Origin: a bacterium
Lineage (GTDB): Bacteria > Myxococcota_A > UBA9160 > UBA4427
DNA: 33,611 bases
Assembly: GCA_030432735.1 (NCBI GenBank)
Contig: JAUIMK010000009.1
Location: forward strand, 1-33,611
Direction: 5' to 3'
Positions within the stretch are counted from its first letter, which is position 1. The number at the start of each line of letters is the position of its first letter. The notes beneath the pieces were generated by a model. The model made no database searches and was not told the origin of the DNA. It worked only from the letters and a program-made list of their open reading frames with translations. The translations under genes were made by a program, and so were the position numbers. Positions 1 to 33,611 of this stretch are shown in pieces.

Positions 1-852
1 GAGCTTCCAGAGCGTGTCGATCTTGTCCATCTGGCCGAGGCCGAAGGCCGCGCCGCACTCGTTCGGGATGAAGCCGTAGGCGTTCTCCTCGAAGATGAAG
101 AGCCCGTCGTACTCGACGCCGTCGAGGTCCTCGAGGAAGCGCCCGTCGCTGTTCTCGACCTGCGTGCCGAACATGTACTTCTCGGACGAGCGGCCCCAAG
201 CACGCAGATGCAGGGCGCGGTCGAGGTACTTGTCGTCGTCGAAGAAGACCATCCCGCCGTTGCCGAGGGCGGTGATGATGTGGTGGATCGAGAAGCTCGT
301 GATCGAGATGTCGGCGCGGGTCGCGGTCTTGCGTCCGCGGAGCGTTCCGCCGAGGGTGTCCGCGGAGTCGTGGATGACGAAGAGGTCGTGCTCGTCGGCG
401 TATCTCCGGACGAGGTCCCAGTCGCAGATGCCGCCCACGAGATCGGGGATCAGGATCGCGCGCGTGTCCTCGGTGATCACGTCCGGGATCTGGTCGACGC
501 GGATCTGGTAGTCCGAGAGGCCGACGTCGAGGAAGACCGGCGTGCAGCCCACGTGGTAGATCGCGGCGACGTCGGAGGAGAAGGTGAGGGCGGGGGTGAT
601 CACCTCGCTGCCGAGCGGCAGGTTGGCCAGGCGCATCGCGATCATCAGCGCCGACGAGCCGGAGTTCACCATCACGCCGTGCCGCATGCCCATGTACTCG
701 GCGACGCGCGCCTCGAACTCCATGACCTTCTCGCCGGGCATGAGGCCCATCGGGTCGGCCAGCTGGGCGTTGACGCGGTCGATCTCGTTCTGGTCGAAGA
801 GCGCGCCACCATAACGGACGATGCGGGGCTCGATGCGGGACGATGCGGACAT
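1..852 (-). CDS. DegT/DnrJ/EryC1-family PLP sugar enzyme, DdhC/ColD (3-dehydratase)-like, 3' end cut by window
   Basis: The first 284 codons are present; the C-terminus lies beyond the window edge. The start is ATG at 852-850, with GAGGAG five bases upstream. The fold is recognisable from the substrate/PLP segment NSGSSALMIAMRLANLP, the HDSADTLGG stretch (compare DNCDALG of CDP-hexulose 3-dehydratases) and SFSIHHIITALGNGGMV. In ordinary sugar aminotransferases of this family the last segment carries the PLP-forming Lys (type HPVKHITTGEGG). Here two His occupy that site, as in the B6-dependent 3-dehydratases ColD and DdhC/E1. The following RAWGR...YD...Y.F..NECGAAFGLGQMD region also aligns best with DdhC. 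However, the Cys residues that bind the [2Fe-2S] cluster in DdhC are absent, so ColD-like chemistry or a divergent function is possible. It is the third of three co-directional minus-strand genes, 76 bp after the AhpD-like gene. Deoxysugar or surface polysaccharide synthesis is an inference. Confidence 0.85.
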   Translation of the reverse strand, partial: MSASSRIEPRIVRYGGALFDQNEIDRVNAQLADPMGLMPGEKVMEFEARVAEYMGMRHGVMVNSGSSALMIAMRLANLPLGSEVITPALTFSSDVAAIYHVGCTPVFLDVGLSDYQIRVDQIPDVITEDTRAILIPDLVGGICDWDLVRRYADEHDLFVIHDSADTLGGTLRGRKTATRADISITSFSIHHIITALGNGGMVFFDDDKYLDRALHLRAWGRSSEKYMFGTQVENSDGRFLEDLDGVEYDGLFIFEENAYGFIPNECGAAFGLGQMDKIDTLWKL

Positions 853-928
853 GGGGGCTCCTCGAATGAAAGGGAACGCGCGTCGCTGCGCGGGCCCGAT
901 CACTCTAGGTCACCGGAGCCGCTGCCGG

Positions 929-1513
929 CTATCCGTCCCCGAGCGCCGGATGGGCCTCGGGGAGCGCGCAGAACGCGCCGCTCGAGAAGCCCTGGTCGGC
1001 GACGTCGAAGCCGCGGTTGAACCGCGCCCGGAAGTTTTCGAGGGCGATCACGCCGGTCAGCTCGACCAGCTGCTCTTCGGAGAGGTGCTGGAGCAGCGTC
1101 TCCACCTGCGCGTCGCTGGCCGTCGCCGGCGTGCGCGTGAGCGCGACGGTGTAGTCGAGGACGAGAATCTCGAGCGCGTCGAAGGCATCGCTCTCCGCGT
1201 GACGCGGGATGGCCCGGAGCTGTGCCTCGGTGAGGCCGTGTTCCCTGCCGACGGCAGAGTTGATGTCCAGTCAGAAGACGCACCCGATCATCGAGGCGGC
1301 TTTGAGGCAGGCGAGGGTCTTCAGTCGCGCCGGCACCGTCTGGCCCCGGTCGAGGCTGATCTGGAGGAGCCCCGCGCCCCACATCGTGGCGCGGCTCTTC
1401 GCCATGATCCGGAGCGGATCCGGCACGGCGCCGACCTGCTTCGCGGCCGCCGAGAAGACCCGCTTCGTCAGGAACCCCGCTTCTTCGTCTCGTACGCCTT
1501 CGATCCTCGCCAT
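929..1513 (-). CDS. AhpD/carboxymuconolactone decarboxylase-like selenoprotein (in-frame TGA = Sec, CxxU)
   Basis: The 194-residue frame starts at ATG 1513 with GGGAGG upstream. It is read through a single TGA at 1273-1271 (codon 81) and ends at TAG 931-929. Before the TGA the product reads LKTLACLKAASMIGCVF; after it, LDINSAVGREHGLTEAQL. Cysteine homologues of this family have GCxFCxDxNSA at this place, so the TGA sits precisely on the second Cys of the redox CxxC motif. The protein after the TGA is fully family-like, for instance FNRGFDVADQGFS near the C-terminus, which argues against decay. A hairpin that fits a bacterial SECIS starts 12 nt after the TGA. AhpD-like proteins are a known bacterial selenoprotein family; they are small helical thiol/selenol oxidoreductases acting on peroxides or as disulfide reductants. 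The main alternative is a base error (TGC read as TGA). An annotation pipeline would truncate this gene at 80 codons or miss half of it. The neighbours are sugar-nucleotide genes on the same strand. Confidence 0.86.
1243..1259 (-). promoter_or_regulatory. Candidate bacterial SECIS hairpin
   Basis: On the minus strand CTCTGCC pairs with GGCAGGG around a GTC loop, giving seven pairs of which one is G-U. The loop G lies 19 nt after the UGA. This fits what is known of bacterial SECIS elements: a short stem, a small apical loop with G in its first two positions, and about 16-37 nt between UGA and that G. The stem uses codons TCT (Ser) and AGG (Arg), which look uncommon in this GC-rich window. This suggests the bases are kept for structure rather than for protein. 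Confidence 0.75.
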
Positions 1514-1653
1514 CGCCGTCCTCCCGGGTCGATCCCGCTCTCCCGTCCATCGGGCTCGGACCGGTGGGGCAGGCAGATCCCGAAAGGTTCCCGGACGCGT
1601 CGACTCGGTCGTGACTGCGGTTCAGGCCCGGAAGGAGCCGCGAGAGGCGACCT

Positions 1654-2694
1654 CTACGCTCGCCCGCGTCCCGGGTGGGTGAAGCGGAGCGCGCGTTCCC
1701 GGTCGATGTGTCCCTCGGCAGCGAGCCAGCGGACCGTGTCCATCAGCGTCTCGATCGGGTCGCGGAACTTCACGCCCAGCTCGCGCTCGGCGCGGCTGGC
1801 GTCGAAGGCGACCCACTGGGTCGCGAGGCGTGTCGCTTCGCGGGAGAGCGCCGGGTCGAGGTCGACGAAGGGGCGCAGGCGATCTCCGAGGCGTCCGAAG
1901 AACCGGACGGCCCGGCCGGGGATCCTCGCGCGGGGAAGCCGCACCCCCGCCGCGCGATCGAGCAGCTCCGCGTACTCCTCCCAGGGAAGGAAGCGACCGG
2001 TCGCGATATAGCGGCCGGGCTGCGGCGGATCGCGTTCGACGAGGGCCACGTGGAGCGCGGCCACGTCGCGCACGTCGACGGTCTGGAAGCCGGAGCTCGT
2101 GATCATCACGCTCGCCTGCATCATCTGCTGGATGCCGCGCATCGCTTCCGAGAGGCCGGGATCGTCCGGTCCGATCACGCCCGGCGGATAGACGATCGAG
2201 AGCGGCGCCCCCTCGTCCTGCAGTCTTCGCAGGTGCTTCTCCGGGGCGGTCTTCGAGAGCGCGTAGGTGTCGCCGCCCTGCACGATCGGCGCGTCCTCGT
2301 CGGCGACGTCGAGGCCGGTCGTGTCGAAGAGGGCCGTCGTCGAGAGATGCACGATCCGCTGGAGCCCGTCCTCGAGGGCGCGATCGATCAACAGACGCAC
2401 GGAGCGCAGGTTGTCGCGTGCGACCCGGCGCGCTTCGGCGCGGGAGACGGCGAGCGCGACCGGCGCGGCGGTGTGCACGAGGCCCTCGCAGTCGCGGAGT
2501 GCATCGACCGTCGCTGGGCCGGAGGTGATCTTGCCGACGACGAGGTCCTCGAGGACCTGCGGCGTCTCCGCCCAGAGCCGCCGTGTCTTCTCCTCGTTCC
2601 GTACGAGGAGCTTGACGTCGTGCCCCGCCGCGAGCAGCGCGCGAACCGTGTGGGAGCCGATGAAGCCCGTTCCGCCCGTGACGAGGATGCGCAT
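1654..2694 (-). CDS. NAD(P)-dependent epimerase/dehydratase family protein (extended SDR)
   Basis: This 346-residue protein starts at ATG 2694 (GGAG five bases upstream) with the Rossmann signature MRILVTGGTGFIGSHT (TGGTGFIG at residues 6-13). The catalytic set is S118/T119 in VHLSTTALF and Y144-x3-K148 in TYALSKTAPEK, as in extended SDRs that act on NDP-sugars, sterols or flavonols. The frame stays open 15 codons further upstream, but that would put extra residues before the nucleotide-binding strand, so the internal ATG is preferred. It lies 140 bp upstream of the selenoprotein gene on the same strand and may share its transcript. The substrate is unknown. The LSTTALFDTTG and IVYPPGVIGP segments resemble the atypical 3-beta-HSD/dihydroflavonol reductase-like branch more than UDP-glucose epimerase. 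Confidence 0.85.
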   Translation of the reverse strand: MRILVTGGTGFIGSHTVRALLAAGHDVKLLVRNEEKTRRLWAETPQVLEDLVVGKITSGPATVDALRDCEGLVHTAAPVALAVSRAEARRVARDNLRSVRLLIDRALEDGLQRIVHLSTTALFDTTGLDVADEDAPIVQGGDTYALSKTAPEKHLRRLQDEGAPLSIVYPPGVIGPDDPGLSEAMRGIQQMMQASVMITSSGFQTVDVRDVAALHVALVERDPPQPGRYIATGRFLPWEEYAELLDRAAGVRLPRARIPGRAVRFFGRLGDRLRPFVDLDPALSREATRLATQWVAFDASRAERELGVKFRDPIETLMDTVRWLAAEGHIDRERALRFTHPGRGRA

Positions 2695-2871
2695 GAGATC
2701 TCCGAGGCTGGTCGCCCCTTCCATAAGAACCGCCGACACCGCGACGTGTCAAGAGCGATTTCAGCTCGTCGGCCTCGAGGATCCGCCGCGGGGTCCTGCC
2801 CGGGAGGACGGCGAGGGCTATCGTCGGGCGGTTGGAGCCGGCCCGAGGAGGCGGGACCACCGAGGGGGGAC

Positions 2872-4110
2872 ATGTCGATATCCGGATCCGTGGCGGCGGC
2901 GTTCTGGCCGGTGGCCCGGGCCTTCGAGCGCCAGATCGACGCGAGCGGCGGGGGCGCCGCGGTCTGCGTCTACTACGAAGGGCGCAAGGTCGTCGATCTC
3001 TGGGGTGGCGTGCGGGACGAGCACGGCCGGCCCTGGCGGGAAGAGACGATGTCGATGTCCTTCTCGACGTCGAAGGGGATCACCTCGACCCTCCTCAATC
3101 GGCTCGTCGATCGGGGCGAGCTCGACTACGACGATCCGGTCGCGCGCTACTGGCCCGAGTTCGGCGCGAACGGCAAGGGGACGATCAGCGTTCGCGACCT
3201 GATGACCCATCGCGCCGGGCTCTCGCGGATCCGGCCGCTGATCGACCGGGGCGAGCGCATCCTCGATTGGGAGTACATGACCGATCGGCTCGCCGCGGCG
3301 GAGGCGCGCCCGACGACCCACAGCGCCTATCACGCGTTGACCTACGGCTGGCTGACCGGCGAGCTGATCCAACGCGTCGCCGGCCAGCCCCTCGGCGACG
3401 TGATTCGCGACGAGCTCGAGGTGCCCCTCGGTCTCGACGGGATCTACATCGGGGCACCGCCGGAGGCGAAGGCGCGCGCCGCACAGCTCTCGAGCCGGCC
3501 GGGCGCCTCGCGTTCCGGTGTGATGGATCGGATCTTCTCCGATCGCACGGCGACGAACCTCACCCGTCTCGGCCGCCTCGTGGGCTCGCGCCTCGACGTG
3601 AAGCACCTGCTCGATGCGCTCGTTCCTCCGGACGGTGCGGCGGCGCTCTTCGACGACGCGCGCATCCTCGACGTCCCGGTTCCGGCCGCGAACGGTCTCT
3701 TCACGGCGCGCTCCCTCGCGCGGCTCTACGCGGCGATCGCGGAAGAGGGCACCCTCGACGGCACGCGACTCTTCTCGCCCTCTGCGGTACGCCGGATGAG
3801 CCAGGTCCAGGTCAAGACCGCGGACCGCGTGCTGCCGATCCGCATGTACTGGCGTCTCGGCTACCACACGGCCTTCACCTACAAGGGGGGCCTGCGCTCC
3901 GCCTTCGGCCATTTCGGGTTCGGCGGTTCGGGGGCCTGGGCGGATCCCTCGCGGCGGCTCTCGGTCGCGATGATCAACAATCGCGTGGGCGGCACGCCCT
4001 TCGGCGACATCCGGATCGCGGCGATCGGCTCGTCGGTCCTGAAGGCGACGAAGCGGATCGAGCGGGACGGGGCGAGCGCGTCCGTCCTCCGGCCCGAGGT
4101 CGTGGTCTAG
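2872..4110 (+). CDS. Serine hydrolase, beta-lactamase (class C)/EstB family
   Basis: A 412-residue protein that starts at ATG 2872, just after GAGGGGGGA. The frame is open far upstream, but that part is antisense to the epimerase gene and Arg-rich, so it is not coding. The nucleophile motif SxxK is S65-T-S-K68 in MSFSTSKGIT. It is followed by LMTHRAGL, a stretch typical of this family, then AYHALTYGWLTGELI where the second catalytic motif (Tyr) is expected, and HFGFGGSGAWADP near residue 345 in the place of the KTG/HxG motif. No signal peptide is visible, which favours a cytoplasmic esterase or transacylase over a secreted beta-lactamase. It is divergent from the epimerase gene with a 177-bp gap. 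The substrate is unknown. Confidence 0.9.
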   Translation: MSISGSVAAAFWPVARAFERQIDASGGGAAVCVYYEGRKVVDLWGGVRDEHGRPWREETMSMSFSTSKGITSTLLNRLVDRGELDYDDPVARYWPEFGANGKGTISVRDLMTHRAGLSRIRPLIDRGERILDWEYMTDRLAAAEARPTTHSAYHALTYGWLTGELIQRVAGQPLGDVIRDELEVPLGLDGIYIGAPPEAKARAAQLSSRPGASRSGVMDRIFSDRTATNLTRLGRLVGSRLDVKHLLDALVPPDGAAALFDDARILDVPVPAANGLFTARSLARLYAAIAEEGTLDGTRLFSPSAVRRMSQVQVKTADRVLPIRMYWRLGYHTAFTYKGGLRSAFGHFGFGGSGAWADPSRRLSVAMINNRVGGTPFGDIRIAAIGSSVLKATKRIERDGASASVLRPEVVV

Positions 4111-4147
4111 AGCTGGATTCCTCTGTCTCAGGCCGCCGTGCTTCGGT

Positions 4148-4255
4148 CTGGGGAGAGAGGGCACCGTGCTCAAACACGTCCGCGCGCAGGGGCACCTTGC
4201 TCGGTCGCGTGCAGAGCGCGCGCTCCCAACTGCGCGCGGCACCCTCTCTCCCCAG
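4148..4255. repeat. Long compound palindrome in the intergenic region
   Basis: CTGGGGAGAGAGGG at 4148-4161 is perfectly complementary to CCCTCTCTCCCCAG at 4242-4255. Inside it CCGCGCGCAG (4180-4189) pairs perfectly with CTGCGCGCGG (4230-4239). Together they can fold into a two-tier hairpin of about 108 nt with 18 unpaired bases on one side and 2 on the other. The left loop also holds an imperfect repeat (GGGCACCGTGCTC, then GGGGCACCTTGCTC). No ORF fits. It may be a dispersed intergenic palindrome or a structured RNA; a simple terminator is unlikely because there is no T-run. The rest of the 354-bp gap at 4111-4464 holds the glnII terminator and nothing else recognised. Confidence 0.7.
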
Positions 4256-4392
4256 CCCTGCGGACGGTGGGGGAGTCAGGAGTTTTCAGCAGTCGCGTGA
4301 CGGTGCTGCGGACGGTCGCGCGCGCTTTGAAATCTAGGGAGCAGACGCCGCGTCTTGGCACGGCCCCCTACCCCAAGCCACACAAAGCAAGA

Positions 4393-4420
4393 GGGCGCCC
4401 GGACCGAAGTCCGGACGCCC
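4393..4420 (-). terminator. Rho-independent terminator of glnII
   Basis: Twelve-base arms with one mismatch enclose a four-base loop. Read on the minus strand the loop is TTCG closed by C-G, the very stable UUCG tetraloop, and it is followed by a moderately T-rich tail (TCTTGCTTTG). It begins about 45 bases after the glnII stop codon. Confidence 0.75.
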
Positions 4421-4464
4421 CTTGTTCGAACGTCGTGCCGGCGAGGCCGGCCCGTAGGTCGACC

Positions 4465-5490
4465 CTACGCCTTGATGTTCGCCGAAGCCGCCTTCGCGGT
4501 CTTCACGATGATCGACGCGACCTTGTAGGGGTCGGCGTTGGACGCCGGTCGGCGATCCTCGAGCCAGCCCTTCCAGCCGTTCTCGACCGTCGCGATCGGG
4601 ATGCGGATGGACGCACCGCGATCGGACACGCCGTAGCTGAACTGATCGATCGACTGCGTCTCGTGCTGGCCTGTCAGGCGCTGGTCGTTGTCGGCGCCGT
4701 AGACCGCGATGTGGTCGGCGACGACGGGCTCGAAGGCCTTGCAGACCTGGTCGTAGACCGACTGGTCACCGCAGGTGCGGAGGAGCGTGTTCGAGAAGTT
4801 GGCGTGCATACCCGAACCGTTCCAGTCGCCCTTCACCGGCTTCGGCTCCCACTCGATCGCCATGCCGTACTTCTCGGCGGTCCGCTCGAGCAGGTAGCGG
4901 GAGACCCAGGTCTCGTCGCCGGCCTTCGCGGCGCCCTTGGCGAACACCTGGTACTCCCACTGACCGCACATCACCTCGGCGTTGATGCCCTCGACGTTGA
5001 TGCCGGCATCGAGACAGAGGTCGAGGTGCTCCTCGACGATCTCCCGGCCGACCGCGTTCTCCGCTCCGACCGAGCAGTAGTACTGGCCCTGGGGATTCGG
5101 GAAGCCGCCGGGCGGGAAGCCGATCGGCGCGCGGTTCTCCGGGTCCCAGATGCAGTACTCCTGCTCGAAGCCGAACCAGAAGTCGTCGTCCGCGTCGTCG
5201 ATCGTCGCGCGGCCGTTCGACTCGTGCGGCGTGCCGTCGGGGTTGAGCACCTCGGTCATGATGAGGAAGCCGTTCTTGCGGCCCGGGTCCGGGTAGCAGG
5301 CGACCGGCTTCAGGAGGCAGTCGGAGGATCCGCCCTCGGCCTGCTCGGTCGAGGAGCCGTCGAACGACCACATCGGACAGTCTTCGAGCTTGCCGGAGAA
5401 GTCCTCGACGATCTTCGTCTTGCTTCGCAGGCTCTGGGTCGGCTTGTAACCATCAAGCCAGATGTACTCGAGCTTGGACTTGGTACCCAT
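4465..5490 (-). CDS. glnII: Glutamine synthetase type II (eukaryotic-type GSII)
   Basis: This makes L-glutamine from glutamate, ammonia and ATP in the cytoplasm. At 341 residues it has the short length of GSII rather than about 470 for bacterial GSI. Diagnostic segments are MWSFDGSSTEQA near residue 40, FGFEQEY (metal ligands) near 106, GINAEVMCGQWEYQV near 165, NGSGMHANFS near 228 and RGASIRIP near 295. The start is ATG 5490 with GGAGG nine bases upstream. GSII lacks the GSI adenylylation tyrosine loop, so control is expected at transcription. A sigma-54 promoter lies about 290 bp upstream and a UUCG-loop terminator follows. The gene stands alone, and it is divergent from the Rieske cluster. 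Bacterial GSII is known from rhizobia and actinobacteria among others, often alongside a GSI elsewhere in the genome. Confidence 0.96.
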   Translation of the reverse strand: MGTKSKLEYIWLDGYKPTQSLRSKTKIVEDFSGKLEDCPMWSFDGSSTEQAEGGSSDCLLKPVACYPDPGRKNGFLIMTEVLNPDGTPHESNGRATIDDADDDFWFGFEQEYCIWDPENRAPIGFPPGGFPNPQGQYYCSVGAENAVGREIVEEHLDLCLDAGINVEGINAEVMCGQWEYQVFAKGAAKAGDETWVSRYLLERTAEKYGMAIEWEPKPVKGDWNGSGMHANFSNTLLRTCGDQSVYDQVCKAFEPVVADHIAVYGADNDQRLTGQHETQSIDQFSYGVSDRGASIRIPIATVENGWKGWLEDRRPASNADPYKVASIIVKTAKAASANIKA

Positions 5491-6068
5491 TTCGGGGGGA
5501 CCTCCATTTCGTTGGGGCTGGTGAACCGGTTCTGCTCTCGGCTCCTGGCATCGAGCGCCATCGGTTCGGGTTGGTTGCTGGGAGCGCGCTCACGTGCGTT
5601 CACAGGAAGTTCGCGGAGACGCGCCCAGGGCCGCGAGCGACCCGTTCGAGTCGACTCGCGCACACTACCGGGTCTCCCCTCACCGTCACCACAGACGCCC
5701 CCGGGACGACGCGATCGTCGACGCATTCGGGATGCATGCGGAGGCGGCTCGGATCGAGCTCCACACACCGCGGGAATAAGCAACGACTGTGCCAAAGGCG
5801 GACCGGCGGCTCAATGCCTCGAAGGCGTCCCGAGCGGGCTGAGAGTGCCCTGGAATCGTCCTCAGCCCCGACGGTCCGCGTCCGCGGCGGACGGTGGGCC
5901 GCGCGCTGCTCGCCGTTTGGGCAGCTTCCGGCACGACTGCCTGCCATCCGGGCATCGCGCACGAGGCTCGTCCGGACCGATTGACGGTCGGATCCCGTCC
6001 CCTCTAGGATCCCGTCCGCGGGCGCTGCTGCCCGGAACGCAACCCGCTCCGCTCCTGGAGGATCGACG
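5491..6068. other. 578-bp divergent intergenic region, glnII leader and Rieske-cluster upstream region
   Basis: Between glnII (minus) and the Rieske oxygenase (plus). The glnII-proximal 280 bases would be transcribed as a 5' leader from the sigma-54 promoter. I see no riboswitch I can name and no credible leader peptide; the ORFs here are Arg/Pro/Ser-rich shadows. The plus-strand side carries a good ribosome-binding site (GGAGG before 6069), but no clear -35/-10 pair was found. Confidence 0.6.
5780..5794 (-). promoter_or_regulatory. Sigma-54 (-24/-12) promoter for glnII
   Basis: The minus strand reads TTTGGCAC AGTCG TTGCTT. This holds the core TGGCAC-N5-TTGC with exactly ten bases between the invariant GG and GC, matching the RpoN consensus. 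It points at glnII, which is a classic nitrogen-regulated gene. The predicted start near 5769 would leave a leader of about 280 nt. I could not find a convincing paired NtrC site just upstream. Confidence 0.75.
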
Positions 6069-7376
6069 ATGGCTGCTTCGACCCCGCTCGCCACTCCGAT
6101 GGAGCGCGCCCCGGACCCGGGGATCGACTACGCCCCGATTCCGAAGTCCCGCTACACGAGTCCGGCGTTCGCGGCGCTCGAGTGGCAGCACATGTGGACG
6201 AAGACGTGGGTCTGCGCCGGAAGGGTCTCGGATCTCGACCGGCCGGGGGACTACTTCACCTTCGAGCTCGGCCCCGAGTCGATTCTCGTGATCAAGCAGC
6301 CGGACGGTTCGATCCGCGCGCGATACAACGTCTGCATGCACCGCGGCAATCGGCTGCGCGAGCCGGGGCGGGGCCACGCGGAGAAGTTCTCCTGTCTCTT
6401 CCACGGGTGGGAGTTCGGGATCGACGGCGCGCTGCTCGGTGCGCAGGACCCGGAGTGCTTTCCGCAGGGCGTCCCCTCCGACAAGCTCTCGCTCCGTCCG
6501 GTGCTCTGCGACACCTGGGGCGGCTTCGTCTTCGTGAACCTCGACCCGCAGGCCGAGCCCCTCGAGCGCTACCTCGGCGTGATTCCCGAGCACCTCGATC
6601 CCTACCACTTCGAAGACTGGAAGATCTCCTTCGACGCGACGATCGAGATCGAGTGCAACTGGAAGACGAGCGTCGACGCCTTCAACGAGGCCTATCACCT
6701 GGCGGCGACCCATACCTGGACGCTCGCCTTCAGCGACGACACCCGCACCCTCTACGACTGCTACGACAAGCACACGCGGATGATCTTCCCGGAAGTGCAG
6801 GCGAGCCTGCGCCATCCCGGCGCCGACACGGTCACGCCCGAGATCAAGGAGATGTTCCTCCAGCGCGTCGGGATCACGGACTTCGAGGGCTCCCCCGAAG
6901 AGGCCCGCACGGCGTTCGCGGAGCAGCAGCGGAAGATCGCGCCGTCGCTCGGGGCGAACCTCGACGACCTGAACGAGGCGCAGCTCTGCGACGACTTCCA
7001 CTACACCGTCTTCCCGAACATGACCTTCAACACCCACGCGCTCTTCACCTGGGTGTTCATGCACCGTCCGCATCCCACGGATCCGAACAAGATGTACTTC
7101 GACTTCTGGAACCTGATGAACGCCCCGGGCGTCGACGTGCCCCGGCCCGAGAAGCAGTTCTTCTCGACGGCGGCGGGGGATACGCTCGCCGGTGTGTGCG
7201 ACGGGGGCGACCTCATCGACGAGGACCTCTACAACCTGCCGCGGATCCAGGCCGGCATGAACTCCCGGGCCTTCGAGGATCTGCACCTCGGAGAGCAGGA
7301 GGTCCGGATCCTGCACCACCACCGCACCCTGGACGAGTACATCGAGCGCGGAAGATCGGCGGAAGGCGGTGTCTGA
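6069..7376 (+). CDS. Rieske non-heme iron oxygenase, catalytic (alpha) subunit
   Basis: This is a 435-residue aromatic-ring-hydroxylating-type oxygenase. The N-terminal Rieske [2Fe-2S] domain binds its cluster through C89-x-H91 (NVCMHRGN) and C109-x2-H112 (SCLFHGW). The C-terminal domain has the mononuclear iron facial-triad segment E207-x2-H210-x4-H215 (FNEAYHLAATH); an Asp in EDLYNLPRIQ is a candidate third ligand. GGAGG lies seven bases before ATG 6069. It overlaps the next gene, a Rieske ferredoxin, which is the natural electron donor. No beta subunit or reductase gene is present, so an alpha-only oxygenase of the KshA, carnitine or dicamba-monooxygenase type, using a shared reductase, is likely. 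The substrate cannot be read from sequence; the neighbours suggest a catabolic role. Confidence 0.93.
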   Translation: MAASTPLATPMERAPDPGIDYAPIPKSRYTSPAFAALEWQHMWTKTWVCAGRVSDLDRPGDYFTFELGPESILVIKQPDGSIRARYNVCMHRGNRLREPGRGHAEKFSCLFHGWEFGIDGALLGAQDPECFPQGVPSDKLSLRPVLCDTWGGFVFVNLDPQAEPLERYLGVIPEHLDPYHFEDWKISFDATIEIECNWKTSVDAFNEAYHLAATHTWTLAFSDDTRTLYDCYDKHTRMIFPEVQASLRHPGADTVTPEIKEMFLQRVGITDFEGSPEEARTAFAEQQRKIAPSLGANLDDLNEAQLCDDFHYTVFPNMTFNTHALFTWVFMHRPHPTDPNKMYFDFWNLMNAPGVDVPRPEKQFFSTAAGDTLAGVCDGGDLIDEDLYNLPRIQAGMNSRAFEDLHLGEQEVRILHHHRTLDEYIERGRSAEGGV

Positions 7377-7704
7377 GCCCGCTCCCGGGGGCGACGTCCG
7401 CTGGGTCGACGTCCCGGTCCCGATGCCGCCGGAGGGGCAGGTCGCCGCGTTCACCGTCGGTGACCTCGCGCTCCTGCTCTGCAACGCCGAAGGCGCGCCC
7501 TACGTCCTGCACGACGAGTGCCCGCACGTGCGGGTCTCGATGGCCGGGGCGCTGATCCGGGGTACGCTCCTCGAATGCCCGCTGCACGGTGGGCTGATGG
7601 ACGTCCGGGACGGCTCGCCGCAGGGCATGCCGATCCGGCGCGCCGGAACCTGTTATGCGGTTCGCGCGGAGGGCGATGCTCTCCAGGTCGCGCTTCCCGC
7701 TTGA
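7369..7704 (+). CDS. Rieske [2Fe-2S] ferredoxin
   Basis: A 111-residue protein starting at GTG 7369, overlapping the oxygenase stop by eight bases, so translation is probably coupled. The cluster ligands are C51-x-H53 (HDECPHV) and C70-x2-H73 (LECPLHGG), the spacing of dioxygenase-type ferredoxins. It should carry electrons from an unlinked reductase to the oxygenase encoded just upstream. The C-terminal PIRRAGTCYAVRAEGDAL resembles the PxxxLxxYxVxxxGxxV ending of BphA3/NdoA-type ferredoxins. Confidence 0.93.
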   Translation: MSEPAPGGDVRWVDVPVPMPPEGQVAAFTVGDLALLLCNAEGAPYVLHDECPHVRVSMAGALIRGTLLECPLHGGLMDVRDGSPQGMPIRRAGTCYAVRAEGDALQVALPA

Positions 7705-7745
7705 ACGTGGCGCGGAACGATCGCGCCACACGCCAGGAGATGGAC

Positions 7746-9482
<1,737 letters not shown>

Positions 9483-9504
9483 CATTCGACTGAGGAGATC
9501 CGAG

Positions 9505-10044
9505 ATGCAGGTCCGCTGGTCCCACTCCGTGCTCAAGGTGCGCGACATCGAAGCGATGATCGCTTTCTATACCGACATGCTGGACTTCGTCGTCGCCGAC
9601 CGCGGTCCGCTTCCGCTCCCGGGCGAGCCGGAGATCGTCTTCCTCAGCGGAAGCTCGAGCGACCACCACCAGCTCGCCCTGACGGATGGGCGGGGCGAAG
9701 AGGACGCTTCGAGCCTCGAGCACAACGCCTTCCGGGTGGAGTCCCTCACCGACGTGAAGACGATGATCGACAAGGTGTCGAAGGATCCGCGCGTGAAGAG
9801 CCACATGCCCCTCACCCACGGCAACGCGATCTCGGTCTACTTCTCGGACCCGGAAGGCAACGGAATCGAGGTCTTCTGCGACTCGCCCTGGCACGTGAAG
9901 CAGCCGGCGGCGCAGGGCTGGGATCCGACCATGTCCGACGAAGAGGTCCTGGCCGACGTGAAGGCGAAGTTCGAGAACGATTCGGAGTTCCGTCCGATGG
10001 AGGAGTATCGGGCGGCGAAGGCCAGGGAGTTCGGCGAGGTCTGA
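9505..10044 (+). CDS. VOC-family protein (glyoxalase/extradiol dioxygenase fold)
   Basis: A 179-residue protein built of two beta-alpha-beta-beta-beta modules. H7 (RWSHSVLKV), H73 (LEHNAFRV) and E122 (GNGIEVFCD) lie at the expected strand positions for a 2-His-1-Glu metal site, the arrangement of catechol 2,3-dioxygenase-type enzymes. The SDPEGNGIEVF signature is typical. The C-terminal 50 residues are a charged helical tail. GAGGAG precedes ATG 9505 by seven bases. It is 22 bp from the amidohydrolase gene and is probably the last gene of the Rieske cluster. Ring cleavage after hydroxylation would fit the context, but lyase or isomerase roles are equally possible. Confidence 0.88.
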   Translation: MQVRWSHSVLKVRDIEAMIAFYTDMLDFVVADRGPLPLPGEPEIVFLSGSSSDHHQLALTDGRGEEDASSLEHNAFRVESLTDVKTMIDKVSKDPRVKSHMPLTHGNAISVYFSDPEGNGIEVFCDSPWHVKQPAAQGWDPTMSDEEVLADVKAKFENDSEFRPMEEYRAAKAREFGEV

Positions 10045-10046
10045 GG

Positions 10047-10061
10047 CGGGCGAGGCGCCCG
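10047..10061. terminator. Hairpin between convergent genes
   Basis: CGGGCG, loop AGG, CGCCCG: a perfect six-pair stem in the 40-bp gap between the VOC gene and the convergent carboxylase gene. There is no T-run on either strand, so a factor-dependent or bidirectional terminator is only a suggestion. Confidence 0.35.
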
Positions 10062-10084
10062 GGAGAGCCCCCCGCTCGCTTCCC

Positions 10085-13000
10085 CTACCAGGTGTCGACG
10101 AAGCGCCGCGGGCCCCGGTCGATCGGTCCGAACGCGTCGAGCCCGCGAAGGATCCGGTCCCGGGTCTCCGCCGGATCGATCACCGCGTCGAACTCGAGCG
10201 CTGCGGCGGCGTTCAGCGCCTTCCCCTTGTCGTACATCACGCCGACGAGCTTCTCGAAGAGCGCGTTCCGTTCCGCGTCCGTCGCGCAGGCCTCGAGCTG
10301 TTTCTTGAAGCCGAGGTTGACGGCGCCTTCGAGGCCCATGCCCCCGATCTCGCCGGTCGGCCACGCCACGGTGTCGAAGGGGGCCGTGAACCCGCCGCCG
10401 GCCATGGCCTGGGCACCGAGCCCGTAGCCCTTGCGGGTGATCACGCAGAAGAGCGGGACGCTCACGTTCGCGCCGACGGTGAAGAGGCGCGAGACCTTGC
10501 GGACCTGCTGCCGTGCTTCGACGTCGGGGCCCACCATGAAGCCCGGCGTGTCGCAGAGCGAGACGATGGGCAGGCCGAAGGCGTCGCAGAGCTGGAGGAA
10601 GCGCGCGGCCTTCTCGGCGCCTGCGTCGTCGATCGCGCCGCCGAGGTGCATCGGATCGTTCGCGATCAGTCCGACGGGCCGGCCCTCGAGCCGGGCGAGC
10701 GCGGTGACCATGCCGGGGGCGAAGGCGCGTCGCAGCTCGAGGAGGCTGCCCCGGTCGAAGAGGCCGAGGATCAGCGCGCGCACGTCGTAGATCCGGCGCC
10801 GATTCTCCGGGATCACGTGCCGCAGGATGCGCGGGTCCGGCGCCTCCCAGGCGCTCGTCGCGCCCTGGAAGTAGGAGAGCGTCCGCCTGGCGACGACCGC
10901 CGCCTCCTGCTCGTCCTCGACGAGCAAGTCGATCACGCCATTCGGGGCCTGGACCGAGGTGGGACCGATCTCCTTCGGCTCGTAGACGCCGAGGCCGCCG
11001 CCTTCGATCATCGCCGGGCCGCCCATGCCGAGGCAGGCATTCTTCGTCGCGATGATCACGTCGGCGCAGCCGGCGAAGGCGGCGCTGCCCGCGAAGCAGT
11101 AGCCCGACACCACCGCGATCCGCGGCACCATGCCCGACAGCTTCGCGAAGGCGGAGAAGCTCGTGATGTTGAGGCCCGCGACGAAGACGTCGCTGGCGTC
11201 GGTGTCGTTCGGTCTCCCGCCGCCGCCTTCCGGATAGAAGACGACGGGCATCCGGCCGTGCTCGGCGATCTCGAGGATGCGATCGATCTTCTTGTGGTGG
11301 AAGAAGCCCTGGGTTCCGGCGAGGACCGTCGCATCGACGACGAGCAGCGCACAGCGCGCGGCTTCGGCGTCGAAGAGGTCGCCGTTCACGCGACCCGTTC
11401 CGGTGATGATCGCGTCCGCCGGCGTCTTCGCCCGCAGCTCCTCGACCGGGCGCACCTTCTTCATCGCGGCGATCGCGAAGCCACCGTATTCCGAGAAGCT
11501 GCCCTCGTCGCAGACCGCCGCGAGGTTCTCGCGGGCGGTCCGTTGCCCTCGCGCGCGCCTGCGCGCGACGGCGTCGGGGCGGGCCGCGTCCTCCAGCAGC
11601 GCTTCGCGCGCGCGGAGCGCGGCGAGATCCGGTCGGATCGCATCGAGGTCGATCTCGACGCGCGCGCGGGCTTCGTCGGAGGCGGGCGCCTGCGCCTCGA
11701 GGACGAGCAGGAGCTGGCCCTCGGCGACGACGTCGCCGACTTCGGCCAGGCACGTGGCGACCCTTCCGCTCACCGTCGCTTCGATCACGTGCTCCATCTT
11801 CATCGACTCGAGCACCGCGAGCGGCGCTCCCGCGGACACGGCGTCCCCGGCCCCGACGTACCACTCGAGCACGGTCCCGATCAGGGGCGCACGGATCGCC
11901 GTCCCTCCCTCCGCGAGCTCGGGCTCCGACGCCTCGGCGGTCCGCCCCGCCTGGGCGGCGGTCGCGGCGCCGGCCCGGGCGTCGCCTGCGTGGCCCTCCG
12001 GCGCCGGACGTCGGCTCCGCCGGACGGCCGCTTCGCGGGCGAGCCCGCTCGCCCGGGTCTCGACGAAGCGCGTCGTCGCGGCGCCGGAGAGCGCCTCCGG
12101 ACGCGCGACGAGCGCCGAGAGCCAGTCGAGGTTGGTGTCGGGACCTTCGATGCGGAACTCCTGGAGCGCGCGCTCGAGCCGAGCGGTCAGTCTCGATGCA
12201 TCGCCGTCCGACCGCACGACCAGCTTCGCGAGCAGGGAGTCGAAGGCGGGGTGGGGCGCGAGCCCTTCGCGCATCGCCGAATCGACCCGGACGCCCGGGC
12301 CGCTCGGGGGGCGCCAGCGGGTGACGAGGTCCGCGCTCGGCTGCACCGTCCCGTCGGCACCGAGGGTCTCGGCGAGCACGCGCACCTGGACGGCACGGCC
12401 ACGGCGCGGCGGCGGCGATGCGAGACCGAGCTCCGCGAGCGATCGGCCCTCGGCCAGGGAGAGCTGCACGTCGACGAGATCCACGCCGGTGATCTCCTCG
12501 GTCACGGTGTGCTCGACCTGGAGCCGGGGATTCGCCTCGATGAAGAACGTCTCGCCGCTCGCGGTCAGGAGGAACTCGAAGGTGCCGACGCCGACGAAGC
12601 CCGCCGCGCGCGCGAGGGTGTGCGCGGCCTCGATCAGGTGGTCGCGTACCGATGCTTCGAGGCCCGGCGCCGGCGCGAGCTCGACGAGCTTCTGATGGCG
12701 GCGCTGCAGCGAGCAGTCGCGCTCCCACAGGTGCCCGATCTCTCCGTTCGCGTCGGCGACGATCTGGATCTCGATGTGTCGCGCGTCTTCGACGAGGCGC
12801 TCTGCGTAGAGCGCGCCGGAGCCGAAGGCCCGCTCCGCTTCGGAGGCGCAGCGCTCGAAGATCGCCGCGACGTCGTCGCCGCGATCGATGCGTCGCATCC
12901 CGCGTCCGCCGCCGCCGGCCACGGCCTTCAGCAGGATCGCCCCGTCCGCCGGCTCCTCGGCGAGGAACGTTTCCACCGATTCGATGGAGCAGGGCGCTCC

Positions 13001-13405
13001 GATCCCCGGGACGATCGTGACCTTGTGCTCGTCGGCGAGCGCGCGGGCGGCGTGCTTGTCGCCGAAGAGCGCGAGCGTCTCGGGCGCGGGGCCGACGAAG
13101 GTGAGGCCCGCGTCCGCGCAGGCCCGCGCGAGGTCGGCGCTCTCGGACAGGAAGCCGTAGCCCGGGTGGAGCGCGTCGCATCGCTGCGACGTCGCCACGC
13201 GCACGAGGTCGGCGACGTCGAGGTAGGCGGCGACGCCGCGACCGGCGAGGGGCGCGGTCGCGTCGGAACCGTACTCGGCCGCCAAGGCCGCGTCCTCGGG
13301 CGCGTGGACCGCGACGGATTCGAGGCCGCGCTCCCGGGCGGTCCGCGCGATCCGGAGGGCGATCTCTCCGCGGTTGGCGATCAGGAGACGTCGCATCGGG
13401 GACAT
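10085..13405 (-). CDS. Single-chain biotin-dependent acyl-CoA carboxylase (BC-BCCP-CT fusion, LCC-like)
   Basis: At 1106 residues it carries all carboxylase activities on one chain. Biotin carboxylase spans about 4-450 (RRLLIANRGEIALRI; ATP-grasp loop GGGGRGMRR at 164-172; EANPRLQVEHT at 290-299). The biotin carrier domain is at about 500-570, with biotinyl Lys536 in ESMKM. The carboxyltransferase spans about 600-1100, with oxyanion-hole stretches SGYCFAGSAAFAGCAD near 767 and GYGLGAQAMAGGG near 993. This order matches the single-chain long-chain acyl-CoA carboxylase known from mycobacteria and Rhodopseudomonas. It fixes bicarbonate onto acyl-CoA in the cytoplasm. The linker at 450-500 is Ala/Arg/Gly-rich. 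ATG 13405 or ATG 13396 could start it, and neither has a strong ribosome site. It is convergent with the Rieske cluster and divergent from the nitroreductase gene. Confidence 0.94.
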   Translation of the reverse strand: MSPMRRLLIANRGEIALRIARTARERGLESVAVHAPEDAALAAEYGSDATAPLAGRGVAAYLDVADLVRVATSQRCDALHPGYGFLSESADLARACADAGLTFVGPAPETLALFGDKHAARALADEHKVTIVPGIGAPCSIESVETFLAEEPADGAILLKAVAGGGGRGMRRIDRGDDVAAIFERCASEAERAFGSGALYAERLVEDARHIEIQIVADANGEIGHLWERDCSLQRRHQKLVELAPAPGLEASVRDHLIEAAHTLARAAGFVGVGTFEFLLTASGETFFIEANPRLQVEHTVTEEITGVDLVDVQLSLAEGRSLAELGLASPPPRRGRAVQVRVLAETLGADGTVQPSADLVTRWRPPSGPGVRVDSAMREGLAPHPAFDSLLAKLVVRSDGDASRLTARLERALQEFRIEGPDTNLDWLSALVARPEALSGAATTRFVETRASGLAREAAVRRSRRPAPEGHAGDARAGAATAAQAGRTAEASEPELAEGGTAIRAPLIGTVLEWYVGAGDAVSAGAPLAVLESMKMEHVIEATVSGRVATCLAEVGDVVAEGQLLLVLEAQAPASDEARARVEIDLDAIRPDLAALRAREALLEDAARPDAVARRRARGQRTARENLAAVCDEGSFSEYGGFAIAAMKKVRPVEELRAKTPADAIITGTGRVNGDLFDAEAARCALLVVDATVLAGTQGFFHHKKIDRILEIAEHGRMPVVFYPEGGGGRPNDTDASDVFVAGLNITSFSAFAKLSGMVPRIAVVSGYCFAGSAAFAGCADVIIATKNACLGMGGPAMIEGGGLGVYEPKEIGPTSVQAPNGVIDLLVEDEQEAAVVARRTLSYFQGATSAWEAPDPRILRHVIPENRRRIYDVRALILGLFDRGSLLELRRAFAPGMVTALARLEGRPVGLIANDPMHLGGAIDDAGAEKAARFLQLCDAFGLPIVSLCDTPGFMVGPDVEARQQVRKVSRLFTVGANVSVPLFCVITRKGYGLGAQAMAGGGFTAPFDTVAWPTGEIGGMGLEGAVNLGFKKQLEACATDAERNALFEKLVGVMYDKGKALNAAAALEFDAVIDPAETRDRILRGLDAFGPIDRGPRRFVDTW

Positions 13406-13718
13406 GTTATTCGATGGCTCCGGAGATCGAGGGCTCGGTGATCGCGTCGTCGGGAGAGGGCGGTGCGGCGTCCGCTCCGTCCCGGTGGGACCTTACGCGG
13501 GTCAGGCGGGCCTTGCGCGGGGAGCGGAGAGCGCCTCGATCTCGTTCGGCCACCTCCGGCGCCGCCGAAGCGACGGCCACCGCTCGTGGAGTATGGTGCA
13601 GATCGAGGTCGAATTGGTCACCATCGACCGACCGTCCCGGGACGCTGCGTCGCGGGCGCTGCGGGAATCCGGGACGATGCGTTCCGGTCCGCGAATCCGG
13701 AACCCGAAGAGGAGAATC
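13406..13718. other. 313-bp divergent intergenic region
   Basis: This lies between the carboxylase (minus) and nitroreductase (plus) genes and should contain promoters for both. No gene is credible here: the frames are Arg/Ser-rich shadows. Near 13617-13634 a weak GGTC...GACC inverted repeat is present, not strong enough to call an operator. Confidence 0.5.
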
Positions 13719-14357
13719 ATGCTCGACCTCGATCCCGATGCCCTGCTGACGACGACCCGCGCGGTGCGCAAACGACTCGACTTCGAGCGGCCGGTTCCGC
13801 GAGCGCTGATCGAGGAATGCCTGGAGATCGCCTTCCAGGCGCCCAACGGCGGCAACATGAACAACTGGCGCTGGATCGTGGTCGACGATGCGGAGCTCAT
13901 GGCGAAGGTGGCCGCCATCTACAACGGGGGTCTCGACGACTACGTCGCCAAGCTCGACGAGAGCGGCGGCTATCCCGGAGCGGTCGTGCCGCGGGCGGAC
14001 CTGATCAGCACCTCGGTGGATCATCTCCGGGAGAACTTCCACCGCCTCCCCGCGGTGCTGATCCCCGTCTTCGCCGGCCGGATGGAGCAGGCGAACGTCT
14101 TCTACCAGGCGAGCTCCTGGGGCTCGATCATCCAGTCGGTCTGGAGCTTCATGCTCGCGCTGCGGGCGAGGGGGCTCGGCAGCGCCTGGACGACGGGGCA
14201 CCTCTGGCGGGAGGCGGACCTCGCGGAGCTCCTCGAGATTCCGGCGCATTTCACCCAGGTCGGCCTGTTCCCCATCGCCTACACGAAGGGGACCGACTTC
14301 AAACCGGCGTTTCGGAAGGATGCGTCGGAGGTGATCGGCTGGAACGGATTCGGCTGA
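13719..14357 (+). CDS. Nitroreductase-family flavoprotein
   Basis: A 212-residue protein from ATG 13719, preceded by AGAGGAG. The N-terminal TTTRAVRKRLDFERPVP followed by QAPNGGNMNNWRWIVV is the FMN-binding start of nitroreductases. The central WGSIIQSVWSFMLALRARGLGSAWTT and the C-terminal LLEIPAHFTQVGLFPIAYT correspond to the dimer and second FMN-binding parts. Known members use NAD(P)H and FMN to reduce nitro groups, quinones, enones or flavins, or perform dehalogenation. The frame extends far upstream without a better start. It is followed 113 bp later by the tetR-led efflux unit, which has its own promoter, so it is probably a separate transcript. Confidence 0.9.
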   Translation: MLDLDPDALLTTTRAVRKRLDFERPVPRALIEECLEIAFQAPNGGNMNNWRWIVVDDAELMAKVAAIYNGGLDDYVAKLDESGGYPGAVVPRADLISTSVDHLRENFHRLPAVLIPVFAGRMEQANVFYQASSWGSIIQSVWSFMLALRARGLGSAWTTGHLWREADLAELLEIPAHFTQVGLFPIAYTKGTDFKPAFRKDASEVIGWNGFG

Positions 14358-14391
14358 GACGGGTGTCTTTCCCTTCTCTCGACGCGTGAGC

Positions 14392-14420
14392 TTGACGCTA
14401 GTGGATCCAGGGGCTATGTA
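14392..14420 (+). promoter_or_regulatory. Sigma-70-type promoter of the tetR efflux operon
   Basis: TTGACG at 14392-14397 and TATGTA at 14415-14420 are separated by 17 bases. The -35 box is near-consensus and the -10 box is weak. The operator palindrome begins two bases downstream of the -10 box, an arrangement expected for repression. Confidence 0.55.
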
Positions 14421-14422
14421 AC

Positions 14423-14444
14423 GGTGGTCAATCGACTGACCGCC
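14423..14444. promoter_or_regulatory. Operator palindrome, probable TetR autoregulatory site
   Basis: GGTGGTCAATC|GACTGACCGCC is a 22-bp inverted repeat with 9 of 11 position pairs complementary. It lies between the promoter and the tetR-family start codon, covering the likely transcription start. The size and position are typical of TetR operators. Confidence 0.65.
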
Positions 14445-14470
14445 CGTCAAGTCACAGGACCCCCGTTCAA

Positions 14471-15205
14471 ATGAGTTCATCGTCCCCGAGGGAGCTTCCC
14501 CGGGACGCCCGCGCCACCCGCCTCGCGGAGTCGATCGCCGAGATCGCCGACTGCGAGAACGCCGGGGAGGACGCTGCCGCCGACGTGTCACCGCGACGCG
14601 CCGGATCTCGTCAGGCAGAACGTCGCAAGCGCCAGCGTGAGGAAGCCCGTCGCACCATTCTGGACGCCACCGAGGCGTTGATGATCGAGGAGAACGGCTC
14701 GGACTTCTCGATCCGCGCCCTCGGCAAGCGCGCCGGATACTCCGCGCCGACCGTCTACCACTATTTCGGAGACAAGGACGGCCTGATCGACGCGCTCCTC
14801 GAGGAGCGCGTCTCCCGCCTCGCGGACGAGCTCGAGCGGGTGGCGCCGACCGGCGATGCCCCGTCGGACCTGCGCGCGATGCTCCTCGCCTACATCCACT
14901 TCAGCGCCGACAACCCGAACGTCACCCGCCTCATGTCGACGCTCTCCCGCAAGGGCGAGAGCCGCGAGCCGGCGGCGATGCAGCGCGTGAAGGACCAGAT
15001 CGGGGGTGCGATCGATCGCTTCGGGGCGCACGGACGCCTCGGCGTCTTCGATCGCGACAGCGCGGGGCAGATCCTCTGGGCGCTCGCCCACGGCCTCGTC
15101 TCCTTCCGACTCTCACAGCCCGATTTCAGTCTGGACGACCGCCTCGTCGAGCGTGCGCTGGACGCCCTTTTCCTCGGCATGGCCGAGATGGAGAACCCCT
15201 CGTGA
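14471..15205 (+). CDS. TetR/AcrR-family transcriptional regulator
   Basis: A 244-residue protein. An unusual N-terminal extension of about 50 residues, acidic and then basic (RRAGSRQAERRKRQREEARR), precedes the DNA-binding domain. The helix-turn-helix lies at about 75-105: FSIRALGKRAGYSAPTVYHYFGDKDGL, which matches the TetR signature ending in YxYFxxKxxL. The C-terminal ligand and dimer domain (about 115-240) is of the common WHG/AcrR type. No internal ATG gives a better start, although GTG 14586 would remove the extension. It heads an operon with an RND adaptor and pump, overlapping the adaptor start (TGATG), so it most likely represses this pump and itself through the palindrome at 14423. 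Confidence 0.92.
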   Translation: MSSSSPRELPRDARATRLAESIAEIADCENAGEDAAADVSPRRAGSRQAERRKRQREEARRTILDATEALMIEENGSDFSIRALGKRAGYSAPTVYHYFGDKDGLIDALLEERVSRLADELERVAPTGDAPSDLRAMLLAYIHFSADNPNVTRLMSTLSRKGESREPAAMQRVKDQIGGAIDRFGAHGRLGVFDRDSAGQILWALAHGLVSFRLSQPDFSLDDRLVERALDALFLGMAEMENPS

Positions 15206-16371
15206 TGACCCTCGCTCACTGCGCTCGAAAGCGAAGCCGCCTGCGCGGCCTGTCGTTCGCGCTCGTCGCCGCGCTGTCCGCGGGCGTCACCGGCTGCGGC
15301 GAAGAAGAGGTGACGGTCGAGGAGCTCCTGCCCTCGGTCTCGGTCTACGTGGTCGAGTCGCGCACCCTGGCCGAGGAGATCGAGGCCAGCGGGGATCTCG
15401 AGGCCCGCTTCCACACCGAGATCGCCGCCGAGGTCGAAGGCCGGGTCACGGACCTCACGATCGACGAGGGCGGCTCCGTCGAGGAAGGCGTCGTCGTGAT
15501 CGAGATCGATCCCGAGCGCCGCAAGCTCGACCTCGCCGCGGCGGAGGCCCGGCTGGCGCAGGCGCGCGCGGAGCTCGCCAACCAAAAGCGCAAGACGAAG
15601 CGGATCCGCGAGCTGCGTTCCCAGAACGTGTCCTCGATCCAGCAGCTCGAGGAGGCGGAGACGATGCTCGCGTTGGCGCGCTCCGCGGTCAGCGCGGAAC
15701 AGGCGGCGGTCGGCGTCGCCGAGCGCCGCGTGCGCGACTCCTCGGTGGCGGCGCCCTTCGCGGGACTGGTCGCGCGTCGATCCGTCGAGCTCGGCCAGTT
15801 CGTGCAGGTCGGGAAGTCGCTCTTCGAGCTCGTGGCCCTCGACCCGCTGGAGGCGATCTTCAGCCTGACCGAGCTCGATACCGAGCGGGTTCGCGTCGGC
15901 CAGAAGGTCGACATCACCGTCGGTGCGTTCCCCGGACGCGTCTTCGAGGGGCGGGTCACGTTCGTCGCCCCGACCGTCGACCCGGCGACCCGGACGCTCC
16001 GCATCAAGGCCGAAGTCGACAACTCGGAGGGGCACCTGCGCCCGGGGCTCTTCGCGCGCATCAACCTCGGCGTCGCCGAGCGATCGAACGTGCTGATGGT
16101 CCCGGCCGAGGCGTTGATCCAGCGCGTCGGCGGCGCCTCGATCTATCGCGTGAAGACGACCGAAGGCAACGAGGGGCGGGTCGAGCGCGTCTCCGTCGAG
16201 GTGGGCGCGACCGACGGCGACTTCATCGAGGTGCGCGGCGACGTGCGGCCGGGAGACGCGATCGTGCGTCGTGGCCACGGGGGGCTCGCCAACGGCATGT
16301 CCGTGGTCGTGCGCGGCTCGTCCCAGTCCCAGGTGGCCGCCGGTGAGGCCGCCGGGGGGACCGACTCGTGA
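15205..16371 (+). CDS. RND efflux periplasmic adaptor (HlyD/MFP family), lipoprotein
   Basis: A 388-residue membrane-fusion protein. The N-terminus has basic residues, a hydrophobic stretch (LSFALVAALSAGV) and the lipobox VTGC at about residue 31. It would therefore be anchored to the inner membrane by lipid and sit in the periplasm. The lipoyl/barrel-sandwich halves are around EAEVEG-type segments (AAEVEGRVTDLTIDEGGSV and VAAPFAGLVARRSVELGQFV). A helical hairpin lies between them (about 105-165, Ala/Glu/Arg-rich), and beta-barrel and membrane-proximal domains follow. ATG 15205 overlaps the tetR stop; GTG 15202 is one codon earlier and sits eight bases after GGAG. It overlaps the pump gene by four bases. 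Confidence 0.93.
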   Translation: MTLAHCARKRSRLRGLSFALVAALSAGVTGCGEEEVTVEELLPSVSVYVVESRTLAEEIEASGDLEARFHTEIAAEVEGRVTDLTIDEGGSVEEGVVVIEIDPERRKLDLAAAEARLAQARAELANQKRKTKRIRELRSQNVSSIQQLEEAETMLALARSAVSAEQAAVGVAERRVRDSSVAAPFAGLVARRSVELGQFVQVGKSLFELVALDPLEAIFSLTELDTERVRVGQKVDITVGAFPGRVFEGRVTFVAPTVDPATRTLRIKAEVDNSEGHLRPGLFARINLGVAERSNVLMVPAEALIQRVGGASIYRVKTTEGNEGRVERVSVEVGATDGDFIEVRGDVRPGDAIVRRGHGGLANGMSVVVRGSSQSQVAAGEAAGGTDS

Positions 16372-19300
16372 GCCTCTCCGACCTCTCCATCGAGCGTCCG
16401 GTCCTGACCTGGATGCTGACCCTCGCCCTCGCGACGTTCGGCGTCCTCGGGCTCGGCCGGCTCGGCATCGATCGCTACCCCGACATGACCATGCCCTACG
16501 TGGGCGTCGTCGTGACGATGGAGAGCGCGTCGCCCACGACGATGGAGGACGAGATCGTCGACCCCCTCGAAGAGGCGTTCGCGACCATCGAAGGGATCCA
16601 TCACACCTACTCGACCGCCGCCCAGGGCATGGCGCGGATCATGATGGAGTTCGAGCTCGACTACGACGTCGACATCGCCGCCCAGGACGTGCGCGACAAG
16701 ATCAACATGAGCTTGAACGACCTGCCGGACGACATCGATCCGCCGATCCTGGGCAAGGCGGACTTCTCGATGTTCCCGATCATCTACGCGCCGATCACCT
16801 CGGATCTCGATCCGACGGACACGACCGAGTACGTCGACCGGCACATCCGGCCGATGATCGAGAGCATCCCCGGCGCTGCGGGGACGGAGATCTACGGCGA
16901 GCTCGAGCGGAACATCCGGATCTGGATCGACCCTGCGGCGCTCCGCGCGCGGAAGCTCGCCGTCGGCGACGTGCTGTCGGCGCTCCGGCGTGAGCACGTC
17001 GAGCAGCCCGGGGGCTACGTCGAAGGCAACACCGTCGAGTGGGCGCTCAAGACCGACGCGGAGTTCCGGTCGATCGACGAGCTCGGCGCGATGGTGATCT
17101 CCTGGGACGGGGACGCGCCGATCCGGCTGCGGGACGTGGCGAGGATCGAGGACGGCGCCGAGGACGTGCGAAAGATCTCGCACATGAACGGCAAGCCGGG
17201 GCTCTCGATCGCCGTCAAGAAGCAGTCCGACGGAAACACGGTCGCGATCGTCGACGAGTTCATCCGGCGGATGGACAAGCTCCGCGGAAAGACGCCCGAC
17301 GGCATCCACATCGTCGAGAGCGAGGGCTTCATCGACAACTCGCAGACGATCCGGGAGTCCTTCGAGGAGACGATCGAAGCGCTCTGGGTCGGCGGCCTCC
17401 TCGCCGTCGTCGTGGTCTTCGTCTTCGTGCGACGTTTCCGGCCGACCCTGATCGTCGCCGCGGCCATTCCGATGTCGCTGATCACGACGTTCGGGATGAT
17501 CTGGATCTTCGACTTCACCCTGAACACGATGACCCTGCTCGGTCTGACCCTCGCGATCGGCGTCGTGATCGACGACGCGATCATCGTGCTCGAGAACATC
17601 GAGCGTCACCGCGAGGGCGGGAAGGACGCGATGCAGGCGGCGCGGGAGGGCACGCGCGAGATCACCTTCGCGGCGATGGCGGCGACCTTCTCCGTGGCCG
17701 CGGTCTTCATCCCGGTGGCGTTCGCGTCGGGGCAGATGGGCAGCTTCCTGACCGAGTTCGGCGTGACGGTCTCCGTCGCCGTGATCATCTCGCTGATCGT
17801 GGCGCTCACTCTCACGCCGATGCTCGCCTCTCGCATGCCCCCGCCTAAGGAGCGGGGGGCGGACAGCCTCCATCAGCGGCTCGAGGTCTGGTTCAAGGGA
17901 CTCGAGGACCGCTACACCGCCGTGCTCGAGTGGTCCCTCGCGAACCGGGGGAAGACGACGCTGATCGCGGTCGCTGCGATCGCCGTCGCGATCCTGGCCG
18001 GATCCCGCCTCGACGGGGAGTTCATGCCCAAGTCCGACTCGGGCTTCGTGAGCATCGAGTTCCGGACGCCCCCCGGCACTTCGCTCGAAGGGACGACCGA
18101 GATCCTCGAGCAGAACGAGAAGTGGCTGCTCGCGCAGCCGGAGGTCGCCTCGACCTTCGCGGCCATCGGCCCGACCAGCATGAGCATCGGCGGCCCCTCC
18201 GACGGCATGCTGAACGCGCGACTCAAGCCGCGGGACCAGCGGGAACGGAGCGCGGAAGAGCTGATGCGCGCGACCCGCGAGGCCCTCTCGCAGATTCCGG
18301 GGCAGGAGTTCTCCGTCGTCGATCCCATGGCGACGAGCGATCGCGACTTCCAGGTCGAGATCATCGGCAACGCGAGTCTCGAGGAGCTCGACCGCTACTC
18401 GGATCTGATGCTCGACGCGATGGTCGCCGAGGGCGGCATGGTCGACGTCGAGAAGAGCCTGCGCGTCGGGCTGCCGGAGGCCCTCGTCGTGCCCGACCGG
18501 GACAAGGCGGCCGCCCTCGGAATCGACGCGGCGACCGTCGCCGAGACGGTGCTCGCCATGATCGGCGGGCTCGACGTCGCGACCTTCCGGGACGGCGAGG
18601 AGCGTCACGACGTTCGCATCCGCCTCGAGGAGGGCGAGCGGGCGAGCCTCGACGACATCGGGCAGCTCTGGGTGCGCGCGCGAAACGGAGAGCTCGTCGA
18701 CCTGCGAAACGTCGTGAAGATCGAGCGGAGCGCGACCGCGTCGTCGATCACCCGCACCGACCGCGTGCGCAGCGTCGAGCTGATGGCCAATCTCGACGGC
18801 ATCCCGCTCTCGGCCGCGATCGAGCGCGCCCAGCGCGTCGCGAAGCAGGTCCTCCCGTCGACGATGAGTCTGCGACTGAGCGGCGACGCGGAGGAGATGC
18901 GCGAAGCCGGCGAGCAGTTCATGCAGATGGTCCTGCTCGCGATTCTGGTGATCTACATGGTCCTCGCGGCGCAGTTCGAGAGCTTCACGCAGCCGGTGAT
19001 CGTGATGGCGGCGCTGCCCTTCTCGATGGTCGGGGCGCTCGGTGGGCTCTGGCTCTTCGACATGTCGCTGAACCTGTTCAGCATGATCGGCCTCGTCCTG
19101 CTCGTCGGGCTCGTCACCAAGAATTCGATCCTGTTGGTCGACTATGCGAACCAGCTTCGGGACACGGGGATGTCCGCGGAGGACGCCATGCGCCAGGCGG
19201 CGCCGGTGCGGATGCGGCCGGTCATGATGACGGCGCTCTCGATGATCTTCGGCGTGCTGCCGACGGCGCTCGGCCTCGGGGCGGGCGGGGAGACGCGGGC

Positions 19301-19457
19301 GCCGATGGCGGTCGCGACCGCGGCGGGCATGTTCTCGTCGATGATGCTGACGCTCCTGATCGTGCCGGTCTTCTATCTGGGCCTCGAGAAGGTGCGCGAC
19401 TACTTCGCGCGTTGGCGGCGTTCGGACAGGGCGTCTGGCAGCGAGCAGCCGGCCTGA
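16368..19457 (+). CDS. RND multidrug efflux pump, HAE1/AcrB-type
   Basis: A 1029-residue inner-membrane proton antiporter. The GTG start at 16368 overlaps the adaptor stop (GTGA). The N-terminus IERPVLTWMLTLALATFGVLGL is the first membrane helix, and a large periplasmic domain follows each of TM1 and TM7. The proton-relay residues are present: D402-D403 in VVIDDAIIVLENIERH (AcrB D407/D408) and K918 in LVTKNSILLVDYAN (AcrB K940). RFRPTLIVAAAIPMS and AAPVRMRPVMMTALSMI are typical HAE1 segments. It is expected to expel hydrophobic compounds together with the adaptor and a TolC-type channel encoded elsewhere, under TetR control. Confidence 0.96.
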   Translation: MSLSDLSIERPVLTWMLTLALATFGVLGLGRLGIDRYPDMTMPYVGVVVTMESASPTTMEDEIVDPLEEAFATIEGIHHTYSTAAQGMARIMMEFELDYDVDIAAQDVRDKINMSLNDLPDDIDPPILGKADFSMFPIIYAPITSDLDPTDTTEYVDRHIRPMIESIPGAAGTEIYGELERNIRIWIDPAALRARKLAVGDVLSALRREHVEQPGGYVEGNTVEWALKTDAEFRSIDELGAMVISWDGDAPIRLRDVARIEDGAEDVRKISHMNGKPGLSIAVKKQSDGNTVAIVDEFIRRMDKLRGKTPDGIHIVESEGFIDNSQTIRESFEETIEALWVGGLLAVVVVFVFVRRFRPTLIVAAAIPMSLITTFGMIWIFDFTLNTMTLLGLTLAIGVVIDDAIIVLENIERHREGGKDAMQAAREGTREITFAAMAATFSVAAVFIPVAFASGQMGSFLTEFGVTVSVAVIISLIVALTLTPMLASRMPPPKERGADSLHQRLEVWFKGLEDRYTAVLEWSLANRGKTTLIAVAAIAVAILAGSRLDGEFMPKSDSGFVSIEFRTPPGTSLEGTTEILEQNEKWLLAQPEVASTFAAIGPTSMSIGGPSDGMLNARLKPRDQRERSAEELMRATREALSQIPGQEFSVVDPMATSDRDFQVEIIGNASLEELDRYSDLMLDAMVAEGGMVDVEKSLRVGLPEALVVPDRDKAAALGIDAATVAETVLAMIGGLDVATFRDGEERHDVRIRLEEGERASLDDIGQLWVRARNGELVDLRNVVKIERSATASSITRTDRVRSVELMANLDGIPLSAAIERAQRVAKQVLPSTMSLRLSGDAEEMREAGEQFMQMVLLAILVIYMVLAAQFESFTQPVIVMAALPFSMVGALGGLWLFDMSLNLFSMIGLVLLVGLVTKNSILLVDYANQLRDTGMSAEDAMRQAAPVRMRPVMMTALSMIFGVLPTALGLGAGGETRAPMAVATAAGMFSSMMLTLLIVPVFYLGLEKVRDYFARWRRSDRASGSEQPA

Positions 19458-19464
19458 CCGGGGG

Positions 19465-20442
19465 ATGGGGTCGGACGCCAAGCTCTCGGTCTTCGTCGCC
19501 ACACGCTTCCTCGAAGAGGTCGAGTCGATCTTCGCGTCGGCGTTCGATGCGACCTTCGCGACCGGAAGGGACGCGCCCCTCGACGAGCTCGCGCGGTGGG
19601 CGGGGGAGGGACGTCGCTTCGACGTCGTGCTCTTCTCGCTCGACGTGCGGATGGGGGCGCCGGAGATCGCCGCGCTGCCGGACGGCGTACGCGCGCTCGC
19701 GACCTACTCGGTCGGAACGGATCACATCGATTTCGAGGCGGCGGCCGCACGACAGCTCGCGGTCTTCAACACGCCGGGGGTGCTCGCGGACTCGGTGGCC
19801 GAGAACGCGATCTTCCTGATGCTCGCCGCCGCGCGGCGCGCGACCGAGAGTATCGAGCTGATCCGCGGCCGGACCTGGTCGGGCTGGACGCCGCGGCAGC
19901 TGGTGGGGGGCCAGCTCTCGGGGCGGACGCTCGGGATCCTCGGCATGGGGGACATCGGGCAGCGCATCGCCGTCCGCGCCCAGGCGCTCGGGATGCAAGT
20001 CGTCTATCACAACCGGCGCCCGGTTCCGGACGGGGACGCCCGTGGCTTCTCGTACCGGGCGACGCGCGAGGCGCTCGTCGAGGACAGCGACGTGCTGGTG
20101 ATCGCCTGCCCGTCGACGCCCGAGACGCGCGGGAGCGTCGACGCGGCGTTGCTGGCCCACGCTCGCGAGCACCTGCTCGTCGTGAACGTCGCCCGCGGCG
20201 ACATCGTCGACGACGACGGGCTGATCGCGGCGCTCGAGTCCGGGCGCATCCGCGGTGCGGCCCTCGACGTCTTCGCGGGGGAGCCCGACGTCGACGAGCG
20301 CTACTTCGCGCTGCCGAGCGTCTTCATGCTCCCGCATATCGGCAGCTCGACGATCGAGGCGCGCCTCGGGATGGGGCGCATCCTGATCGACGGGCTGGCC
20401 TCCTGGCGCGCCGGCGACGCGCCGCCGAATCGCGTGGCCTGA
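19465..20442 (+). CDS. D-isomer-specific 2-hydroxyacid dehydrogenase (hydroxypyruvate/glyoxylate reductase-like)
   Basis: A 325-residue cytosolic NAD(P)H enzyme. Its NAD-binding motif is G160-M-G-D-I-G165 in TLGILGMGDIGQRIA. The catalytic triad is R244 (NVARGDIV), E273 (AGEPD) and H291 (LPHIGSST). After the second strand the sequence is YHNRR, without the Asp that selects NADH, so NADPH is likely. TYSVGTDHID and NTPGVLADSVAENA are the usual substrate-domain motifs of glyoxylate/hydroxypyruvate reductases. It begins only seven bases after the RND pump stop, so it probably sits in the TetR-controlled operon. Its link to efflux is unclear; it may process a compound that induces the pump. Confidence 0.92.
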   Translation: MGSDAKLSVFVATRFLEEVESIFASAFDATFATGRDAPLDELARWAGEGRRFDVVLFSLDVRMGAPEIAALPDGVRALATYSVGTDHIDFEAAAARQLAVFNTPGVLADSVAENAIFLMLAAARRATESIELIRGRTWSGWTPRQLVGGQLSGRTLGILGMGDIGQRIAVRAQALGMQVVYHNRRPVPDGDARGFSYRATREALVEDSDVLVIACPSTPETRGSVDAALLAHAREHLLVVNVARGDIVDDDGLIAALESGRIRGAALDVFAGEPDVDERYFALPSVFMLPHIGSSTIEARLGMGRILIDGLASWRAGDAPPNRVA

Positions 20443-20476
20443 AAGGGCTTCGGGCGCCACGGGCCGAGGGACGAAT

Positions 20477-20502
20477 CGTTCCCGGCGGCGCGACCGGGAA
20501 CG
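20477..20502 (+). terminator. Terminator-like hairpin after the efflux operon
   Basis: CGTTCCCGG, an eight-base loop, then CCGGGAACG: nine perfect pairs starting 35 bases after the dehydrogenase stop. No T-run follows, so it may instead be a processing or stabilising hairpin. Nothing else is recognised in the 186-bp gap at 20443-20628. Confidence 0.45.
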
Positions 20503-20628
20503 CGGGCTCTGCAGGAGGGCGGCCTGCGTGCGCGCGGCCGGCGTCCGGGGCAGTGAAGTCGCGGATCAGCGCGCTAGCGTCGGGAGTCCCGGGGCGACGT
20601 GATGGCGCCCCTTCGCGAGGAGAACGAG

Positions 20629-21744
20629 ATGGGTATGAGCGAGGCCGAAGAGCGCATCATGAGCGGCCGGATGTGGACGGATTTCTGTGACCGTCTGAAG
20701 GCGGCGGGCGACCTCGTCACTGCGGAGGGAACGCCGACGGACGTGCAGAACCGCGCCCTCGGCTACCGATTCCTCACGCGACTCCTGCGCGGCGGACTCG
20801 AGCGGGCGGTCGACTATGCGGATCCGCAGTACCCGGGCTTCTATCGCCTGGCCGACGAGACCAAGGGCGTTCTCAACGACAACCCGGACAACTACTACGA
20901 GAACTGCGCGATCGATGGTCGGTTCGACTATCGGATCTACGGGACGCGCGGGACCGTGCAGTGGTTCTCCGTCGGCGCGAAGGGAGGCGGTGGCACGGTC
21001 GACCAGATGGTCAGCACCGGCGAGATCGACTCTTCGCAGATCGAAGTGGAGGAGGACGGCACCTTCGAGATCTTCATGTCGAAGGACCCGCAGCCGAAGA
21101 ACTGGCTGAAGATCACGGAGGACTCGACGAACATCGTCGTGCGACAGACCTTCGGCGATCGCTCGAAGGAAAAGCGAGCGATGATCGAGATCGAATGCCT
21201 GAATCCCGAGCGCCCGAACAACAACCTCGACCCGGAGCAGCTCGAGGCCCAGCTCGGCGGCGCGCTCAACTTCCTCGAGAACACCGTCCAGCTCGGCCTG
21301 ATGTGGACGAAGGACTACAAGGAGCGGACGCTCAACCAGCTGCCCTCCCACGATCAGGTGGTCCTGCAGGCGGCGGGCGGTGATCCGACGATCAACTACT
21401 ACCAGAGCCACTGGGCCCTCGCGCCGGACGAAGCGCTCGCGGTCCACATCCCGAAGCTCCCCGAATGCCAGACCTGGAACCTCCAGCTCTCCAACTTCTG
21501 GATGGAGAGCCTCGAGTTCCGCTTCTTCGACATCTCGGTGAACAAGTTCACCGCGCGCTACGAGGACGACGGGTCGGCCAGGCTCCTGATCGCCCACGAG
21601 GATCCCGGGCCGGCCCACCCGAACTGGCTCAATACGCTCGGCCACAGCGAGGGCGGAATGCTCGGCCGGATCGTCGGCGCCGAAGGTGGCTGGCCGGCGG
21701 AGTGGAAGACCGAGGTCGTGAAGTTCGCGGACGTGAAGAGCTAG
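20629..21744 (+). CDS. DUF1214-domain protein
   Basis: A 371-residue protein from ATG 20629, six bases after AGGAG; a further in-frame ATG lies two codons on. No signal peptide is visible. The N-terminal 200 residues contain GFYRLADETKGVLNDNPDN and a beta-rich part with YRIYGTRGTVQWFSVGAKG. The C-terminal part (WALAPDEALAVHIPKLPECQTWNLQLSNFWMESLEF) is the DUF1214 core, which often accompanies DUF1254. The biochemical role of the family is not established. Homologues of this layout are frequent in environmental actinobacterial, myxobacterial and gammaproteobacterial genomes beside lipid or steroid catabolism genes. The stop codon overlaps that of the convergent DUF3604 gene. Confidence 0.85.
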   Translation: MGMSEAEERIMSGRMWTDFCDRLKAAGDLVTAEGTPTDVQNRALGYRFLTRLLRGGLERAVDYADPQYPGFYRLADETKGVLNDNPDNYYENCAIDGRFDYRIYGTRGTVQWFSVGAKGGGGTVDQMVSTGEIDSSQIEVEEDGTFEIFMSKDPQPKNWLKITEDSTNIVVRQTFGDRSKEKRAMIEIECLNPERPNNNLDPEQLEAQLGGALNFLENTVQLGLMWTKDYKERTLNQLPSHDQVVLQAAGGDPTINYYQSHWALAPDEALAVHIPKLPECQTWNLQLSNFWMESLEFRFFDISVNKFTARYEDDGSARLLIAHEDPGPAHPNWLNTLGHSEGGMLGRIVGAEGGWPAEWKTEVVKFADVKS

Positions 21745-23675
21745 TCCGGGAGCGAAGCGTCGGTCGCGCGCCGGGCCGCGGGCGCATACCAGATCGGAGA
21801 GGCGTAGGCGCGGTCCTGGACCGTGCGCGGGGCGCGCTCGTCGAGCTCCACGCCGAATCGGGCGGCGTCGTGCGTCGACCAGCGCGGCGTCGGGATCTCG
21901 ATCACGCGCGCATAGTAGAAGGCGTGCTGGTCCGGGTCGAAGTCGTCGTCCTCCCACCACGCGGAGAGCTCCGCGGCCCCGATCGAATTCGTGTAGGCGG
22001 CGCGCGCGACGTCGACCGTCGTGCCGACGTCGCGGATCCCGAAGAGCCCGCGGCGCCGCGCGCCACCGAGAGCGACATCGTGGACCTCTTCGCGAAGTGT
22101 TCCCGTCTCGTCCCTCCAGCCCTTCACGATCTGGATCCGGTCGAGGTTCGCGCCGTTGGGATCCTTGAGGGCGCGGACGAGGAATCGAGGCCGGGCGTTC
22201 GCGCCGCTCGTCGCGGGCAGATCGCCGCCCATCGGCACGCCGCCTCGGTAGCCCCGCCGGACGAGATCCGGCCGGTCGGCGTCGCCTGCCACGAAGTCCC
22301 ACCCGCCGAAGAAGCGCAACGTGATCCGCGATCCGGTCGTCGCGTAGACCTCGCGTCGCCGCATGGCGTCGAAGATCGCGGCGCGCGTGTTCTCCCGGGC
22401 CCAGACCGCGGCATAGCCCGATGCGACCCAGCTCCAGGCATGGATGCCGCTGTCCTCCTGGCCCGCCGGCGGCGGGGCGAGGCGATGCGGACCGGGCTCG
22501 AGGACCGAGAGCTTGCCCCAGAAGTCGTTCTCGGCGGCGGTCGCGAGGGAGGTGTGGGCGTCGGTGCTGCCGATCACGCCCATCTTGAACGGGTTCACGC
22601 CGAGGCGCGCGCGCTCCCCGAGCCCGTGCTTGAAGGCCTGGCGCAGATACTCGTACTGGATCTGCCCGTCCTGCTTGGGGGTCGAGGGCGTTCCGATGTT
22701 GCCCGTGTCCCAGTTTTCGAAGTCCGCGAAGGGATCGTCGGGAGAGAGCAGGGGGTGGGACTCGCTGTCGCCCTTGATCTGGGTGATCTCGGCGATCGGC
22801 TCGTGACGCGCGCGACGAAGCGCGTAGTCGCGGTCGAAGGGACGGCCGTCGCTCTGTTCCAGGGAGAACATCTGGCCGTTGCTCATGTTCGGGTTGTGTG
22901 GAATCGCGAGGATCGCGCCGCCGGTCCGCGATTCGTAGTCCTCCATGAAGTCCCAGAGATCCTCCGGACGCTCTCCTTCGAAGGAAGACCGCGGGATCAT
23001 CTTCCCCGCGACGTCGCCGCCGTCGCGATAGACGACGACCCGGTGGAGGTTGTCGCCCTTCGGCATGGCGCTCCACTCGAAGCCGATCAGTGCGCTGAAG
23101 CGCCCGGGCTCGTCGGCCTGGTCCGCGAGGCGCGTGATCTCGTCCCAGATGTTTCGCTGGAACGCGGCGTTGTCGATGATCGGCTCCGAGGCCATCAGGC
23201 TCGCGATCACCTCGGAGATCACGGCGTACTGACTCGCCTCGTCCCCCCGAACGCCCTCCGAGAGGCGGCGTCCGACGGGATCCGCGAGGAGCGCCTCGTT
23301 CCCGGCGCGGAGCGCCGGCAAGAGACCCATGTACTCCGCGTGATCGGAGACGACCAGGAAATCGAGCGGGGCCTCGAGTCGGGCCGTCCTCCCGCTGTTC
23401 GCGACGACGGCGTGGCCCTTCGCGAAGCGATACGCGTCGGCGGGGGAGAGGCGGGTATTGCCCATCGAGTTCGCATCCACGCTGAAGGAGCTGTGGACGT
23501 GGGTGTCCCCCCAGAAGACCTCGGTCGGGAAGTCGTCGAGCGCCGCCGGCGCGTACGGGGCCGTCGGCTCCGCCGCCGCGGCCTGCGCGAGTGCTGCCGT
23601 GAGTCCGGTCACGACGGCGGCGAGGAGCGGCGCCGATCGGCCGGGGGGACGAGAAGAGGGACCGAAGCGGATCAT
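21741..23675 (-). CDS. Exported DUF3604-domain protein (PHP-like metal-dependent fold)
   Basis: A 644-residue protein from ATG 23675, with GGGAGA five bases upstream. The N-terminus is a signal peptide (APLLAAVVTGLTAALAQAAAAEP), so it is periplasmic or secreted. The mature part opens with VFWGDTHVHSSFSVDA, then FLVVSDHAEYMG, IGFEWSAM, AIPHNPNMSNG and GVIGSTDAHTS. These His/Asp clusters resemble a PHP-type metal centre spread over the chain. The C-terminal part is beta-rich (DRIQIVKGWRD, YYARVIEIPTPRWSTHDA). The family is classed as DUF3604; no reaction is firmly assigned, and hydrolysis of a phosphoester or other ester is a guess. The stop overlaps the DUF1214 stop on the other strand, and homologues of the two families recur in similar genomes. 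Confidence 0.9.
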   Translation of the reverse strand: MIRFGPSSRPPGRSAPLLAAVVTGLTAALAQAAAAEPTAPYAPAALDDFPTEVFWGDTHVHSSFSVDANSMGNTRLSPADAYRFAKGHAVVANSGRTARLEAPLDFLVVSDHAEYMGLLPALRAGNEALLADPVGRRLSEGVRGDEASQYAVISEVIASLMASEPIIDNAAFQRNIWDEITRLADQADEPGRFSALIGFEWSAMPKGDNLHRVVVYRDGGDVAGKMIPRSSFEGERPEDLWDFMEDYESRTGGAILAIPHNPNMSNGQMFSLEQSDGRPFDRDYALRRARHEPIAEITQIKGDSESHPLLSPDDPFADFENWDTGNIGTPSTPKQDGQIQYEYLRQAFKHGLGERARLGVNPFKMGVIGSTDAHTSLATAAENDFWGKLSVLEPGPHRLAPPPAGQEDSGIHAWSWVASGYAAVWARENTRAAIFDAMRRREVYATTGSRITLRFFGGWDFVAGDADRPDLVRRGYRGGVPMGGDLPATSGANARPRFLVRALKDPNGANLDRIQIVKGWRDETGTLREEVHDVALGGARRRGLFGIRDVGTTVDVARAAYTNSIGAAELSAWWEDDDFDPDQHAFYYARVIEIPTPRWSTHDAARFGVELDERAPRTVQDRAYASPIWYAPAARRATDASLPD

Positions 23676-23859
23676 GGACGTCTCCCGGGGCTGCGAATCG
23701 TTTCGCAGCGTAGTCCATCGCCCGGCGGGCGCGGCGTGAGCGTTTCGCCCGCAGGGCATGCGCAGCGGAAACGCCGATTCGATCGAAATCGCTGCCACCC
23801 GGTCACGCTCTCGCGCGGAGGTACACTCACGAAAGGGCGTTTCGACAGGGAGGGGCCAG

Positions 23860-24714
23860 ATGGGCCTGTTCAAGAGAGGCAAGAAGGGCAAAGGGAAGTC
23901 CGGGGGCGACTCCACGGACTCGACCGATGCCCCGCCGAACGAGGCGGCGAACCCGCCGACGATCGAGAGCTCACCGCAGCGGGTGGGCGTCGTGTCCGGC
24001 GTGCTGTCGACGAGCGCGGAGACCGGCGAGAGCGGAAGCTCGCTCTTCGGTGACGTGGTCTCGCGGCGCTTCGGGCCGAACGAGGACGACGGGGACGCGC
24101 GCACGCTCCCGCCCCGCTACGAGGCCGAACCGATGAACGACGAGACTCCGACCGAAGCGAGCCCGAGCGACGAGCCGCACGAGCCCACGAACCGGGAGCA
24201 CCTTCGTGCGGTCGCTCCCCTTTTCCCCGATCATCCGGCGACGCCGGACCTGGAGGTGGATCCCATGGCGCATATCGGACGCGCGACCACGATCACCGGC
24301 AACATCGTGGCCGACGAGGATCTCGAGATCCAGGGCGTCGTCGAAGGCTCGGTTCGGCTCGCGAACCATCAGGTCACGATCGGCGCCGAAGGCCACGTGA
24401 AGGCGAGCGTCGACGCCGAGATCGTGATGGTCTACGGGCGCATCACCGGGGACGTCATCGCCTCGGATCTCGTCGAGATCGAGAAGGGCGGCATCGTCGG
24501 TGGCGACATCCGCGCGCCGCGCATCGTCATGCACGACGGCGCGATCGTGGTCGGATCGCTCGACATGTCGGCGGCGCTCCCGAACGGCGGCGCCAACTTC
24601 GAGGCACCCGAAGCAACCGAGGCCCTGGAAGGCCCGCGTCCCCACCTGGCTTCGGTGACCCCGGTCGACGCCCCGGTCGAGGACGAAGACGGCGAGACGC
24701 CGAACGACGACTAG
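23860..24714 (+). CDS. Bactofilin-family cytoskeletal protein
   Basis: A 284-residue protein from ATG 23860 after GGGAGGGG. The central domain at about 138-240 is the polymer-forming bactofilin beta-helix: HIGRATTITGNIVADEDLEIQG, then turns of VEGSVRL, VTIGAEGHVKASVDAE, GRITGDVIASDLVEIEKGG and GGDIRAPRIVMHDG. The N-terminal 135 residues are Lys-rich at the start (MGLFKRGKKGKGK), then low-complexity Ser/Pro/Glu-rich and probably disordered. The C-terminal 40 residues are also disordered and acidic. Bactofilins polymerise without nucleotide and organise cell shape, stalks or envelope machinery; the basic N-terminus could bind membrane. The N-terminal tail is longer than in compact bactofilins. 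It is divergent from the DUF3604 gene. Confidence 0.93.
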   Translation: MGLFKRGKKGKGKSGGDSTDSTDAPPNEAANPPTIESSPQRVGVVSGVLSTSAETGESGSSLFGDVVSRRFGPNEDDGDARTLPPRYEAEPMNDETPTEASPSDEPHEPTNREHLRAVAPLFPDHPATPDLEVDPMAHIGRATTITGNIVADEDLEIQGVVEGSVRLANHQVTIGAEGHVKASVDAEIVMVYGRITGDVIASDLVEIEKGGIVGGDIRAPRIVMHDGAIVVGSLDMSAALPNGGANFEAPEATEALEGPRPHLASVTPVDAPVEDEDGETPNDD

Positions 24715-24878
24715 CGCCCGCCGCGTTCGATCGGGCTAGGCTCTCGCGAACGTCCGGTCGGGCGCGGGGGCGGCTCGTCGACCTCTCGCTCGCACGAACT
24801 GCGTCCCCGGGTCGCGCCGGTGCTCCACCGGAGCGGCCAGACCCGGATTCGTAGGCGGCGGCGAAGCGGGAGGGGCGC

Positions 24879-26084
24879 ATGTTCAAGGGGTGGTGGGTCG
24901 TCGCGACGCATTTCGTCGTGCTCTTCTTCACGGTGGGCTTCTACCAGTACGGTCTGCCGCTCCTCGTCCCGCACGTGATCGAGCACTTCGAGACCGACGC
25001 CGCGACGATCAACGGGCTCTTCACCGTACACGTCGCCCTCGGCCTCGTCGTCGCTCCGATCGCGGGTCCCCTCGTCGATCGCTGGAGCGCGCGCGGGTTG
25101 CTCTTGATCGGCGTGCTCGTCTTCGCCGCCGGCGTCGCGGTCCTCGCCGTCGCCCCGAACGTCTGGATCTTCGTGCTGGGCGGTGGTCTGGGTCTCGGCA
25201 TCTCGGGCTCGCTCTGCGGTCCGATGACCGGGTCGGCGGTGATCTCGCGCTTCTTCACGGCGACGCGGGGTCGCGCCCTCGGAATCACGTCGATCGGGAC
25301 GTCCGTGGGCGGCTTCGCGGTGCCCGGTCTGATCGCCGTCGGCGTCGCCTCGATCGGCTGGCAGAACACCGTGCTCGCCGTCGCCGCCGTCACGGCCTTC
25401 TTCGTGGCCCCCCTCGTCGCGCTGCGCTTCTGGAACACGCCGGAGGCGGCCGGCGTGGAGATGGAGCCCGCGCCGGAGGGCGCGAGCGCGCCGGGCGACG
25501 ACCACGCGGCGATGACGACCCGCGAGATCCTCGGCCGGCTGCCGTTCTGGCTCTTCAGCGTCTCCCTCGCTCTCTTCATCGCGGTCTACACGTCGACCGT
25601 CTTCAACCTGGGCCTCCACTTCGCGGACCGTGGCCTCGGATCCGGCCAGGCGTCGACGCTGATGCAGCTCGTCGCGGTCGGGGGCATCGCGGGGAAGCTC
25701 GGCTTCGGCGCGCTCGCCGATCGGGTCCCGCTCAAGCTGGCGTTCATCGCGGCGATCGGCGTGACCGCCGCGGCGCTCGGCCTGCTGCTGGCGGAGCCGG
25801 GCTATCCCGCTCTGCTCGCGACGATGCTCTTGATGGGCGTCGCGACCGGCGGGCTGCTGCCGGTCTGGAACGCGCTCGTCCCGAGGCTCTTCGGGGTCGC
25901 GAACTTCGGACGGACGATGGGGCTGATGGGGCCCGTGATCTCGCTGACCACGATGTCGGTCTATCCGCTGGTGGGCGCGGTTCGGGATGCGACCGGGAGC
26001 TATTCGGCGGTCTTCCAGGGCGATCTCGTCGCCCTCGCGCTCGCCGTCGCGGTCGTGGTCCCGCTCCGGGAAGGGCGCGGCTAG
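24879..26084 (+). CDS. MFS transporter, monocarboxylate/OFA-like
   Basis: A 401-residue inner-membrane protein from ATG 24879 after GGGAGGGG. The pattern of hydrophobic segments fits twelve helices in two halves split by a loop near residues 195-215 (MEPAPEGASAPGDDHAAMTT). The MFS motif between TM2 and TM3 appears as GPLVDRWSARGLLLIG, and its counterpart in the second half is GALADRVPLKLAFI. The N-terminal MFKGWWVVATHFVVLFFTVGFYQYGLPLL is characteristic of the oxalate/formate and monocarboxylate porter branch, so a carboxylate substrate is likely. The next gene in the same direction, an amidohydrolase, begins 87 bp later, and a shared catabolic role is plausible. Confidence 0.93.
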   Translation: MFKGWWVVATHFVVLFFTVGFYQYGLPLLVPHVIEHFETDAATINGLFTVHVALGLVVAPIAGPLVDRWSARGLLLIGVLVFAAGVAVLAVAPNVWIFVLGGGLGLGISGSLCGPMTGSAVISRFFTATRGRALGITSIGTSVGGFAVPGLIAVGVASIGWQNTVLAVAAVTAFFVAPLVALRFWNTPEAAGVEMEPAPEGASAPGDDHAAMTTREILGRLPFWLFSVSLALFIAVYTSTVFNLGLHFADRGLGSGQASTLMQLVAVGGIAGKLGFGALADRVPLKLAFIAAIGVTAAALGLLLAEPGYPALLATMLLMGVATGGLLPVWNALVPRLFGVANFGRTMGLMGPVISLTTMSVYPLVGAVRDATGSYSAVFQGDLVALALAVAVVVPLREGRG

Positions 26085-26171
26085 CGCCTCGGGAAGGCGG
26101 GGCCTTCGTTCGATCGCCCCGTCCACGGACGGTATGCTCGCGAACGGTCGAACGAACCCAGGAGTCCAGGC

Positions 26172-27833
26172 ATGTCCCACGACCTCGTGATCCGGAACGG
26201 ACAGCTGATCGACGGAACCGGCGCGCCGAGCGTGCGCGGCGATCTCGCGATCGACGGCGACACGATCACCGCCGTGGGCGAGGTCGCGGGCGAGGGCCGG
26301 CGCGAGATCGACGCGGCCGGCCTGGCGGTGACCCCGGGCTTCGTGGACATCCATACCCATCTCGACGCGCAGATCGGTTGGGATCCCTACCTGACGCCGA
26401 TCAGCTGGCACGGCGTGACGACCGCGCTCCTCGGCAACTGCGGCGTGACCTTCGCGCCGGTCCGGCCGAACGATGCCGACACGCTCGCCAACATGATGGA
26501 GACGGTCGAGGACATCCCGGCGAGCGCGATCCTCGGCGGTCTGCCCTGGAACTGGGAAGGCTATGGCGGCTATCTCGACGCGCTGGAGTCCGTCGATCCC
26601 GCCATCAACGTCGCGGGCCTCGTCGGCCACTGCGCCGTGCGCTTCTACGTGATGGGGGAGCGGGCCGTCGACGAGCATCCGACCGAAGCGGAGCTCGCCC
26701 GGATGGGCGAGGTCGTCGCGGAGTCGATCGAGGGCGGCGCCGTCGGCTTCTCGACCTCGCGCATCATCGGCCACCGCCTGCCCGACGGTCGCGACGTCCC
26801 GGGAACCCACGCCGCCCACGAGGAGCTGGTGGCGATCGCTCGGGCCGTGAAGGGCGCCGGCGGCGGCTTGATGCAGAACGTCCTGAATCTCGCCGGCGAC
26901 TTCGAGGGCGAACTCGAGCTGATCCGCAAGCAGGCGGAGACGACCGGCGACCGCGTCCTCTTCTCGATCACCGCGGGCCACTCCGATGCCTCCGGCCGAC
27001 TCTTCACCGACCGGATCGCGAAGCTGCGGGAGGACGGACTCGACGTGAACGGCATCGCGATTCCGCGGGGCTCCGGGTTCGTGTCGGGACTCGCGGCGAC
27101 GATGCCCTGGGGCCATGGCGCGTGGAAGACGCTCGCTGCCCGGGACTTCGAGGGGCGCCTCGAGGCGATCCGCGATCCCGCGACCGCCCTGCGGCTCGTG
27201 GCCGATGCCCGGGAGGACCGCGGCTTCTTCGCGAAGGTCCCGACCTACTGGCTCGGCGACGGCGACGCGCCCGACTATCTCTTCGACGAGGAGAGCGACC
27301 TCGCGTCGATGGCGAAGCGGGCGGGCGAGGAGCCGGCGGAGACCTGGCTCCGCCTGTCGAGTGAGAGCGACGGTCGGGCGCTCTTCTGCATGCGCCTGTT
27401 CAACCCGAACATGCGCGCCGTGGCCGACCTGATCTCCCTGGGCGACGTGCTGCCGGGGCTCAGCGACGCCGGCGCGCACGTGGGGCAGGTGATGGATGCC
27501 GGCTGGTGCTCGTTCGTCCTGTCCCACTGGGTGCGCGAGGAAGGGCTCTTCACCGCGGAGGAGGCGGTGCGCCGGATGACGTCGGCACCAGCGCGGATCC
27601 TCGGCGCGCACGACCGCGGCGTGCTGATCGCCGGCAAGAAGGCCGACGTGAACGTGATCGACCTCGGTCGCGTGAGCGAGCGGATGCCGGAGTTCGTGAA
27701 CGACTTGCCGGGCGGGGCCGGTCGCTTCGTCCAGCGGGCGCGCGGCTTCCGAGCGACGATCTGCAACGGCGTGCCGATCCTCGAGAACGACGAACATCTC
27801 GGCGCGCGGGGCGGCCGCGTGCTGCGTTCCTGA
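26172..27833 (+). CDS. Amidohydrolase, D-aminoacylase family (second paralogue)
   Basis: A 553-residue protein from ATG 26172, seven bases after AGGAG. It parallels the protein encoded at 7746 throughout: VTPGFVDIHTHLDAQ (metal His 61 and 63), GNCGVTFAP (Cys90 as candidate zinc ligand), VEDIPASA, YVMGERAVDE, and LSDAGAHVGQVMDAG in place of LGDGGAHCGAICDAS. The C-terminal barrel-sandwich closure is VLIAGKKADVNVIDL. Divergence between the two copies is considerable, so they are likely distinct in substrate. The family hydrolyses N-acyl-D-amino acids or related amides; here the neighbours are an MFS carboxylate transporter upstream and a P450 downstream. Confidence 0.9.
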   Translation: MSHDLVIRNGQLIDGTGAPSVRGDLAIDGDTITAVGEVAGEGRREIDAAGLAVTPGFVDIHTHLDAQIGWDPYLTPISWHGVTTALLGNCGVTFAPVRPNDADTLANMMETVEDIPASAILGGLPWNWEGYGGYLDALESVDPAINVAGLVGHCAVRFYVMGERAVDEHPTEAELARMGEVVAESIEGGAVGFSTSRIIGHRLPDGRDVPGTHAAHEELVAIARAVKGAGGGLMQNVLNLAGDFEGELELIRKQAETTGDRVLFSITAGHSDASGRLFTDRIAKLREDGLDVNGIAIPRGSGFVSGLAATMPWGHGAWKTLAARDFEGRLEAIRDPATALRLVADAREDRGFFAKVPTYWLGDGDAPDYLFDEESDLASMAKRAGEEPAETWLRLSSESDGRALFCMRLFNPNMRAVADLISLGDVLPGLSDAGAHVGQVMDAGWCSFVLSHWVREEGLFTAEEAVRRMTSAPARILGAHDRGVLIAGKKADVNVIDLGRVSERMPEFVNDLPGGAGRFVQRARGFRATICNGVPILENDEHLGARGGRVLRS

Positions 27834-27857
27834 GAACGGGCCGACGAGATCGGAGGC

Positions 27858-27876
27858 GGCCGCCGGAGAGGCGGCC
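27858..27876 (+). promoter_or_regulatory. Intercistronic hairpin between amidohydrolase and P450 genes
   Basis: GGCCGCC, loop GGAGA, GGCGGCC: seven perfect G-C pairs in the 67-bp gap. There is no T-run, so a segmental-stability or attenuating hairpin is as likely as a terminator. Confidence 0.4.
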
Positions 27877-27912
27877 CCGCCACGATCCGCAACGAACGAG
27901 GTGAGTGAGGAG

Positions 27913-29154
27913 ATGAGCGTGGACGAGCGGCGCGATCCGCCGGCGATCGACGAGGAATTCGCATTCGATCCGACCGACCCGGCGCAGGCGAAGGACTTCG
28001 CGCGGATGGCTCGTATCCGGAGCGAGCGGCCCATCTGTCGGCCAGCGGCGAACCTCGTCCTCACGACGCGGTACGAAGACACGGCGAAGGGCTTCCGGGA
28101 CGCGAAGCGCTATTCGAGCGTGGGCGACATGCGCGCGCCGGGCGTGGTCGTTCCCGAAGAAGAGAGCTTCCTGGGGGAGCTCGATGCACCGCTCCATCCG
28201 AAGATCCGACGCATCCTGTTGAAGGGCTTCACGCGGCGGGGCGCGGTCGAGGCGGAGTCCTGGACGCGGGCGGAGGTGAAGCGGCGGCTGGATGCGATCC
28301 TCGCGCGAGGGGAGGGAGACCTGATGGCGGACCTCGGCGTGCCGCTCCCGGGTTCGGTCTCCGCGCACGTGCTCGGGATTCCCGACGCGCTCCACGACGA
28401 CGTGATGGGATGGTGCAACGACCTGCTCCACAGCAGCTGGCCCACGACCGGCGAGACCGAGAACGGGCAGGGGATCGAGGCGTGCTTCCCGGAGCTCGCG
28501 GGTTGTCTCGACCGCCTGATTCGAGAGCGCGCGGAGCAGGGCGGGGATGCACCGGACGACCTGCTCTCCCTGATGGTCCGTGCGAAAGCCGACGACGGTT
28601 GGTCGATCGGGGCGCATCACACGCGGACCCTCGTCGTCAACATCCTCGCCGGCTCGCTCTCCGCCAGCTACATGCTCGGGAACCTGCTCCATCGACTGCT
28701 GACCGACGAAGGATTCGGGGCGGTGCTCCGTGAAGACGCGGGCTTGATTCCGAAGGCGGTCGAGGAGTCGCTTCGGCTCGAGGCGCCGGTGACCTTCCTC
28801 ATGCGGACCGCACGGGAGGATGGCGAGCTGGGCGGAGTCCCGATCCGGGCGGGCGAGCACATCATGCTGCACATCGGTGCCGCGAATCGCGATCCCGACG
28901 TCTACCCCGATCCGGAGTCGTTCCGGCTCGATCGCGAGGATCCGCCGGAGCACCTCTCCTTCGGCCTCGGCCCGCACATCTGTCTCGGCAACCATCTGAC
29001 GCGCATGGTCGGTCGGGTCGTCCTCGAGGCGTTCCTCGAAGCGACTGCCGAGACGAACGTGTCGCTCGTCCCGGGATTCGAGTGGGAGTGCGTGAACCAC
29101 CTCCAGGAATACGGTCCCGAGCGGCTCGACGTCGTCGTCGGTCCGGCGCGCTAG
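27913..29154 (+). CDS. Cytochrome P450 with atypical I-helix
   Basis: A soluble bacterial P450 of 413 residues from ATG 27913. GTG 27901 lengthens it by four residues. GTG 27919, six bases after GAGGAG, may be the true start. The haem-binding loop is SFGLGPHICLGNHL (Cys near residue 355), the ExxR motif is EESLR near 288, and PxxF is YPDPESFRLDR. The I-helix, normally AGxE/D-T-T, reads LAGSLSASYMLGN: the acid is Leu and the Thr is Ser. That pair normally delivers protons for O2 activation, so the chemistry may be altered. The substrate is unknown. Redox partners are not encoded nearby; the Rieske ferredoxin at 7369 is not a P450-type donor. The stop overlaps the stop of the convergent SDR gene. 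Confidence 0.94.
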   Translation: MSVDERRDPPAIDEEFAFDPTDPAQAKDFARMARIRSERPICRPAANLVLTTRYEDTAKGFRDAKRYSSVGDMRAPGVVVPEEESFLGELDAPLHPKIRRILLKGFTRRGAVEAESWTRAEVKRRLDAILARGEGDLMADLGVPLPGSVSAHVLGIPDALHDDVMGWCNDLLHSSWPTTGETENGQGIEACFPELAGCLDRLIRERAEQGGDAPDDLLSLMVRAKADDGWSIGAHHTRTLVVNILAGSLSASYMLGNLLHRLLTDEGFGAVLREDAGLIPKAVEESLRLEAPVTFLMRTAREDGELGGVPIRAGEHIMLHIGAANRDPDVYPDPESFRLDREDPPEHLSFGLGPHICLGNHLTRMVGRVVLEAFLEATAETNVSLVPGFEWECVNHLQEYGPERLDVVVGPAR

Positions 29155-29921
29155 ACGGCGGGGCAGCTTCCGCCGTCGACCATCAACGTGTGTCCCGTGA
29201 CGTAGCGCGCGTCGTCGGAGAGCAGGAAGCGCGCCGCGCGACCGATGTCCTCGGTCGAATCACCGAGCCGCCGCAGCGGATTCCGTCGCAGGACGCGATC
29301 GGCCATGGCCGGATCCATTACGAAGGCGCGCTCCATCGCGGGGGTCGAGGCGAGCGGCGCGATCGAGTTGACGCGCACGCCGTCGCGACCCCATTCCCGC
29401 GCGAGCGCCCGGGCGAAGCCGCGCTGTGCCCCCTTCACGCCCGCATAGGGGGAGAGCTTCGCCTTGCCCTCGAAGCCCGCTTCCGACGTCATCAACAGCA
29501 GCGAGCCCTGGCTCGCCTTCAGCGCCTCGAAGCTCGCCCGCGCGAGGCTGTGGAGGGCGCGTAGCGCGACGTTCACGTGGTCCTGGAAGTCCGCGAGGGA
29601 GACCTCCGCGAGGGAGACCGGGACGGGCGAGAGGCCGCTCGTCGCATTGTGCACGATCCCGTCGAGGCGCTCGTCGGCCTCGAGGACCGTCGCGATCGCA
29701 CCGGCCGCGGAATCCGCGTCCCCGACGTCGCAGGCCACGAAGCGACCGCGACCGCCTCGCCGGTCGACCTCCGCCGCGACCTCGCGCCCCTCCTTCTCGC
29801 GCCGGGCCGCGATCCACACCTGCCAGCCCGCATCGGCGCAGGCGAGGGCGATCCCGCGGCCGACGCCGCCGGTCGCTCCCGTGATGACGACCGTCTTCGT
29901 CGTTCCGTCGAGCGGGGTCAT
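29151..29921 (-). CDS. SDR-family oxidoreductase (classical)
   Basis: A 256-residue protein from ATG 29921, overlapping the stop of the upstream gene (ATGA). The cofactor motif TGATGGVG is at residues 14-21 with AARR at 38-41, suggesting NADPH. The catalytic set is S146 (LLMTSEAG) and Y159-x3-K163 (PYAGVKGA). The usual NNAG reads HNATSG at 91. The C-terminus YVTGHTLMVDGG is canonical. The frame continues far upstream as Arg-rich shadow sequence, which is discarded. It is coupled to a degenerate SDR-like gene and converges on the P450 with overlapping stops. A ketone or alcohol oxidoreductase acting near the P450 product is plausible. Confidence 0.92.
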   Translation of the reverse strand: MTPLDGTTKTVVITGATGGVGRGIALACADAGWQVWIAARREKEGREVAAEVDRRGGRGRFVACDVGDADSAAGAIATVLEADERLDGIVHNATSGLSPVPVSLAEVSLADFQDHVNVALRALHSLARASFEALKASQGSLLLMTSEAGFEGKAKLSPYAGVKGAQRGFARALAREWGRDGVRVNSIAPLASTPAMERAFVMDPAMADRVLRRNPLRRLGDSTEDIGRAARFLLSDDARYVTGHTLMVDGGSCPAV

Positions 29922-30544
29922 AGCGAGCGTCCTCCGTCGGCCGAGAGGACCCGTCCGGTCAGACCGCCCGCGTCCTTCGAGAGAAAGTTCCGGACGGCAC
30001 CGGCCACGTGGGTGTCGATCGTGCCCGGGAAGCCTGCGAGGGGCGGGGCGGGCGCGATCGGGTCCGGGTCGGTCAGGCCGATCGGTGTCGTGACGAGATT
30101 CGCCCGCACGCCCCGAGGCCCCTCCGACGCCGCGACCGAGCGCACGAGGGCGAGCACCCCGTCGGCGATGGCGAGCTCGGGGGTTCGCCCGGGCGAGTCG
30201 AGCGCGGCGGGCGCCTGGCAGACCGCGACGATCGCACCGCCGTCGGAGCAGCGGCGCCCGGCGGCGCCGAGCGCGAAGTTCCAGAGCAGGAAGGGCGCTT
30301 CGAAGCGCCGGACCCATTCGTCCGGGTCGAGCTCCACGAGATCCTCGGGCGGGACGTGCGCCTGCCATCCCGCGACGACGACCCGGTCCCGGGACGGCTC
30401 CGACAGCACGTCGTCGCGCCACGCTTCGAACGTCGTCGGCCGGTCGACGTCCGGCAGCGGCGCGAAGTCGGCATCGAGGGCCTTCGCGAGCTGTCGGGTC
30501 TCGTCGGCCTCGCTGGCCAGAAGGAGAGGACGGGTGTCGGGCAC
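29918..30544 (-). CDS. Degenerate SDR-like protein
   Basis: A 208-residue protein from ATG 30544. Its C-terminus, LTGRVLSADGGRSL, and the RGVRANLVTTPIGL segment match classical SDRs (compare GxRVNxIxPG and xxTGxxxxVDGG). However, no TGxxxGxG cofactor motif exists at the N-terminus (PLLLASEADETRQLAKALD) and no YxxxK is seen, so it should not bind NAD(P)H normally or catalyse. FEAPFLLWNFALGAAGRR corresponds to the helix after the central strands. It is translationally coupled to the canonical SDR downstream, so a role as a non-catalytic partner in a heteromer is likely but unproven. The alternative is decay; the intact frame and the coupling argue for function. Confidence 0.8.
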   Translation of the reverse strand: MPDTRPLLLASEADETRQLAKALDADFAPLPDVDRPTTFEAWRDDVLSEPSRDRVVVAGWQAHVPPEDLVELDPDEWVRRFEAPFLLWNFALGAAGRRCSDGGAIVAVCQAPAALDSPGRTPELAIADGVLALVRSVAASEGPRGVRANLVTTPIGLTDPDPIAPAPPLAGFPGTIDTHVAGAVRNFLSKDAGGLTGRVLSADGGRSL

Positions 30545-30577
30545 GGGAGCGCTCCTCGATCGATCGTCGCCAGGCGA

Positions 30578-30607
30578 TTGACGTGGCGTCGTCCCGCGAA
30601 CGATACT
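30578..30607 (+). promoter_or_regulatory. Sigma-70-type promoter for the SDR/KSI-like pair
   Basis: TTGACG at 30578-30583 and GATACT at 30602-30607 with 18 bases between. It lies in the 116-bp gap between divergent genes and points at the SDR start at 30661. Confidence 0.5.
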
Positions 30608-30660
30608 GCTTCCTCGGCGCTTGTTCCCACCTTCGGGAGCGGCGCTACGGGGAGGCGCGT

Positions 30661-31503
30661 GTGTCCGGATCGGAACCCACCAGGACGCTCGAGAACCGTG
30701 TCGCGATCGTGACCGGCGGCGCCTCCGGCATCGGACGGGCGACGTGCGAGGCCCTCGCGAGTGCCGGTGCGTCCGTCGTCGTCGCCGATCTCCACGGCGA
30801 CGGCGCGGAGGGATTGGCCGATGCGCTCTGCCAGCGTGGGCACGCGGCGATCGGCGTCGAGGCGGACGTCGGCGACGAGCGCTCGGTCGTGGCGATGATC
30901 GAGGCGGCGGTCTCGCGTTTCGGTGGACTCGACATCCTGCACAACAACGCGGCCGATTCGGACCCCGCGCTCATGAGCCGCGACCTCGGAGTCGCGGAGA
31001 TGGATGCGGAAGTCTGGGACCGGACGATGCGCGTGAATCTGCGGGGCCCGATGCTCGGCTGCAAGCACGCGATTCCGCACATGATCGCGCGGGGCGGCGG
31101 CGCGATCGTGAACACGTCCTCGGCGTCGGGACTGACCGGCGACTTCTCGCGTTCCGCCTACGCGGCCTCGAAGGCCGGTCTCGGCTCGCTCACCGCCTCC
31201 GTCGCGGCGCAGTACGGCAAGCAGGGCGTTCGGGCGAACGCGATCGCACCGGGCGTGATCGCGACCCCCGCACTCGAGGCCAACGTGCCCGCCGACCAGG
31301 TCGCGGTCTATGCCGAGAACACCCTCACCGCGCGGCTCGGGCGGCCGGAGGACATCGCGGCGGCGGTCGTCTTCCTCGCGTCCGATGCGGCGGCATTCAT
31401 CACGGGTCAGGTCCTCTCCGTCGACGGCGGACTCCTCGCCCACCACCCGGCGATGGCCGAGATCCGCAAGCGGGTCGGTCTCGCACAGGAGGATTCCGCA
31501 TGA
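30661..31503 (+). CDS. SDR-family oxidoreductase
   Basis: A 280-residue classical SDR. GTG 30661 is preferred, five bases after GGAGG (30651-30655). An upstream ATG at 30583 would overlap the promoter and add an unfamily-like segment. Motifs are TGGASGIG at 18-25, D43 in VVADLHG (NAD preference), NNAA at 95-98, serine of NTSSASG near 153 and Y167-x3-K171 (AYAASKAG), ending in ITGQVLSVDGG. The C-terminal extension AHHPAMAEIRKRVG is found in the hydroxysteroid/cyclic-alcohol dehydrogenase-like branch. It overlaps the next gene (ATGA), which encodes a ketosteroid-isomerase-fold protein. The pairing hints at steroid-like or other cyclic ketone substrates, but this is inference. Confidence 0.93.
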   Translation: MSGSEPTRTLENRVAIVTGGASGIGRATCEALASAGASVVVADLHGDGAEGLADALCQRGHAAIGVEADVGDERSVVAMIEAAVSRFGGLDILHNNAADSDPALMSRDLGVAEMDAEVWDRTMRVNLRGPMLGCKHAIPHMIARGGGAIVNTSSASGLTGDFSRSAYAASKAGLGSLTASVAAQYGKQGVRANAIAPGVIATPALEANVPADQVAVYAENTLTARLGRPEDIAAAVVFLASDAAAFITGQVLSVDGGLLAHHPAMAEIRKRVGLAQEDSA

Positions 31504-31868
31504 GCAAGGCCACTTTCGACGCCCTCTTCGAGAAGTACACGAAGGCCGTGACGGCGACCGACATCGACACGATCGTCTCCATCTACGCCCCCGAGGCGAA
31601 GATCCAGATCCCCGTCGGCGGTCCGGTCCACGACGGCATCGACGCGATCAACACCTTCTACCGGGAGAACGAGCTCGCCGAATCCCTCGCGATCGCGGGG
31701 CCTGCCTGCGTGGCGGGGAACGAGGCGGCGATTCCCCTGCGCGCCGTCGTCGTGCAGGACGGCCGCCGCCTCGAGCTCGACGTCATCGACGTCGCCGAGA
31801 TCGACGACCGGGGGCGCGTGCTCAGCATGCGCGCCTTCTTCGACCTCGAAGGCGCCCGCGAGCTCTAG
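31500..31868 (+). CDS. Ketosteroid isomerase-like (SnoaL/NTF2-fold) protein lacking the catalytic base
   Basis: A 122-residue protein with the whole-length pattern of bacterial delta5-3-ketosteroid isomerase: FEKYTKAVTATDIDTIVSIYAPEA, IPVGGPVHDGIDAINTFYRE, and DVIDVAEIDDRGRVLSMRAFF. By alignment to the Comamonas enzyme, the oxyanion-hole pair is kept as Y13 (Tyr14) and D97 (Asp99). The base Asp38, which shuttles the proton in the DPVG motif, is Ile37 here (IQIPVGG). Classical isomerase activity should therefore be lost or very weak. It may bind a steroid-like ligand, act as a hydratase or epoxide-type enzyme using other residues, or assist the SDR that it overlaps by four bases. The codons are clear in the sequence, so the change is not an alignment slip. 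Confidence 0.9.
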   Translation: MSKATFDALFEKYTKAVTATDIDTIVSIYAPEAKIQIPVGGPVHDGIDAINTFYRENELAESLAIAGPACVAGNEAAIPLRAVVVQDGRRLELDVIDVAEIDDRGRVLSMRAFFDLEGAREL

Positions 31869-31880
31869 CGCGTCACCCGA

Positions 31881-31939
31881 TCCGATCGGCGTCGCCCAAC
31901 CCTCGAGCACGCCGCCGGCTCCGATCAGCGTCGCCGAAC
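31881..31939. repeat. Imperfect direct repeat, two copies of 20 bp
   Basis: TCCGATCGGCGTCGCCCAAC at 31881-31900 and TCCGATCAGCGTCGCCGAAC at 31920-31939 differ at two positions; the period is 39 bp. They lie in the gap between convergent genes. Confidence 0.6.
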
Positions 31940-31944
31940 GTCTC

Positions 31945-31965
31945 GGCGCCACGAAGGCGCCTTCG
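31945..31965. terminator. Probable bidirectional terminator hairpin
   Basis: GGCGCC, loop ACGAA, GGCGCC, overlapping the perfect 14-bp palindrome CGAAGGCGCCTTCG at 31952-31965. It sits between the convergent KSI-like and SDR genes. No T-run is seen. Confidence 0.4.
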
Positions 31966-31976
31966 GGCCCCCTCAC

Positions 31977-32759
31977 TCACAGAGAGTTGAAGCCCGCGAT
32001 CCACTTCCCCGCGGTGGCGCCGCCGTCGACCGGTAGATCGATTCCCGTCACGCCGGCGCTCGCGTCGGAGGCGAGGTAGAGGACCGCCTGCGCGATCTCC
32101 TCGAAGGACGCGCCGCCCGGGATGCCGCGGTTCTCCTGGTACGCCTGGGTCTGGTCCATGAAGGACACCATCTTCTCGAGCCACGGGCCGTACATCGCGG
32201 GATTGCCCCCGGCAGCGCAGACCGAGTTCACCCGGATGCCGGAGCGACCGAGCTCGAGGGCCGTCGACTTGGCGAGGCCGCGGACGCCGAATTTGCTCGC
32301 CGAGTACGCGGACACGCCGTTCATGCCGACGAGCCCGTCGATCGACGAGATGTGGACGATCGATCCGCTGCCCTGCGCCTTCATCGTCGCGAGCACCGCG
32401 CGGGTGCCCAGATAGGGGCCGACGGTGTTGACCTCGAGCACCCGTCGGAACACGTCCGGCGGCGTGTTCTCGACGGTCCCGAGGTGGAGGATCGCGGCGT
32501 TGTTCACGAGCACGTCGATCCGGCCGTGTCGATCGAGGGTCGCGTCGACGGCGCGGGCCCAGTCGTCTTCGCGGGTCACGTCGAGCGGCTCGAAAGAGGC
32601 GTCCCCCGCGATCTCCGCGGCGGTCTTCTCGCCTTCCGGGACGAGGACGTCGGTGAGGACGACCTTCGCGCCGGCTTCGGACAGGGTCCGTGCGACCTGG
32701 GCACCGACGCCGCGGGAGGCGCCGGTGACGAGAGCGATGCGGTCATCGAGACGGGACAT
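31977..32759 (-). CDS. SDR-family oxidoreductase, 3-alpha/20-beta-hydroxysteroid dehydrogenase-like
   Basis: A 260-residue classical SDR from ATG 32759. Motifs are TGASRGVG at 12-19, D37 (VVLTDVLV, NAD preference), NNAA at 86-89, S138/S139 in VHISSIDGLVG and Y152-x3-K156 in AYSASKFGVRG. The segment GMNGVSAYSASKFGVRGLAKSTALELG and the late loop CAAGGNPAMYGP resemble 3-alpha(or 20-beta)-hydroxysteroid dehydrogenases of actinobacteria. The C-terminus ends VTGIDLPVDGGATAGKW, as is usual in that branch. It stands alone on the minus strand, convergent with the KSI-like gene. Substrate assignment is by resemblance only. Confidence 0.92.
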   Translation of the reverse strand: MSRLDDRIALVTGASRGVGAQVARTLSEAGAKVVLTDVLVPEGEKTAAEIAGDASFEPLDVTREDDWARAVDATLDRHGRIDVLVNNAAILHLGTVENTPPDVFRRVLEVNTVGPYLGTRAVLATMKAQGSGSIVHISSIDGLVGMNGVSAYSASKFGVRGLAKSTALELGRSGIRVNSVCAAGGNPAMYGPWLEKMVSFMDQTQAYQENRGIPGGASFEEIAQAVLYLASDASAGVTGIDLPVDGGATAGKWIAGFNSL

Positions 32760-32880
32760 GGAACTCTCCTCGCGGCGCCTGGGGTGCGCCCGCCCGCGAT
32801 TCTAGCGGTCCGAATCGATCCGCCACGGGGCGCCGCCGATCCGTTATTCTCGTGCCGTGAACCCCCTTCTGGAGTGGCGC

Positions 32881-33024
32881 ATGCACCGATTCTCCTCAGG
32901 CAACTCCCACCGTCGACTCGGGATCGGCAGCCCTCGCGATCGCGCGAGAAGCGGCGCGGATCGACTCGGGGATTTCGTACACGCGCTCGTTCCGGGCCGG
33001 GGTGCGAACGGGGGGCGGGGCTAG
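32881..33024 (+). CDS. Candidate small ORF upstream of the SnoaL-like gene
   Basis: A 47-codon frame from ATG 32881, with GGAG six bases upstream, to TAG 33022-33024. The stop overlaps the GTG start of the next gene (TAGTG). The product is Arg/Gly-rich (MHRFSSGNSHRRLGIG...) with no known domain. The ribosome site and the stop/start overlap favour a translated, coupling leader; the composition looks like a shadow frame. The rest of the 264-bp gap at 32760-33023 shows nothing else. Confidence 0.3.
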   Translation: MHRFSSGNSHRRLGIGSPRDRARSGADRLGDFVHALVPGRGANGGRG

Positions 33025-33503
33025 TGGACGCCGGAGAGAAGGCACTGGCCCATGCGGAGATCACGAATCTCCTCTCGCTCTACTATCAGGCGCTCGATCA
33101 GGGGGATCTCGAGACGCTCGGGCGTTCGGTGATCGCCGAAGACGCGACCTGGGTCCTCGTGCAGATCTGCGAGACCGAGCGCGTGGTCGACGAGTCTTCG
33201 GGCCGAGAGACGATCCTCGAGTGGTTCCGTCGGATGTTCGGTGCGGGGGTGTCGATGACCGAAGGGACCGTCCGGCACTACCTGAACACCCACGTGATCG
33301 AGGTGGAGGGCGACGTCGCGCGCTCGACGAGTCATCTCCAGGCCGTCGAGACCGCCGGGATGACGAACGTCGCGAGTGGCTTCGTCCGCGCGGAGCACGT
33401 CCGAACCGCCGACGGCTGGCGCATCCGTCGCTACGAAGTCGAAGAGACGATCACGCGCAAGGACATGGACGCGCTCAAGGCGACCTTCCACGCGAAGGAC
33501 TGA
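33024..33503 (+). CDS. SnoaL-like/NTF2-fold protein
   Basis: A 159-residue protein from GTG 33024, ending at TGA 33503. The start LAHAEITNLLSLYYQALDQGDLETLGRSVIAEDATWVL is the helix-helix-strand opening of the SnoaL_4-type NTF2 fold. It is followed by a curved beta-sheet with TVRHYLNTHVIEVEGDVARSTSHLQAVETAG and GWRIRRYEVEETI. Proteins of this sort are ring-hydroxylating-dioxygenase beta-subunit-like or small isomerase/hydratase enzymes, or binding proteins; the exact role is unknown. GTG is preceded only by a G-run, so expression may depend on the small ORF that overlaps it. Confidence 0.85.
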   Translation: MDAGEKALAHAEITNLLSLYYQALDQGDLETLGRSVIAEDATWVLVQICETERVVDESSGRETILEWFRRMFGAGVSMTEGTVRHYLNTHVIEVEGDVARSTSHLQAVETAGMTNVASGFVRAEHVRTADGWRIRRYEVEETITRKDMDALKATFHAKD

Positions 33504-33508
33504 CGCGG

Positions 33509-33611
33509 CGCGCGCGAAGCGCGTTCGAGGTCAGCTGCCCCCTTCGGCGAGTCGATCCCGGTGCGGTGGGTCGCGCGCGAAGCGCGTTCGAGGTCAGCTG
33601 CCCCCTTCGGC
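33509..33611. repeat. Direct repeat, 40 bp perfect, 63-bp period, running off the window
   Basis: The 40 bases at 33509-33548 recur exactly at 33572-33611, separated by 23 bases. Each copy begins with a CGCGC-GAA-GCGCG hairpin and ends in CAGCTGCCCCCTTCGGC. It starts five bases after the SnoaL-like gene stop. The second copy is cut by the window end, so more units may follow. Confidence 0.8.

Follow-up and report, generated by a model that had tools for sequence, protein, structure and literature searches.

A predicted CxxU selenoprotein of the CMD/AhpD-like superfamily in Myxococcota

Introduction

AhpD-like selenoproteins with a CxxU motif were described in 2005 from Sargasso Sea data, and later catalogues include them (PMC1088965, PMC2398784, PMC9312934). 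A CMD-like selenoprotein belonging to PF02627, with CxxU in the CMD domain, has also been catalogued (PMC13188914). An earlier note on the DNA considered here, made from the letters alone, stated that such proteins occur in environmental bacteria, which is correct according to these reports. As the type was already reported in 2005, the novelty of the present locus lies at the level of the clade. The published model of the bacterial SECIS element has a loop of 3–9 nt, an upper stem of 4–16 bp, a G in the first two loop positions, a spacing of 16–37 nt from the UGA and a minimum free energy of at most -7.5 kcal/mol (PMC13188914). In AhpD, the proton relay consists of a Glu at position C-12 and a His at position C+4 (PMC3141380). 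A literature search retrieved no paper usefully tying Myxococcota to selenoproteins.

The gene and its in-frame TGA

The window, i.e. the whole stretch of DNA that was analysed, is 33,611 nucleotides long. The gene under study was defined from its translation with TGA read as U, its Pfam match and an alignment with 26 homologues:

929 to 1513, minus strand: predicted CMD/AhpD-like selenoprotein gene, ATG at 1513, TAG at 931–929, 194 codons
1271 to 1273, minus strand: in-frame UGA at codon 81, predicted selenocysteine (Sec), the U of CxxU
1280 to 1282, minus strand: codon of Cys78, the first residue of CxxU, presumed to be the resolving one

Reading TGA as a residue in the translation of 1513–929 gave the motif GCVF-U-LDINSAVGRE around codon 81, and no second TGA was present in the frame. 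The read-through protein matched Pfam CMD (PF02627) over residues 58–116 with 33.7 bits, above the gathering cut-off of 23. Since this match spans the TGA, both halves belong to one protein and represent neither two genes nor a chance frame. The earlier note had described a TGA in an otherwise intact 194-codon AhpD/CMD-like gene, placed at the second Cys of CxxC, with the first Cys kept and a family-like downstream half; this description was borne out, on the minus strand.

Protein searching of 192 related genomes in all six frames revealed homologues in 26 of them. TGA was present in exactly the same column in 24 homologous genes, originating from 23 Myxococcota genomes of several families, while the three most distant homologues displayed TGC. 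In the alignment of 27 sequences, G77, C78, the C/U81 column, D83, L140 and N160 were invariant, so that the proposed check of the read-through translation against its homologues gave Cys or Sec at codon 81 in every aligned sequence. A redox Cys column thus alternates between Sec, with an in-frame UGA, and Cys. A class-wide profile search drew the same line by score: all matches above about 190 bits carried the TGA, and all those below about 182 bits were without a stop. A single-protein scan of the genome contigs gave no relatives, and an alignment-based contig scan used Cys codons and therefore returned Cys forms only. Two diverged Sec-containing copies (L023 and L041) were observed in genome G025.

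Fold, active site and proposed chemistry

A model calculated with AlphaFold2 from the alignment, with Cys replacing Sec, reached a pLDDT of 92.6. Among solved structures, the debrominase Bmp8 was the top Foldseek match, and AhpD-like and peroxidase-related structures were also retrieved. The following mechanism is proposed. SelB and tRNA-Sec would decode the UGA of codon 81 as selenocysteine, directed by the hairpin located just after it. The product would be an all-helical protein of the CMD fold, with an active site formed by C78-x-x-U81, a pair located where a helix begins. U81 would most likely act as the attacking selenolate and reduce a peroxide, a disulfide or a similar electrophile; C78 would resolve U81 as a selenenyl-sulfide, which a cellular thiol would then reduce. 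We regard attack by U81, resolution by C78 and reduction by a thiol, in this wording, as somewhat more probable than not; both the selenol–disulfide redox chemistry and the identity of the attacking residue are deduced from fold and motif alone.

The relay positions of AhpD are occupied by T66 (Glu site) and N85 (His site) in the window protein. Across the 24 Sec genes, the residue at U+4, where AhpD has His, was G in 12, N in six, H in five and S in one, and Glu was found at C-12 in none of the aligned Sec rows. As the Glu and His of the relay are not kept, strict AhpD chemistry is not supported, and with Asn at the His position and Glu absent, peroxidase activity is not assured. Sec has a low pKa. 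A redox pair without relay would fit selenol chemistry, as this low pKa should make a general base less necessary.

Two other views of the function were considered. In the first, the protein belongs, as a Sec form, to the classical AhpD peroxidase/adaptor family and has its Glu-Cys-Cys-His proton relay. It agrees with the CMD fold, the CxxC-equivalent pair and the TM-scores of 0.75–0.80 obtained by Foldseek with AhpD proteins, but the relay His is present in only five of 24 Sec genes, the relay Glu never occurs in the Sec rows, and the scores for TIGR01926 and TIGR00778 were below their cut-offs, which makes this assignment unlikely. In the second, the protein is a Bmp8-like reductive dehalogenase with selenol chemistry comparable to that of iodothyronine deiodinase. 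Bmp8 was the best single-sequence match as well as the top structural one, and its CxxC aligns with C78/U81. However, the identity is about 20–25%, the profile search favoured the Atu0492/PA0269-like AhpD proteins over Bmp8, and halogen-metabolism neighbours were not seen around the window gene, so that dehalogenation is considered decidedly unlikely.

A putative SECIS element

1243 to 1259, minus strand: predicted bacterial SECIS hairpin, 7-bp stem CUCUGCC/GGCAGGG, loop GUC, 18 nt from UGA to loop

The hairpin lies directly 3' of the TGA, folds with -10.2 kcal/mol and agrees with the published bacterial model in all its features. The motif matched once in the window (chance 0.01), and one further site with this hairpin was found when the rest of the genome was searched. 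An Rfam scan of the window returned no match. Taken alone, the window hairpin folds only modestly better than shuffled sequences (z of -1.9); the case for a SECIS element rests on comparison.

This comparison included covariation and synonymous codon constraint besides the fold. In the 24 Sec genes, 94% of the pair cells were standard pairs, a value that dropped to 40–53% when the pairing partner was slid, and the covariation score of the stem was reached by none of 500 shuffles. In one homologue (L028) a T-A pair of the stem was swapped for G-C. The distant homologue L037 had other amino acids in this region (SYGAYE) and still a perfect stem (CUCGUAC/GUACGAG). With L037 excluded from the codon counts, Ser was encoded by TCT in 22 of 23 cases in the stem vs 4 of 240 in the remainder of these genes (Fisher p 5e-27), and Arg by AGA or AGG in 21 of 22 vs 23 of 322 (Fisher p 2e-20), both p-values being nominal as the rows are related. 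The Sec genes are GC-rich and otherwise avoid TCT and AGA/AGG, yet these codons are fixed by the stem. Neither the hairpin nor the peptide motif SA[V/G]GR was found in the Cys homologues inspected, so that the RNA element seems to constrain part of the protein sequence. The family offers an unusually clean natural case of a SECIS element overriding codon choice and perhaps, with SA[V/G]GR seen in Sec forms only, protein sequence.

Selenocysteine machinery

The assembly is a metagenome-assembled genome (MAG) of 5.05 Mb in 544 contigs, 91% complete and 5.3% contaminated. In order to be read as Sec, the codon would need an organism that decodes it, as the earlier note had anticipated, and this is supported by the covarying hairpin together with the genes found in the same genome: a tRNA-Sec with UCA anticodon (67.8 bits), two copies of selA (545 and 519 bits), two of selB over the cut-off (349 and 306 bits) and one of selD over the cut-off (264 bits). 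The selA/selB duplicates are located at L007/L009 (contig C428), L008 (C487) and L010 (C211). Either the genes are truly duplicated, or a related organism contaminates the MAG; given the 5.3% contamination and the two copies each of selA and selB, the machinery could partly derive from another organism.

The gene selA was, however, detected in all nine genomes of the genus. It was also detected in all 23 genomes with the TGA form vs 139 of the 192 overall (hypergeometric p = 3e-4), and two of the three Cys-form genomes (G121 and G145) were absent from the selA-positive set within the 192 relatives.

As homologues have Cys in the column, translation of UGA as Cys would be chemically apt, and a variant code giving Cys, Trp or another residue was considered. 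It is very improbable in view of the dedicated tRNA-Sec (UCA) and of SelA, SelB and SelD encoded in the genome, and a general reassignment of UGA needs no conserved hairpin beside one codon; it was rejected on these grounds. On the evidence of sequence comparison, UGA at codon 81 almost certainly codes for selenocysteine, and the gene product is very probably a real selenoprotein of the CMD/AhpD-like superfamily.

Gene neighbourhood

1 to 903, minus strand: DegT/DnrJ/EryC1/StrS aminotransferase, downstream neighbour, cut by the contig end
1654 to 2739, minus strand: NAD-dependent epimerase/3-beta-HSD-like SDR, upstream neighbour

The aminotransferase (PF01041, 192.8 bits) starts 25 nt past the stop of the selenoprotein gene; the SDR matched PF01370 with 89.7 bits. 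Both have the same order at locus L101 of the same genus. The selenoprotein gene is patchy within the genus (two of nine genomes). In another genome of the genus (G003), a 338-kb contig carries an orthologue with 84% identity and TGA at the same codon. The gene order there is that of the window, namely DegT aminotransferase, selenoprotein, epimerase-like SDR and beta-lactamase-family protein, plus a small additional ORF separating selenoprotein and SDR. This shared order speaks against a chimeric window and against an error at the TGA. A nonsense mutation, or a mistake in sequencing or assembly, with a pseudogene or a true TGC or TGG codon behind it, might be suspected for a single interrupted ORF in a MAG of 544 contigs, but it was rejected, its likelihood being practically nil, as TGA recurs at the same codon in the G003 orthologue and in the same column of 24 separate, otherwise intact and full-length genes, and as the hairpin constraint is confined to the TGA genes.

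The sugar-nucleotide setting suggested by the earlier note was confirmed in part. It consists of one DegT/DnrJ/EryC1 aminotransferase and one epimerase-like SDR; further out in the window, catabolic genes follow (Rieske oxygenases, amidohydrolases, glyoxalase, nitroreductase). The neighbourhood is not conserved outside the genus, where it gave no functional lead, so that the context says little about function. Two similar amidohydrolase-like proteins are encoded at 7746–9482 and 26172–27833 among genes for Rieske oxygenases and SDRs, suggesting that this part of the window is a catabolic region. The contig ends (33508–33611) with two copies of gcgcgcgaagcgcgttcgaggtcagctgcccccttcggc, forming a direct repeat roughly 40 bases long, which may be the reason why the assembly stops there.

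Evolution of the Sec and Cys forms

A maximum-likelihood tree of 42 proteins was calculated, with a midpoint root only. With a branch support of 100/97, L037 was placed among the Cys forms and not with the remaining 23 Sec proteins, a topology that requires two or more changes between Sec and Cys. The L037 gene (L037:1501–2043, minus strand) is a distant homologue from the same order with Sec in the same column and a wholly different, fully paired SECIS stem. Its rewritten but paired stem and its separate place in the tree point to an apparent second Sec/Cys switch. On this branch, two separately built SECIS elements can be compared directly within one fold. One may go further and imagine that there is a subfamily of CMD proteins in which the Glu/His relay of AhpD gave way to the low pKa of Sec, that its substrate is not a peroxide (e.g. 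reductive dehalogenation as in Bmp8), that Sec was gained or lost two or more times and that SECIS elements were built independently from different codons in the same place; as a whole, this scenario is speculative and improbable.

Comparison with known systems

The NCBIfam model matching best was NF053654 ('YciW-related (seleno)protein'), aligned over 1–175 of 179 positions with 103.3 bits. It was matched by all 27 aligned homologues, but its cut-off of 310 was reached neither by the window protein nor by the best individually scored homologue (146). The selenoprotein families NF041047 (GSU3128 family) and NF041238 (AhpD_rel_CFYUT) also have CxxU in a CMD domain; their profiles are 84 and 357 positions long, and the window protein scored just 14–15 bits. 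No individually scored homologue reaches an NCBIfam selenoprotein cut-off, so that in routine annotation the gene would probably be split, as foreseen by the earlier note. In many relatives this was the outcome of simple ORF calling.

The solved structures of PA0269, Atu0492 and Bmp8 share the fold and the position of the CxxC pair, but have Cys where the window protein has Sec. PA0269 keeps Glu36 and His55 (PMC3141380), while the family of the window protein does not. With the AhpD-like selenoprotein of the Sargasso Sea and GOS data (COG2128/YciW, TIGR01926), the window protein has in common the CMD fold, CxxU, a bacterial SECIS element and an origin in environmental bacteria; its score with TIGR01926 was 28.6 bits for a cut-off of 81.8. 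The selenoproteins described here are a new clade within the known CxxU AhpD-like/CMD-like type, as judged from family models. They document in Myxococcota an uncatalogued clade of CxxU selenoproteins, whose genes are broken at the UGA by default gene callers.

What the first reader, a model, noticed from the sequence alone, without database searches (positions are those of the whole stretch)
1243..1259. SECIS-like hairpin correctly spaced after the UGA and visible in codon choice
Minus strand CTCTGCC-GTC-GGCAGGG makes seven pairs with a GUC loop; the loop G is 19 nt after UGA, within the known bacterial SECIS window. The stem forces TCT and AGG codons, which seem uncommon in this window, so structure is probably selected. 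The three-base loop is at the small end for SelB-binding loops.
Basis: partly seen in the sequence, partly recalled or inferred. Interest (0 to 1): 0.75.

Follow-up and report, generated by a model that had tools for sequence, protein, structure and literature searches.

The report
Selenocysteine hairpin in AhpD-like gene
The small RNA hairpin just after an in-frame UGA codon is a real bacterial signal for inserting the rare amino acid selenocysteine into an AhpD-type redox protein; the kind of protein and of signal are already known, and what is added here is unusually clean evidence that evolution preserved the RNA shape itself.

Summary
Confirmed, and ordinary in kind. Minus strand 1259-1243 reads CUCUGCC-GUC-GGCAGGG: seven pairs (one U·G), loop G at nt 19 after the UGA at 1273-1271. 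The UGA lies in an open frame (1513-929, 194 aa) for a CMD/AhpD-like protein with a CxxU motif. One such hairpin proves little: 13% of all TGA triplets in this GC-rich window are followed by a hairpin that fits the published bSECIS model. The relatives settle it. 47 further genes, from Myxococcota to Chloroflexota, carry UGA at the same residue. On 45 of the 48 sequences (three with a shifted or different stem left out), 94% of cells of this 7-bp stem pair, against 34-58% when slid; five of seven pairs show compensatory changes. The loop starts GU or GG in 45 of 48. Ser +5 is TCT in 31/35 (3.4% elsewhere in these genes); Arg +9 is AGA/AGG in 33/36 (8.9%). The 25 Cys homologues lack the stem (2.4 pairs, chance level). 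The genome has tRNA-Sec, SelA, SelB and SelD. It is therefore a bSECIS element of a Sec-containing AhpD-like (COG2128-type) protein, a family described in 2005-2008: a new member of a known kind.

The parts
929..1513 (-). CMD/AhpD-like selenoprotein gene, 194 aa with UGA read as Sec, TAG stop at 931-929
   Evidence: translation; PF02627 above its cut-off; 47 homologues with the same in-frame TGA; purifying selection on both sides of the TGA
1520..1524 (-). GGAGG Shine-Dalgarno-like sequence, 6 nt before ATG 1513-1511
   Evidence: direct reading
1271..1282 (-). CxxU redox motif (Cys78-Val-Phe-Sec81)
   Evidence: translation; alignment A1; Cys at the Sec position in Cys homologues
1271..1273 (-). 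in-frame UGA, Sec codon 81
1243..1259 (-). bSECIS hairpin, 7 bp with GUC loop, overlapping codons +4 to +10
   Evidence: fold; covariation; codon test; synonymous recoding null
1253..1259 (-). 5' arm of the stem (CUCUGCC)
1250..1252 (-). apical loop GUC; G is the expected SelB contact (inferred from the published model)
   Evidence: loop starts GU or GG in 45 of 48 UGA genes
1243..1249 (-). 3' arm of the stem (GGCAGGG; GGCAGAG in most relatives)

Best explanation
The hairpin is a bacterial SECIS element inside the coding sequence of an AhpD/CMD-like selenoprotein. When the gene is translated, SelB carrying Sec-tRNA-Sec binds the small G-containing loop, and the ribosome reads UGA 1273-1271 as selenocysteine instead of stopping. 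That puts Sec at the second position of the family's CxxC active site (CVFU). Shown here by comparative sequence evidence: the open frame across the UGA, selection on both sides of it, selection for the RNA stem itself, and the presence of tRNA-Sec, SelA, SelB and SelD genes. Inferred: SelB binding, the insertion itself, and the protein's role as a selenol-based peroxidase or other thiol-type oxidoreductase.
For: Same UGA residue in 48 genes. In the 45 aligned sequences 94.3% of stem cells pair (34-58% when slid); 29 cells and 5 of 7 pairs have two-sided changes, covariation 0.326 against 0.124 in shuffles, 0/500. Over 48 genes 309 native pairs; 2,000 synonymous recodings with the genes' own codon usage average about 183 and never exceed 209. 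The 25 Cys forms sit at chance (2.4 pairs per gene, null mean 2.2). Ser +5 TCT 31/35 against 15/446 elsewhere in the same genes; Arg +9 AGA/AGG 33/36 against 60/677. tRNA-Sec 67.8 bits with TCA anticodon; SelA and SelB; SelD. All UGA-form genomes examined have selA. dN well below dS before and after the UGA (0.09/0.66 and 0.09/0.40 against the congener L008). Fits the published bSECIS constraints.
Against: No experiment shows Sec incorporation or SelB binding. The hairpin alone is not diagnostic (12.9% base rate). Under an uninterrupted-stem reading of the model with an energy cut of -7.5 kcal/mol, 10 of 48 UGA genes fall short, most of them narrowly. Two Acidimicrobiales genes (L065, L067) lack the stem in this register. 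Counts are of related sequences, so shuffle figures are not independent probabilities.
Confidence: 0.97

Rival explanations
1. The hairpin is a by-product of conserved protein sequence (Ser-Ala-Val-Gly-Arg) in GC-rich DNA and has no role as RNA.
For: Hairpins of this kind are common in this window; SAVGR/SAGGR residues are conserved in many members.
Against: Rare codons TCT and AGA/AGG are used at exactly these positions; synonymous recoding destroys the stem; stems CGCUAGC/GCUAGCG and CGCUGCC/GGCAGCG pair with different amino acids (NASGAS, NAAGGS); Cys homologues show no stem.
Confidence: 0.01
2. UGA is a genuine stop or a sequencing/assembly error in a broken gene.
For: Standard gene callers would end the frame at the UGA; the assembly is a fragmented metagenome bin (544 contigs).
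Against: The same UGA at the same residue in 48 separately assembled genes, strong purifying selection beyond it, and conserved C-terminal motifs such as ENFRARFNRGF.
Confidence: 0.01
3. UGA is read as tryptophan or by non-programmed suppression.
For: None found beyond the open frame.
Against: Homologues have Cys, not Trp, there; the other in-frame-TGA candidate in the window (31979) ends a complete SDR gene, so UGA is a stop here; a full Sec machinery is present.
Confidence: 0.01

Closest known systems
AhpD-like selenoprotein, COG2128 (YciW), CxxU (AhpD-like 1 of the GOS survey; Zhang et al. 2005, PMC1088965; 2008, PMC2398784)
   Same: CMD/AhpD family, CxxU motif, in-frame UGA followed by a bSECIS hairpin with a G-containing small loop
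   Different: This copy lies in a genome of GTDB-Myxococcota kinship rather than a marine metagenome read; the COG assignment itself could not be run here
NCBIfam NF053654 GroundWater_YciW, YciW-related (seleno)protein
   Same: Full-length match over residues 1-175 (103 bits); the related Chloroflexi/groundwater genes L068-L072 also carry UGA
   Different: Far below the family's curated cut-off of 310 bits, so not a member of that equivalog
bSECIS consensus model (Fig. 2A of PMC13188914)
   Same: Loop 3 nt starting GU, 7-bp stem, 18 nt spacing, energy -9.1 to -10.2
   Different: Nothing outside the stated limits; the loop is at the lower length limit
E. coli fdhF SECIS
   Same: In-frame hairpin after UGA with a G/U loop (from general knowledge)
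   Different: Different sequence and no bulged U in the stem here (comparison from memory, not computed)

Membership tests
[quoted passage not shown]
   GUC loop; GU/GG in 45 of 48 relatives
bSECIS element | upper stem 4-16 bp and MFE <= -7.5 kcal/mol | tested here: met
   7 bp, -9.1, -10.2 with flanks
bSECIS element | 16-37 nt between UGA and loop | tested here: met
   18 nt
bSECIS element | conserved as RNA structure among orthologues | tested here: met
   covariation, recoding null
bSECIS element | bound by SelB and drives Sec insertion | not testable with these tools
   SelB gene present, binding not tested
Sec-decoding organism | tRNA-Sec, SelA, SelB, SelD | tested here: met
AhpD/CMD-like selenoprotein (CxxU) | CMD domain | tested here: met
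   PF02627, 33.7 bits against cut-off 23
AhpD/CMD-like selenoprotein (CxxU) | CxxU motif with Cys-containing homologues | tested here: met
   GCVFU; GCxFC in Cys forms
AhpD/CMD-like selenoprotein (CxxU) | COG2128 assignment | not tested
   no COG library on hand; TIGR01926 and NF053654 hits are below their cut-offs
NF053654 GroundWater_YciW | score over the curated cut-off of 310 bits | tested here: not met
   103.3 bits
AhpD alkylhydroperoxidase | peroxidase activity | not testable with these tools
   nearest solved structures include AhpD-like proteins and the debrominase Bmp8, so the reaction is open

The most novel reading that the evidence does not exclude
The SECIS requirement has shaped the protein next to the active site across several phyla, and in at least one lineage (L021, a UGA gene inside a mostly Cys clade, with an unrelated 8-bp stem CUCGUACG-GUG-CGUACGAG at nearly the same spot) a SECIS hairpin was built anew after a Cys to Sec change.
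Probability: 0.35. Interest if true: 0.45.

Novelty: new member of a known kind. Interest (0 to 1): 0.3.

Why it matters
The gene would be truncated to 80 residues by ordinary annotation, so recognising it corrects the gene model and adds a selenium-dependent redox protein to poorly known Myxococcota-related lineages. The alignment of UGA forms with Cys forms gives a clean case in which RNA-level and protein-level selection on the same 17 bases can be told apart.

Tried and rejected
A whole-segment folding energy test was a poor discriminator: against synonymous recodings the UGA forms average z -0.9 and only 8 of 48 reach p<0.05, because GC-rich recodings make other structures; a test of the specific seven pairs was used instead. 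The first genome-contig scan with the single protein found nothing; the alignment query found 46 loci. A second in-frame TGA with coding-like sequence on both sides (31979, minus) was checked and rejected: it ends a complete SDR gene and the extension matches no Pfam family. A literature search for selenoproteins in myxobacteria gave nothing relevant. Structure prediction was not run, since the fold family is clear from sequence.

Full report
What was checked. As RNA this is a 7-bp stem with one U-G pair and a GUC loop, -9.1 kcal/mol for the stem and -10.2 with neighbours. The preceding TGA is at 1273-1271; 18 nt lie between it and the loop, so the loop G is nt 19.

The gene. The frame 1513-929, with TGA read as Sec, gives 194 residues ending at TAG, behind a GGAGG (1524-1520). 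The protein matches Pfam CMD (PF02627, 33.7 bits, cut-off 23) and, below cut-off, NCBIfam NF053654 'YciW-related (seleno)protein' over residues 1-175. The UGA falls in GCVFU, the place of the second Cys of the family's CxxC. Nearest solved structures include AhpD-like proteins and the CMD-type debrominase Bmp8.

Is the hairpin more than chance? By itself, barely. Of 583 TGA triplets in this 69.5% GC window, 75 (12.9%) are followed by a hairpin that meets the published bSECIS constraints (constraints from PMC13188914). One of them follows the true stop codon of an SDR gene at 31979. The case rests on relatives.

Relatives. Searches of 60 near genomes, 377 genomes of the phylum and the named genome collection gave 48 distinct genes with TGA at this residue, the window's included, and 25 with Cys codons. 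Named carriers are recorded as Myxococcota, Chloroflexota, Acidobacteriota, Pseudomonadota, Actinomycetota and Binatota. Most are metagenome bins, so the taxon names are not all secure.

Covariation. On the ungapped alignment of 45 UGA sequences (L021, L065 and L067 left out because their stems differ), 94.3% of cells of the seven-pair stem form standard pairs; sliding one arm gives 34-58%. Five of seven pairs have two-sided changes (29 cells); the covariation score is 0.326 against 0.124 +/- 0.015 in shuffles, 0/500. RNAalifold finds the same stem unaided, without the innermost pair. Stems include CUCUGCC/GGCAGAG (commonest), CUCGGCC/GGCCGAG, UUCUGCC/GGCAGAA, CGCUGCC/GGCAGCG and CGCUAGC/GCUAGCG. 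The last two come with different amino acids (NAAGGS, NASGAS instead of NSAVGR/NSAGGR). The loop begins GU (24) or GG (21) in 45 of 48.

Codons. At codon +5, Ser is TCT in 31 of 35; elsewhere in the same genes TCT is 15 of 446 Ser codons. At +9, Arg is AGA (26) or AGG (7) in 33 of 36; elsewhere 60 of 677. In the window's ORFs TCT is 3.2% of Ser, AGG 3.3% and AGA 1.1% of Arg. When codons are redrawn synonymously from each gene's own usage, the 48 genes form on average 3.8 of the seven pairs against 6.4 in nature; the highest total in 2,000 draws was 209 against 309. The 25 Cys genes form 2.4 against 2.2 expected. The stem is thus selected as RNA, and only where UGA is used. These sequences are related, so the figures overstate the number of independent events, but the existence of several unrelated stem types does not depend on that.

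Frame beyond the UGA. Against the congener L008, dN/dS is 0.092/0.66 before and 0.090/0.40 after the UGA; other pairs agree.

Machinery. The genome has tRNA-Sec with TCA anticodon (67.8 bits), SelA and SelB and SelD. All 15 UGA-form genomes of the near set and all 11 UGA-form genomes of the wider set have selA. Five of ten Cys-form genomes examined lack it. In the near set selA is nearly universal (57 of 60), so co-occurrence there is weak evidence; the three without it show no UGA form.

Evolution. In the protein tree the UGA/Cys label needs about four changes (3-5 in bootstraps; 18 in shuffled labels). Cys forms L108, L113, L114 and L079 sit inside a mostly UGA clade, and L021 (UGA) sits in a mostly Cys clade with an unrelated stem CUCGUACG-GUG-CGUACGAG. 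This suggests that the hairpin can be lost and rebuilt, but support near L021 is modest (90/59).

Verdict. A bSECIS element of an AhpD-like CxxU selenoprotein. AhpD-like CxxU selenoproteins with bSECIS hairpins were described from the Sargasso Sea (PMC1088965), numbered 299 sequences in the GOS survey (PMC2398784) and are listed in later reviews (PMC9312934, PMC13188914). Insertion of Sec and the enzyme's reaction are inferred, not shown.

Noticed in passing
L021 (G055:C191), 36 nt after the TGA: A UGA form inside a mostly Cys clade carries a completely different 8-bp hairpin, CUCGUACG-GUG-CGUACGAG, with its loop one nt further from the UGA: a possible independent SECIS origin.
   Followed up: partly
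L065 and L067 (Acidimicrobiales), downstream of the TGA: UGA forms (GCLWU) without the family's stem in this register; an alternative 7-bp hairpin with a 5-nt loop 24 nt after the UGA fits the bSECIS limits.
   Followed up: partly
G000 contigs C428, C487, C211: Two SelA/SelB sets in the window's genome: C487/C211 match the congener at 84-88% identity, while SelB on C428 is only about 37% identical to either. The bin has 5% contamination, so C428 may be foreign, or acquired.
   Followed up: partly
G000:C81:10883-11797: SelD lies in an open frame of 786 aa, much longer than SelD alone; it could be the known NADH-dehydrogenase-SelD fusion (PMC2398784) but the rest was not examined.
   Followed up: no
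window 31979 (minus): TGA stop of an SDR gene followed by 189 further open codons of high GC3 and a bSECIS-like hairpin; a false positive that shows the base rate.
   Followed up: yes
L018 and L012: The matches in G015 and G014 run into an in-frame TAG at their C-terminal end; in L018 it falls at the natural end of the protein, and L012 looks the same.
   Followed up: partly

Follow-up and report, generated by a model that had tools for sequence, protein, structure and literature searches.

A predicted NtrC/sigma-54 promoter in front of glnII in an uncultured myxobacteria-related lineage

The glnII locus

The window, that is, the whole stretch of 33,611 nt analysed here, corresponds to one of the 544 contigs that make up a 5.05-Mb draft genome. 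The features of the glnII locus are as follows.

4465..5490, minus strand: glnII, glutamine synthetase type II (GSII), 341 aa (NF041605; Pfam PF00120 and PF03951)
5491..5768, minus strand: putative untranslated leader of about 278 nt, its start placed from the -12 geometry
5495..5505, minus strand: ribosome-binding block GGAGGTCCCCC, exact in eight of nine species and GGAGATCCCCC in the ninth
5578..5628, minus strand: inverted repeat CTGGGCGCGT / GCGCTCCCAG in the leader, common to five long leaders
5780..5794, minus strand: sigma-54 -24/-12 promoter TGGCAC-AGTCG-TTGC, from a motif scan and genus conservation
5810..5815, minus strand: invariant ATTGAG box at about -47 to -42, in gapless register in nine species
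5907..5923, minus strand: proximal NtrC-type dyad TGCCCAAACGGCGAGCA (TGC-N11-GCA), beginning 129 bp upstream of the first base of the promoter
5938..5954, minus strand: distal NtrC-type dyad TGCCCGGATGGCAGGCA, 31 bp from the proximal dyad

The glnII product matched the GlnII model NF041605 over residues 6-334 of 341 with an E value of 8.5e-123 and 409.7 bits, a score below the curated cut-off of 500 and by far the top match among the five families listed for this protein; the glutamine synthetase domains PF00120 and PF03951 both passed their Pfam cut-offs. GlnII matches of some kind were obtained in 38 of the 60 genomes searched (the source genome counted), including all nine genomes of the genus, with 83-99% identity in the eight congeners. 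The divergent neighbour (6069-7376, plus strand) matched subunits of aromatic-ring and glycine betaine oxygenases, all below cut-off, and has a sigma-70-like site of its own at 5981-6010.

A sigma-54 promoter motif conserved across the genus

The motif TGGCAC-AGTCG-TTGC (TGGCACAGTCGTTGC), read from 5794 to 5780 on the strand of glnII, has the form TGGCAC-N5-TTGC with the GG/GC spacing of a -24/-12 element, as recognized in the preliminary description, and is the only exact match in the whole window, where shuffled sequences would give 0.04. Across the whole draft genome, the motif occurred 28 times as compared with 6 for the reversed pattern. The first T of the promoter lies 304 nt from the glnII ATG; with the C of TTGC placed at -12, transcription would start near 5768, and the resulting predicted leader of 278 nt agrees with the initial estimate of about 280 nt.

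A 19-nt block around the promoter (CTTTGGCACAGTCGTTGCT) was identical in all nine genus genomes, present as a single copy in each and always before glnII; allowing up to one mismatch, the block was absent from the 21 other genomes of the family. The distance from the first base of the promoter to the ATG in the nine genomes was 304, 292, 308, 147, 323, 326, 95, 181 and 86 nt. Fourfold sites of glnII are only 48-82% identical between pairs within the genus whereas the promoter block is invariant, and the promoter is therefore under constraint.

If the motif were a chance occurrence, glnII would be transcribed from an ordinary promoter closer to the gene, and long leaders are indeed unusual elsewhere, a study of Bradyrhizobium giving 5'-UTRs of typically 20-40 nt and rarely >200 nt (PMC4842269). 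This is extremely improbable given the identity of the promoter in 9/9 genomes despite its varying distance from the gene and the paired dyads upstream of it. A sigma-70-like site was not found on the minus strand, the consensus being a weak guide in GC-rich genomes.

Paired NtrC-type dyads and candidate regulators

Two 17-bp TGC-N11-GCA dyads were present within 200 bp upstream of the promoter in each of the nine genus genomes, where shuffles would give 0.03-0.11 per 200 bp (P for two or more <=0.006 each). The dyads start 129-163 bp upstream of the promoter, with the proximal one at -129/-130 in six species and at -139 to -143 in three, and four species have a proximal-distal offset of 31 bp, the other five one of 20 bp; such spacing steps of about 10 bp, about a helical turn, would leave the sites facing the same side of the DNA. 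Two dyads each were also present at three glnII promoters of other genera (L032, L041, L042), and another glnII locus, L084, has three upstream of its sigma-54 site. The 17-bp NtrC consensus of E. coli is TGCACCAnnnTGGTGCA (PMC8743547), and TGC-N11-GCA is an NtrC motif present also at rhizobial glnII (PMC10746234). In the 12 leaders examined (the nine of the genus and those of L032, L041 and L042) no such dyad was found; the earlier suggestion that the promoter is distant because activator sites sit within the leader was thus not borne out, the dyads lying upstream of the promoter.

A sigma-54 DNA-binding domain (rpoN) was found in eight of the nine genus genomes, with none found in G008; in the source genome it is represented by a fragment of 88 residues at the end of a contig. 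An NtrC-like protein was identified once per genome in all nine, at 506-525 bits as compared with a curated cut-off of 558.6. The candidate of the source genome (contig C55) scored 524.8 bits, the next activator reaching 461, and contains receiver, AAA+ and Fis-type HTH domains; its helix region, GNQIRAAALLGINRNTLRKKI, presumably resembles that of rhizobial NtrC. The sigma-54 activator domain was matched 25 times in the source genome, and PII four times. The source genome carries rpoN, as a fragment, and an NtrC-like gene scoring under the cut-off. Together with the conservation of the sites, these two genes strongly support the control by RpoN and NtrC proposed in the preliminary description.

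The sites and genes at hand point to a classical NtrC/sigma-54 nitrogen-starvation promoter with upstream enhancers, a reading to which we assign a probability of about 0.9. The model infers where transcription starts, that NtrC is phosphorylated and binds, that the DNA loops and that the gene is induced: at low nitrogen, a phosphorylated NtrC-type activator would bind the pair of 17-bp dyads, whose centres lie near -147 and -178, and, via DNA looping and ATP hydrolysis, would open the RpoN polymerase at TGGCAC-N5-TTGC, upon which glnII would be transcribed. Another activator could bind the dyads, given the 25 activator-domain matches in the genome.

E. coli glnA encodes GSI, the gene here GSII. 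A 1988 study by Martin reportedly concerns NtrC/RpoN glnII promoters in Bradyrhizobium. The RpoN-dependent, NtrC-activated glnII promoters of rhizobia share with the present one the GSII gene, the NtrC activation (predicted here) and the TGC-N11-GCA motif (PMC10746234), whereas the present promoter differs in its myxobacteria-related host, in dyads that are mostly TGCC-initial and occur as two at helical spacing, in a leader of up to 300 nt and in a genus-specific ATTGAG box. The glnAp2 promoter of E. coli glnA likewise joins NtrC sites and a sigma-54 promoter at a glutamine synthetase gene (PMC8743547). Outside the Pseudomonadota, the nitrogen regulator DVU3220 of Desulfovibrio vulgaris bound to an ammonium transporter and PII operon; unlike in the present case, the term "glutamine synth" is absent from the main text of that paper (PMC3333781). 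The glnII promoter is new in its host only and otherwise appears to be of the classical NtrC/sigma-54 type.

The leader

The glutamine riboswitch (glnA RNA) and other Rfam leaders are RNA elements found in front of nitrogen genes, and the preliminary description had considered a regulatory RNA in the glnII leader, which as a riboswitch, attenuator or protein-binding hairpin would control glnII after transcription start. Unlike these systems, the window and 11 related loci, 12 sources in all, gave no Rfam match at gathering score. At E values up to 10, five matches were obtained on 5300-6100, all at chance level, among them narK RNA with 15 bits over promoter and leader (gathering score 43.2). 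The folding z-score of the leader was +1.2, with 176 of 200 shuffles folding at least as well (folding window 5470-5768, including 21 nt of glnII), and no terminator-like site was found in the leader.

What speaks for an RNA element is the inverted repeat GGGNGCG/CGCTCCC of the five long leaders, in which 90% of cells are paired as compared with 36-58% when slid by 1-3 columns. However, two-sided pair changes numbered 0 in this helix (five sequences only), 463 of 500 shuffles paired equally well, the sequence of the window itself breaks one pair, and the genus alignment did not show the segment in the other four of nine species. A consensus fold computed from an alignment of the five long leaders, the four short ones being left out, was rejected, its covariation term being unfavourable for the whole predicted leader fold (+1.16; 15 of 61 pairs with a two-sided change in some sequence).

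A second point in favour of an RNA element is the GGAGGTCCCCC block, kept in the genus with a possible start-codon hairpin. A small hairpin of this kind was predicted in all nine species, with a CCC/GGG inner stem and a loop that includes the start codon's A and U, the 42-nt stretch holding it giving -7.6 to -10.4 kcal/mol; against its use as evidence, one arm lies within the coding region and is fixed by codons. Between the two groups of long leaders, the leader columns had a mean identity of 0.45, and the columns of TGGAGGTCCCCC, at the ribosome-binding site, one of 1.00. As a separate signal, GGAGGTCCCCC was rejected, occurring at 53 places in the nine genus genomes as compared with 23 for the reversed sequence and thus not being specific to glnII. 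An upstream reading frame from the first ATG of the leader was also rejected, that ATG being lost in L023 (alignments inspected by eye).

Comparison of orthologous glnII genes was unsupportive of a leader function: leader length in the genus ranges from 60 nt, in G006, to 300 nt, and in four of the nine species the identical promoter is followed by a leader of no more than 60-155 nt. With neither an Rfam family, an unusual folding energy nor covariation to sustain it, the regulatory RNA is very unlikely; under the NtrC/sigma-54 reading the long leader is probably for the most part a tolerated, variable and neutral spacer.

A predicted nitrogen regulon in the family

In the source genome, 6 of the 28 exact sigma-54 sites had a dyad within 260 bp, one of them (L060, dyad at -21) probably by chance. 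A composite dyad and promoter pattern was then searched in 30 family genomes, giving 25 places in 16 genomes and none for the reversed pattern; as the pattern was drawn up after seeing the genus glnII and other source-genome sites, those hits are not independent. The remaining 14 genomes showed no match to the composite pattern. The 25 matches comprise nine at glnII, ten at amtB (nine of these in genomes other than the source genome), three beside PII, and one each at a BBP2 porin, a NarK-family transporter and a response regulator, the last identified by eye. The amtB start lies about 130-274 nt after the first base of the promoter (six matches aligned from residue 1) and the start of the PII-linked gene 126-128 nt after it, so that leaders of at least 100 nt are common in the regulon. 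In L071, a possible start lies 66 nt after the first base of the promoter.

Several of these loci deserve separate description. L071 (G000 C299:6579-6593, plus strand) combines a sigma-54 site with a pair of dyads spaced 31 bp apart; the short reading frame that follows showed a signal-like start and no Pfam match. L075 and L173 (G000 C458) comprise genes for an ammonium transporter and then PII, whose sigma-54 site has four TGC-N11-GCA matches ahead of it, two of which overlap. At L061 (G000 C116), a sigma-54 site and four NtrC-type dyads accompany a gene for a BBP2-type porin, possibly a nitrogen-regulated outer-membrane channel.

In L231, L221 and L227 (G000 C533:9722-9736, minus strand; G003 C4; G004 C39), a sigma-54 site with dyads points away from a neighbouring PII gene. 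The idea that it drives a small RNA was rejected, since what follows it is the gene of a protein of 95-97 aa; a scan of the G000 copy gave a Fis-type HTH but neither a receiver nor an AAA+ match. The three genomes are nearly identical over some 40 nt ahead of the start codon. In tblastn, this protein was closer to other activators of the source genome, with at best 40-42% identity over 52-62 residues, than to the NtrC candidate, with 29-37% over 46-94. In six loci of two other genera (L033, L037, L038, L040, L043 and, in part, L035), glnII is immediately preceded by a PII gene of the same orientation, and this order suggests a glnK-glnII operon.

Among other glnII genes, TGGCRY-N5-TTGC was found within 500 nt of only 1 of 74 glnII loci, with 0 for the reversed control; the 74 derive from the best 80 of 529 loci after exclusion of L080-L083 and removal of two with <400 nt upstream. 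The sole positive is L084, titled Deltaproteobacteria, most of the other titles naming Bacteroidota or Planctomycetota groups. Because only 1 of these 74 other glnII genes (from the best 80 of 529) has a site, the switch seems to go with the nitrogen regulon of the lineage and not with the glnII gene.

A survey of sigma-54 regulons places glutamine synthetase under sigma-54 primarily in Pseudomonadota (PMC12316311), and among the papers listed by searches of open-licence text none has a title on an NtrC regulon in Myxococcota. For an uncultured family that carries the label Myxococcota or Deltaproteobacteria, the present loci thus provide a nitrogen regulon under NtrC/sigma-54 that is clean and open to testing, with glnII, amtB-glnK, the porin, the NarK-type transporter and the PII-linked DNA-binding protein as proposed members.

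The ATTGAG box and the promoter spacer

Among the 122 columns upstream of the CTTTGGCAC block in the nine species, only six are invariant and all belong to ATTGAG; 0.011 invariant columns would be expected if columns and species were independent, a figure that is too optimistic as the species are related. The five bases of the promoter spacer, AGTCG, are invariant as well, and the plain NtrC/sigma-54 model needs neither.

These bases would fit a second control site over the core promoter, with ATTGAG and AGTCG forming either a housekeeping promoter (TTGAGN-N17-CACAGT) or a site for a repressor or co-activator. Against the former, the -10 candidate CACAGT matches TATAAT at only 3/6 positions, and the promoter scan gave no match on the minus strand. 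ATTGAG was also missing from the 260 bp upstream of the sigma-54 sites in the ten amtB and one porin matches, whose spacers differ. A second site of either kind is, on balance, unlikely. A fuller arrangement, in which glnII would have two layers of control, NtrC/sigma-54 plus a further regulator or second polymerase form using ATTGAG and the spacer, with the ribosome-binding-site hairpin tuning translation, is quite doubtful. At the PII-linked site L227, the reverse complement of the box, CTCAAT, is present at -60.
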